Positions 1 through 51,176 of a stretch of 51,176 nucleotides of DNA are shown piece after piece. The notes beneath the pieces were generated by a model. The model was not told where the DNA came from. It worked only from the letters and a program-made list of their open reading frames with translations, and did no database searches. Each line of letters opens with the position of its first letter. Positions within the stretch are counted from its first letter, which is position 1. The position numbers and the translations under genes were made by a program. The stretch spans positions 1 through 51,176 of the forward strand of contig JALHQP010000013.1 of NCBI GenBank assembly GCA_022841885.1, in the 5' to 3' direction. This DNA is from Aquincola sp. GTDB lineage: Bacteria; Pseudomonadota; Gammaproteobacteria; Burkholderiales; Burkholderiaceae_C.

Positions 1-795
1 CGTCAGCGCGCCGGCCATGCCCGGTGCGCCGCCGATCGCCAACACGTCGCCGAAGCGTCCCTTGTGGCCCCCATGGCCGCGAGGCCGCCTCAGCGCGGCC
101 GCGGCGGCGCTGCCAGCGAGCCAGGCGTCTGCGGGCTCGGCGTCGCGTGCGGCCACGGCATCGAGGCCGTCGAACCACAGTTCGCCGCAATGGTCGCGGC
201 CGGCACCGGTGAACAGGCCGGGCTTGAGCGTGAGCAGAGACAGGGTGTGGGTGGCCGTGATCGCTTCGGGACCCCGCGCCTGCCCGGTCTCGGCGTCGAG
301 GCCGGTCGGCAGGTCGATCGCCAAACGTGGGCAGGCCATGCCATTGATCGCCCCGATCAACGACAGCATCTCGCCCTGCGGCGCCCGCGTGGCGCCGAGG
401 CCGAGCAGCGCGTCGATCGCGAGGTCCGGCGCGGCGCAGGGCAGGGCGGCGCCGATCGACACCCCCGCGGAGACTGCGCGTGCGAGCGACGCCGCCGCGT
501 CGGCGGGCAGGTGGCCCGGGTCACCCAGCGCTGTCACCTGCACCTCGCGGCCGGTGGCGCGCAGGTGCACAGCGGCCTCGAAGCCGTCGCCGCCGTTGTT
601 GCCGGGCCCGGCAGCTACCCAGACCCGGCTGGCATGCGGCGCGACGGCGATGGCCAGCCGTGCCACGGCCAGGCCCGCACGCTGCATCAGCGTGTGGGGC
701 GACAGCGCCTGCGCCGCCCGCACTTCGATGCGGCGTGACGCCTCGACGCCGTGCAACGCCAGCGTCGCCTCGAGCGCCTCGACCCGACGGATCAC
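1..795 (-). CDS. nnr: Bifunctional NAD(P)H-hydrate epimerase / ADP-dependent dehydratase, 3' end outside window
   Basis: The first 265 codons are visible. The protein repairs hydrated NADH and NADPH: the N-terminal YjeF domain epimerises the hydrate and the C-terminal kinase-like domain dehydrates it using ADP. The N-terminal domain shows AGPGNNGGDGFEAAVHLRA, the nucleotide-binding signature, and the segment HKGRFGDVLAIGGAPGMAGA at the window edge opens the C-terminal domain, so this is the fused two-domain form. The start is a GTG at 795-793 that shares four bases (GTGA) with the dadA stop, implying translational coupling. The run SPHTLMQRAGLAVARLA about 32 residues in is typical of the family near its N-terminus and supports this start. 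The gene continues beyond position 1. Confidence 0.88.
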   Translation of the reverse strand, partial: MIRRVEALEATLALHGVEASRRIEVRAAQALSPHTLMQRAGLAVARLAIAVAPHASRVWVAAGPGNNGGDGFEAAVHLRATGREVQVTALGDPGHLPADAAASLARAVSAGVSIGAALPCAAPDLAIDALLGLGATRAPQGEMLSLIGAINGMACPRLAIDLPTGLDAETGQARGPEAITATHTLSLLTLKPGLFTGAGRDHCGELWFDGLDAVAARDAEPADAWLAGSAAAAALRRPRGHGGHKGRFGDVLAIGGAPGMAGALT

Positions 796-2093
796 CCACG
801 CCCCCAGCGCAGCGGCGAGAACGGCGCCGGGTCGAGCGCCGGCGCGCGTCCGGCCACCATGTCCGCCAACAAGCGGGCGCTGCCGCAGGCCAAGGCCCAG
901 CCGCTCGATCCATGCCCGGTATTGATCCAGACGCCGGGCGTGCCGCTGGGGCCGATCGCCGGCGGGCCATCGGGCAGCATCGGCCGTGCGCCCTTCCAGG
1001 TCTGCGCGCTCGACTGGCGCGCGGCGCTCGGGAACCAGTCCTGCAGCACGCGGTAGAGCGTGGCCAGCGGCGCGTCACGCAGGGCCTTCGGGTCGCCCGC
1101 CAGCTCGGCGCTGCCGGCGATACGCACGCGTTCGCCCAGCCGCGTGATCGCGACCTTGTAGCGCTCGTCCATCAGCGCGGCGCGCGGGCCAAGGTCCGGG
1201 TAACCGTCGTGGCGTTGCACCGGCAGCGTGACCGAGTAGCCGTACACCGGCTGCAGCGGCAGGCGCAAGGCTGGCAGCAGGGCCGGCGCGCCCATCGCGG
1301 CGCAGACCACCACCGCGTCGAACTGCTCCTGGGCCGGCGTCGACTCGGGCTGCACGGTAACCGCGCCCGAGGTCGTGTCGGCCTCGGCATGCACCGTGAC
1401 GCCGGACGCCACGCTCTCCAACCGCTTGACCGTGTGGTGCAGCCGGAACGCGACGCCGGCCTGCTGCAGCGCGGCCTTGAGTTCGAGCGCGAACTGACGG
1501 CAGTTGCCCGACTCGGCGTCGGGCAGGTGGATGCCGGCCTTGAGTGCCGTGCCGGTGTCGAGCGCCGGCTCGACCTGGCGGCATTGCGCTTCGCTGATGA
1601 GGTGAAAGTTGACGCCCAGCTCGGCCAGCACCTTGAGCCCGGGGCGCGACTGCGCGAGTTCGGCCTCGCCGCGCAGCAGCACCAGCACGCCCTTGCCGCG
1701 CTCATGCTCGATGCCCCGTGCCGCGGCGAGGGCGTTCGTGCGCTGCAGGCTGTCACGCGCCAGCGCCAGCATGGCGCCGCGGTTGGCCGCATAGGTGCGC
1801 GGATGGCAGGCGCGCCACCAGCGCCACAGCCAGCCGGCCAGCGCCGGGCCGGGCAGGCCGGCCAGGTGCACGGCGGCGTCGCGCGCGAACCACTGGCCCA
1901 GCACCTTGCGCAACATGCCGGGCGCGGCCCAGGGGGTGACGTAGCCGGGCGCCAGCCAGCCGGCGTTGGCAAAGCTCGACTCGGTGGCCACGCTGCCCTG
2001 GCGTTCGAAGACGGTGACCTCGTGGCCGTCCTCGTGCAGGGCCTGCGCCGTCGTCACGCCCACGATGCCCGCGCCGATGACGGCGACGCGCAT
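792..2093 (-). CDS. dadA: D-amino-acid dehydrogenase small subunit (FAD oxidoreductase)
   Basis: A 433-residue FAD-dependent oxidoreductase of the DadA family. It oxidises D-amino acids, classically D-alanine, to 2-oxo acids and ammonia and passes electrons to the respiratory chain at the inner membrane. The N-terminus is a dinucleotide-binding fold (GAGIVG, residues 7-12, followed by an acidic residue in VFER). The C-terminal VWINTGHGSSGWALACGSA is the usual second FAD contact. The ATG lies at 2093-2091 and overlaps the upstream amidase stop by one base (TGATG). A longer open frame to 2717 exists but is antisense-like composition inside the amidase gene, and family N-termini begin at MRVAVIGAG. 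Its length matches the family. The true substrate range cannot be read from sequence. Confidence 0.92.
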   Translation of the reverse strand: MRVAVIGAGIVGVTTAQALHEDGHEVTVFERQGSVATESSFANAGWLAPGYVTPWAAPGMLRKVLGQWFARDAAVHLAGLPGPALAGWLWRWWRACHPRTYAANRGAMLALARDSLQRTNALAAARGIEHERGKGVLVLLRGEAELAQSRPGLKVLAELGVNFHLISEAQCRQVEPALDTGTALKAGIHLPDAESGNCRQFALELKAALQQAGVAFRLHHTVKRLESVASGVTVHAEADTTSGAVTVQPESTPAQEQFDAVVVCAAMGAPALLPALRLPLQPVYGYSVTLPVQRHDGYPDLGPRAALMDERYKVAITRLGERVRIAGSAELAGDPKALRDAPLATLYRVLQDWFPSAARQSSAQTWKGARPMLPDGPPAIGPSGTPGVWINTGHGSSGWALACGSARLLADMVAGRAPALDPAPFSPLRWGRG

Positions 2094-3442
2094 CAGGCGG
2101 CGCCCCGCAGCGCGGACAAGGCGTCCTCGATGGCGAGCGAGACCGAGAGCACGCGGTCGTCGGCCAGCGCCGGGCCCCAGACCATCAGGCCCACCGGCCA
2201 GTCGCCGTGGCGGTGACAGGGCAGCGACAGGGCGCAGCCGTCGAGCAGGTTGACCAGCGAGGGGTTGCGCAGCAGCAGCCCATTGGCAGCGAAGAAGGCT
2301 TCGTCGCTGGCCACCAGCGGGCCGATGGGCGGCGCCACGATCGGGACCGTGGGCGAGAGCAGGGCATCGAAGCCCGCGATGGCGGCCTCCACGCGCGCGA
2401 TCCAGGCACGCCGTTCGCCGAGCAGGCCGGCGAGGGTCGTGGCATCGATCGCCTCGCCGCGCCGGATGCGCAGTGCCACGCGTGGGTCGTACAGCGCTTC
2501 GCGCTGCGCCAGGTGCCTGCCGTGCCAGGCCCAGCTTTCGGCCGCCGCAATGCCGCCACCGCGCAGCAGGGGGCTGGTGTCGGTCAGCACCGGCAGGTCG
2601 ATGGCCTCGATCGAGGCGCCGGCCGCGCGCAGGGCATGCAGCGCACGGTCGAAGGCTTCGGCCACCGGGTCTTCGAGCGCGTCGAGCATCACGGTGCGCG
2701 GCAGCGCGAGGCGCCATCGGGCCAGCGGACGGCGATCGACGGTCACCGTGCGCGCCGCCAGCAGTTCGTGCAGCAGCACCGCATCGCGCACCGAGTGCGT
2801 GATCGCACAGGCCGTGTCGAGCGTGGTCGACAGCGGGATGCAGCCTTCGGTTGGCGTCAGTCGCGCCGTGTTCTTGAAGCCGACCAGACCGTGCAACGCG
2901 GCGGGGATGCGGATCGAGCCACCGGTGTCAGAGCCGAGGGCCGCCCAGGCCGCGCCACAGGCCACCGAGACGGCGCCGCCCGAGGTCGAACCACCCGGGA
3001 TGCGCGGCTCGGCGTCCAGCGCCATGGTGGCCACATTGGCGGGGGTGCCCGCGTGCGGATTGATGCCCACACCCGAGAACGCGAACTCGGTCAGGTTGGT
3101 GTGGCCAACCAGGCTCGCCCCGGCCGCACGCAGGCGGGCGACGGCGGGCGCATCGTGCGTAGCAGGCGGGGCATCGTGGCGCGAGGCGGACGCGGCCGTC
3201 GTCGGCGCACCGGCCACGTCGAACAGGTCCTTGATCGACAGCGCCAGGCCGGCCAGGGGCGAAGGCTCGGCGCGTCGGTCGGCCGTGTCCGCCGCGGCGC
3301 GCGCCTGGGCATCGAAGCGGCGCACGAAGGCATGGCGGGCAGCGGGTGCATCGGCGGCTTCGAGCGAAGCCTCCAGGGCGTCGCGGGCGCTCAAGGCGCC
3401 GCGGCTTCGTTCGGCGAGCGCATGGGTCAGGTCGGTCGGCAT
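2093..3442 (-). CDS. Amidase signature family hydrolase
   Basis: A 449-residue amidase-signature enzyme. These cytoplasmic hydrolases cleave carboxamides with a Ser-cisSer-Lys triad. Here the lysine is K71 in SIKDLFDVAG, the cis serine is probably S152 in GGSTSGGAVSVACG, and the nucleophile is S176 in SDTGGSIRIPAALHG. There is no signal peptide. The substrate is not identifiable: GatA-like proteins, allophanate hydrolase-type and mandelamide hydrolase-type enzymes all share this core. No gatB or gatC is adjacent, so a tRNA-amidotransferase role is unlikely. It is the first gene of an overlapping operon with dadA and nnr, which suggests scavenging of nitrogen from amides and amino acids, but that is inference. 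Confidence 0.87.
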   Translation of the reverse strand: MPTDLTHALAERSRGALSARDALEASLEAADAPAARHAFVRRFDAQARAAADTADRRAEPSPLAGLALSIKDLFDVAGAPTTAASASRHDAPPATHDAPAVARLRAAGASLVGHTNLTEFAFSGVGINPHAGTPANVATMALDAEPRIPGGSTSGGAVSVACGAAWAALGSDTGGSIRIPAALHGLVGFKNTARLTPTEGCIPLSTTLDTACAITHSVRDAVLLHELLAARTVTVDRRPLARWRLALPRTVMLDALEDPVAEAFDRALHALRAAGASIEAIDLPVLTDTSPLLRGGGIAAAESWAWHGRHLAQREALYDPRVALRIRRGEAIDATTLAGLLGERRAWIARVEAAIAGFDALLSPTVPIVAPPIGPLVASDEAFFAANGLLLRNPSLVNLLDGCALSLPCHRHGDWPVGLMVWGPALADDRVLSVSLAIEDALSALRGAA

Positions 3443-3454
3443 GGGGTCCTGGGG

Positions 3455-3463
3455 TGCTATACT
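3455..3463 (+). promoter_or_regulatory. Extended -10 promoter for rpsB
   Basis: TGCTATACT at 3455-3463 is an extended -10 element (TG, one base, then TATACT). The -35 region about 17 bases upstream is weak, which fits an extended -10 promoter. Transcription would begin near 3470, leaving a leader of about 135 bases before rpsB. The divergent amidase gene starts at 3442. Confidence 0.6.
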
Positions 3464-3476
3464 CCGCGGGTTTTTC

Positions 3477-3566
3477 CCGGCGCGATTGCGAACGTGCAGC
3501 GCGCCTGGGACTAACCAATCGCGAACCGGCCCTCGAAAGGTGTCGCGGCCTGCGCAAGCAGCCGCG
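3477..3566 (+). promoter_or_regulatory. Structured rpsB leader, candidate S2-responsive element
   Basis: The leader can form two helices. CGCGATTG (3481-3488) pairs with CAATCGCG (3516-3523), and CCGG at 3477-3480 can extend the helix by pairing with CCGG at 3526-3529 across a two-base bulge. A second hairpin pairs CGCGG (3544-3548) and CTGC (3550-3553) with GCAG and CCGCG (3558-3566), leaving one bulged C and a GCAA tetraloop. Ribosomal protein S2 represses its own mRNA through the leader in enterobacteria; whether this structure does so is inference. Confidence 0.4.
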
Positions 3567-3605
3567 ATTCGCGCCGGATTCTAGAACCAACCCTTCGGAG
3601 CCCCC

Positions 3606-4349
3606 ATGCCCGTGACGATGCGTGAAATGCTGGAAGCCGGCGTCCATTTCGGACACCAGACCCGCTTCTGGAACCCCAAGATGGCCCCGTACATCTACGG
3701 CCATCGCAACAAGATCCACATCATCAACCTCGAGAAGACGCAGCCGCTCTTCGAAGGTGCGATGAAGTTCGTGCGTCAGCTGGCGAGCAAGCGCGGCACC
3801 ATCCTGATGGTGGGCACCAAGCGCCAGGCCCGCGAAGTGATCGCCAGCGAGGCGCAGCGCGCCGGCATGCCCTACGTCGATCAGCGCTGGCTCGGCGGCA
3901 TGTTGACCAACTTCAAGACGGTCAAGGGCTCGCTGAAGAAGCTCAAGGACATGCACGCCCAGGTCGAGGCCGGCACCCAGCCCGCGATCAAGAAGGAAGC
4001 GCTGATGTTCCAGCGCGAGATCGCCAAGCTCGAGAAGGACATCGGCGGCATCGCCGACATGAACGCACTGCCCGATGCGATCTTCGTGATCGACGTCGGC
4101 TACCACAAGATCGCCGTGGCCGAGGCCGTGAAGCTGGGCATCCCGGTGATCGGCATCGTGGACTCGAACCACTCGCCGCTGGGCATCGACTACGTCATCC
4201 CCGGCAACGACGACTCCGCCAAGGCGGTGGCGCTGTATGCGCGCGCGGTGGCCGATGCGGTGCTGGAAGGCAGGGCCAATGCCACCACCGAGGTGGTGCA
4301 GGCTGCCGCCGGCGGCGACGAATTCGTCGAGGTCAGCGAGGAAGCCTGA
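3606..4349 (+). CDS. rpsB: 30S ribosomal protein S2
   Basis: A 247-residue S2 protein of normal length, needed in the small ribosomal subunit for S1 binding. The N-terminal [20 protein letters not shown], the central [13 protein letters not shown] and [20 protein letters not shown] near residue 190 are all diagnostic. The ATG at 3606 follows a GGAG at 3597-3600 with good spacing. It is the first gene of the translation/envelope cluster and has its own extended -10 promoter and structured leader. A terminator-like hairpin follows before tsf. Confidence 0.98.
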
Positions 4350-4370
4350 CCGGCCCTCGCGTTCGACACG

Positions 4371-4396
4371 AAGGGGCACGTCGAGGCCCCTTTTTT
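4371..4396 (+). terminator. Intrinsic terminator/attenuator between rpsB and tsf
   Basis: AAGGGGC (4371-4377) and GCCCCTT (4386-4392) form a 7-bp stem with an 8-base loop, and the 3' arm merges into a run of six T (4391-4396). Because tsf starts only 24 bases later in the same direction, this probably causes partial termination, setting EF-Ts below or apart from S2, as described for rpsB-tsf in Escherichia coli. Confidence 0.75.
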
Positions 4397-4420
4397 CCAG
4401 TCTTTCCAGGAGTACAGACA

Positions 4421-5317
4421 ATGCCCGCAATCACCGCCAGCATGGTTGCCGAACTGCGCGCCAAGACCGACGCGCCGATGATGGAGTGCAAGAAGGCGCT
4501 GACCGAAGCCGATGGCAACAGCGAACGCGCCGAAGAGATCCTGCGCGTCAAGCTCGGCAACAAGGCCGGCAAGGCCGCCTCGCGCATCACCGCTGAAGGC
4601 GTGGTCGCCGCAGCCGTTGACGGCACGACGGGCGCGTTGGTCGAGGTCAACTGCGAGACCGACTTCGTGTCCAAGAACGAGTCGTTCCTGGGCTTTACCA
4701 AGGCCGCCGCGTCGCTCGTGGCGCAGCACAACCCGGCGGACGTGGCCGCATTGTCGGCGCTGGCCTACAGCCAGGACGGCTTCGGCCCGACGCTGGAGGA
4801 CGTGCGCAAGGGCCTGATCGGCAAGATCGGCGAGAACATGACAATCCGCCGCTTCAAGCGCTACGCCGGCGGGGGCAAGCTCGCGCACTATCTGCATGGC
4901 ACGCGCATCGGCGTGATGGTCGAGTTCGACGGCGACGCGACGGCGGCCAAGGACGTGGCGATGCACGTGGCGGCGATGAAGCCCGCCGCGCTGTCGCAGG
5001 GCGATGTGCCGGCCGAGGTGGTCGACAAGGAGCGCAAGATCGCCACCGAGAAGGCCGCCGAGAGTGGCAAGCCGGCCGACATCGTGGCCAAGATGGTCGA
5101 GGGCTCGGTGCAGAAGTTCCTGAAGGAAGTCTCGCTGCTGAACCAGGTCTTCGTGAAGGCCGCCGACGGCAAGCAGACGGTCGAGCAGTACCTCAAGACC
5201 GCCGGCACGGCGGTCAAGGGCTTCACGCTCTACGTGGTGGGCGAGGGCATCGAAAAGAAGGTCGACGACTTCGCTGCCGAGGTGGCGGCGCAGGTCGCAG
5301 CTGCCAAGGGTCAGTAA
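4421..5317 (+). CDS. tsf: Elongation factor Ts
   Basis: A 298-residue guanine-nucleotide exchange factor that strips GDP from EF-Tu. The N-terminal UBA-like domain ends in [18 protein letters not shown], and CETDFVSKN near residue 80 is the TDFV motif that contacts EF-Tu. The length is that of the standard proteobacterial two-subdomain form. AGGAG at 4408-4412 is a good ribosome binding site for the ATG at 4421. It follows rpsB after an attenuator-like hairpin and is followed by a second GC-rich hairpin before pyrH. Confidence 0.98.
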
Positions 5318-5324
5318 ACCCTCT

Positions 5325-5347
5325 GGGGCCGCCGCGTGCGGCCCCTT
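5325..5347 (+). terminator. GC-rich hairpin after tsf, weak terminator
   Basis: GGGGCCGC (5325-5332) pairs perfectly with GCGGCCCC (5338-5345) around a five-base loop. The tail TTAAAC has only two consecutive T, so termination is likely partial and read-through to pyrH at 5382 is expected. Confidence 0.5.
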
Positions 5348-5381
5348 AAACTTCCGCCCTGCAACCCCCTCCGACGCCCGC

Positions 5382-6092
5382 ATGCCGGCCTACAAACGCA
5401 TCCTGCTGAAGCTCTCCGGTGAAGCGCTGATGGGCGACGACGCCTACGGCATCAACCGCTCGACGATCGTGCGCCTGGTGCGCGAGATCCAGGAGATCAC
5501 CCGACTGGGCGTCGAGGTGGCGGTGGTGATCGGCGGCGGCAACATCTTTCGCGGCGTGGCCGGCGGCTCGGTCGGCATGGACCGGGCGACCGCCGACTAC
5601 ATGGGCATGCTGGCCACCGTGATGAACGCGCTGGCGCTGGCCGACACGATGCGTCAGGAAGGCATGACCGCGCGCGTGATGAGCGCGATCGGCATCGAGC
5701 AGGTGGTCGAGCCCTACGTCCGACCGAAGGCGCTGCAGTACCTCGAAGAAGGCAAGATCGTCGTCTTCGCGGCGGGCACCGGCAACCCCTTCTTCACCAC
5801 CGACACCGCGGCGGCGCTGCGCGGCGCCGAGGTCGGTGCGGAGGTCGTGCTCAAGGCCACCAAGGTCGACGGTGTCTATACGGCCGACCCCAAGAAGGAC
5901 GCGCAGGCCAAGCTGTACAAGACGATCGGCTTCGACGAGGCCATCGCCAAGAACCTGCAGGTGATGGACGCCACCGCCTTCGCGCTGTGCCGCGACCAGA
6001 AGCTGCCGATCAAGGTGTTTTCCATCGTCAAGCCCGGCGCGTTGAAGCGTGTGGTGATGGGCGAGGACGAGGGCACGCTGGTCCACGTGTGA
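5382..6092 (+). CDS. pyrH: UMP kinase
   Basis: A 236-residue UMP kinase of the amino-acid kinase fold, converting UMP to UDP in pyrimidine nucleotide synthesis. [18 protein letters not shown] at the N-terminus is the phosphate-binding loop region, [11 protein letters not shown] binds substrate, and [18 protein letters not shown] is the characteristic central loop. Bacterial PyrH is a hexamer regulated by GTP and UTP. It lies between tsf and frr, the usual order in Proteobacteria. Confidence 0.98.
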
Positions 6093-6120
6093 GCCTCGCT
6101 GGACCCGGGAGACTGAATCC

Positions 6121-6681
6121 ATGACGATCGCCGACATCAAGAAGAACGCCGAAGCCAAGATGGGCAAGTCCATCGAGGCGTTCAAGAACGAACTGCACAA
6201 GATCCGCACCGGCCGCGCCCACCCCGGCATCCTGGACCAGGTGCATGTCGACTACTACGGCTCGATGGTGCCGATCAGCCAGGTGGCCAACGTGAGCCTG
6301 CTCGACGCGCGCACGATCAGCGTGCAGCCCTGGGAGAAGGGCATGGGTGCCAAGATCGAAAAGGCGATCCGCGAGAGCGACCTGGGCCTGAACCCGATGG
6401 CGCAAGGCGACCTGCTGCGGGTGCCGATGCCGGCGCTGACCGAGGAGCGCCGCAAGGACCTGACCAAGGTCGTGCGCCACGCCGGCGAGGAGTGCAAGGT
6501 GGCGGTGCGCAACCTGCGCCGCGATGCCAACGAACACCTGAAGAAGCTGCTGAAGGACAAGGAAGCCACCGAGGACGAGGAGCGCCGCGCCCAGGACGAG
6601 GTGCAGCGCCTGACCGACGGTGTGGTGGCCGAGATCGACCGCCTGGTCAAGGCCAAGGAAGCCGAGATCCTTGCGGTCTGA
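6121..6681 (+). CDS. frr: Ribosome recycling factor
   Basis: A 186-residue protein, the usual family length, which with EF-G splits post-termination ribosomes. The N-terminal [21 protein letters not shown] and the C-terminal [20 protein letters not shown] form the long three-helix bundle, and the middle ([17 protein letters not shown]) is the small beta domain. A GGGAG at 6107-6111 precedes the ATG. Only 28 bases separate it from pyrH. Confidence 0.98.
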
Positions 6682-6697
6682 GGCCCGAGCCGGTCCG

Positions 6698-7432
6698 GTG
6701 CAGCGCGATCCCACCCTGCCACGTCATGTGGCGATCGTCATGGACGGCAACGGTCGCTGGGCCAAACGCCGTTTCATGCCGCGCTTCTTCGGCCACAAAC
6801 AGGGTGTCGACGCGCTGGTGCGCACGGTGCGCGTGTGCGCCGACCGCGGGGTCGAGTACCTGACCGTCTTCGCCTTCTCGAGCGAGAACTGGAAGCGCTC
6901 GTCCGACGAGGTGTCGGGGCTGATGGGCCTGGTGCTGGTGGCGGTGTCCAAGTACCTGATGAAGCTGTCCGACGAGGGCGTGCGCATCCGCATCGTCGGC
7001 GACCGCGACGCAGTGGGCGACAAGGTGCGCGAGGCCTGGGACCATGCCGAGCGCGTGACCGCGCACAACACGCGCATCACCCTGTCGGTGGCCTTCAACT
7101 ACGGCGGCCGCTGGGACGTGGTGCAGGCCGCGCGGCGTGCGATGGCCGACGGCATCAAGCCGCAGGACCTGGACGAGGACTGCCTGTCGCGACGCATGGC
7201 GATGCACTTCGCGCCCGACCCGGACCTTTTCATTCGCACCGGCGGCGAGGTGCGCATCAGCAACTTCCTGCTCTGGCAGGTGGCCTACTCCGAGTTGTAC
7301 TTCACCGACTGCCTGTGGCCCGACTTCGGTCCCGAGCAGATCGACGCTGCCATCGCCAGCTACCGCGAGCGCGAACGCCGCTTCGGCGGCCGCCTGCCCG
7401 AGGACGCGACGCCACAGGCTGCCAACGCCTGA
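6698..7432 (+). CDS. uppS: Undecaprenyl diphosphate synthase (cis-prenyltransferase)
   Basis: A 244-residue cis-prenyltransferase that condenses isopentenyl diphosphates onto farnesyl diphosphate to make the C55 lipid carrier for peptidoglycan and O-antigen. HVAIVMDGNGRWAKRR near residue 9 carries the catalytic aspartate and phosphate-binding residues, FSSENWKR is the next conserved block, and DLFIRTGGEVRISNFLLWQ is the C-terminal signature. I chose GTG at 6698 because the family motif follows at once. The frame stays open upstream into frr, and a TTG at 6671 preceded by AAGGAA is an alternative. The product of neighbouring dxr feeds the same isoprenoid pathway. Confidence 0.95.
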   Translation: MQRDPTLPRHVAIVMDGNGRWAKRRFMPRFFGHKQGVDALVRTVRVCADRGVEYLTVFAFSSENWKRSSDEVSGLMGLVLVAVSKYLMKLSDEGVRIRIVGDRDAVGDKVREAWDHAERVTAHNTRITLSVAFNYGGRWDVVQAARRAMADGIKPQDLDEDCLSRRMAMHFAPDPDLFIRTGGEVRISNFLLWQVAYSELYFTDCLWPDFGPEQIDAAIASYRERERRFGGRLPEDATPQAANA

Positions 7433-7448
7433 GCGCACCGTCATCCCC

Positions 7449-8288
7449 ATGTTGTTGCAGCGCGTGATCACCGCGGTCGTGCTGCTGGCGCTGTTGCTGC
7501 CGGCACTGCTCGCGTCGACGCCCTGGCCGTTTGCGTTGCTCAGCCTGCTGCTGATTGCCGCGGCGGGCTGGGAGTGGGCGCGCCTGAACGGCGTCGCCGC
7601 CGTCGCGGCCGCCGGGCCGGGCGTGCTGCTGGCGCTGGCCGGCGCCTGGGCCGTGCACACGGGCTCGTTCGTACGCACGCCGGCCGCCTGGTGGTGGGGC
7701 GTCACGGTGGCCTGGATCGTCGGCGGTGCGCTGGTGCTGCGCGGTGGCCCGGCCGGCTGGCCGCGCTGGCCCGCAGCCCTGCGCCTGCTGCTGGGGCTGC
7801 TCGTGCTGTGGTCCGGCTGGCTGGCCTTGGCGCAGGCGCGCGCGCTGTCGGTCAACTTCGTGCTGTCGGCGCTGTGCATCGTCTGGGTGGCCGACATCGG
7901 TGCCTACTTCGCGGGCCGCAATTTCGGCCGCCGCAAGCTCGCGCCTTCGATCAGCCCCGGCAAGACCTGGGAAGGCGTGGCGGGTGGCATGGTCGCGGTC
8001 TGGCTGCTGGCGCTGCTGTGGCTGGGGTACGTGGATCGCGCGCTGCCGGTCGATGGCAGCAGCCTGTTCGGCCACCTGCACACTCGCCTGGGCTGGGCCG
8101 GCTTGCTCGTGCTGAGCGCGGCGCTGGCCGGCCTGTCGGTCGTCGGCGATCTGTTCGAGTCGCTGGTCAAGCGGGCCGCCGGTGCCAAGGACTCGAGCCG
8201 CCTGCTGCCGGGCCATGGCGGCGTGCTCGACCGCGTCGACGCGCTGCTGCCGGTGCTGCCGGCGGCTCTGGCCCTGAGGATGCTGTAG
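7449..8288 (+). CDS. cdsA: Phosphatidate cytidylyltransferase (CDP-diglyceride synthase)
   Basis: A 279-residue polytopic inner-membrane enzyme making CDP-diacylglycerol from phosphatidic acid and CTP, the branch point of phospholipid synthesis. It begins MLLQRVITAVVLLALLL and is almost entirely hydrophobic helices. The signature lies near the C-terminus: ESLVKRAAGAKDSSRLLPGH followed by GGVLDRVD, matching the S-x-x-KR-x4-KD...GHGG-x-x-DR-x-D pattern. The ATG at 7449 is 16 bases after the uppS stop. The frame is open further upstream inside uppS, but that extension is not family-like. Confidence 0.95.
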   Translation: MLLQRVITAVVLLALLLPALLASTPWPFALLSLLLIAAAGWEWARLNGVAAVAAAGPGVLLALAGAWAVHTGSFVRTPAAWWWGVTVAWIVGGALVLRGGPAGWPRWPAALRLLLGLLVLWSGWLALAQARALSVNFVLSALCIVWVADIGAYFAGRNFGRRKLAPSISPGKTWEGVAGGMVAVWLLALLWLGYVDRALPVDGSSLFGHLHTRLGWAGLLVLSAALAGLSVVGDLFESLVKRAAGAKDSSRLLPGHGGVLDRVDALLPVLPAALALRML

Positions 8289-8291
8289 CCC

Positions 8292-9482
8292 ATGGCCACC
8301 AAGCAGACCCTCGTGGTCCTCGGCGCCACCGGCTCGATCGGCGTCAACACGCTCGACGTCGTCGCGCGTCATCCGGACCGCTTCGATGTCTTCGCGCTGT
8401 CGGCGCAGCGCCGTGCCGACCTGCTCGAGCAGCAATGCCTGCGCTGGAAGCCCCGCTACGCGGTCCTGGGCGAGGCGCCGGCGGCCGCCGGCTTGCAGCG
8501 CCGCCTGCGCGAGCAGGGTGTGCGCACCGAGGTGCTGCACGGCCCGCGCGCGCTGGCCGAGATGGCCGCGCACCCCGAGGTCACGACCGTCATGGCCGCC
8601 ATCGTCGGCGCGGCCGGGCTCGAGTCCTGTCTGGCGGCGGCTCGGTCGGGCAAGCGCCTGCTGCTGGCCAACAAGGAAGCGCTGGTGGTGGGCGGTCGCC
8701 TGTTCGTCGACGCTGTCAAGGCCGGCGGCGCGACCCTGCTGCCGATCGACAGCGAGCATTCGGCGATCCACCAGTGCCTGCCGGAAGATCGCAGCCGCTG
8801 GGCCGGGCACATCGACCACATCGTGCTCACGGCCTCGGGCGGCCCGTTCCGCAGCCGCGCGCCCGACTCGCTGCACGACGTGACGCCCGAGCAGGCGGTC
8901 GCGCATCCGAACTGGGTGATGGGTCGCAAGATCAGCGTCGACTCGGCGACGATGATGAACAAGGCGCTCGAGGTGATCGAAGCGCATTGGCTGTTCGACC
9001 TGGCGCCCGAGCAGGTGCGCGTGGTGATTCACCCGCAGAGCGTGATCCACTCGATGGTCGTGTGCCGCGACCACTCGGTGCTGGCGCAGCTGGGCACGCC
9101 CGACATGCGGGTGCCGATCGCCTACGGGCTGGCCTACCCGCAGCGCGTCGCCTCGGGCGCGGCTGCGCTCGACTTCGGGTCGCTGCAGTCGCTCAGCTTC
9201 GAGCCGGCCGACCGCGAGCGTTTCCCCGGCCTGTACCTGGCCTGGGACGCGCTGGCAGGCCCCGAAGGCAGCAGCGCGGTGCTCAATGCGGCCAACGAAG
9301 AGGCGGTGGCCGCGTTCCTGGACGGTGCGATCCGGTTCACCGACATCCATCGCGTCAACCTCGAAACGGTCGAGTCGGTCCGACCGGGTGGCGCCGACAG
9401 CGCTTCGATGGCCGACCTGCTGGCGCTCGACGAGCGCGCACGCCGCCAGGCACGCGGCCTGATCCAGGGCCTGAAGCGATGA
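8292..9482 (+). CDS. dxr: 1-deoxy-D-xylulose 5-phosphate reductoisomerase
   Basis: A 396-residue NADPH-dependent enzyme of the non-mevalonate isoprenoid pathway, converting DXP to MEP. The N-terminal LGATGSIGVNTLDVVARH is the NADPH-binding loop. LLLANKEALVVGG and PIDSEHSAIHQCLPE contain metal and substrate ligands, and HPNWVMGRKISVDSATMMNK is the flexible-loop region. It starts three bases after the cdsA stop and ends in an ATGA overlap with rseP. Confidence 0.98.
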   Translation: MATKQTLVVLGATGSIGVNTLDVVARHPDRFDVFALSAQRRADLLEQQCLRWKPRYAVLGEAPAAAGLQRRLREQGVRTEVLHGPRALAEMAAHPEVTTVMAAIVGAAGLESCLAAARSGKRLLLANKEALVVGGRLFVDAVKAGGATLLPIDSEHSAIHQCLPEDRSRWAGHIDHIVLTASGGPFRSRAPDSLHDVTPEQAVAHPNWVMGRKISVDSATMMNKALEVIEAHWLFDLAPEQVRVVIHPQSVIHSMVVCRDHSVLAQLGTPDMRVPIAYGLAYPQRVASGAAALDFGSLQSLSFEPADRERFPGLYLAWDALAGPEGSSAVLNAANEEAVAAFLDGAIRFTDIHRVNLETVESVRPGGADSASMADLLALDERARRQARGLIQGLKR

Positions 9483-10864
9483 GCGCCTTGACCACCCTGC
9501 TGGCCTTCCTGGTGACGCTGGGCGTGCTGATCGTCGTGCACGAGTGGGGCCACTACCGGATGGCGCGCGCCTGCGGCGTCAAGGTGCTGCGCTTCTCGGT
9601 CGGCTTCGGCCGTACGCTGTGGCGCCACCAGCGCTCGCCCGAGGACACCGAGTTCGTCGTCGCGGCGCTGCCTCTCGGCGGCTACGTGAAGATGCTCGAC
9701 GAGCGCGAGGAGCCGGTCGCGCCCCACGAGCGCGACCAGGCCTTCAACCGTAAGCCGCTGCGCCAGCGTGCGGCGATTGTCGCCGCCGGGCCCCTGGCCA
9801 ACCTGGTGCTGGCCGTGCTGCTCTACGCGGCGCAGAACTGGATCGGTGTCGAGGAACCGAGGGCCGTGCTGTCGACGCCGGCGGCCGGCAGCCTGGCTGA
9901 ACGCGCCGGCCTGCGCTCGGGCGACTGGGTGCGCGGCTGGTCTGCGGACGCAGCCGGCGCCGCCGCGCAGGACATCCGGTCGATGACCGACCTGCGCTGG
10001 CAGATCATGCAGGCCGCGCTGGACGGTGAACGCCTGGTGCTCGAGGTCAGCAAAGCGACGGGAGGCGGCAGGCGACGCGTCACGCTCGCCCTCGACCGGG
10101 TCGAACGCAGCGAGGTCGACAGCAGCTTCCTGGCCAAGGTGGTGGGCCTGCCGCCGCCCTATGCCCCGGCAGTGATGGGCGAGCCGCTGCCGGGCGGCCC
10201 GGCGGAACGCGCCGGGCTCAAGGCCGGCGACCTGGTGCTGCGCGTGGACGGCATGCCGATGGCCGATGCGCACCAGCTGCGCACGCGCATCCGCCAGCTC
10301 GATGGCGACGGCCGCGCGGCGCCGATGACCTGGACGGTCGAGCGCAACGGTGGCGTACTCGAGATCGTGGTGGTGCCGCGTGTGATGTCCGACGGGAACA
10401 ACCGGCATGGTCGCATCGACGCCGTGGTCGGCAAGCTGCCGGAGATGGTGACGGTGCGACTGGGGCCGCTGGACGGCGTGGCGCGCGGGCTGTCGCTGAC
10501 CTGGGAGCAATCGCTGCTGACCGTCAAGATGTTCGGCCGCATGCTGGTCGGAGAGGCGTCGCTGAAGAACCTGTCAGGCCCGATCACGATCGCCGACTAC
10601 GCCGGTCAGTCGGCCGAACGCGGCATCGCCTACTACATCGGCTTCCTGGCGCTGGTCAGTGTGGGGCTGGGTGTGCTGAACCTGCTGCCGGTCCCGCTGC
10701 TCGATGGCGGGCACCTCATGTATTATCTTTTCGAGGGCTTGACGGGCCGTCCGGTGTCGGAGCTGTGGCTCCGGTGGCTGCAGCGCGGCGGCGCGCTGGC
10801 GCTGTTGCTGTTGATGACCCTCGCCCTGTCCAACGACATCGCCCGCCTGCTGGGCCTGCACTGA
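9479..10864 (+). CDS. rseP: Site-2 intramembrane zinc metalloprotease RseP
   Basis: A 461-residue inner-membrane protease of the S2P family, which in Proteobacteria cuts anti-sigma factor RseA and clears signal peptides. The zinc site HEWGH lies at residues 21-25 inside the first membrane helix, and NLLPVPLLDGGH near the C-terminus supplies the third ligand. Two PDZ-like regions lie between, the second recognisable by GGPAERAGLKAGDLVLRVDG. The start ATG overlaps the dxr stop by four bases. Its place before bamA and skp fits a role in envelope stress. Confidence 0.96.
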   Translation: MSALTTLLAFLVTLGVLIVVHEWGHYRMARACGVKVLRFSVGFGRTLWRHQRSPEDTEFVVAALPLGGYVKMLDEREEPVAPHERDQAFNRKPLRQRAAIVAAGPLANLVLAVLLYAAQNWIGVEEPRAVLSTPAAGSLAERAGLRSGDWVRGWSADAAGAAAQDIRSMTDLRWQIMQAALDGERLVLEVSKATGGGRRRVTLALDRVERSEVDSSFLAKVVGLPPPYAPAVMGEPLPGGPAERAGLKAGDLVLRVDGMPMADAHQLRTRIRQLDGDGRAAPMTWTVERNGGVLEIVVVPRVMSDGNNRHGRIDAVVGKLPEMVTVRLGPLDGVARGLSLTWEQSLLTVKMFGRMLVGEASLKNLSGPITIADYAGQSAERGIAYYIGFLALVSVGLGVLNLLPVPLLDGGHLMYYLFEGLTGRPVSELWLRWLQRGGALALLLLMTLALSNDIARLLGLH

Positions 10865-10895
10865 CGCGAAGCGCCACGCCCCGCGTCCGACCCCG

Positions 10896-13196
10896 ATGCT
10901 GCCATTCAACGCCTTCCATCCGCTGCGCCCTGTCGCCGCCTGCATCGTGGCCGCGGCCACCCTGGCGGCCCCCGCGGCACGCGCCGCGGAGCCCTTCGCG
11001 ATCATCGACATCCGCGTCGAAGGACTGCAGCGCACCGACCCCGGCACCGTGTTCGCTTCGCTGCCGTTCCGCAACGGCGACACCTACAGCGACGAGAAGG
11101 GCGCGGCAGCGCTGCGGGCGCTGTTCGCCACGGGCCTGTTCAAGGATGTGCGCATCGAAATCGACGGCAAGGTGGTGATCGTGATCGTCGAGGAGCGCTC
11201 GATCATTGCCAACGTCAGCTTTGTCGGCCTGAAGGAGTTTGACAACGACACGCTGATGAAGGCGCTGCGGGACTCCGGCATCGGCGAGGGCCTGCCCTTC
11301 GACCGTGCGCTTGTCGACCGTGCCGAGCAGGAGATCAAGCGCCAGTACCTGACCAAGAGCCTGTACGGCGCCGAGGTCACGACGACGATCACACCGCTGG
11401 AACGCAACCGCGTCAACGTGGTGTTCACGATGAACGAGGGCGAGTCGGCCAAGATCAAGGACATCCGGATCGTCGGCAACAAGGCCTTCTCGGAGAGCAC
11501 CCTGCTCGGGCTGCTGAGCCGCACCACCAGCGGCTGGCTGACCTGGTACACCAAGACCGACCGCTACTCGCGCAGCGAACTCAACGCCGACCTCGAGACA
11601 CTGCGCGCCTACTACACGAATCGCGGCTACCTCGAGTTCGACATCGAGTCGACGCAGGTCACCATTTCGCCGGACAAGCAGGAGATCAGCGTCACGATCT
11701 CGGTGCGCGAGGGCCAGCCCTTCACCGTGACCTCGGTGCGCCTTGAAGGCGAGTACCTCGGCCGCGACGACGACTTCAAGCGCCTGGTGCGCATCAAGCC
11801 GGGCGACCCGTACCGCAGCGCCGACGTGGCCGCCACGGCCAAGGCATTCGGCGAGCTGTTCGGCCAGTTCGGCTACGCCTTCGCACGCACCGAGACGCGA
11901 CCGGAGATCGACCGCGCGAACGGGCAGGTGGTGGTCGTGGTCAATGCCGACCCGCAGCGCCGGGTCTATGTGCGCCGAATCAACGTTGCCGGCAACGATC
12001 GCACGCGCGACGAGGTGATCCGGCGCGAGTTCCGCCAGCTCGAGTCGGCTTGGTACGACGGCGACCGCATCAAGCTGTCGCGCGACCGCGTCGACCGCCT
12101 GGGCTACTTCAAGGAAGTCAACGTCGAGACCGACGAGGTGCCCGGCAGCCCGGACCAGGTGGACCTGACGATCAAGGTCGAGGAACGCCCGACCGGCAAC
12201 CTGCTGGTCGGCGCCGGCTACTCGAGCAGCGACAAACTGTCGTTCACCGCGTCGATCAAACAGGAGAACGTGTTCGGCTCGGGCAACTACCTGGGGCTCG
12301 AGTTCAACACCAGCAAGTCGAACCGCAATCTCGTGCTGTCGACGGTGGATCCGTACTGGACGATCGATGGCGTGTCGCGGGCAATCGATCTCTTCTACCG
12401 CACCACGAAGCCGATCAACAGCCAGGGCGAAGAATACGAACTCGCGACGCCGGGCGCTGCGATCCGCTTCGGCGTGCCGTTCTCCGACTTCGACACGGTG
12501 TTCTTCGGCATCGGTGTCGAGCAGACGCGCATCGACGGCAACGTGACCAACAAGAGCTACCGCGACTACCGCGAACTCTACGGCGCCAACAGCACCGCCA
12601 TCCCCCTGACGCTGGGCTGGGCCCGCGATGCACGCGACAACATCATCTCGCCGACGAAGGGACGCTACCAGCGCGTCAACTTGGAGTGGTCGATCGCCGG
12701 CGACGTGCGCTACCTGCGCACCAACCTGCAGTACCAGGAGTACTTCCCGATCACCAACAAGTTCACCTTCGGGCTGAACGCCGAACTTGGCTGGGGCAAG
12801 GGGCTTGGGGGCAAACCCTATCCGATCTTCAAGAATTTCTACGGCGGCGGCCTGGGCTCGGTGCGTGTGTTCGAGCAGGGATCGCTCGGCGTGGTCGACG
12901 TCACCAACAACTACATCGGTGGCAACCGGCGGCTGAATGTCAACGGCGAGCTCTACGTACCCGTTCCGGGTACTGGTAACGACAAGAGCCTGCGCATCTT
13001 CGGCTTCGTCGATGCTGGCAACGTGTGGGGCGAGCGCGAGAAGATCACCGGCGACAGCATCCGGGCCTCGGCAGGTATCGGCCTGTCGTGGATTTCGCCG
13101 GTGGGCCCCCTCAAGTTGAGTTGGGGCAATCCAATCAAGAAGCAGCCCAACGATAGAATCGAGAAGTTCCAATTCCAGATCGGCACCGCTTTCTGA
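10896..13196 (+). CDS. bamA: Outer-membrane protein assembly factor BamA
   Basis: A 766-residue Omp85 protein, the core of the BAM complex that folds beta-barrel proteins into the outer membrane. A signal peptide covers about residues 1-29 (ending AAPAARAAEP). Five POTRA repeats follow to about residue 420, then the 16-strand barrel ending in FQFQIGTAF, with the terminal phenylalanine expected of such barrels. SSDKLSFTASIKQENVFGSG opens the barrel. The skp start codon overlaps its stop (TGATG), linking barrel assembly with its periplasmic chaperone. Confidence 0.98.
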   Translation: MLPFNAFHPLRPVAACIVAAATLAAPAARAAEPFAIIDIRVEGLQRTDPGTVFASLPFRNGDTYSDEKGAAALRALFATGLFKDVRIEIDGKVVIVIVEERSIIANVSFVGLKEFDNDTLMKALRDSGIGEGLPFDRALVDRAEQEIKRQYLTKSLYGAEVTTTITPLERNRVNVVFTMNEGESAKIKDIRIVGNKAFSESTLLGLLSRTTSGWLTWYTKTDRYSRSELNADLETLRAYYTNRGYLEFDIESTQVTISPDKQEISVTISVREGQPFTVTSVRLEGEYLGRDDDFKRLVRIKPGDPYRSADVAATAKAFGELFGQFGYAFARTETRPEIDRANGQVVVVVNADPQRRVYVRRINVAGNDRTRDEVIRREFRQLESAWYDGDRIKLSRDRVDRLGYFKEVNVETDEVPGSPDQVDLTIKVEERPTGNLLVGAGYSSSDKLSFTASIKQENVFGSGNYLGLEFNTSKSNRNLVLSTVDPYWTIDGVSRAIDLFYRTTKPINSQGEEYELATPGAAIRFGVPFSDFDTVFFGIGVEQTRIDGNVTNKSYRDYRELYGANSTAIPLTLGWARDARDNIISPTKGRYQRVNLEWSIAGDVRYLRTNLQYQEYFPITNKFTFGLNAELGWGKGLGGKPYPIFKNFYGGGLGSVRVFEQGSLGVVDVTNNYIGGNRRLNVNGELYVPVPGTGNDKSLRIFGFVDAGNVWGEREKITGDSIRASAGIGLSWISPVGPLKLSWGNPIKKQPNDRIEKFQFQIGTAF

Positions 13197-13699
13197 TGAA
13201 CATGTGGAAATCCCTCGGCGCCGCGGCGCTGGTTGCGTGTGCTGCCTCGGTGGCGCAGGCGCAGGAACTGAAGATCGGCTACGTCAACAGCGAGCGGGTG
13301 CTGCGCGAGGCCAATCCGGCCAAGGCGGCGCAAGCCAAGCTGGAGGCCGAGTTCGGCAAGCGCGAAAAGGATCTGGCGGAGCAGGCCAGCCGGCTGAAGG
13401 CCGCGGCGGACAAGCTGGAGAAGGACGCACCGACGCTGGCCGAGGGCGAGCGCACGCGCCGCCAGCGCGACCTGGTCGAGCAGGACCGCGAGTTCCAGCG
13501 CAAGCGCCGCGAGTTCCAGGAAGACCTGAACCAGCGCAAGAACGAGGAACTGGCGTCCGTGGTCGAGCGCGCCAACAAGGTCATCAAGCAGATCTTTGAT
13601 CAGGAGAAGTACGACCTGATCGTGCAGGATGCGGTGCACTGGAGCCCGCGCGTGGACATCACCAAGAAGGTGATCGACGCGCTGAACGCGGGCAAGTGA
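13196..13699 (+). CDS. skp: Periplasmic chaperone Skp (OmpH family)
   Basis: A 167-residue OmpH-family protein. The signal peptide MNMWKSLGAAALVACAASVA ends at AQA before QELKIGYVNSERVL. The middle, about residues 40-125, is strongly charged and heptad-like, as in the long coiled-coil tentacles of Skp trimers that hold unfolded outer-membrane proteins. The ATG shares its A with the bamA stop codon. A second ATG two codons later is an equally plausible start. Confidence 0.93.
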   Translation: MNMWKSLGAAALVACAASVAQAQELKIGYVNSERVLREANPAKAAQAKLEAEFGKREKDLAEQASRLKAAADKLEKDAPTLAEGERTRRQRDLVEQDREFQRKRREFQEDLNQRKNEELASVVERANKVIKQIFDQEKYDLIVQDAVHWSPRVDITKKVIDALNAGK

Positions 13700-13719
13700 G
13701 CGCCTGAGGGCGCGCGGCG

Positions 13720-14694
13720 ATGCGCGTGACCGTCGCCGAGATCGTGGCCCGCCTGGGCGGGCAATGGGTCGGTGATCCGTCGCAGGCGATCGACCGCATC
13801 GCGCCACTGGACAGCGCCGGTCCCTCGCACATCAGTTTCTTGTCGCACGCTCGCTACCGTGCGCAGCTGGCGCGAACGGCCGCCGGCTGCGTGATCGTGG
13901 CGCCGGCGCTGGCCGAAGAGGCGGCCGCGCGCGGCACGGTGATCGTCACGCCCGACCCCTATCTGTACTACGCGCGCCTGTCGCAGTGGTGGGCCGAGCA
14001 CTCCGCTCCCGTGGCTGCTGGTGTGCACCCGAGCGCGGTGATCGAGCCCGGCGCCCAGATCGGCCCGGGGGCCAGCGTCGGGGCCCTGAGCTATGTCGGT
14101 GCGGGTGCCGTGATCGGCGCGGGCACGCGCATCGGTGCGCGCGTCACGGTCGGCGAGCGCTGCGTGATCGGCGCACGCTGCATCGTGCACAGCGGCGTCG
14201 TGATTGGCGCCGACGGCTTCGGTTTCGCGCCGCACGAAGGGCGCTGGGAGAAGATCGCCCAGTTGGGTGCCGTGCGCATCGGCGACGATGTCGAGATCGG
14301 CGCCAACACCTGCATCGACCGCGGCGCCCTCGAGGACACGGTGATCGAGGACGGCGTCAAGCTCGACAACCTGATCCAGGTCGGCCACAACGTGCACATC
14401 GGCGCGCACTGCGCCATGGCCGGCTGCGTCGGCATCGCCGGCAGCGCGAAGATCGGGCGCCACTGCACGGTCGGCGGCGGGGCAATCGTGCTCGGGCACC
14501 TGGAGCTGGCGGACCACGTGCACATCACGGCGGCGTCGGTGGTCAGCCGTTCGATCCTGAAGCCGGGCCAGTACAGCGGCATGTTCCCCATCGACGACAA
14601 TGCCTCCTGGGAGAAGAATGCCGCCACGCTGCGGCAACTTCATACGTTGCGCGAGCGCCTGCGCGCACTCGAGAAGAAGCTTGCTGACCGATGA
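13720..14694 (+). CDS. lpxD: UDP-3-O-(3-hydroxyacyl)glucosamine N-acyltransferase
   Basis: A 324-residue left-handed parallel beta-helix acyltransferase catalysing the third step of lipid A synthesis. The N-terminal uridine-binding domain (about residues 1-100) precedes many hexapeptide repeats such as [37 protein letters not shown] and [20 protein letters not shown] include the region of the catalytic histidine. The C-terminal helix ends ALEKKLADR. It overlaps fabZ by four bases. Acyl-chain specificity cannot be told from sequence alone. Confidence 0.97.
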
Positions 14695-15131
14695 TGGACA
14701 TCCACCAGATCCTGCAGAAGCTGCCGCACCGCTACCCGATCCTGCTGGTGGATCGGGTGCTCGAACTCGAGAAGGGCGTGCGCATCAAGGCGCTGAAGAA
14801 CGTGACGATGAACGAGCCGTACTTCACTGGCCACTTCCCGCACCGGCCGGTGATGCCCGGCGTGATGATGCTCGAGGCGATGGCGCAGGCCGCGGCGCTG
14901 CTATCGATCGAGACGCTTGGCATCGCGCTCGATGACAAGTCGGTTTTCTACTTCGCCGGCATCGACGGCGCGCGATTCAAGCGTCCGGTCGAGCCGGGCG
15001 ACCAGCTGGTGCTCGAGGTCTTCCTCGACCGCGCCAAGGCAGGCATCTTCAAGTTCCGCGGCAACGGCCGCGTCGGCACGGAGGTGGCCGTCGAGGCCGA
15101 GCTGATGTGCACGATGCGCAAGGTGGCCTGA
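14691..15131 (+). CDS. fabZ: 3-hydroxyacyl-ACP dehydratase FabZ
   Basis: A 146-residue hot-dog-fold dehydratase that removes water from 3-hydroxyacyl-ACP in fatty acid elongation, competing with LpxA and LpxD for the same acyl-[16 protein letters not shown] is the N-terminal signature. [19 protein letters not shown] contains the catalytic histidine (HFP) and glutamate (LEA). The start sequence ATGATGG gives two possible ATG codons; the first overlaps the lpxD stop (ATGA). Its position between lpxD and lpxA is standard. Confidence 0.98.
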
Positions 15132-15149
15132 GCTGCTGGCGGGGCGGTC

Positions 15150-15938
15150 GTGAGCAACCAGATCCATCCGACCGCGCTGGTCGCATCCGGCGCCGAGCTC
15201 GACGGTGTGACCGTCGGCCCTTACGCGGTGATCGGCGAAGGCGTGCGCATTGCTGCGGGCACGACGGTCGGCGCGCACGCGATGATCGAAGGCCCGACGA
15301 CGATCGGGCGCGACAACAAGATCTTCTCCCACGCCGTGCTCGGCGGCGCGCCGCAGGACATGAAGTACCGCGGCGAGCCGACCGCGCTGGCAATCGGCGA
15401 CCGCAACACGATCCGCGAGTTCTGCACCTTCAACCGAGGCACCACGCAGGACGTGGGCACCACGCGGGTCGGCGACGACAACTGGATCATGGCCTACGTG
15501 CACCTGGCGCACGACGTCCAGGTGGGCAGCCGCACGATCCTGGCCAACAATGCCACGCTGGCTGGCCATGTGCACATCGGCGACTGGGTGATCGTCGGCG
15601 GGCTGACGGGCGTGCATCAGTTCTGCAAGATCGGCGCGCATGCGATGACCGGCTTCCAGAGTCATGTCTCGCAGGACGTGCCGCCGTTCATGATGGCCGT
15701 CGGCCATCCGCTGGCGATTGCCGGCTTCAACGCCGAAGGCCTGCGCCGGCGCGGTTTCTCCAAGGAGCGCATCGCGCAGGTCAAGCAGATGCACCGGTTG
15801 CTCTACCGCGACGGCCTGACGCTGGAGCAGGCCAAGGCCTCGATCGAGGCCCTGCGCGGCACCGTCGAAGGCGGCGACGCCGACGTGCGCTTGCTGCTCG
15901 ACTTCCTCGCGGCCTCGACGCGCGGCATCGCACGCTGA
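15150..15938 (+). CDS. lpxA: Acyl-ACP--UDP-N-acetylglucosamine O-acyltransferase
   Basis: A 262-residue left-handed beta-helix enzyme that starts lipid A synthesis by acylating UDP-GlcNAc. It starts with GTG ([18 protein letters not shown]). Hexapeptide repeats fill the first two thirds, [20 protein letters not shown] contains the catalytic histidine (HLAHD), and ITGVHQ-type sequence ([18 protein letters not shown]) follows. The helical C-terminal domain includes [19 protein letters not shown]. It lies 18 bases after fabZ and one base before lpxB. Confidence 0.97.
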
Positions 15939-15939
15939 A

Positions 15940-17073
15940 ATGCGGCTTGGCCTTGCCGCGGGCGAAGCCTCGGGCGACCTGCTGGCGGGCCTGCTGCTGG
16001 CCGGTCTGAAGCAGCGCTGGCCGCAGGCTGCCGCCTTCGGCATCGGTGGCCCGCGCATGGCGGCCCAGGGTTTCGAAGCCTGGTGGCCGCATGACAAGCT
16101 GGCCGTGCGTGGCTACGTCGAGGTGCTGCGCCACTACCGCGAGATCAAGGGCATCCGTGACGCGCTCGCGGCGCGGCTGCTGGTCGAGCGGCCCGACGCC
16201 TTCATCGGCGTCGACGCACCCGACTTCAACCTCGGCCTGGAAGCACGGCTGCGCGCTGCGGGCATCAAGTCGATCCATTTCGTCTGTCCCTCCATCTGGG
16301 CCTGGCGCGCCGGCCGCGTCGGCAAGATGGCGCGCAGCACGGACCATGTGCTGTGCCTGTTCCCATTCGAGCCGGCGCTGCTCGCCGGGCATGGCATCGC
16401 GGCCACCTATGTGGGCCACCCGCTGGCCGACGCGATCCCGCTCGAGCCGCCGCGGGCCGCGGCCCGCACCGCGCTCGGGCTGCCAGCCGACGCATCCGTC
16501 GTGGCCCTCCTGCCGGGCAGCCGGCGCTCGGAGATCGAGGCGATCGCGCCGCTGTTCCTGCGCACGGCGGCGCAACTGGCCCGGGCCCGCCCCGGGCTGC
16601 GCTTCGTGCTGCCGGTGGTGCCGGGCCTGCGCGCGCTGCTCGATCCGCTGGTGGCCCGGCATGCCCAAGGGGTGACGGTCCAACTGCTCGACGGCCACTC
16701 GCACGAAGCCCTGGCCGCCTGCGATGTGACCCTGATCGCCAGCGGCACCGCCACGCTCGAAGCCGCACTGTTCAAGCGGCCGATGGTGATCGCCTACAAA
16801 ATGCACCCGCTGTCCTGGCAGATCATGAAGCGCATGCAATTGCAGCCCTGGGTCGGCTTGCCCAACATCCTGTGCGAGGACTTCGTGGTGCCCGAACGCA
16901 TCCAGTCCGCCGCGACGCCCGAGCGCCTGGCCGACGACGTGCTCGCCTGGTTCGACGCGCCCGAACGTGCGGCCGGGCTGACACGCCGCTTCACCGACCT
17001 GCACCACCTGCTGCGGCGCGACACCGCCCGCACCGCCACCGATGCGATCGCGAAGGTCCTCGAAGGCGCCTGA
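15940..17073 (+). CDS. lpxB: Lipid-A-disaccharide synthase
   Basis: A 377-residue GT-B fold (family GT19) glycosyltransferase joining UDP-diacylglucosamine and lipid X at the inner membrane. [20 protein letters not shown] is the canonical N-terminus. [26 protein letters not shown] and [13 protein letters not shown] are further family blocks. The ATG follows the lpxA stop by one base. The 3' end overlaps rnhB by 32 bases, a little more than elsewhere in the operon. Confidence 0.97.
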
Positions 17074-17677
17074 GCAGCTGGCGCTGCACTGGTCGACGCC
17101 CGGCCTGCTGGCCGGCGTCGACGAGGTGGGCCGCGGCCCGCTGGCGGGCCCGGTGGTGGCCGCCGCGGTGATCCTCGACGATCTGCGGCCGATCAAGGGC
17201 CTGCGGGACTCGAAGGTGCTCGGCCCGGCCAGGCGCGAGCGGCTCGACGCGGAGATCCGCGCCAAGGCGCTGTGCGTCAGCCTGGCCGAGGCCAGCGTCG
17301 AAGAGATCGACCGCCTGAACATCCTGCAAGCCACCTTGCTGGCGATGCAGCGCGCGGTCGAAGGCTTGCGCCTGACGCCGGCGCATGTACTGGTCGACGG
17401 CAACCGGCTGCCGCGGCTGCGGGTGTCGGCCGAGGCGGTGGTCAAGGGCGACGCCCGCGTGGCGGCGATCGCCGCCGCTTCGATCGTCGCCAAGGTGCAT
17501 CGCGACGCGCTGCTCGAGACCCTGCACGAGCGACACCCCGCCTACGGATTCGCCGGGCACAAGGGCTACCCGACGCCCGAACACCTGGCGGCACTGCGCG
17601 CGCATGGAGCTTGCGCGGCGCACCGCCGCAGCTTCGCCCCGGTGCGCGAGGCCCTGGCCCTGCAGGCGAGTGCATGA
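17042..17677 (+). CDS. rnhB: Ribonuclease HII
   Basis: A 211-residue RNase HII, removing ribonucleotides and RNA from RNA-DNA hybrids. [20 protein letters not shown] holds the first two catalytic acids (DE), [10 protein letters not shown] the third aspartate and [14 protein letters not shown] the fourth. [17 protein letters not shown] is the C-terminal signature. The chosen ATG lies inside the end of lpxB. A later start closer to LLAGVDE is possible, since the first 15 residues are poorly conserved. The stop overlaps the next start (ATGA). Confidence 0.96.
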
Positions 17678-18453
17678 GCGCCGTCCAGGCCATCACGTCG
17701 CGCGACAACCCGCTGCTGGTGCGCTTGCGGCGGCTGGCGCGCCACGGCACGGCCTACCGGCAGGAGGGCGTGGTGTGGATCGAAGGCGAGCACCTGTGCA
17801 GTGCCTTGCTGCAGCGGGGGGGCGCTGCGGTCCAGGCCGTGCTCAGCGAGACGGCCTGGCAGCAGCCGGCGCTGCGCGCGCTGGCGCAGTCGGCGCCGCG
17901 CGTGGCCTGCGTGCCCGATGCCCTGTTCGACGGGCTGAGCGCTCTCGGCTCGGCCACCGGCATCGGCTTCGTGCTCGACCTGCCCGCGGCGTTGGAGCCG
18001 GCGCCGGGCCTGCCGACCGTCGTGCTCGACCGTGTGCAGGACGCCGGCAACGTGGGCAGCATCCTGCGCAGCGCGGCCGCGCTCGGTTTCACCCAGGTCG
18101 TGGCGTTGTCGGGCACGGCGGGCCTGTGGTCGCCGAAAGTGCTGCGCGCGGGCATGGGAGCCCAGTTCGGATTGCGTCTGGTCGAGGCGGTGGGCGACGA
18201 AGCACTGGCCGGGCTGGCCGTGCCATTGCTGGCCGCTGACTCGCACGCGCCGCGGGCCCTCCACGAGTCGCCGCTGCCCTTTCCCTGCGCCTGGGTGTTC
18301 GGCCACGAAGGGCAGGGTGTGGCTGCCGCGGTGGCCGCACGTTGTGCGCAGGCCCTGCGCATTCCGCAGCCGGGCGGCGAGGAGTCGCTCAACGTGGCGG
18401 CGGCGGCAGCGATCTGCCTCTTTGCCACGCGCCAGGCTGGAGGCTGGCAATGA
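17674..18453 (+). CDS. TrmH/SpoU family RNA 2'-O-methyltransferase
   Basis: A 259-residue SPOUT-class methyltransferase. The C-terminal knot domain shows motif 1 [20 protein letters not shown], motif 2 VFGHEGQGV and motif 3 [20 protein letters not shown], all needed for S-adenosylmethionine binding in the deep trefoil knot. The N-terminal domain (about residues 1-100), starting [19 protein letters not shown], is the small substrate-binding domain seen in RlmB-type and TsnR-type enzymes. The exact rRNA or tRNA target is not known. The start overlaps the rnhB stop (ATGA) and the stop overlaps the next gene in the same way. Confidence 0.9.
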
Positions 18454-19025
18454 AGTGCTGGGGCATGCCCGGCCTGCTGCTCGCGTTGTCGGCGGCCGCG
18501 GCGCTGGCCGCGCCGGGCGACGTGCTCGTCGTGGCCCCCGAGCCCGCGGCCGAGCCCTGGTGGCAGCGGGCGCGCTGGCAACCCAAGGCGCAATCGGTGC
18601 GCGGCGTGGCGATCAGGCGCCTGCACCCCGAATGGTGTGCGGCCGAGGCCTTCAGCCGCGAGCTGCTCGGCAACGAGTTGCTCGGCCCGGCGGCAGGCAG
18701 TCCGCTGGACGGGCTGGACTTTGCGCTCGAGGGCGACTTCGACGGCAGCGGCCGGCCGCAGGTCGCTTTCGTCGGCGTCTACCGGCGCTGCGCCGGCGAG
18801 CAGGGCCTGTTCGCGGCGATCGTCGAGCCGGCGCGCGAGCGGCCGCGCATGCGCTTCCTGGTCGAGGTGCCCAACACCCCCAGCGCCCTGGCGACGGTGG
18901 GACGCGAGCCCGACGGCACGCTGGCCGTGTGGTGGTGCGTGGCCTGCCCGAACGGCGTGCGCATCGAGTTCAACCGCGAGACCCGGGGCTTCTTCGTCGC
19001 CGGCCCGGCAACGCCGCGGCGCTGA
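18450..19025 (+). CDS. Conserved-looking secreted protein of unknown function
   Basis: A 191-residue protein with a likely signal peptide ([20 protein letters not shown], cleaved before APGD). I do not recognise the family. The mature part has three cysteine-containing segments (HPEWCAAEAF, YRRCAGEQG, WWCVACPNG), so disulphide bonding in the periplasm is possible. EGDFDGSGRPQVAFVGVYR resembles the acidic D-x-D-x-S-G loop of FG-GAP/VCBS-like or EF-hand-like calcium sites, but a single copy is weak evidence. Its ATG overlaps the stop of the methyltransferase gene (ATGA), so it is co-translated with the end of the lipid A cluster. It converges on the M28 peptidase gene with a 5-base gap and no visible terminator. 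Confidence 0.75.
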   Translation: MKCWGMPGLLLALSAAAALAAPGDVLVVAPEPAAEPWWQRARWQPKAQSVRGVAIRRLHPEWCAAEAFSRELLGNELLGPAAGSPLDGLDFALEGDFDGSGRPQVAFVGVYRRCAGEQGLFAAIVEPARERPRMRFLVEVPNTPSALATVGREPDGTLAVWWCVACPNGVRIEFNRETRGFFVAGPATPRR

Positions 19026-19030
19026 CGGCC

Positions 19031-20427
19031 CTAGCGGGTTGGCAGCGGTCCGAAACGCGCCTCCGACTGGGCTGCGAGCCAGGCCACGACGGCCCAGGCC
19101 GCAACGTTGGGCGGCAGGGTCTTCGGGTCGATCTTGTCTAGCGTGTCGTTCTCTGTGTGGTGAATGTCGAAGTAGTCGCTGCCGTCCTGCGTCAACTCGA
19201 TGCCCGGCCAACCTTCGCGGCGCATGAGAAGGGCCGCATCAGGCCCGGGCGAGCCCTCGTTGCCGCCGGCGGCGATGCCAGTGGTGCGAGCAGTTGCGAC
19301 ATGGCGTCGATCGCGGACAGGCCCTCGGGGCGCACCCGGCTGCGCAGGCGCCACGGCACGCCGGCACCGAAGTCGCTCTCGCCCACGAGTTGGTGGACGG
19401 TGCCCCGGTAGCGATCGCCATAGGCCCGCGCACCGTCAAACCCGTTCTCTTCGTTGGCGAACAGCACGACACGCACCGTGCGACGCGGCCTGCGTCCCGC
19501 GTCGAGCAGCAGCTTGGCGGCGGCCACGACAATGCCCACGCCGGCCGCGTCATCGACCGCGCCCTGTCCGACATCCCAGCTGTCGAGGTGGGCGCCCAGC
19601 AGCACCACCTCATCGGTGAGGTCGGCACCGGGAACCTCGGCGATCACGTTGGCCGAGGTGGCATCGACCACCTGCGCCTGCAGCAGCAGCCGCAGGCGCA
19701 GCGGCTGACCGCGGGCCTGCAGGCGCGCGATCAGGCTGGCGTCGGGCACCGACACCGCTGCCGCCGGGATCTTGGGCAGCAGGGGGTCGTAGCGCATGGA
19801 ACCGGTGTGGGCGAAGCGGTCGCGGTCCGTGCCGATCGAGCGAATCAGCAGTGCAAGCGCACCGCGCCTCGAGGCCTCGATCGCTCCGTTGATGCGCGCC
19901 ATGACCGCCTGGCCATAGCCGCTGCCATCCTGGCTCCGGCCCATGCGCTGGTCGACAAAGGCGATCCGGCCGCGTGCCCGTTCACTGGTGTCGGCCACCA
20001 ACGCCGCGAGATCGGGGTAGTACGCCAGTTCGGCCTCGAGGCCCTCGGGCGGCGTGGCCACGCTGTTGCCCAGCGCCGCAACGACCAATGGGTGAGGCCA
20101 GGGTGCGATCAAGCGCGCACTTTCGGCGCCGCGACGCCAGACCCGGAACGCCAGTGGTTCGGCGCGTACGTTGGCAAAACCGAGCCGGCGCATCTGCGCC
20201 AGCGCCCAGTCCACCGCCCGCGCGTCGTTGGCGGATCCAGCGGGCCGAGCGCCGATCTCGCTGACCAGCGACTCGACCAGCGTGTAGGCGTTTGTGTCAG
20301 CCAGGCCCCGTTGGCGCAGGCGTTCGGCGACGGCCAGGTCGTCCGCCGTGTGGGCCGCGCGGGCCCTGCCGGCCAGGGCCGGCAAGGTCGCGCACCAAGC
20401 CGCAAAGCGGCGTCGCGCGAGGCCCAT
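19031..20427 (-). pseudogene. M28-family zinc aminopeptidase, broken by a one-base frameshift
   Basis: Two overlapping frames together encode one complete M28 peptidase. The first (from ATG 20427) has an export signal (MGLARRRFAAWC...GRARA) and the zinc/catalytic residues in LLGAHLDSWD, GAVDDAAGVG, FANEENGFDGARAYG and GESDFGAG. After SQLLAPL it leaves the family frame and stops at 19192. The other frame, read from about 19277 down to 19031, continues with GIAAGGNEGSPGPDAALLM and holds the last zinc ligand in DIHHTENDTLDKIDP. Restoring one base in the CC pair at 19278-19279 (minus strand CTGGCATC to CTGGGCATC) gives a 466-codon frame. As read, the product lacks its final histidine ligand and is probably inactive. 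Sequencing error is the main alternative. The start is three bases after the ppsR stop. Confidence 0.85.
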
Positions 20428-20430
20428 CGC

Positions 20431-21255
20431 TCAGTAGATCAGCCGGTCGGGCCGGATGTCGCGCAGGATCGTGGTGGCGATCTCCTCGATCGACTTGTGC
20501 GTCGAGGAGAGCCAGGCGATGCCGTCGCGCTTCATCATGCGCTCGGCCTCGGCCACCTCGTAGCGGCAGTTCTCGAGCGCCGCGTACTTGCTGCCGGGGC
20601 GCCGCTCGTGGCGGATCTGCGCCAGGCGCTCGGGGTTGATCGTCAGGCCGAAGCACTTGTGCTTGAACGGCGCGAGCGAGGAGGGCAGCTTGCCGCGCTC
20701 GAAGTCCTCGGGAATCAGCGGGTAGTTGGCGGCCTTGATGCCATGCTGCATCGCCAGGTACAGCGACGTCGGCGTCTTGCCGCTGCGCGACACGCCGACC
20801 AGGATCACGTCGGCGCTCTCCAGGTTCTTCGCGCTCTGGCCATCGTCGTGCGCGAGCGAGAAGTTGATCGCCTCGATGCGGTCGTTGTACTCCTCGCTCT
20901 TGGCGGCATCGGAGAAACGGCCGATGCGGTGGTTGCTCTTGACGCCGAACTCCTCCTCGAGCGGCTCAACGAAGGTGCGAAACATGTCGAGCACGAGACC
21001 GTGGCACTCGTCGCCGGTGACGATGGCGCGCACCTCGTCGTTGACCAGGGTGATGAAGACGATCGGCCGCTTGCCTTCGTGCGCGGCGGTGCGGTTGATC
21101 TCCTCGACCACGCTCCAGGCCTTCTCTGGCGAATCAATGAAAGGCCGGCGCACGTGGCGGGGTTTGGCGGCGAACTGGGCCAGGATCGAATTGCCGAAGG
21201 TTTCGGCGGTGATGCCGGTACCGTCGGAGACGAAGAACACGCTTCTGAGGGGCAT
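20431..21255 (-). CDS. ppsR: PEP synthase regulatory protein (bifunctional kinase/pyrophosphorylase)
   Basis: A 274-residue DUF299 protein. Members inactivate PEP synthase by ADP-dependent phosphorylation and reactivate it by Pi-dependent pyrophosphorolysis. It starts SVFFVSDGTGITAETFGNSI and carries the P-loop GVSRSGKT at residues 154-161 with TPTSLYLA after it. The C-terminal block MMKRDGIAWLSSTHKSIEEI is also typical. It is divergent from ppsA across a 155-base gap, which directly supports the PEP-synthase assignment over the related PPDK regulator. Confidence 0.96.
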   Translation of the reverse strand: MPLRSVFFVSDGTGITAETFGNSILAQFAAKPRHVRRPFIDSPEKAWSVVEEINRTAAHEGKRPIVFITLVNDEVRAIVTGDECHGLVLDMFRTFVEPLEEEFGVKSNHRIGRFSDAAKSEEYNDRIEAINFSLAHDDGQSAKNLESADVILVGVSRSGKTPTSLYLAMQHGIKAANYPLIPEDFERGKLPSSLAPFKHKCFGLTINPERLAQIRHERRPGSKYAALENCRYEVAEAERMMKRDGIAWLSSTHKSIEEIATTILRDIRPDRLIY

Positions 21256-21410
21256 GCCGCCGATGATAGGCCCCGTAGAATCCCCAGCCAGTCACTGCGG
21301 CCCGCCTCGATGCGCTCCTCCCCAGATCCCGCCCGCGATCCCCGCATGGGAGTGGTAGCGCCCGGCCCTGGCCCGCACGCGCCGATTTTTCATTGCTACG
21401 GAGCCCTCCC
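21256..21410. other. Divergent ppsR-ppsA intergenic region
   Basis: This 155-base gap must hold the promoters of both genes. TAGAAT at 21276-21281 (plus) and TATCAT at 21268-21263 (minus) are -10-like, but neither has a convincing -35 partner, so I do not call a promoter. The minus candidate would place the transcript start within a base or two of the ppsR ATG. Confidence 0.3.
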
Positions 21411-23822
21411 ATGTCCCCAACGAGCCTGGCGACCGCCCTGGTCGTGCCGTTTGAACAGTTGAGAATGACCGACGTCGAGGTGGTTGGCGGCAAGAACGCC
21501 AGCCTCGGCGAAATGATCAGCCAGCTGGCCGCCTCCGGTGTGCGCGTGCCCGGCGGTTTCGCGACGACGGCGCATGCCTTCCGCGAGTTCCTGGCCCACA
21601 GCCACCTGGCCGAGCGCATCAAGGCGCGTCTGGACCGGCTCAATGTCGACGACGTCAAGGCGCTGACCGAGGCCGGCGCCGAGATCCGGGCCTGGGTGCA
21701 CGACGCGCCGTTCCCGCCGGCGCTGGAAGCGGCGGTGCGCGAGGCCTACACGAAGCTCGCGGCGGACAGCCCCGACGCGACCTTTGCCGTGCGATCGTCG
21801 GCCACCGCCGAGGACCTGCCCGATGCCTCGTTCGCCGGCCAGCAGGAGACCTTCCTGAACGTGCACGGCATCGACGACGTGTTGTCCAAGATGCGCGAGG
21901 TGTTCGCGTCGCTCTACAACGACCGCGCGATAAGCTACCGTGTGCACAAGGGCTTTGCCCACGCCGAGGTCGCGCTTTCGGCCGGCGTGCAGCGCATGGT
22001 GCGCTCGGACCTCGGCGCGGCCGGCGTCCTGTTCACGATCGACACCGAGTCGGGCTTCAAGGACGTCGTCTTCCTGACCTCGAGCTGGGGCCTTGGCGAG
22101 CTGGTGGTGCAGGGCGCCGTGAACCCCGACGAGTTCTATGTCCACAAACCGATGCTGGCCCTGGGCAAGCAGGCGCTGATCCGGCGCACGCTGGGCTCGA
22201 AGCTGCAGCGCATGGGCTTCGCGACGGCGCAGGAGAAGGCGGCGAGCGGCAAGCTGGTCAAGATCGAGGACAACCCGGTCGAGCTGCGCAACCGCTACTC
22301 GCTGTCCGACGCCGACGTCCTCGAGCTCGCGCGCTACGCGGTGGTGATCGAGAAGCACTACGGCCGGCCGATGGACATCGAGTGGGGCAAGGACGGCGCC
22401 GACGGCAAGCTGTACATCCTGCAGGCGCGGCCCGAGACCGTGAAGAGCCAGGCCGACGGGCAGGTGGAGCACCGCTACAAGCTCAAGGGCGACACCAGCA
22501 AGACGACGGTGCTGGCCGAGGGCCGCGCGATCGGCCAGAAGATCGGCACCGGCCGTGTGCGTCTGGTAAAGTCGAGCGCCGAGATGGACAAGGTGCAGGC
22601 CGGCGATGTGCTCGTCACCGACATGACCGACCCGAACTGGGAACCGATCATGAAGCGCGCCAGCGCCATCGTCACCAACCGCGGCGGCCGCACCTGCCAC
22701 GCGGCGATCATCGCGCGCGAGCTCGGCATCCCGGCCGTCGTGGGCTGCGGTGACGCTACCGACAAGCTGGCCGATGGCGCGCTGGTCACGGTGGCCTGCT
22801 CGGAGGGCGACACCGGCTACATCTACGACGGCCTGCTCGAAGCCGAGATCACCGAGGTCAAGCACGGCCAGATGCCGTATTGCCCGATCAAGATCACGAT
22901 GAACGTCGGCAATCCGCAGCTGGCCTTCGAGTTCGCCCAGATGCCGAACTCGGGCGTCGGCCTGGCCCGCCTGGAGTTCATCATCAACAACGATATCGGG
23001 GTGCACCCGAAGGCGATCCTCGACTACCCGAACGTCGATCCCGAACTGAAGAAGGCGGTCGAATCGGTGGCGCGCGGCCATGCCAGCCCGCGTGCCTTTT
23101 ACGTCGACAAGTTGGCCGAGGGCGTGGCGACGATCGCTGCCGCCTTCTGGCCCAAGCCGGTGATCGTGCGGCTGTCGGACTTCAAGAGCAACGAGTACCG
23201 CAAGCTGATCGGCGGCGCCCGCTACGAGCCCGACGAAGAGAACCCGATGCTGGGCTTCCGTGGCGCCAGCCGCTACATCAGCGGCGAGTTCAGCGACGCC
23301 TTCGGCATGGAGTGCGAGGCGCTCAAGCGCGTGCGCAAGGACATGGGCCTGACCAATGTCGAGCTCATGGTGCCCTTCGTGCGCACGGTCAAGCAGGCCG
23401 AGCGCGTGGTGGCGATGCTGGGCGAGCGGGGCCTGAAGCGCGGCCAGGACGGGCTGCGCCTGATCATGATGTGCGAGGTGCCGAGCAACGCGATCCTGGC
23501 CGACCAGTTCCTCGAGCATTTCGACGGCATGTCGATCGGCTCGAACGACCTGACCCAGCTGACCCTCGGCCTGGACCGCGACTCGGGCATCGAGCAGCTT
23601 GCCGGCGACTTCGACGAGCGCGACCCGGCCGTGCGGGCGCTGATCTCGCGTGCGATCGCCGCCTGCCGCGCCACCGGCAAATACGTCGGCATCTGCGGCC
23701 AGGGCCCCAGCGACTACCCGGACTTTGCACAATGGCTGGCCCGGGAGGGCATCGGCTCGCTGTCGCTGAACCCGGACACCGTGGTCGACACCTGGGAGCG
23801 CTTGGCGGCGGCTCGATCCTGA
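21411..23822 (+). CDS. ppsA: Phosphoenolpyruvate synthase
   Basis: An 803-residue PEP synthase (pyruvate, water dikinase) that makes PEP, AMP and Pi from pyruvate and ATP for gluconeogenesis. The N-terminal ATP-grasp domain begins [17 protein letters not shown]. The swivelling phosphohistidine domain contains [14 protein letters not shown] with the catalytic H430. The C-terminal TIM-barrel domain ends with [13 protein letters not shown], whose cysteine (about residue 762) is the catalytic acid. I chose ATG 21411, preceded by GGAG at 21400-21403, over a TTG at 21393. Its activity should be controlled by the divergent ppsR product. Confidence 0.98.
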
Positions 23823-23850
23823 GGAGACTGGGGGACGAGTACCCGCCACC

Positions 23851-23880
23851 GAAAGCCCGCTATAATCGCGGGCTTTCCCT
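23851..23880 (+). promoter_or_regulatory. ppsA terminator-like hairpin whose loop is the rpsF -10 box
   Basis: GAAAGCCCGC (23851-23860) and GCGGGCTTTC (23868-23877) are a perfect 10-bp inverted repeat. The 7-base loop TATAATC contains a consensus -10 hexamer (23861-23866). The hairpin followed by TTTCCCTT resembles a weak terminator for ppsA, and the same bases form the promoter for rpsF. The -35 region is weak. Transcription would start near 23873, giving an rpsF leader of about 90 bases. Confidence 0.65.
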
Positions 23881-23929
23881 TGCCGCACCTGCGTCTTGAC
23901 GCTGCAGGGCGGCTTCCTCGCCCACACTC

Positions 23930-23948
23930 ATTCCGAGCAGGGCGGAAT
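23930..23948 (+). promoter_or_regulatory. Hairpin in rpsF leader next to the ribosome binding site
   Basis: ATTCCG (23930-23935) pairs with CGGAAT (23943-23948) around the loop AGCAGGG. The AAGGAG ribosome binding site begins five bases later at 23953. The S6:S18 complex represses its own operon through an rpsF-leader structure in many bacteria; this hairpin is a candidate part of such an element, by inference only. Confidence 0.35.
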
Positions 23949-23964
23949 CCATAAGGAGCCATCA

Positions 23965-24327
23965 ATGCGTCACTATGAGATCGTTCTCCTGATCCATCCG
24001 GATCAGAGTGAACAGGTTCCGGCCATGCTGGAACGCTACAAGGGGCTGGTCACCGCCGCCGGCGGCAAGCTGCACCGTGTCGAGGACTGGGGGCGGCGTC
24101 AGCTGGCCTATCAGATCCAGAAGCTCGGCAAGGCCCACTACCTGTGCCTGAACATCGAGTGCAGCAACGAGACCTTGGCCGAACTCGAGACCGGGTTCCG
24201 TTTCAACGACGCCGTGCTGCGCCACCTGACCGTGGCGATGGACAAGGCCGAAACCACCCCGTCGGTGATGATGAAGCACGTCGAGCGCGAAGAAGCGCGC
24301 AAGGCACAGCAGGAGACCGCCGCCTGA
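23965..24327 (+). CDS. rpsF: 30S ribosomal protein S6
   Basis: A 120-residue S6 protein that binds S18 in the platform of the small subunit. [20 protein letters not shown] is the diagnostic N-terminus, and [20 protein letters not shown] is the conserved central segment. AAGGAG at 23953-23958 sets the ATG at 23965; the frame is open upstream but not family-like. It is first in the rpsF-priB-rpsR-rplI operon. Confidence 0.98.
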
Positions 24328-24358
24328 GAAGGTTCCGGCTGCGCCGCGGCTGCGCGCG

Positions 24359-24640
24359 ATGAACCGTCTGGTTCTGAGTGCGACGCTGGCCGAGCGCAGC
24401 GCCATGCGATACACCCCTGCCGGCTTGACGGCCTTGGATCTGGTGCTGCGGCACGAGTCCGAGGTCAGCGAAGACGGCACACTGCGCAAGGTGTCGATGG
24501 ACATCAAGGCAGTGGCCCTGGGGAGCATCACACGGCAGGTCGGCGCCATGGCGCTGGGCAGTGCGGCAAGTTTTGCCGGCTTCCTGGCCTCGGGGCGCAA
24601 CGGCCGCGGAGTCATCTTCCATGTCACGGCGCTCGACTGA
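24359..24640 (+). CDS. priB: Primosomal replication protein N
   Basis: A 93-residue OB-fold protein that helps PriA reload the replicative helicase at stalled forks. The sequence NRLVLSATLAERSAMRYTPA at the N-terminus and the LGSITRQVGAMALG block match PriB, which resembles single-stranded DNA-binding protein but is shorter. It sits between rpsF and rpsR, where PriB is found in beta- and gammaproteobacteria. DnaB helicase, which PriB helps load, is encoded just downstream. Confidence 0.93.
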   Translation: MNRLVLSATLAERSAMRYTPAGLTALDLVLRHESEVSEDGTLRKVSMDIKAVALGSITRQVGAMALGSAASFAGFLASGRNGRGVIFHVTALD

Positions 24641-24694
24641 GCTTCGCATCACACCCACCGAACCTGTTCGATTTCAGATTTTCAGGAGCACACC

Positions 24695-24985
24695 ATGCCC
24701 CCACCCCGCGGTAAAGGCAAGTTCTCGAAGGACCGCAAGCCCCGTCGCAACACCCAGTCGCTGTTGTTCCGCCGCAAGCGCTTCTGCCGCTTCACGGTCA
24801 CCGGTGTCGAGCGCATCGACTACAAGGACGTCGACGTGCTGCGCGACTTCGTCGGCGAGAACGGCAAGATCACGCCTGCGCGCCTGACCGGCACGCGCGC
24901 GTTCTTCCAGCGCCAGCTCACGTCGGCAATCAAGCGCGCGCGTTTCCTCGCGCTGCTGCCGTACACCGACCAGCATCGCGCCTGA
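24695..24985 (+). CDS. rpsR: 30S ribosomal protein S18
   Basis: A 96-residue S18 protein, partner of S6. After a basic N-terminal extension ([20 protein letters not shown]) come [28 protein letters not shown] and [19 protein letters not shown], all typical. AGGAG at 24684-24688 precedes the ATG. The stop codon is part of the rplI ribosome binding site (TGAGGAG). Confidence 0.97.
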
Positions 24986-24998
24986 GGAGCCACCCACC

Positions 24999-25451
24999 AT
25001 GCAAGTCATCCTGCTGGAAAAGGTCGCCAACCTGGGCAACCTCGGTGATGTCGTCAAGGTCAAGGACGGCTTCGCCCGCAACTTCCTGATCCCGACGCGC
25101 CGTGCACGCCGTGCCACCGACGCGGCGCTCAAGGAGTTCGATGCCAAGCGCGCCGAACTCGAGAAGCTCGCCGCCGAGAAGCTCGTCGCGGCCCAGGCCC
25201 AGGGCGAGAAGCTCAACGGCAAGACCGTCTCGATCACCCAGAAGGCGGGCGTTGACGGCCGCCTGTTCGGCTCGGTCACCAATGCCGACATCGCCGACGC
25301 CCTGAAGGCGCAGGGCTTCGACGTGGCCAAGGCCAACGTGCGCATGCCCAGCGGCCCGATCAAGCACACGGGCGAGCAGACCCTGTCGGTGTCGCTGCAC
25401 ACCGATGTGGCTGTCGACGTGCACGTGGTCGTGGTCGGCGACGTGGATTGA
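24999..25451 (+). CDS. rplI: 50S ribosomal protein L9
   Basis: A 150-residue L9, which binds 23S rRNA through its N-terminal domain and extends a second domain by a long helix. [20 protein letters not shown] is the signature start, and [18 protein letters not shown] follows. The central helix covers roughly residues 43-75 and the C-terminal domain includes [20 protein letters not shown]. The GAGGAG at 24984-24989 overlaps the rpsR stop. A strong terminator follows. Confidence 0.98.
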
Positions 25452-25472
25452 TTCGAGCTGTCGCACAGCCAA

Positions 25473-25504
25473 CAAGGGCCGGCTTTGCCGGCCCTTGTCC
25501 TTTG
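25473..25504 (+). terminator. Rho-independent terminator after rplI
   Basis: CAAGGGCCGGC (25473-25483) and GCCGGCCCTTG (25487-25497) form a perfect 11-bp stem with a TTT loop, followed by TCCTTTG. The U-tract is interrupted, but the stem is very stable. It separates the ribosomal protein operon from dnaB. Confidence 0.75.
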
Positions 25505-25573
25505 TGGGTTCACTGGATGCCCACAGCTTTGTCCACCGGTGCCCGCCGTGGCGCGCCGTAAGATTGCCTGCTC

Positions 25574-26977
25574 ATGTCCGCCGTCTACTCCACCCGAGAC
25601 AACCCCGCGCCGCGCGATGACGAAGTCGCCCGCCTGCGCGTGCCCCCACACTCGATCGAAGCCGAGCAGAGCGTCCTGGGCGGCCTGCTGCTCGACAACA
25701 GTGCCTGGGACCGCGCCGGCGACCTGCTGACCGACAGCGACTTCTATCGCTACGAACACAAGGCCATCTACAAGGCCATCGGCGACCTTGTCACCGGCAG
25801 CAAGCCCGCCGACGTGGTCACGGTCTACGAGCAGCTCCAGATGCACGGCAAGGCCGAGGAGTGCGGCGGCATTGCTTACCTGAATGCGCTGGCGCAGTCG
25901 GTGCCCAGCGCCGCGAACATACGCCGCTATGCCGAGATCGTGCGCGAGCGGGCGGTGCTGCGAAAGCTGATCGAGGCCAGCGATGAGATCGCCACCAATG
26001 CGTTCAACCCGCAGGGACGATCAGTCAGCCAGATCCTCGACGAGGCCGAAGGCCGCGTGTTCCAGATCGGCGAGGAGGGCCAGCGTAGCAAGCAGGGCTT
26101 CCAGAGCATGGACCACCTCGTGGTCCAGCTGATCGACCGTGTGACCGAGCTGCACGAGAACGGCGCCGAGGACGTGACCGGCATCCGTACCGGCTTCTAC
26201 GACCTCGACCGCATGACGGCCGGCCTGCAGGCCGGCGACCTGATCGTGTTGGCCGCGCGTCCGTCGATGGGCAAGACCGCGTTCGCGCTCAACATCGCCG
26301 AGAACGTCGCCGTGCAGGAGGGCCTGCCGGTCGTTGTGTTCTCGATGGAAATGGGCGCGTCGCAACTCGCGCTGCGCATGGTCGGTTCACTCGGCCGCAT
26401 CGACCAGACCCATCTGCGCACCGGGCGCCTCAACGACGACGAGTGGGGGCGCCTGTCCGAGGCGGTGGACCGGCTGAAGAGCGCCAGCGTCTTCATCGAC
26501 GAAACCGCGGCCTTGAATCCGGCCGAGTTGCGCGCGCGCGCTCGGCGCCAGGCGCGCATCTGCGGCAAGCTCGGGCTGATCGTCGTCGACTACCTGCAAC
26601 TGATGAGCGGCTCGTCGGGCAGCGACGAGAACCGCGCCACCGAGCTGGGCGAGATCTCGCGCGGCCTGAAGGCCCTGGCCAAGGAGCTGCAGTGCCCGGT
26701 GATCGCGCTGTCGCAGCTCAACCGCAGCGTCGAGTCGCGCAACGACAAGCGGCCGATGATGAGCGACCTGCGCGAGTCCGGTGCCATCGAACAGGACGCC
26801 GACGTCATCATGTTCATCTACCGCGACGACTACTACAACAAGGAAAGCAAGGAGCCGGGTGTGGCGGAGATCATCATCGCCAAGCAGCGTAACGGCCCGG
26901 TCGGCGACCTCAAGCTGACGTTCCTGAAGCCACTCACGCGCTTCGACAACCTCGCTCCGGGCGGCGGCAGTTACTGA
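25574..26977 (+). CDS. dnaB: Replicative DNA helicase DnaB
   Basis: A 467-residue hexameric 5'-3' helicase that drives the replication fork and binds primase. The N-terminal primase-interacting domain begins PPHSIEAEQSVLGGLLLDNS. The RecA-like domain has Walker A ARPSMGKTA with K234 and T235, Walker B LIVVDYLQLM, and DLRESGAIEQDADVIMF near the C-terminus. No intein is present. The gap to rplI holds a terminator, and I saw no strong promoter in the 70 bases before the ATG. Primase is encoded at 42361-44202. Confidence 0.98.
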   Translation: MSAVYSTRDNPAPRDDEVARLRVPPHSIEAEQSVLGGLLLDNSAWDRAGDLLTDSDFYRYEHKAIYKAIGDLVTGSKPADVVTVYEQLQMHGKAEECGGIAYLNALAQSVPSAANIRRYAEIVRERAVLRKLIEASDEIATNAFNPQGRSVSQILDEAEGRVFQIGEEGQRSKQGFQSMDHLVVQLIDRVTELHENGAEDVTGIRTGFYDLDRMTAGLQAGDLIVLAARPSMGKTAFALNIAENVAVQEGLPVVVFSMEMGASQLALRMVGSLGRIDQTHLRTGRLNDDEWGRLSEAVDRLKSASVFIDETAALNPAELRARARRQARICGKLGLIVVDYLQLMSGSSGSDENRATELGEISRGLKALAKELQCPVIALSQLNRSVESRNDKRPMMSDLRESGAIEQDADVIMFIYRDDYYNKESKEPGVAEIIIAKQRNGPVGDLKLTFLKPLTRFDNLAPGGGSY

Positions 26978-26981
26978 CGGC

Positions 26982-27009
26982 TTGCGTTTCGCCGCATACT
27001 GGATATATT
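26982..27009 (+). promoter_or_regulatory. Promoter of the radical SAM gene
   Basis: TTGCGT (26982-26987), a 16-base spacer and TATATT (27004-27009) form a sigma-70-type promoter whose -10 lies inside the LexA-like box. The expected transcript start is close to the annotated ATG at 27016. Confidence 0.5.
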
Positions 27010-27016
27010 AACAGTA
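26997..27016 (+). promoter_or_regulatory. LexA (SOS) box
   Basis: TACTGGATATATTAACAGTA matches the proteobacterial LexA palindrome, CTG-N10-CAG with an AT-rich core and flanking TA. The site covers the candidate -10 element and abuts the start codon, so bound LexA would block transcription. Confidence 0.75.
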
Positions 27017-28134
27017 TGCAGCCCGAAGCGCCTCCGGCCACGCTCGTGTTCATGCCCGCCCTGAAGGGCCGCGGCACCGCCTGGGCCATCGAGCACCGCT
27101 TCACGACCCGGCACCACGAGTCTTTCGACGACGGCTGGGGCACGCTCGAGCAGGCGGCACGCGAGGAGCAGTCCGCCCCGGCCACGCAGATCATCGAGCA
27201 GACGGTACGCACGATCCTGTCGGGCAACGACTCGCCTGACATCGACTTCGACCTCTCGATCAATCCCTACCGCGGCTGCGAGCATGGCTGCGTCTACTGC
27301 TTCGCACGGCCGACGCACAGCTACCTGAACCTCTCGCCGGGCCTGGACTTCGAGACCCGGATCATCGCCAAGGTCAATGCGGCCGAGCGTCTGCGTGCCG
27401 CGCTGTCGGCGCCGGGCTACGAGCCGCTGATCCTGAACATCGGATCGGCCACCGACGCCTACCAGCCCGCCGAGCGGCGGCTGCGCATCACGCGCGGCGT
27501 GATCGAGGTGCTGGCCGAGTGCCGGCATGCGTTCTCTGTCATCACCAAGTCCTCGGGCATCGAGCGCGATGTCGACCTGCTCGCGCCGCTGGCGCGCGAC
27601 GGCCTGGTCTCGGTCTACGTCTCGATCCCGACGCTGAACGCTGATCTGGCCCGCATCATGGAGCCGCGTGCCACCGCCCCGGCGCGGCGCCTGCGCACGA
27701 TCGAACGCCTGGCGGCGGCGGGCATCCCGGTGGGTGTGAGCGTCTCGCCGCTGATCCCCTTCATCAACGAGCCCGAACTCGAGCATGTGCTCGAGCAGGC
27801 GCATGGCGCCGGTGCCAGCTCGGCGTTCTCGACCGTGCTACGCCTTCCCTGGGAGGTGAATCCACTGTTCCAGCAATGGCTCGAGACCCACTTTGCCGAC
27901 CGCGCGGCGCGCGTGATGGCGCGGGTGCGCGAGCTGCGCGGCGGGCGCGAGAACGATCCGCGCTTCCACGAGCGCATGCAGGGGCAGGGTGTCTGGGCGC
28001 AGATGCTGGCGCAGCGCTTTGCCAAGGCGGCGTGGCGGCTCGGCCTGCGCACCGAGCGGCGCAAGCTGGACCTGTCGCAGTTCCGTCGGCCGCTGCCGAA
28101 GGCAGCGCCCTCGGCCCAGCCCAGCCTGTTCTGA
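27016..28134 (+). CDS. PA0069-type radical SAM protein, likely SOS-controlled
   Basis: A 372-residue radical SAM protein. NPYRGCEHGCVYCFARPTH has the cluster-binding cysteines C88, C92 and C95 (CxxxCxxC). YEPLILNIGSATDAYQPAE and VITKSSGIERDVDLL are further blocks of this family, annotated as PA0069-type and related to spore photoproduct lyase domains. The biochemical role is not established; repair of nucleic acid damage is suggested by the LexA box at the promoter. The ATG at 27016 would leave essentially no 5' leader. The family's KGRG motif starts at residue 17, so a second ATG at 27052 (MPALKGRGTAW) may be the true start. The gene converges on dnaJ with nine bases between stops. Confidence 0.85.
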   Translation: MQPEAPPATLVFMPALKGRGTAWAIEHRFTTRHHESFDDGWGTLEQAAREEQSAPATQIIEQTVRTILSGNDSPDIDFDLSINPYRGCEHGCVYCFARPTHSYLNLSPGLDFETRIIAKVNAAERLRAALSAPGYEPLILNIGSATDAYQPAERRLRITRGVIEVLAECRHAFSVITKSSGIERDVDLLAPLARDGLVSVYVSIPTLNADLARIMEPRATAPARRLRTIERLAAAGIPVGVSVSPLIPFINEPELEHVLEQAHGAGASSAFSTVLRLPWEVNPLFQQWLETHFADRAARVMARVRELRGGRENDPRFHERMQGQGVWAQMLAQRFAKAAWRLGLRTERRKLDLSQFRRPLPKAAPSAQPSLF

Positions 28135-28143
28135 GCCCGCCGG

Positions 28144-29289
28144 CTACTTGAAGAGATCCTTGACCCGGTCGGTCCAGCTCTTCTCATCGGGCGAATGGCG
28201 CGCGCCGCCCTTCTTGAGCGACTCGTCCAGTTCGCGCAGCAGCTTCTTCTGCCCATCCGTCAGCTTGACGGGCGTCTCGATCGAGACGTGGCAGTACAGG
28301 TCGCCCGGGTAGCTCGAGCGAAGGCCCTTGATGCCCTTGCCCTTGAGGCGGAAGGTCTTGCCGTGCTGCGTGCTCTCGGGCAGCTCGATCTCGACCTTGC
28401 CCTCGAGCGTGGGCACCTCGATCGCGCCGCCGAGCGCCGCCGTGGTCATGCCCACCGGTACCGTGCAATGCAGGTCATCGCCGTCGCGCTCGAAGATGTC
28501 GTGCTGCTTGACGCGGATCTCGATGTAGAGGTCGCCTGACGGCCCGCCATTGCTGCCCGGCTCGCCATTGCCGGCCGAGCGGATGCGCATGCCCTCGCTG
28601 ATGCCGGCCGGGATCTTGACCTCGAGCGTCTTCTGCTTCTTGACCTTGCCGGCGCCGTGGCAGGTGGCGCAGGGCTCGGGAATGATCTTGCCGGCGCCGC
28701 GACACTGCGGGCAGGTCTGCTGGATCGAGAAGAAGCCCTGGCGCAGGTGCACCGTGCCCGAGCCGTTGCACTGCGGGCAGGTCTTGGCGCTGGTGCCGGG
28801 CTTGGCGCCGCTGCCGCTGCAGGTTTCGCAGTTGTCCCAGCTAGGAATGCGGATCTGCGTGTCTTTCCCCAGGGCCGCTTCCTCGAGCGTGATCTCGAGG
28901 CCGTAGGACAGATCGGCCCCGCGGTAGACCTGCTGGCCGCCGCGGCGTGCGCCGCCCGCGGCACCACCGAAGATGTCGCCAAAGATGTCGCCGAAGGCCT
29001 CGGCAAAACCGCCGAAGCCCTCCTGCCCCGGACCGCCGCGGAAGCCGCCCATGTTCGGGTCCACGCCCTGGTGGCCGAACTGGTCATAGGCCTGGCGCTT
29101 GGCCGGCTCGGACAGGATCTCGTAGGCCTCCTTGGCCTCCTTGAACTTCTCTTCGGACGCCTTCGCCCCGTCGCCCTGGTTGCGATCGGGGTGGTGCTTC
29201 ATGGCCAGCTTGCGGTAGGCCTTCTTGATGTCGTCCTCGGAGGCGTTCTTCGGCACCCCGAGGATCTCGTAAAAGTCGCGTTTGGCCAT
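28144..29289 (-). CDS. dnaJ: Chaperone protein DnaJ
   Basis: A 381-residue type I J-protein that delivers clients to DnaK and stimulates its ATPase. The J domain carries the HPD motif in [13 protein letters not shown] Gly/Phe-rich linker follows (about residues 75-115). Four zinc-finger repeats are visible: [24 protein letters not shown] and CATCHGAG. The C-terminal substrate-binding domains complete it. It is the last gene of grpE-dnaK-dnaJ, separated from dnaK by a strong hairpin. Confidence 0.98.
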
Positions 29290-29312
29290 GCTGCCCTCAA
29301 GCTCCTCGACCA

Positions 29313-29338
29313 GCGCGCCCGGTCGTCACCGGGCGCGC
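29313..29338 (-). promoter_or_regulatory. Strong hairpin between dnaK and dnaJ
   Basis: GCGCGCCCGGT (29313-29323) and ACCGGGCGCGC (29328-29338) form a perfect 11-bp stem with a four-base loop. No T-run follows in the direction of transcription, so it is not a standard terminator. A role in mRNA stability or in lowering DnaJ relative to DnaK is inference. Confidence 0.6.
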
Positions 29339-29345
29339 GCCTTCC

Positions 29346-31301
<1,956 letters not shown>

Positions 31302-31341
31302 TTGAATGCTCCTGAAACGGGGAATCCGGTTGTCTTCGAGT

Positions 31342-31366
31342 TGTGGATAAGTCGGGCGCTTTCAAG
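31342..31366 (-). promoter_or_regulatory. DnaA-box 9-mer and sigma-32 -35-like sequence upstream of dnaK
   Basis: The grpE-dnaK gap holds TTATCCACA (31350-31342 on the minus strand), a perfect match to the DnaA-box consensus, and CTTGAAA (31366-31360), identical to a sigma-32 -35 element. No matching -10 (CCCCAT-like) is found at the right distance, so a promoter is not supported. A lone DnaA box may be chance. Confidence 0.35.
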
Positions 31367-31383
31367 GGCGCCGCGCTGTGGAT

Positions 31384-31905
31384 CTACTTCGGTGCGGCCA
31401 CGGTCACGAGCGCCGGACGCAGCACGCGGTCGGCGATCAGGTAGCCCTTCTGCAGCACGGCCACCACGGTGTTGGCTTCCTGCTCGGCCGGCACCACGCT
31501 GATGGCCTGGTGCTGGTGCGGGTCGAACTTGGTGCCGGGCGGCGGCGCCAGCTCGACCACCTTGTTGCGCTCGAGCGCCGCGGCGAGCTGGCGCAGCGTG
31601 GCGTGTACGCCTTCGAGCACCTGGGGCGTGCTGGCCTCGGGCTGGGCGATCGCGGCCTGCAGGCTGTCCATCACCGGCAGCAGGCTCTCGGCGAAGGACT
31701 CGACGGCGAACTTGCGCGCCTTGGTCATGTCCTCCTCGGCGCGTCGGCGGACGTTCTCGGCCTCGGCCTTGGCGCGCAGGAAGGCATCCTTCAGCGTGCT
31801 CAGTTCCAGCTGAAGCTCGCTGAGTTGGGCTTCGACGGCGGTCTCGGGGGCCACGGCATCGGCGCCCTCGGCCGCAGCGGGATTTCCTGGGGTCTCGTTG
31901 CTCAT
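31384..31905 (-). CDS. grpE: Nucleotide exchange factor GrpE
   Basis: A 173-residue homodimeric factor that releases ADP from DnaK. The N-terminal 35 residues are acidic and low in complexity. A long coiled coil follows (about residues 35-85, including [29 protein letters not shown] shown here only by its ends), and the C-terminal beta domain contains [14 protein letters not shown] and [20 protein letters not shown]. It starts the heat-shock operon, behind a sigma-32-type promoter. Confidence 0.96.
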
Positions 31906-31933
31906 GTCGGTCGAAATGATCGGACTCGCGCGG

Positions 31934-31961
31934 ACTTGGGGCCGAAGGCCGTCGATTCAAG
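31934..31961 (-). promoter_or_regulatory. Sigma-32 heat-shock promoter for grpE-dnaK-dnaJ
   Basis: On the minus strand CTTGAA (31961-31956), a 14-base spacer and CCCCAAGT (31941-31934) agree with the RpoH consensus (CTTGAAA, then CCCCATnT). Transcription would start near 31928, about 23 bases before the grpE ATG at 31905. Confidence 0.75.
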
Positions 31962-32006
31962 AGGGGTTTCCGACCTCGTTTCGTGGGGTCGTGCACGGGC
32001 TCGCGG

Positions 32007-32438
32007 TCAGGGCTCGTCGATCGACGCGCTCCAGCGCTGCCAGCGCTCGCCGGCCTGGTCGATCTGGCGCCGGTCGCGCTTGGTCGGCCGGCCCTGGACC
32101 AGGGTCGCCGCCGGCTCCGGTGCCAGCCGGCGGGCCTCGATGGCGCGCTGGCGGGCCACCAGGCTCTCGGGCGTCTCCTCGTAGAGCGCCTGCGCTGCGG
32201 GCGCCGGGCCGCGCACCGCCGACAGGGCCCGGACAAGCATCGTTCGCGGCGGCCATCCGGGCTGGCGCCATTCCAGCGTGTCGCCCGGCCTCAGCTCCCG
32301 CGCCGGCTTGACGGCCTGGCCGGCCACCAGCACGCGCCCGGCCGTGACGGCTTCAGCCGCCAGGCTGCGCGTCTTGAACCAGCGCGCGGCCCAGAGCCAC
32401 TTGTCCAGGCGCATGCCGGGCGTCTTGGTCTCGTTCAT
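32007..32438 (-). CDS. hslR: S4-domain RNA-binding heat-shock protein Hsp15
   Basis: A 143-residue protein with an N-terminal S4 domain (MRLDKWLWAARWFKTRSLAA, then GRVLVAGQAVKPARELRPGD) and a basic C-terminal tail. Hsp15 rescues stalled 50S subunits carrying nascent peptide-tRNA. The ATG at 32438 overlaps the upstream histidine kinase stop by four bases (ATGA), so it is translated from the two-component mRNA. An internal start at MRLDKWL is possible, since ten residues precede it. The grpE heat-shock promoter begins about 50 bases beyond its end. Confidence 0.88.
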   Translation of the reverse strand: MNETKTPGMRLDKWLWAARWFKTRSLAAEAVTAGRVLVAGQAVKPARELRPGDTLEWRQPGWPPRTMLVRALSAVRGPAPAAQALYEETPESLVARQRAIEARRLAPEPAATLVQGRPTKRDRRQIDQAGERWQRWSASIDEP

Positions 32439-33847
32439 GGCGTTGCCGTGTGCAGCGGCAGGCGCACGACCGCGTCGAGCCCGAGCACGCGACTGCCTTG
32501 CAGACGGTTGTTGAGTTCGATCTGGCCGCCGAGCGACGCGACGATCTCGCGGCAGATCGTCAGCCCCAGGCCGACGCCGCCGCGCCCCGCGTCGCCGGTC
32601 GAGAACGGCTCGAACAGGCGCTGCCGCAAGTCGTCCGACAGGCCCGGGCCGCTGTCGGCGATGGTCAAGGCTGCGGTGCGCGCGTCGCAGACCAGCCGCA
32701 CGGCGAGCCGCCCGCCGGCCGGCGATTGCTTGACCGCGTTGTGCAGCAGGTTGCGGCTCAGCTCGCGCAGCGCCCACTCATGGGCATGCACGGGCGCGGT
32801 CTGGCGTTCGAGGTCGAAGTCCAGTCGCGCCTGCGCGATCAGCGGTGCCAGGTCGAGTGCCACCGCCTGCACCACCGACGACCAGTCGACCACGGCGGCA
32901 TCGCCTTGCTGACGCAGTTGCTCCACCTTGGCCAGCGCCAGCATCTGGTTGGCCAGCACGGTGGCGCCGTCGACCGTGCTGCCGATGTCGTCGAGCGCCT
33001 GGCCGGGCGCCACGTCGCCGCGCTGGGCCGACTGCACCTGGGTCTTCAGCACCGCCAGCGGCGTGCGCAGCTGGTGCGAGGCGTCGCGCACGAAGCGCTT
33101 CTGGTGCTCGAGCAGGTGCGCCAGCCGTGCCATCACGCCATTGGTGGCGTCGAGCACCGGCTGCAGTTCGTGCGGCGCGCCGACGCTGTCGATCGGCGAC
33201 AGGTCGCCCTCGGCACGGCGCCGCAGGCGCTCGCTCAGCGCGCGCACCGGGCGCGTCGCGACCTGCACCACCGCCACCACGACCAGCGCGATCACCACCA
33301 ACATCAGCGCCTGGTGCCACACGGTGTCGACCAGAATCTGGCGTGCCAGCGTGCGCCGCACTTCGAGCGTCTCGGCCACCTGGATCGTCGCCATGCCCTG
33401 GCCGGCCTGACCGGCCACCGGTTGGAGCAGCACGGCCATGCGCACCGGCGCGTCGCGGTACCGGTCGTCGTAGAACTGCACCAGCGCCGCGTAGACGTTG
33501 CGCTCGGACGCGTCGCGTCGCGGCGCGGGCAGGTCCTCGAAGCCCGAGACCATCTCGCCGTCGAAGCCGCGCACGCGGTAGAAGATGCGGCTGCGGTTGT
33601 CGGCCTCGAAGGCCTCGAGCGCCGCGTAGGCGACGTTGCCGCGCACGCGCACCCGGCCGTCGGTCTCGACCACTTCGAGCAGCTCGCCGATCGACTTGGC
33701 CGAGGCGAGCAGGGTGCGGTCGTAGGCCGTGTCGGCCGCGGCCAATGCCTGCCGGTACAGGCTCGCGGCGTTGAAGGCCAGCAGGCCCAGCACCGGCACC
33801 AGGATGCCCAGCAGCAGGCGCGCACGCAACGACGCGGGCGCCTTCAC
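32435..33847 (-). CDS. tctE: Sensor histidine kinase, TctE type
   Basis: A 470-residue membrane kinase. The first helix is at about residues 9-30 and the second at about 176-198, enclosing a periplasmic sensor of the two-component N-terminal type (ASLYRQALAAADTAYDRTLL is characteristic). A HAMP-like stretch leads to the H box RFVRDASHQLRTPL with H258. The ATPase has NLLHNAVKQSPAGG, DSGPGL and GVGLGLTI. It starts with GTG overlapping the regulator stop (GTGA). The assignment to TctE, the tricarboxylate sensor, rests on this architecture and on the divergent tctCBA operon. The ligand is not proven. Confidence 0.85.
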   Translation of the reverse strand: MKAPASLRARLLLGILVPVLGLLAFNAASLYRQALAAADTAYDRTLLASAKSIGELLEVVETDGRVRVRGNVAYAALEAFEADNRSRIFYRVRGFDGEMVSGFEDLPAPRRDASERNVYAALVQFYDDRYRDAPVRMAVLLQPVAGQAGQGMATIQVAETLEVRRTLARQILVDTVWHQALMLVVIALVVVAVVQVATRPVRALSERLRRRAEGDLSPIDSVGAPHELQPVLDATNGVMARLAHLLEHQKRFVRDASHQLRTPLAVLKTQVQSAQRGDVAPGQALDDIGSTVDGATVLANQMLALAKVEQLRQQGDAAVVDWSSVVQAVALDLAPLIAQARLDFDLERQTAPVHAHEWALRELSRNLLHNAVKQSPAGGRLAVRLVCDARTAALTIADSGPGLSDDLRQRLFEPFSTGDAGRGGVGLGLTICREIVASLGGQIELNNRLQGSRVLGLDAVVRLPLHTATP

Positions 33848-34527
33848 AGCCTGTCCTCGGCCTGCAGCAGGTAGCCCAGCCCACGCAGCGTGACGAGCTG
33901 GACCCCGGTGGGCCCGAGCTTCTTGCGCAGACGGTACGCCACCACCTCGACGGCGCTGGCCTGCACATCGGCCTCGCCCGGGAACACCGCCTCGCACAGG
34001 CGTTCCTTGGCCAATGCCTGGCCGGGGCGCGCGAGCAGGGCGCGCAGCAGCGCCGCCTCGCGCGGCGTCAGCTCCATCGGCCGGCCGTGGTGGCAGACCG
34101 CGCCGCTGGCCGCATCGACCTGCAGGCCGTGGAACTCGGCGGTCTCGGGCAGGTCGGCCCCGCCGGACCCCTTGCGCCGCGCCAGCGCGCGCACGCGAGC
34201 CTCGAGTTCGTCGAGATCGAAGGGCTTGGGCAGGTAGTCGTCGGCCCCGGTGTTCAGGCCGAGGATGCGGTCGCCGACCGCGCCGCGTGCGGTCAGCACG
34301 ATCACCGGCGTGGCCAGGCCCTCGGCGCGCGCCTGGGCCAGCACGCTCAGGCCGTCAACGCCGGGCAGGTTCAGGTCGAGCAGCACCACGTCGGGCACGC
34401 TGGCGCGCCAGCGGTCGAGCGCTCGCGCTCCGTCGCCGCAGACCACCACCTGCATGCCGCGGCGCTCGAAGCTGCGCTGCAGCGAGGTCCGCATCGCGAG
34501 GTTGTCTTCGACAAGGAGCAGCTTCAT
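33844..34527 (-). CDS. tctD: OmpR-family response regulator, TctD type
   Basis: A 227-residue regulator. The receiver domain begins MKLLLVEDNLAMRTSLQRSF, with phospho-acceptor D51 in VVLLDLNLPGVDGL and K101 in YLPKPFD. The C-terminal winged helix ends VAYRLRKKLG...LRGLGYLLQ. I chose ATG 34527 because the receiver begins there; the open frame to 34623 is upstream DNA. The divergent gene encodes a TctC-type binding protein, so it likely activates tctCBA. A direct repeat in the shared promoter region is a candidate binding site. Confidence 0.88.
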   Translation of the reverse strand: MKLLLVEDNLAMRTSLQRSFERRGMQVVVCGDGARALDRWRASVPDVVLLDLNLPGVDGLSVLAQARAEGLATPVIVLTARGAVGDRILGLNTGADDYLPKPFDLDELEARVRALARRKGSGGADLPETAEFHGLQVDAASGAVCHHGRPMELTPREAALLRALLARPGQALAKERLCEAVFPGEADVQASAVEVVAYRLRKKLGPTGVQLVTLRGLGYLLQAEDRL

Positions 34528-34549
34528 CGGGTCACGAGGTGGGGCGGGG

Positions 34550-34555
34550 ATTATC
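34550..34555 (-). promoter_or_regulatory. -10 element for tctD-tctE-hslR
   Basis: GATAAT on the minus strand, 22 bases before the tctD ATG. The -35 region (GAAACA, 17 bases upstream) is only a partial match. Confidence 0.45.
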
Positions 34556-34590
34556 GGCAGCGGTCTGATCCGTGTTTCCCCTGAGCCGGC

Positions 34591-34609
34591 TGACAGCGCA
34601 TTGACAGCG
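34591..34609 (+). promoter_or_regulatory. Direct repeat, candidate TctD operator
   Basis: TGACAGCG occurs twice, at 34591-34598 and 34602-34609, with an 11-base period. Tandem half-sites one helical turn apart are how OmpR/PhoB-family regulators bind. The site lies about 50 bases upstream of the tctC start in the gap shared with tctD. It includes a TTGACA (34601-34606), but no good -10 follows, as expected for an activator-dependent promoter. Confidence 0.5.
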
Positions 34610-34658
34610 TGTCGGCGCATCATGCTCGTTGACCGCAGACCACCAGCAGGAGAGCAGC

Positions 34659-35618
34659 ATGCGTCGCGATACCTTCCTCAAGACCCTTGGCGCACTGGCC
34701 GTTGCCGGCGCGCTGCCGATGGGCGCACGCGCCAACGCCGCGCTGAAGATGATGATCCCAGCCAATCCCGGCGGCGGTTGGGACACCACGGGCCGTGCAC
34801 TCGGCAAGGCGCTGCAAGACGCCGGTGCCGCGGCGTCGGTGAGCTACGAAAACAAGGGCGGCGCCGCCGGCGCGATCGGCCTGGCCCAGTTCGTCAACGC
34901 GAGCAAGGGCGACGGCAATGCGCTGATGGTGATGGGCGCGGTGATGCTGGGCGGCATCATCACCGGCAAGCCGCCGGTGAGCCTGAGCCAGGCCACACCG
35001 ATCGCGCGCCTGACCAGCGAGTACAACGTGTTCGTGCTGCCGGCGGCATCGCCGCTGAAGACCATGGCCGATGTGGTCGAGCAGATGAAGAAGGACCCGG
35101 GCAGCGTCAAGTGGGGCGGCGGTTCGCGTGGTTCGACTGAACACATCGCCGCGGCCATGATCGCGCGCGCCGTGGGCGTGGACCCGGCCAAGATCAACTA
35201 TGTCGCCTTCCGCGGCGGCGGCGAAGCGGTGGCGGCGATCCTGGGCAACAACGTCACCGTCGGCGGCAGCGGCTACAGCGAGTTCGCGCAGTACGTCGAC
35301 AGCGGCAAGATGCGCGCGATTGCCGTCACGTCGGCGCAGCGCCTGAAGGGCATCAATGTGCCGACGCTCAAGGAGCAGGGCATCGACGTCGAGATCGGCA
35401 ACTGGCGCGGCGTCTACGGCGCACCCGGCATCACCGACGCGCAGCGCAAGGCGCTGACCGACATGATCCAGAAGGCGGTCAAGTCCAAGGCCTGGGCCGA
35501 GGCGATGGACAAGAACGCGTGGACGCCAGCACTGATGACCGGCAAGGAGTTCGACGACTTCGTCGATCGCGAGTTCGCGAGCCTGCGCGCGACGATGGTC
35601 AAGGCCGGCATGGTCTAA
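34659..35618 (+). CDS. tctC: Tripartite tricarboxylate transporter solute-binding protein
   Basis: A 319-residue periplasmic receptor of the TctC/Bug family, which captures citrate-like or other organic acids for TctA/TctB. The export signal RRDTFLKTLGALAVAGALPM ends near GARANA and resembles a twin-arginine leader with one extra residue between RR and F. MMIPANPGGGWDTTGRALGK is the conserved ligand-binding start, and ENKGGAAGAIG follows. The ATG at 34659 has AGGAG at 34648-34652; a frame-open TTG at 34629 is less likely. The ligand cannot be read from sequence. Confidence 0.93.
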   Translation: MRRDTFLKTLGALAVAGALPMGARANAALKMMIPANPGGGWDTTGRALGKALQDAGAAASVSYENKGGAAGAIGLAQFVNASKGDGNALMVMGAVMLGGIITGKPPVSLSQATPIARLTSEYNVFVLPAASPLKTMADVVEQMKKDPGSVKWGGGSRGSTEHIAAAMIARAVGVDPAKINYVAFRGGGEAVAAILGNNVTVGGSGYSEFAQYVDSGKMRAIAVTSAQRLKGINVPTLKEQGIDVEIGNWRGVYGAPGITDAQRKALTDMIQKAVKSKAWAEAMDKNAWTPALMTGKEFDDFVDREFASLRATMVKAGMV

Positions 35619-35625
35619 CCGCCTC

Positions 35626-36126
35626 GTGCCGCGCTCGAAGCATGAGGTGGTGCTCGCCGGTGGCGTGATCGCCATCGGCGCGCTGCTGGCCGCGGGGGCG
35701 CTGCAGATCCCCTCGGCCGCCGGCTACGGCGGCGTTGGGCCGAACTTCCTGCCATGGCTGGTCGCGGTAGCGCTGCTGGTGTGCGGCGCGCTGCTGCTGT
35801 GGCATGCGCTGCAGGGTGGTTTTCGCGAGCGCGAGGAGCCTTCGGGGGCCGCGCATGGCGACTGGGTGGCCTTTGCGTGGGTGTCGGCGGGGGTGCTGGT
35901 GACCGCGGCGCTGATCACCCGTGTGGGCTTCGTGCTGACCTGCGGCCTGTGCTTCGCGCTCGCGGTGCGCGGGCTGCGCGGGGCAGAAGGCCGGCCCGCC
36001 GGCGGGCCAACGCAGACCGCGATCGACCTCGGCACCGGCCTGGCGATCGCGTTGCCTGTGTACTGGCTCTTCACCAAGTTGTTGGCGATCAACTTGCCGG
36101 GCCTGACCGGTGCGGGGTGGATCTGA
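35626..36126 (+). CDS. tctB: Tripartite tricarboxylate transporter small membrane subunit
   Basis: A 166-residue protein with four predicted membrane helices (about residues 8-28, 42-62, 80-110 in two segments, and 135-155). This small, poorly conserved subunit pairs with Tct[20 protein letters not shown] is the typical segment between the first two helices. It starts with GTG seven bases after the tctC stop and overlaps tctA by one base (TGATG). Confidence 0.9.
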
Positions 36127-37613
36127 TGGGCGAGACCCTGGCCAACCTCGCCGTTGGCTTTGCCACCGCCGGCACGCTGGTCAACCTGATGTGGGCCTTT
36201 GTCGGCTGCGCGCTCGGCACCGCGATCGGCGTGCTGCCGGGTCTCGGGCCGGCGGTGACGGTGGCCATGCTGCTGCCGATCACCTCGCAGGTCGAGCCGG
36301 CCTCGTCGATGATCTTCTTCTGCGGCATCTATTACGGCGCGATGTACGGCGGCTCAACGACCTCGATCCTGCTCAACACGCCGGGCGAGACCGGCACCAT
36401 GGTGACCGCGCTCGAGGGCTTCAAGATGGCCAAGAGCGGCCGCGCCGGTGCGGCGCTGGCCACCGCGGCGATCGGTTCCTTCATCGCGGGCACGCTGGCC
36501 ACCGTGCTCGTCACCCTGTTCGCGCCGGTGGTGGCCGACTTTGCCGTCACGCTCGGGCCGCCCGAGTACTTCATGCTGATGATGCTGGCCTTCATCACCG
36601 TCAGCGCGGTGCTCGGCAAGAGCACGCTGCGTGGGCTGACGGCGCTGTTCATCGGGCTGGCGATCGGCTGCGTGGGGCTGGACCAGATCAGCGGCCAGGT
36701 GCGCTACACGATGGGCGTGCCCGAACTGCTCGACGGCGTCGAGGTGGTGCTGGTGGCGGTGGGCCTGTTCGCGGTCGGCGAGACGCTCTACAACGCGCTC
36801 TACGAAGGCCGCTCGCAAGCCACGCTGAACACCATGGGCAAGGTGCACATGACCGGTGCCGAGTGGCGCCGCTCATGGCCGGCCTGGCTGCGCGGCACCG
36901 CGATCGGCTTCCCGTTCGGCACCATCCCGGCCGGCGGCTCGGAGATTCCGACCTTCCTGAGCTACGCCACCGAGCGCAAGCTGTCCAAGCACGCGCAGGA
37001 GTTCGGCACCAGTGGTGCGATCGAGGGCGTCGCCGGGCCCGAGGCGGCCAACAACTCGGCCGTCACCGCGACCCTGGTGCCGCTGCTGACGCTCGGTATC
37101 CCGACCTCGGTGACGGCGGCGATCCTGCTGTCGGCGTTCCAGAACTACGGCCTGCAGCCCGGGCCGCAGCTGTTCCAGACCTCGTCGACGCTGGTGTGGG
37201 CGCTGATCGCGTCGCTGTACATCGGCAACGTGATGCTGCTGGTGCTGAACCTGCCGCTGGTGGGCCTGTGGGTCAAGCTGCTGAAGATTCCGAAGGCGCA
37301 GCTCTACGCCGGCATCCTGATCTTCGCGACCGTGGGCGTGTACGCGATGCGTCAGAGCCCGCTCGACCTGGCCTTCATGTATGCCGTCGGCCTGCTCGGC
37401 GTGCTGATGCGGCGCTACGACTTCCCGACCGCACCGGTGATCGTCGGCATGATCCTGGGGCCCTTGGCCGAGGCGCAGATGCGCAACGCGGTATCGATCG
37501 GGGAAGGCAGCTTTCGCGTCTTCGTCGAGCGGCCGCTGTCGCTGGCGCTGCTGATCGTCGTGCTGGCGGTGCTGCTGCTGCCGCGTGCGTTGCGCCTGCT
37601 GCGCCGACGCTAG
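36126..37613 (+). CDS. tctA: Tripartite tricarboxylate transporter large membrane subunit
   Basis: A 495-residue integral membrane protein with about eleven helices, the sodium- or proton-driven carrier of the TctCBA system. [19 protein letters not shown] and [20 protein letters not shown] are the duplicated family signatures, and [19 protein letters not shown] with [20 protein letters not shown] the later ones. The ATG at 36126 is coupled to tctB; the longer open frame to 35754 is tctB in another phase. Its TAG stop is read from the same CTAG as the convergent hemH stop. Confidence 0.96.
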
Positions 37614-38707
37614 GTCTTGGCGCCCAACGCCAGTGCACGCAGGCGCTGGGCCTCGAGCGCGGCCGCGTCCGGCACGGCAATCTCCCAGCCTTGCAGATGG
37701 CGTATCGCCAGCGCAGCCAGCGCAGCGATCCATTCGTGCTGGTCGTTCAGCGCCGGGATGTAGGCGAAGCCGCGCCCGCCGGCACCGAGGAAGGCGGCGC
37801 GCGCTTCCTGCGCGATCTCTTCCAGTGTCTCCAGGCAGTCGGCCGTGAAGCCGGGGCACATCACGTCCACACGCGTCGTGCCCTGGCGCGCCAGCGCGAC
37901 CAGCGTCGGCTCGGTGTAGGGCTCGAGCCAGCGTGCCTTGCCGAAACGCGACTGGAAGGTGACGAGCCACTCGTCCTTGGCCAGGCCCAGACGCTCGGCC
38001 AGCAGGCGCGCCGTCTTGTGGCACTCGCAGTGGTAGGGGTCGCCGAGCGCGAGCGAACGTGCGGGCAGGCCGTGGAAGCTCAGCACCAGCTTGTCGCCGC
38101 GGCCTTCCTGCATCCAGTGCGCGCGCACGCGCGCGGCCAGCGCATCGATGTAGCCCGCGTCATCGTGGTAGTGATTGACGAAGCGCAGCTCGGGCTGGCG
38201 CCGTTGCGCGTGCTGCCACGCCATCACCTCGTCGTTGACGCTGGCGGTGGTGGCGGCGGCGTACTGCGGGTACAGCGGCAGCACCAGGATGCGCGTCGCG
38301 TGAGCCGCCTTGAGTTCGTCGAGCACGCTGGCGATCGACGGGTTGCCGTAGCGCATGGCATGGCGCACCAGCAGCGCCGGCGGGCGCAGGCCGCGCTCGC
38401 CCAGGTAGCCCTGGAGCAGCGTCGCCTGCTTTGCGGTCCAGTGCGCGAGCGGCGAGCCCTCGGGCATCCAGATGCTCGCGTACTTGGCGGCCGACTTGGC
38501 CGGCCGTGTGTTCAGGATCACGCCGTGCAGCAGCGGCCACCAGACCAGGCGCGGGACTCCGACCACGCGCGGATCGGACAGGAACTGGCTCAGGTAACGG
38601 CGCAGCGCGGCTGCGGTCGGCGCGTCGGGCGTGCCCAGATTGACCAGGAGCACAGCCGTGCGCTCGGGAGTTCCATGGGGCAGGGCAGGTTCGGGGCGGA
38701 AGCGCAT
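37610..38707 (-). CDS. hemH: Ferrochelatase
   Basis: A 365-residue enzyme that inserts ferrous iron into protoporphyrin IX, the last step of heme synthesis. [15 protein letters not shown] is the N-terminal signature, [20 protein letters not shown] the central block, and [13 protein letters not shown] contains the metal-site histidine. [19 protein letters not shown] is the final conserved region with the second active-site acid. It is convergent with tctA, sharing four bases. The downstream cyclase gene is on the same strand, 37 bases before its start. Confidence 0.97.
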
Positions 38708-38744
38708 GGCCGCCCATTGTCGGCCATGGCCTGCGTGCAGCGGC

Positions 38745-39704
38745 TCAGGCGTCGACGCCGTGCGGCTGGGTGTCGCCGAAGCGCACCACTTCGAACTTGA
38801 CGGCGGCCGACTTCGGATCGCTCGGCGGTGCGCCGAGACCGATGACGCCGCTGCCGTGCAGCGTGCAGGTGCCGCGCTTCAGGCTCGCCACCTCGTCGGC
38901 GTGGGAGAAGCACACGAAGGTGCCGTTGATGCTGAGGTCGGTGAGCGAGAACACGCCGCCCTGCCAGTCCAGCCGCGCGTGCTGGCGCGACACGCGCGCG
39001 TCATCGACGCAGAAGGCACTCTGCGGGCTGCGCCCCAGCACCACCGGCAGCCGGTCGCTCGAGATGAGTCGGCTGGTGCGCAGCCAGGTCAGGCGGATGC
39101 CTTCGGGCTCGCTGGTCGGCATCAGCGCGGCGCCGAAGGCCGTGGCCGCGGCGATGTCGCCCGCCTGCCGCTTGCCGCCGAGCAAGTGCACATGCACCGG
39201 CTCGGCACGGCCGCGCAGGTGCATCCAGTCGAGGCTGCGAAAACGCGCCTGGTCGACGCGGGCCAGGCCGGCGTAGACCTCCTCGGTGACCAGGGTCTCG
39301 TTGTCGCCGGCATGGTCGAGCAGGCGCGCCGCGACGTTGACCGCGTCGCCGAAACAGTCGCCCCCCATCTCGACGATCTCGCCACGCGCCAGCGCCACCT
39401 GCAGGCGCAGGCCGCGCAGGCCGGTCGAGGCACCATGCGCGCTGCCGCGCTGCACCAGGTTCTCGAGCGCCTCATGCATCAGCGCGGCGGCGGCCACCGC
39501 CGGCGCCGGCAACTCGAACACCGCCATCAAGCCGTCGCCCAGCGTCTTGACGACCTGACCGCCGCGCTGCGCCACGCTGGTGCCCAGCGTATTGACCGTG
39601 TGCGTGATGACCGAGGTGGCTTCGGCGTTGCCCAGGCGCTCGAAGAGCGCCGTGCTGCCGCGCAGGTCGGCGAACAACACGGTGCGTTCGGCGATGCGCG
39701 TCAT
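38745..39704 (-). CDS. Class III nucleotide cyclase with C-terminal FHA domain
   Basis: A 319-residue cytoplasmic protein. The N-terminal cyclase homology domain has the two metal-binding aspartates (D13 in [10 protein letters not shown] and D57 in [13 protein letters not shown]) and the transition-state residues in [12 protein letters not shown], so it is probably active. ATP versus GTP choice cannot be settled by eye. From about residue 225 an FHA domain, a phosphothreonine reader, shows [20 protein letters not shown] with RQHARL and DLSINGTFV. No kinase gene is adjacent. I chose ATG 39704, since family proteins begin just before the VLFADLRG strand; an upstream GTG or ATG to 39728 is possible. 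Confidence 0.88.
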
Positions 39705-39739
39705 CGTCAGCGGTGACCGGCCGCCCACAGCCGCTGAAC

Positions 39740-39778
39740 GCCCCCTCGGGGGGCCGCGAGCGCACGCGAGCTTGGGGG
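39740..39778. repeat. REP-like GC-rich intergenic palindrome
   Basis: GCCCCC (39740-39745) and GGGGGC (39749-39754) form a hairpin, followed by two direct copies of CGCGAGC (39755-39761 and 39765-39771) and a further GGGGG. On the minus strand it reads CCCCCAAGCTCGCG onward. From memory, very similar elements are scattered through intergenic regions of Comamonadaceae and relatives. It sits just after rpoD and may act as its terminator or mRNA-stabilising stem. Confidence 0.55.
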
Positions 39779-39796
39779 TCGGTTCACGTCGGTCGG

Positions 39797-42067
<2,271 letters not shown>

Positions 42068-42360
42068 GCGAATCCTCGGGTGAATCTCGGTGCGCCGCGA
42101 TCAAGCGGTCGCAGGCTCGCGGCGTGCACCAAGGCACGACGCCAGCATTGGCTATGCAAACAGGAGGCCGGTGACGGCCCGGACACTGTGAGTGCCGAGC
42201 TGGGATTTCGCAGTCCTTGCGGGGAAGGGTGGCCGTTCGGTGTGTACCCGTGTCGCGGGTGGCCGGGGCCCGGAGGTGCTGCTGTCACGCTTGCCGTAGC
42301 GATTAACAGACAATTATCGCCGATCCCACGCACTCGGTCAAAGCCGCGGCCAAGGCGGTG
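42068..42360 (-). other. dnaG-rpoD intergenic region with long rpoD leader
   Basis: This 293-base gap holds the rpoD promoter at its upstream edge and a leader of about 240 bases. I see no open reading frame with coding character and no rpsU. Short stems such as CGGGCC/GGCCTC-type pairings are possible, but nothing distinctive is evident. Confidence 0.5.
42313..42341 (-). promoter_or_regulatory. Sigma-70 promoter for rpoD
   Basis: TTGACC (42341-42336), a 17-base spacer and GATAAT (42318-42313) on the minus strand form a near-consensus promoter starting 19 bases after the dnaG stop. Transcription would begin near 42306. Confidence 0.8.
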
Positions 42361-44202
42361 TTAGGTCGACGACGCCTGCCGGGCCGCGCTGATGCGCGCG
42401 CGCAACTGCTGCGCCCGGCCTAGGCTCGCTTGGTACTCTGCGCGTGCCTGCGGGTCGCTGGCCGCTGCCGCGACCAAGTCGCGCTGGCGCGCCTCCAGCG
42501 CGTCGAGCAGGCGACCGTCGAGCAACAGGCGCAGGTCCGTTGGCCCGGCGTCGTAGTCCTCGCTGTCGTCGAGTTTCAAGGCAGCCAGGGCCGCCGCGGT
42601 GGGCTCCTGTGCCGTCAGCGCGGTCCGCACCGCCGCCCAGGGCCGCGGCCCGTGCTCGACGATGTCGCGCTCCAACCAGGCGAGCAACTCGCCATGCGGC
42701 GGAGGCAGGGCGTGCAGCAACTCGTGGTCCTCGGCGGTGAGCTGGTCCCACCAGGCCGCCTGGGTCAGCAGAAGGTGGATGATGCGGTCCTCAGGGCGGC
42801 GCGGCGCACGCCGTGTGGCTGCGAACGACGACCCTGGGCGCGGCCTCGGCAGGGCCGAGCCGCGCGGACGGGCGGACTCGCCAGCCGCCACCACGTGCGC
42901 GGCGGGCTGCCACTGGGCGGCCACCTCGGTCTCCGGCAAGGTGGCCGCCTTGGCGAACTCGGCCAGCATCTGGCGCCGGAAGCCGCCGTCGGGCAGGGCC
43001 GCCCACAGCGGCCGCGCCTGGCTCAGGAAGCGGGCCCGGCCCTCGGGCGTGCCCAGGTCGCAGCCGTCGCGCGCCACATCGACCATCTGGCGTGACAGCG
43101 GTACTGCCTGCGCGATGGCCCGCTCGAAAGCCGGGGCGCCTTCGGCCCGCACGAACGAGTCCGGGTCGTGCTCGGGGGGCAGGAACAGGAAGCGGATCGA
43201 GCGCAGATCCGTCGCGTGCGGCAGGGCCGCCTCGAGGGCGCGAGACGCTGCGCGGCGACCGGCGGCGTCGCCGTCGAAACTGAAGACCACCGCATCGGTG
43301 AAACGGAACAGCTTGCGCACATGCTCCTCGGTGCAGGCCGTGCCGAGCGTGGCGACCGCGTTGTCGAAGCCCATCTGGGCCAGCGCCACCACGTCCATGT
43401 AACCCTCGACCACCAGCGTGTGGCCGCGCGCGCGGATGCCCGCCCGCGACTCGTACAGGCCGTAGAGCTCGCGGCCCTTGACGAAGACCGGCGTCTCGGG
43501 CGAGTTCAGGTACTTCGGCTCGCCGCGGTCGAGCACGCGGCCGCCGAAGCCGATCGTCTCGCCCTGGACCGAGCGGATCGGAAACATGATGCGGTCGCGG
43601 AAGCGGTCGTAGCGCTTCTGCTCCTGACCGTCCTCTCCCTGCACGATCACGAGGCCCGACTCGACCAGCATCGGGTCGGCGTACTCGACGAAGGCGCTGG
43701 CCAGCGCGTGCCAGCCGTCCGGCGCGTAGCCGAGGCCGAAGCGGGCTGCGATCTCGCCGGTCAGCCCCCGGCCCTTCAGGTAGCCGACCGCGCGCGGATT
43801 GCCCTTGAGCTGAGCCCGGTAATGCTGGGCCGCGCGTTCCAGGACTTCGGTCAGCGACGCCAGGCGCGCCTTGGACGCGGCCGCGGCGCGGCGCTCGTCC
43901 TCGGAGCGCGCGTCGTCGGGCACGGTCAGGCCCACCTGCTGCGCCAGGTCGGTCACCGCGTCGCGAAAGCTCGCACCGGTGTGCTCGGTCAGGAAGCGGA
44001 TGGCGTCGCCCGACGCGCCACAGCCGAAGCAGTAGTAGAACTGCTTGCTCGGGCTGACCGAGAAGCTGGGCGACTTCTCGCCATGAAACGGGCACAGGCC
44101 CATCAGGTTGGCACCGCCCTTCTTGAGCTGCACGTGCCGGCCCACCACGTCGACGATGTCGACGCGAGACAGCAGTTCGGCGATGAAGCCCGGTGGAATC
44201 AC
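42361..44202 (-). CDS. dnaG: DNA primase
   Basis: A 613-residue primase that makes RNA primers at the replication fork. The N-terminal zinc finger uses C37 and H40 (GLCPFHGEKSPSF) with C58 and C61 (FYYCFGCGASGD). The TOPRIM domain shows VVEGYMDVVALAQMG and VVFSFDGDAAGRRAA. The C-terminal helicase-binding domain covers roughly the last 150 residues and is the variable part. The start is a GTG at 44202 with no clear ribosome binding site. rpoD follows on the same strand; rpsU, which often precedes dnaG, is not here. Confidence 0.97.
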   Translation of the reverse strand: MIPPGFIAELLSRVDIVDVVGRHVQLKKGGANLMGLCPFHGEKSPSFSVSPSKQFYYCFGCGASGDAIRFLTEHTGASFRDAVTDLAQQVGLTVPDDARSEDERRAAAASKARLASLTEVLERAAQHYRAQLKGNPRAVGYLKGRGLTGEIAARFGLGYAPDGWHALASAFVEYADPMLVESGLVIVQGEDGQEQKRYDRFRDRIMFPIRSVQGETIGFGGRVLDRGEPKYLNSPETPVFVKGRELYGLYESRAGIRARGHTLVVEGYMDVVALAQMGFDNAVATLGTACTEEHVRKLFRFTDAVVFSFDGDAAGRRAASRALEAALPHATDLRSIRFLFLPPEHDPDSFVRAEGAPAFERAIAQAVPLSRQMVDVARDGCDLGTPEGRARFLSQARPLWAALPDGGFRRQMLAEFAKAATLPETEVAAQWQPAAHVVAAGESARPRGSALPRPRPGSSFAATRRAPRRPEDRIIHLLLTQAAWWDQLTAEDHELLHALPPPHGELLAWLERDIVEHGPRPWAAVRTALTAQEPTAAALAALKLDDSEDYDAGPTDLRLLLDGRLLDALEARQRDLVAAAASDPQARAEYQASLGRAQQLRARISAARQASST

Positions 44203-44228
44203 CGCAGCAGTCTATCCAAGCGCATGCG

Positions 44229-44254
44229 GTGACCCCGCGCGTGCAGGCGGTCAC
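44229..44254. promoter_or_regulatory. Inverted repeat in the dnaG/TonB-domain gene divergent region
   Basis: GTGACC (44229-44234) and GGTCAC (44249-44254) are perfect inverted half-sites 14 bases apart, giving about two helical turns centre to centre. It lies between the divergent starts of dnaG and the TonB-domain gene. A dimeric regulator site is possible; the regulator is unknown. A -10-like TACACT (44278-44283) for the plus-strand gene follows. Confidence 0.3.
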
Positions 44255-44336
44255 ACCCGCTCACAAGCGGCGCTGCCTACACTGCGCCGAGCCAGACCCC
44301 GCATGCACTTCCCGGCCACGCGAGCCTGCCAAGACC

Positions 44337-45035
44337 ATGCATCCCTTCGTGCCACTGAGCCTCGTTGTTGCCCTCGCATGGGCCGGAAGTGCCAGTGCAC
44401 AGGTCGCTCCTGTTGCGGCGGCTTCGGCGCCCAACGATCGCGCGAAGCGCGATGCCGACAAGGTGTACCGCATGATCCTGATGCACGCGGACAAACCGCG
44501 CCGCGCGGGCGCTCGCGACGACAAGGCTGCCGCGCCCAGCTCAAGCGTTGCAGCGGGGGGACGCAATGCCCCGTCGGCGCGGCCAGCCGTTGAAGCGGTT
44601 GCGATACCCGCCAAGCCCGCCGAACCGGTGACCGCGGCGCCCGACGTCACGCCGCCCCCTGCAGTGACGCCGCCTGTGGCCGACACGCGTCCGGCTGAGA
44701 CCCCGGCGCCCGAGGCCATCGCCGCACCGGCGACCGCGGCTGGAGCCTCGCCGTCGCAGCCTGCCTCGACCGAGCCCGCCGTGCCGAAGAACACCAAGCT
44801 GGAACTGATCCAGAGTGAGGAGCCGGTCTTCCCGTCGCGGCTGGTGCGGCAACTCGGCAACGGTTCTGTCGTCGTCCGCTTCGACGTGCGGCCGGACGGC
44901 AGCGTGTCACAGCCCGAAGTGGTTCAGACCTCGCATCGCGGCCTGAATGCCGCCGCCGTGGCCGCCGTCTCGGCCTGGCGTTTCAAGCCGATCGGCGAAA
45001 CCGCGTCGGGCGTCGTCGAACTGAAGTTCGAATAG
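44337..45035 (+). CDS. TonB C-terminal domain protein
   Basis: A 232-residue protein with a hydrophobic N-terminus (MHPFVPLSLVVALAWAGSAS, with AQV after it), a long Pro/Ala-rich middle (about residues 60-155), and a C-terminal TonB domain: EEPVFPSRLVRQLGNGSVVV, FDVRPDGSVSQPEVVQTS and AVSAWRFKPIG. TonB proteins reach across the periplasm to energise outer-membrane receptors. Here the N-terminus looks more like a cleavable signal peptide than the usual charged-then-hydrophobic anchor, and no exbB/exbD is adjacent, so the role is uncertain. The ATG at 44337 is preferred over the long open upstream frame. It converges on the H-NS gene with ten bases between stops. Confidence 0.8.
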   Translation: MHPFVPLSLVVALAWAGSASAQVAPVAAASAPNDRAKRDADKVYRMILMHADKPRRAGARDDKAAAPSSSVAAGGRNAPSARPAVEAVAIPAKPAEPVTAAPDVTPPPAVTPPVADTRPAETPAPEAIAAPATAAGASPSQPASTEPAVPKNTKLELIQSEEPVFPSRLVRQLGNGSVVVRFDVRPDGSVSQPEVVQTSHRGLNAAAVAAVSAWRFKPIGETASGVVELKFE

Positions 45036-45045
45036 CGGGGTGCGC

Positions 45046-45342
45046 CTAGACGGCGAAGTCGGCCAACTTCTTGCCGTTCGCCAGCGCCGCCTTCAACCAG
45101 CGCGGCTGCAGGCCGCGCCCGCTCCAGGTTTCGCCGGTCGCCTTGTTGCGGTATTTCGCGGCCACCTTGCCGCCACCCGACTTGGCTTTCGGCTTGGAAC
45201 TCAGATCGGCCATCGTCAGGCCATGTTCGGCCATCATGGCCTTGACCTGCGCAATCGCCGCCTGGCGCTCCTCGCGCTGGGTTGCGGCGATCTGCTTTTC
45301 GAGCGCGGCCTTCTGGGCCAGCAAATCAGACAGCTTGGTCAT
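45046..45342 (-). CDS. Small H-NS family nucleoid protein
   Basis: A 98-residue H-NS/MvaT-like DNA-binding protein of the Burkholderiales type. The N-terminal coiled coil MTKLSDLLAQKAALEKQIAA drives oligomerisation, and the C-terminal KYRNKATGETWSGRGLQPRW is the minor-groove DNA-binding domain with the GRG core. I chose ATG 45342 because GGAG at 45353-45350 is seven bases upstream; the ATG at 45348 is too close to that site. TATATT (45381-45376) is a plausible -10 in the gap to the iron-binding protein gene. These proteins silence AT-rich and foreign DNA. Confidence 0.88.
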   Translation of the reverse strand: MTKLSDLLAQKAALEKQIAATQREERQAAIAQVKAMMAEHGLTMADLSSKPKAKSGGGKVAAKYRNKATGETWSGRGLQPRWLKAALANGKKLADFAV

Positions 45343-45403
45343 CGGCATACTCCAGCGCGGTTTCGGTCGCGCCGGAATATACCCTTTGGGAATCGGTATC
45401 GAC

Positions 45404-46444
45404 TCACTTGTAGCCGACGCGGTCAAGAATCTGCTGGACCTTCACTTGGTTCAGGCCGATCACCGACACCGGCACCTTGGCATCGGTCTTGAAATCCCCC
45501 ATGGCGTTGAGCGCCGGGTTGCTGACCTTGACCTTGGTCACGGCGGGCCATTCGTTGTTGCCGTTGGCGAAATACACCTGGGCCGAATCGCTGGCCAAGT
45601 ACTCGAGGAAACGCTGGGCGGCGTCGCGATTCTTGCTGTGTTTGGCGATTCCGGCGCCCGTGATATTCATGTGGGTGCCGATATCGGCCTGGTTCGGAAA
45701 CACGATGCCGACCTTTTCCATGGCCGCCTTATCCTCGGGTTTGGAAGAGCGCAGGAGCCGGGCGGCGTAATACGAGTTGGCAATCGCCACGCCGCATTCG
45801 CCGCTGGCCACGGCCAGAATCTGATCGGTGTCGCCGCCCTTGGGGCCGCGTGCCATGTTGGCGACCAAGCCGCCGAGCCAAACCTCGGCCTTCTCGGCCC
45901 CCAGGTGCTCGTACATGGCGCCAAACAGCGACAGGTTGTACGGGTGCGAGCCCGAGCGCGTGCAGAGCTTGCCCTTGTTCTTCGCGTCAGCCAGTTCCTG
46001 GTAGGTGTCGACGTCGGCGCGCTGCACCGTGGTCTTGTTGTGGACGATCACGCGCGCGCGGGTCGAGAAGCCATACCACTGGGAGCCTTGCCCCTCGTCC
46101 TTGCCGCGCAGATTGGCCGGGATGCGCTCGTCGAGCACCTTGCTCTTGACGGGTTGGAACAGGCCGTCGACCTCGGCGCGCCACAGGCGCGCGGCGTCCA
46201 CGAGCAGGATCACGTCGGCGGGGCTGGCCGCACCCTCGGTCTTGAGTCGGGCGAGGATGCCGGCGTCGTCGGCGTCGACGCGGTTGATCTTGATGCCGGT
46301 GGCCTTGCTGAAGTTCTCGTACAGCGCCTCGTCGGTCTGATAGTGGCGCGCAGAGTAGAGGTTGAGCGTGGCCTGCTGGGCAAGTGCGGTCGCACCGGCA
46401 AGGCTGGCGGCCACCGCGAGGGTGGCCTTGAAGGCGAAGTTCAT
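45404..46444 (-). CDS. Periplasmic ferric-iron binding protein of an ABC transporter
   Basis: A 346-residue FbpA/FutA-type protein. The signal peptide is MNFAFKATLAVAASLAGATA with cleavage near LAQQ. The mature protein opens LNLYSARHYQTDEALYENFS, typical of Fe(III) receptors, and has the tyrosine pair Y225-Y226 in IANSYYAARLL that binds iron in the family. No permease or ATPase gene is adjacent, so the rest of the transporter must be encoded elsewhere. A Fur-like box lies about 43 bases upstream of its start, predicting expression under iron limitation. Confidence 0.92.
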   Translation of the reverse strand: MNFAFKATLAVAASLAGATALAQQATLNLYSARHYQTDEALYENFSKATGIKINRVDADDAGILARLKTEGAASPADVILLVDAARLWRAEVDGLFQPVKSKVLDERIPANLRGKDEGQGSQWYGFSTRARVIVHNKTTVQRADVDTYQELADAKNKGKLCTRSGSHPYNLSLFGAMYEHLGAEKAEVWLGGLVANMARGPKGGDTDQILAVASGECGVAIANSYYAARLLRSSKPEDKAAMEKVGIVFPNQADIGTHMNITGAGIAKHSKNRDAAQRFLEYLASDSAQVYFANGNNEWPAVTKVKVSNPALNAMGDFKTDAKVPVSVIGLNQVKVQQILDRVGYK

Positions 46445-46474
46445 CGGGGGCTCCGAGGCAGAACGGTGCCCGGG

Positions 46475-46507
46475 AGTCTACTTCATAAATGCGAACGATT
46501 CGCGTTT
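46475..46507 (-). promoter_or_regulatory. Fur-like box and -10 element for the iron-binding protein
   Basis: An inverted repeat at 46487-46507 has the form AAA-n-GCGAA-cga-TTCGC-n-TTT, matching the GCGAA-centred Fur sites known in betaproteobacteria. On the minus strand TAGACT (46480-46475) is a likely -10 directly downstream, so Fur binding would cover the spacer and -35 region. Confidence 0.65.
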
Positions 46508-46538
46508 AACCCCTTGAGGCGAATCAACCACTGCCGCA

Positions 46539-46811
46539 TCAGGCCTCTGGCGGCACATAGCCCGCCGGCTTGTCGGCCCCCGCGCCGAAGAAGAACTGCT
46601 CCATCTGCCGCGCCAAGTACTGCCGCGCGCGCGAATCGGCCAGGTTGAGCCGGTTCTCGTTGACCAGCATCGTCTGGTGCTTCTTCCAGAGCTCGAAGGC
46701 TTCCTTGCTGACGTTGTCGTAGATGCGTTTGCCCAGTTCGCCGGGATAGGGCGGATAGACCATCCCCTCGGCTTCCTTCTTCAGGTAGACGCACTGAACC
46801 ATGCGAGCCAT
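46539..46811 (-). CDS. yggX: Fe(2+)-trafficking / oxidative damage protection protein YggX
   Basis: A 90-residue protein of family length. It starts [17 protein letters not shown] with the conserved C7, and [20 protein letters not shown] and [14 protein letters not shown] are signature segments. YggX limits oxidative damage to iron-sulphur proteins and is thought to affect labile iron. It starts 18 bases after the argA stop and is followed by the Fur-controlled iron gene, so it may be co-transcribed with argA. Confidence 0.95.
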
Positions 46812-46829
46812 GCCATCACTCCGTTCGTA

Positions 46830-48185
46830 TCACTTGAGGGTCTTGACCAGCACCTGCGAGCGCCGGTCCCAGTTGTACTTGCGCTTGCGCGCGTCGGGCA
46901 GCCAGTCCGGGTCCACTTGCAGGAAGCCACGCTTGATGAACCAGTGCATGGTGCGTGTCGTCAGCACGAAGATGCTGGCCAGACCCATGCCGCGCGCACG
47001 CTGCTCGACGCGCTTCAAGATGCGCTCGCCGTCGCCCTGGCCCTGCACGTGCGGGCTGACCGTCAGCGCCGCCATCTCGGCCGTGCCGGCCTCCGGGTAG
47101 GGGTAGAGCGCGGCGCAGCCGAAGATCACGCCGTCGTGCTCGATCACGGTGTAGTTGCCGATGTCGCGCTCGATCTCGCTGCGGTCGCGCCGCACCAGCG
47201 TGCCGTCGCGCTCGAAAGGCTCGATCAGTTGCAGGATGCCGCCGACGTCGTCGACGGTCGCCTCGCGCAGGCTCTCAAGCTTTTCGTCGACCACCATCGT
47301 GCCGATGCCGTCGTGCGTGTAGACCTCCTGCAGCAGCGCTCCGTCCACTACGAAGGGAAGGATGTGCGAGCGCTCGACGCCCTCGCGGCAGGCCTTGACG
47401 CAGTGGCGCAGGTAGAAGGCCACATCGGTCGGCCGGGTCGGCTCGGGCAATCCGGCCAGCATGCGCTCGGCGTCGGCCAGCGCGAGTTCGGTGTCGATGC
47501 CGCTTTCCGGGTCGTCCTGTTGCTCGCGGATGCCGGCCACCTCGGTCAGGAACAGCAGCTTGTCGGCCTGCAGCGCGACCGCGGTCGAGGTCGCCACGTC
47601 CTCCATCTGCAGGTTGAAGGCCTCGCCGGTGGGCGAGAAGCCGAAGGGCGACAGCAGCACCACCGCGCCGGTGTCGATTGCCAGCCGGATCGCGCGCGCG
47701 TCGACGCGGCGTACGAAGCCACTGTGCATGAAGTCGACGCCGTCGACGATGCCCACCGGCCGTGCGGTCAGGAAGTTGCCCGACACCACGCGCACCGTGG
47801 CGTTGGCCATCGGCGTGTTCGGCAGGCCCTGCGAGAAGGCCGCTTCGATCTCGAAGCGCAACTGGCCCGCGGCCTCCTGCGCGCAGTCCAGCGCCACGGC
47901 GTCGGTGATCCGCATGCCGTGGCTGAAGCGTTCCGGGTGGCCCTTGGCCCTGAGCTGCTCGCTCACCTGCGGCCGGAAGCCGTGCACCAGCACCAGCTTG
48001 ATGCCCATAGCGTGAAGGATCGCCAGGTCCTGGACGAAAGCGGTCAACTTGCCGGCCGCGATGCCCTCGCCGGCCATCGCCACCACGAAGGTCTTGCCGC
48101 GGTAGGCATGGATGTAGGGCGCCACCGAGCGGAACCAGGGCACGAAGGTGTGCGGGAAGACGACGGCGGCGGCAGGCGGGTTCAT
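46830..48185 (-). CDS. argA: Amino-acid N-acetyltransferase (N-acetylglutamate synthase)
   Basis: A 451-residue enzyme catalysing the first step of arginine synthesis from glutamate and acetyl-CoA. The N-terminal amino-acid kinase-like domain (about 1-285) contains FRSVAPYIHAYRGKTFVVAM and VLVHGFRPQVSEQL and mediates arginine feedback. The C-terminal GNAT domain (about 300-451) contains AALTVSPHVQGQGDGERILK, the acetyl-CoA loop. The usual loop reads R/Q-x-x-G-x-G/A, seen here as QGQGDG. I chose ATG 48185, where the family N-terminus begins; the open frame to 48527 lies antisense to hrpA. Confidence 0.95.
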   Translation of the reverse strand: MNPPAAAVVFPHTFVPWFRSVAPYIHAYRGKTFVVAMAGEGIAAGKLTAFVQDLAILHAMGIKLVLVHGFRPQVSEQLRAKGHPERFSHGMRITDAVALDCAQEAAGQLRFEIEAAFSQGLPNTPMANATVRVVSGNFLTARPVGIVDGVDFMHSGFVRRVDARAIRLAIDTGAVVLLSPFGFSPTGEAFNLQMEDVATSTAVALQADKLLFLTEVAGIREQQDDPESGIDTELALADAERMLAGLPEPTRPTDVAFYLRHCVKACREGVERSHILPFVVDGALLQEVYTHDGIGTMVVDEKLESLREATVDDVGGILQLIEPFERDGTLVRRDRSEIERDIGNYTVIEHDGVIFGCAALYPYPEAGTAEMAALTVSPHVQGQGDGERILKRVEQRARGMGLASIFVLTTRTMHWFIKRGFLQVDPDWLPDARKRKYNWDRRSQVLVKTLK

Positions 48186-48240
48186 CGGCGCGAATTGTGC
48201 CGCAGGGGCTCGACGGGGCGTCGAAGCGCAACAGGGCCGC

Positions 48241-48246
48241 GATAAT
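48241..48246 (+). promoter_or_regulatory. -10 element upstream of hrpA
   Basis: GATAAT lies nine bases before the hrpA GTG in the 70-base divergent gap with argA. The -35 region is weak. The expected start site is only a few bases from the start codon. Confidence 0.4.
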
Positions 48247-48255
48247 CCGCGCCCC

Positions 48256-51176
48256 GTGCCCTTGCCCCCGATCACCTTTCCCGAGTCGCTGCCCGTCTCG
48301 GCGCGCCGCGACGAGATCGCGCTGGCGTTGGCCGCGCACCCCGTGATCATCGTCTGCGGCGAGACGGGCTCGGGCAAGACGACCCAGCTGCCGAAGATCG
48401 CGCTCGCGCTCGGACGCGGCAAGGCCAATGCGCCGGCAGGGCAGCGCGGCAGGCTGATCGGCCACACGCAGCCACGGCGCATCGCGGCCTCAAGCGTCGC
48501 GCAGCGCATCGCCGCCGAACTGAACACCCCGCTCGGCGAGGTGGTGGGCTACAAGGTGCGCTTCACCGACCGCCTTGCGCCAGGCGCCTCGGTCAAGTTG
48601 ATGACCGACGGCATCCTGCTCGCCGAGACCCAGGGCGACCCGCTGCTCACGGCCTACGACACGATCATCGTCGACGAGGCGCACGAGCGCTCGCTCAACA
48701 TCGACTTCCTGCTCGGGCACCTCAAACAGATCCTGCCGCGGCGGCCCGACCTGAAGGTGATCGTCACCTCGGCCACCATCGACGCCGAGCGGTTCTCGAA
48801 CCACTTCTCGGGCGCGCCGGTGATCCAGGTCTCGGGCCGCCTGTTCCCGGTCGAGCAGCGCTGGCGTCCGTTCGAGGAGAGCAAGGAGCGTGATCTCCAT
48901 GTGGTGATCGCCGAGGCGGTCGACGAGCTGTGGCGCGAAGGCAGTGGCGACATCCTCGTCTTCCTGCCCGGCGAGCGCGAGATCCGCGAGGCGGCCGACC
49001 ACCTGCGCAAGCACCTCGCGCACGACCCACGTCGACGGCATGCCGAGATCCTGCCCCTCTTCGCGCGTCTGTCGGCCGAGGAGCAGAACCGCGTGTTCGC
49101 CGCGCATGGCGCGCCGCGCATCGTGCTGGCCACCAACGTGGCCGAGACCTCGCTCACGGTGCCCGGCATCCGCTACGTCATCGACGCGGGCCTGGCACGG
49201 GTCAAGCGCTACAGCTACCGCAACAAGGTCGAGCAGTTGCAGGTCGAGCCGGTCAGCCAGGCCGCCGCCAACCAGCGCGCCGGGCGCTGCGGCCGCGTCG
49301 CCGACGGCATCTGCATCCGCCTCTACGACGAGAAGGACTTCGCCGGCCGGCCACGTTTCACCGACCCGGAGATCCTGCGCAGCTCGCTGGCCGGCGTGAT
49401 CCTGCGCATGAAGTCGCTCGGGCTCGGTGCGGTCGAGGACTTCCCGTTTCTGGAGCCGCCGCCGAAGAAGGCGATTGCCGACGGCTACGCCTTGCTCAAC
49501 GAACTGGGCGCGGTCGACGAGTCGAACGAGCTGACCGACGTCGGCCGCGAGCTCTCGCGCCTGCCGCTGGACCCGCGCGTGGGCCGCATGATCCTCGCGG
49601 CGCGCGAGCAGCAGACCCTGGCCGAAGTGCTGGTGATCGCCGCCGCGCTGTCGGGCCAGGACGTGCGCGACCGGCCGCTCGAGGCGCAGCAGGCCGCCGA
49701 CCAGAAGCACAAGCCCTTCGACGACGACAAGTCGGAGTTCATCGGCACGCTCAAGCTGTGGAAGTGGATCGAGGAGGGCCGTGGCTCGCACGGCCACAAG
49801 GAACAGGGCGGCGACCGCCACAAGCTGTCCAACCGCCAGCAGGAACAGCGCCTGCGCGACGCCTTCGTCTCGCCGCGCCGCGTGCGCGAGTGGCGCGACA
49901 TCCACTCGCAGCTGCTGACGGTGGTGGCCGAGCATGGCTGGCGCATCAACACCACGCCCGCGACCTACGAGCAGCTGCACCTTGCACTGCTGGCCGGCCT
50001 GCTGGGCAACATCGGCTGCAAGGCGGACGACGACGAGTGGTATCTCGGCGCCCGCGGCATCAGATTCTGGCGCCACCCGGGGGCCCACCTGTCGAAGAAG
50101 CCCGGCCGTTGGCTGATGGCGGCCGAGCTGGTGGAGACCACGCGCCTGTTCGGCCGGGGGCTGGCCACGATCGAGCCGCAATGGGTCGAGCGCGTCGGCG
50201 CCCACCTGCTGAAGAAGCAGCTGCTCGAACCGCACTGGGAGAAGAAGGCGGCCGAGGTCGTGGCACTCGAACGCGCCACGCTGCACGGCCTGGTGATCTA
50301 CAGCGGCCGGCGCGTCAACTTCGCGCGCATCGACCCGGTGCAGGCGCGCGAGATCTTCATCCGTGAGGCGCTGGTGGCTGGCGAATGGGACAACAAGCTG
50401 CCCTTCCTGGCCCACAACGCCAAGCTGATCCGCGAGGTCGAGGCGCTGGAACACAAGGCACGCCGCCAGGACGTGTTGGTCGACGACGCGCTGATCGCCG
50501 CCTTCTACGAGCAGCACGTGCCGGCTGAGGCCACCAGCGGCGCGGCCTTCGAGCGCTGGTACCGCACCGCGGCCAAGGCCGACCCCGAGCTGCTGAAACT
50601 GACGCGCGACGCGCTGATGCGCCACGAGGCCGCGGGTGTCACGAGCGGGAACTTCCCACGCACCATCCGCCTCGGCGGCATCGACTGCGCGGTCGACTAT
50701 CTGCACGAACCGGGGGATGCCCGCGATGGCATGACCGTGACGGTGCCGGTGTACGCCCTCAACCAGGTGGCCGAGGAGCGCTGCGAGTGGCTGGTGCCCG
50801 GCATGTTGCACGCCAAGGTGGCGGCGCTGGCCAAGAGCCTGCCGCAAAGGCCCCGTGCACGCCTGGTGCCGCTGCCCGAGTTCGCGACGGCCTTCTGCGA
50901 GTCGGTGCCCTTCGGCGACGGCGGGCTGGTCGAGCGCCTGCTCGCCCTGGTGCGCGAGCGCACCCAATTGCCGGTGGCACGCGCCGACTTCAAGCTCGAG
51001 ACGCTGGCGCCGCACCTGTTCATGAACCTGCGCATCGTCGACGAGCATGGGCGCCAGCTCGGCATGGGCCGCAACCTCGCGGCATTGAAGGCCGAACTCG
51101 GCGCCCAGGCGCGCGGCGCGTTCCAGGCCCTGGCGGCGCTCAAGCTCGCGCCCGCGACCGCCGCGCCGGCGGCCGG
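48256..51176 (+). CDS. hrpA: ATP-dependent RNA helicase HrpA, 3' end outside window
   Basis: The first 973 codons of a DEAH-box helicase; full HrpA proteins are about 1300 residues. Walker A is GETGSGKTTQLPKIA (residues 35 onward), motif II IIVDEAHERSLNIDFLL, motif III VTSATIDAERF, motif V VLATNVAETSLTVPGIRYVI and motif VI QRAGRCGRV. The helicase-associated domain and the HrpA-specific C-terminal region follow. HrpA resolves collided or stalled ribosomes in E. coli. I chose GTG 48256, which is followed by LPPITFPESLPVSARRDEI, the usual N-terminus in this group. It is divergent from argA. Confidence 0.95.
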   Translation, partial: MPLPPITFPESLPVSARRDEIALALAAHPVIIVCGETGSGKTTQLPKIALALGRGKANAPAGQRGRLIGHTQPRRIAASSVAQRIAAELNTPLGEVVGYKVRFTDRLAPGASVKLMTDGILLAETQGDPLLTAYDTIIVDEAHERSLNIDFLLGHLKQILPRRPDLKVIVTSATIDAERFSNHFSGAPVIQVSGRLFPVEQRWRPFEESKERDLHVVIAEAVDELWREGSGDILVFLPGEREIREAADHLRKHLAHDPRRRHAEILPLFARLSAEEQNRVFAAHGAPRIVLATNVAETSLTVPGIRYVIDAGLARVKRYSYRNKVEQLQVEPVSQAAANQRAGRCGRVADGICIRLYDEKDFAGRPRFTDPEILRSSLAGVILRMKSLGLGAVEDFPFLEPPPKKAIADGYALLNELGAVDESNELTDVGRELSRLPLDPRVGRMILAAREQQTLAEVLVIAAALSGQDVRDRPLEAQQAADQKHKPFDDDKSEFIGTLKLWKWIEEGRGSHGHKEQGGDRHKLSNRQQEQRLRDAFVSPRRVREWRDIHSQLLTVVAEHGWRINTTPATYEQLHLALLAGLLGNIGCKADDDEWYLGARGIRFWRHPGAHLSKKPGRWLMAAELVETTRLFGRGLATIEPQWVERVGAHLLKKQLLEPHWEKKAAEVVALERATLHGLVIYSGRRVNFARIDPVQAREIFIREALVAGEWDNKLPFLAHNAKLIREVEALEHKARRQDVLVDDALIAAFYEQHVPAEATSGAAFERWYRTAAKADPELLKLTRDALMRHEAAGVTSGNFPRTIRLGGIDCAVDYLHEPGDARDGMTVTVPVYALNQVAEERCEWLVPGMLHAKVAALAKSLPQRPRARLVPLPEFATAFCESVPFGDGGLVERLLALVRERTQLPVARADFKLETLAPHLFMNLRIVDEHGRQLGMGRNLAALKAELGAQARGAFQALAALKLAPATAAPAA

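Follow-up and report, generated by a model that had tools for sequence, protein, structure and literature searches.

The 20-base palindrome found just upstream of a PA0069-family radical SAM gene in Aquincola sp. is very likely a LexA operator, and its final base (27016) is also the A of the gene's ATG. LexA control of a gene of this sort had already been predicted. No earlier report came to light of the other element, the fusion of operator and start codon and the leaderless mRNA predicted from it: among the titles listed by a literature search on LexA and leaderless mRNAs, none dealt with an operator joined to a start codon as it is here. An uncharacterised and widespread radical SAM family is thereby tied to DNA damage by strong comparative evidence, and because operator and start codon share a base, the gene is a natural test case for leaderless translation under SOS. 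The stretch of DNA that was analysed, 51,176 nucleotides and called the window below, is contig 13 of a 4.08 Mb assembly in 240 contigs.

Table 1. Features at and around the predicted SOS operator
Feature	Position	Strand	Basis
dnaB replicative helicase (context, outside the switch)	25574..26977	+	PF03796, PF00772
Candidate -35, TTGCGT (3/6 to consensus)	26982..26987	+	read from sequence
LexA box (predicted SOS operator), TACTGGATATATTAACAGTA	26997..27016	.	read from sequence, matrix score, conservation
Candidate -10, TATATT, inside the box	27004..27009	+	read from sequence, inferred
PA0069-family radical SAM protein, 372 aa	27016..28134	+	NF033668, PF04055, ORF

The palindrome TACTGGATATATTAACAGTA begins 19 bases past the dnaB stop codon. 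It was described as a near-perfect LexA box in a preliminary description of this DNA, and scoring bears this out: with a matrix built from 17 E. coli LexA sites, it takes top place in the window at 23.9 bits, and the runner-up has 6.6 bits. No place of at least 12 bits was present in 8 Mb of first-order Markov sequence modelled on the window. The pattern TACTGNATATATNNNCAGTA with at most two mismatches is found in the window only at this box (once per strand), and its mean count across 100 shuffles is 0. By itself CTGN10CAG is common enough, with 14 occurrences in the window where chance predicts 21; the signal comes from the AT-rich core and the TA flanks.

A box of at least 12 bits lies within 300 bases upstream of the gene in 88 of the 90 same-family orthologues examined, that is, in 29 of the 30 best-scoring matches and 59 of 60 hand-picked from the rest of the matches listed, the 90 being drawn from 209 genomes with a match. 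The two members without such a box are L137 and L026, the latter with a half box of 8.3 bits. This comparison of orthologue promoters had been proposed in the preliminary description, and its outcome favors the predicted switch. Control windows elsewhere in 94 plus-strand loci exceeded 10 bits in 0 of 1339 cases, and letter-shuffled upstream regions of the 60 orthologues reached 12 bits in 4 of 3000. The retention of the switch in nearly all close relatives suggests that the enzyme probably helps the cell to cope with DNA damage. In a protein tree the window gene sits within a Sphaerotilaceae-rich group, next to those of Azohydromonas and an unclassified Burkholderiales bacterium. Three other genomes drawn from the genus (G118, G211 and G281, with completeness of 100, 89 and 61%) have no PA0069-family match, so the gene may be patchy at the genus level. 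In one genome of the class a PA0069-family gene is broken into four pieces and interrupted by stops (G325:C55:3308-4330), apparently a pseudogene.

Beyond the window's family the picture is mixed. Among the first 110 loci fetched (30 + 80, two sets that may overlap, L026 and L049 having identical proteins, and with only a partial gene in L097), 71 reach 12 bits (55 of 94 plus-strand loci and 16 of the 16 remaining) and 73 reach 10 bits; the 37 under 10 bits include, by label, 13 alphaproteobacteria and 11 Xanthomonadales. The alphaproteobacterial LexA motif GTTCN7GTTC, on either strand, is present in 11 of those 13 alphaproteobacterial loci (L104, L112, L113, L115, L117, L118, L121-L123, L125 and L126), with 0.006 expected per 310 bases, and is absent from L107 and L120; the Sinorhizobium meliloti psymB orthologue (strain USDA1021) is likewise a PA0069-family gene with a GTTCN7GTTC motif. 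L067, labelled Rhodospirillales, was left out of the 13; in the tree it falls among Burkholderiales, as does L057, labelled Myxococcales, and both may be mis-binned. Boxed orthologues also occur in Oxalobacteraceae and Alcaligenaceae, and an Aeromonas copy has a box of 25.5 bits. Among 27 orthologues from the class's other families, only 2 have a box (30 were over the cut-off outside the window's family, and G349, G360 and G383 were excluded, a contig end or split match cutting off the start). None was found in the 11 Xanthomonadales loci, the one Ralstonia, the further betaproteobacterial loci L091, L099 and L103, or a Legionella plasmid copy. Xanthomonas-type and other LexA patterns had no match upstream of the Xanthomonadales orthologues, where a divergent motif is possible. 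Conservation across distant lineages, which the preliminary description entertained, thus holds for the alphaproteobacteria with their own motif and fails for most other families of the class. SOS control, as predicted from these boxes, is stable in the window's family but does not extend to the protein family as a whole; with the box missing in most other families, the enzyme's job would not seem to need SOS control everywhere. We note that in five Xanthomonadales loci (L096, L101, L105, L109 and L110) inspection by eye shows, 6-8 bases ahead of an ATG, an element resembling TAGGCT or TAGCCT, an arrangement that could also mean a leaderless mRNA.

PA0069 itself reportedly belongs to the Pseudomonas aeruginosa SOS regulon, and no paper was found that links LexA with PA0069, PA0069 with radical SAM, or LexA with Rv2578c. 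SOS control of "splB" (COG1533) was predicted in 2012 in alpha- and betaproteobacteria (PMC3323433), so that the core idea is not new and the novelty is lower than the preliminary description implied. The splB genes of that paper have a LexA box before a gene called a spore photoproduct lyase homologue, with different LexA motifs in the alpha- and betaproteobacteria, as here, and S. meliloti, one of its species, has in strain USDA1021 the PA0069-family gene with an alpha-type box. The paper calls splB a photolyase, the portions of it considered here mention neither PA0069 nor a start-codon fusion, and its splB may be of the PA0069 family. SplB of COG1533 is also given as SOS-regulated in several species in PMC8565304, citing Cirz 2006 for P. 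aeruginosa; the Bacteroidetes SplB of that paper is likewise a COG1533 protein under LexA, with other motifs (such as CTAAN5TTAG) and in another phylum. SplB-like proteins in operons with ImuB-C are described in PMC3765255.

The candidate -35 and -10 elements are separated by a spacer of 16 bases and have together 8 of 12 consensus matches, so the LexA box overlaps a candidate promoter that is itself a weak consensus match. The earlier claim that the palindrome covers the -10 stands in that TATATT lies in the box, and is weakened in that a strict sigma-70 scan of 26900-27140 reported no promoter. From the position of TATATT, transcription is predicted to begin near 27016, which is the A of the ATG. 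Among relatives whose box is fused to the start codon, 31 of 59 promoters have a TTG 14-18 bases before the box, and five other bins of equal width contain 1, 5, 5, 1 and 6; the non-fused promoters have no TTG peak (17 of 71, other bins 8-17). This spacing is the geometry predicted for a promoter with its -10 inside the LexA box and its transcription start at the ATG.

We propose that the radical SAM gene has its own LexA-repressed promoter. LexA would occupy the box in undamaged cells, covering the -10 and both the first transcribed base and the start codon; DNA damage would activate RecA, LexA would cleave itself, and transcription would begin from about base 27016. As the start codon begins on the operator's last base, the mRNA should start at or within a few bases of the AUG and would have no ribosome-binding site, that is, it would be leaderless. 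The product would be a radical SAM enzyme of the spore photoproduct lyase fold that most likely acts on damaged nucleic acid, by a chemistry that would dispense with the lyase's cysteine. LexA control, the first part of this scheme, is judged highly probable; as a claim of the preliminary description it is strongly supported by comparison (the 88 of 90 orthologues and the lexA and recA boxes of the same genome, below), from which we infer binding and induction. In its fullest form the scheme would have a single 20-base element act at once as LexA operator, -10 and transcription start, and supply the first base of the start codon, across a large Burkholderiales group, the leaderless SOS mRNA allowing the switch to be translated directly while ribosomes are altered by damage stress and the product being an SOS-induced nucleic-acid radical enzyme with the lyase fold and a different chemistry that would not use the lyase's cysteine; this whole is offered tentatively.

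The fusion recurs widely. In 59 of the 131 distinct box promoters (10-bit cut, identical promoters removed, leaving 59 fused and 72 non-fused) the box ends on the base with which an in-frame start codon begins, and in all 59 this codon is ATG, though the count would also have accepted GTG and TTG. Ideonella, Azohydromonas and Piscinibacter are among the cultivable relatives with the fused box. A Shine-Dalgarno core in the 14 bases tested is present in 0 of 59 fused and 17 of 68 non-fused promoters (four of the 72, with no start codon found, were omitted), a zero that is largely implied by the fusion because the tested bases are then the box itself. The pattern CTGKATAN6CAGYATG was found in 98 of 299 family genomes, and the reversed pattern once among the matches listed; of 30 matches to the former that were examined, 16 open PA0069-type proteins (4 by motif, the others by eye), and L219 is probably a 17th. 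At L195 and L210 the box-ATG fusion opens ORFs that by eye resemble umuD, so genes other than the radical SAM one share this arrangement. In a tree of 110 rows all 30 fused rows fall in one supported group of 37 (100/98), which also holds 5 rows with a separate box and 2 without a box; the fused label requires 7 changes on this tree, at least 4 of them forced by supported branches. L200, L218 and L220, three fused cases that the tree does not contain, look by eye like members of other subgroups, and a single origin of the fusion is therefore not claimed.

Whether the fused ATG is the codon used bears directly on the leaderless mRNA. It is possible, and the lesser likelihood, that LexA control is right and translation starts at GTG 27046 or ATG 27052 behind a short leader, the ATG at the box end being a by-product of the TA in the LexA consensus. 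The NF033668 model begins at residue 17, the distance from box to start varies widely in non-fused relatives, and 33 of the 59 fused genes offer another in-frame start codon between the ATG and the conserved KGRG, which makes a downstream start possible for some members. Only 3 of the 59 have such a later start with a Shine-Dalgarno core, however, and ATG is the codon in every fused case (in-frame by way of counting). The stretch from the ATG, the most upstream start possible for the gene, to KGRG also looks like coding sequence. Its G+C by codon position is 0.75, 0.60 and 0.81, a weaker contrast than in the gene body (0.65, 0.48 and 0.88), and PATLVF-like residues, beginning before residue 13, precede KGRG in the window protein and several relatives. 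Leaderless translation from the fused ATG is thus the reading we favor, with fair though not high confidence. A measured leaderless case is known from Mycobacterium tuberculosis lexA (PMC2897130), also an SOS gene in which transcription and translation starts coincide, albeit another gene in another phylum.

The preliminary assignment of the product to the PA0069-type radical SAM proteins was confirmed by its score of 438.5 bits against NF033668 (cut-off 360), and a CX3CX2C motif occupies residues 88-95. An AlphaFold model made from 49 sequences (mean pLDDT 81.3) has spore photoproduct lyase as its best Foldseek match (E 4.5e-9), and in a fold comparison the lyase entries have Z scores of 20.2-20.6 and the next fold, NifB, has 15.5, so the similarity to this lyase stated in the preliminary description holds at the fold level. 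The best alignment, to 4rh0 (Z 20.6), has an rmsd of 3.1 over 268 aligned residues with 14% identity; the lyase references used were TIGR04070 and PDB entries 4FHC and 4RH0. A single-sequence PDB search for relatives of the protein gave chance matches only, and a profile search of the PDB placed SkfB first and did not find spore photoproduct lyase, which the fold search found. By sequence the protein is not a member of the lyase family, having 13.6 bits against TIGR04070 (cut-off 400); 38 of the 49 aligned members have weak matches to that model (E up to 10, the best being 7.2e-6), and no TIGR04070 match was found in the Aquincola genome. All 49 members also match, at E up to 10, the Rv2578c family NF038135 (window protein 204 of 430 bits) and the radical SAM mobile pair protein B family TIGR04470 (71 of 410 bits).

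The catalytic cysteine of spore photoproduct lyase is C140/C141, and C140 mutants are named in the titles of PDB entries matched by the fold search. Whereas the lyase has this fourth cysteine, the PA0069-family alignment (n=49, read as sequence columns) conserves none: C88, C92 and C95 are the only invariant cysteines, and the next-best columns have cysteine in 20, 18 and 17 of 49, the window protein only in that of 18 (C169). Other invariant residues include Y94, H101, K178, R184, E216, R218 and R276. The lack of a fourth conserved cysteine indicates that the window enzyme is probably not a spore photoproduct lyase. With the fold fitting and the lyase cysteine missing, the published inference of SOS photoreactivation through splB needs care for the PA0069 family, and our results suggest that the "photolyase" label given to SOS-controlled splB may be wrong for it. 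We put the chance that the substrate is nucleic acid at about even. The gene could be SOS-controlled and its enzyme modify RNA or make a cofactor, with no part in DNA repair, a view that we find doubtful but worth keeping: NifB, lipoyl synthase and RlmN are among the lower-ranking fold matches and most other families of the class examined are without the box, but two types of LexA motif precede the same gene and spore photoproduct lyase leads the fold matches by 5 Z units.

The preliminary description had also proposed a genome scan for comparison with the lexA and recA promoters, and both carry weaker boxes of the same type. With the E. coli matrix the one lexA match in this genome (L046) has boxes of 16.6 and 8.5 bits and the one recA match (L047) a box of 20.3 bits; the box of the radical SAM gene outscores every other LexA box found in this genome. 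A second model, built from 58 of 63 distinct orthologue boxes (the window's own and four others excluded), finds four distinct places at E up to 10, ranking the window box first (15.5 bits, E 0.14), followed by an integron integrase (14.7), recA (12.6) and lexA (10.7). The lexA and integrase identities were confirmed by family models and recA by TIGR02012. As an E of 0.14 is modest alone, the case for the LexA box rests on conservation.

That the palindrome is the operator of a repressor other than LexA which binds a similar dyad (another S24-type protein, for example) is very improbable: the binding protein cannot be named from sequence alone, but boxes of this type also precede lexA and recA in this genome, and the alphaproteobacterial orthologues have the alpha LexA motif instead. 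More improbable still is a chance palindrome before a constitutive gene co-transcribed with dnaB, a gene of the same strand whose end lies 38 bases upstream, given that the conserved box precedes many same-family orthologues without a dnaB match in the available flanking DNA (dnaB is matched in 26 of 110 orthologue loci, the box staying while neighbours vary). Downstream of the radical SAM gene, by eye, lies dnaJ on the opposite strand.

One high-scoring chance site is present in this genome: a second perfect TACTGN10CAGTA (L002, 20.3 bits) was rejected as an SOS gene operator because the ORF around it looks by eye like ubiD. Two further palindromes, in L003 and L004, were dropped with less than 3 bits each. 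On contig 82 (L128, about 1500-1520) the LexA-type box TACTGTATGGACATACAGTC lies 5' of the integron integrase gene, whose product has 567 bits against NF011946, so the Aquincola genome seems to carry an SOS-controlled integron.
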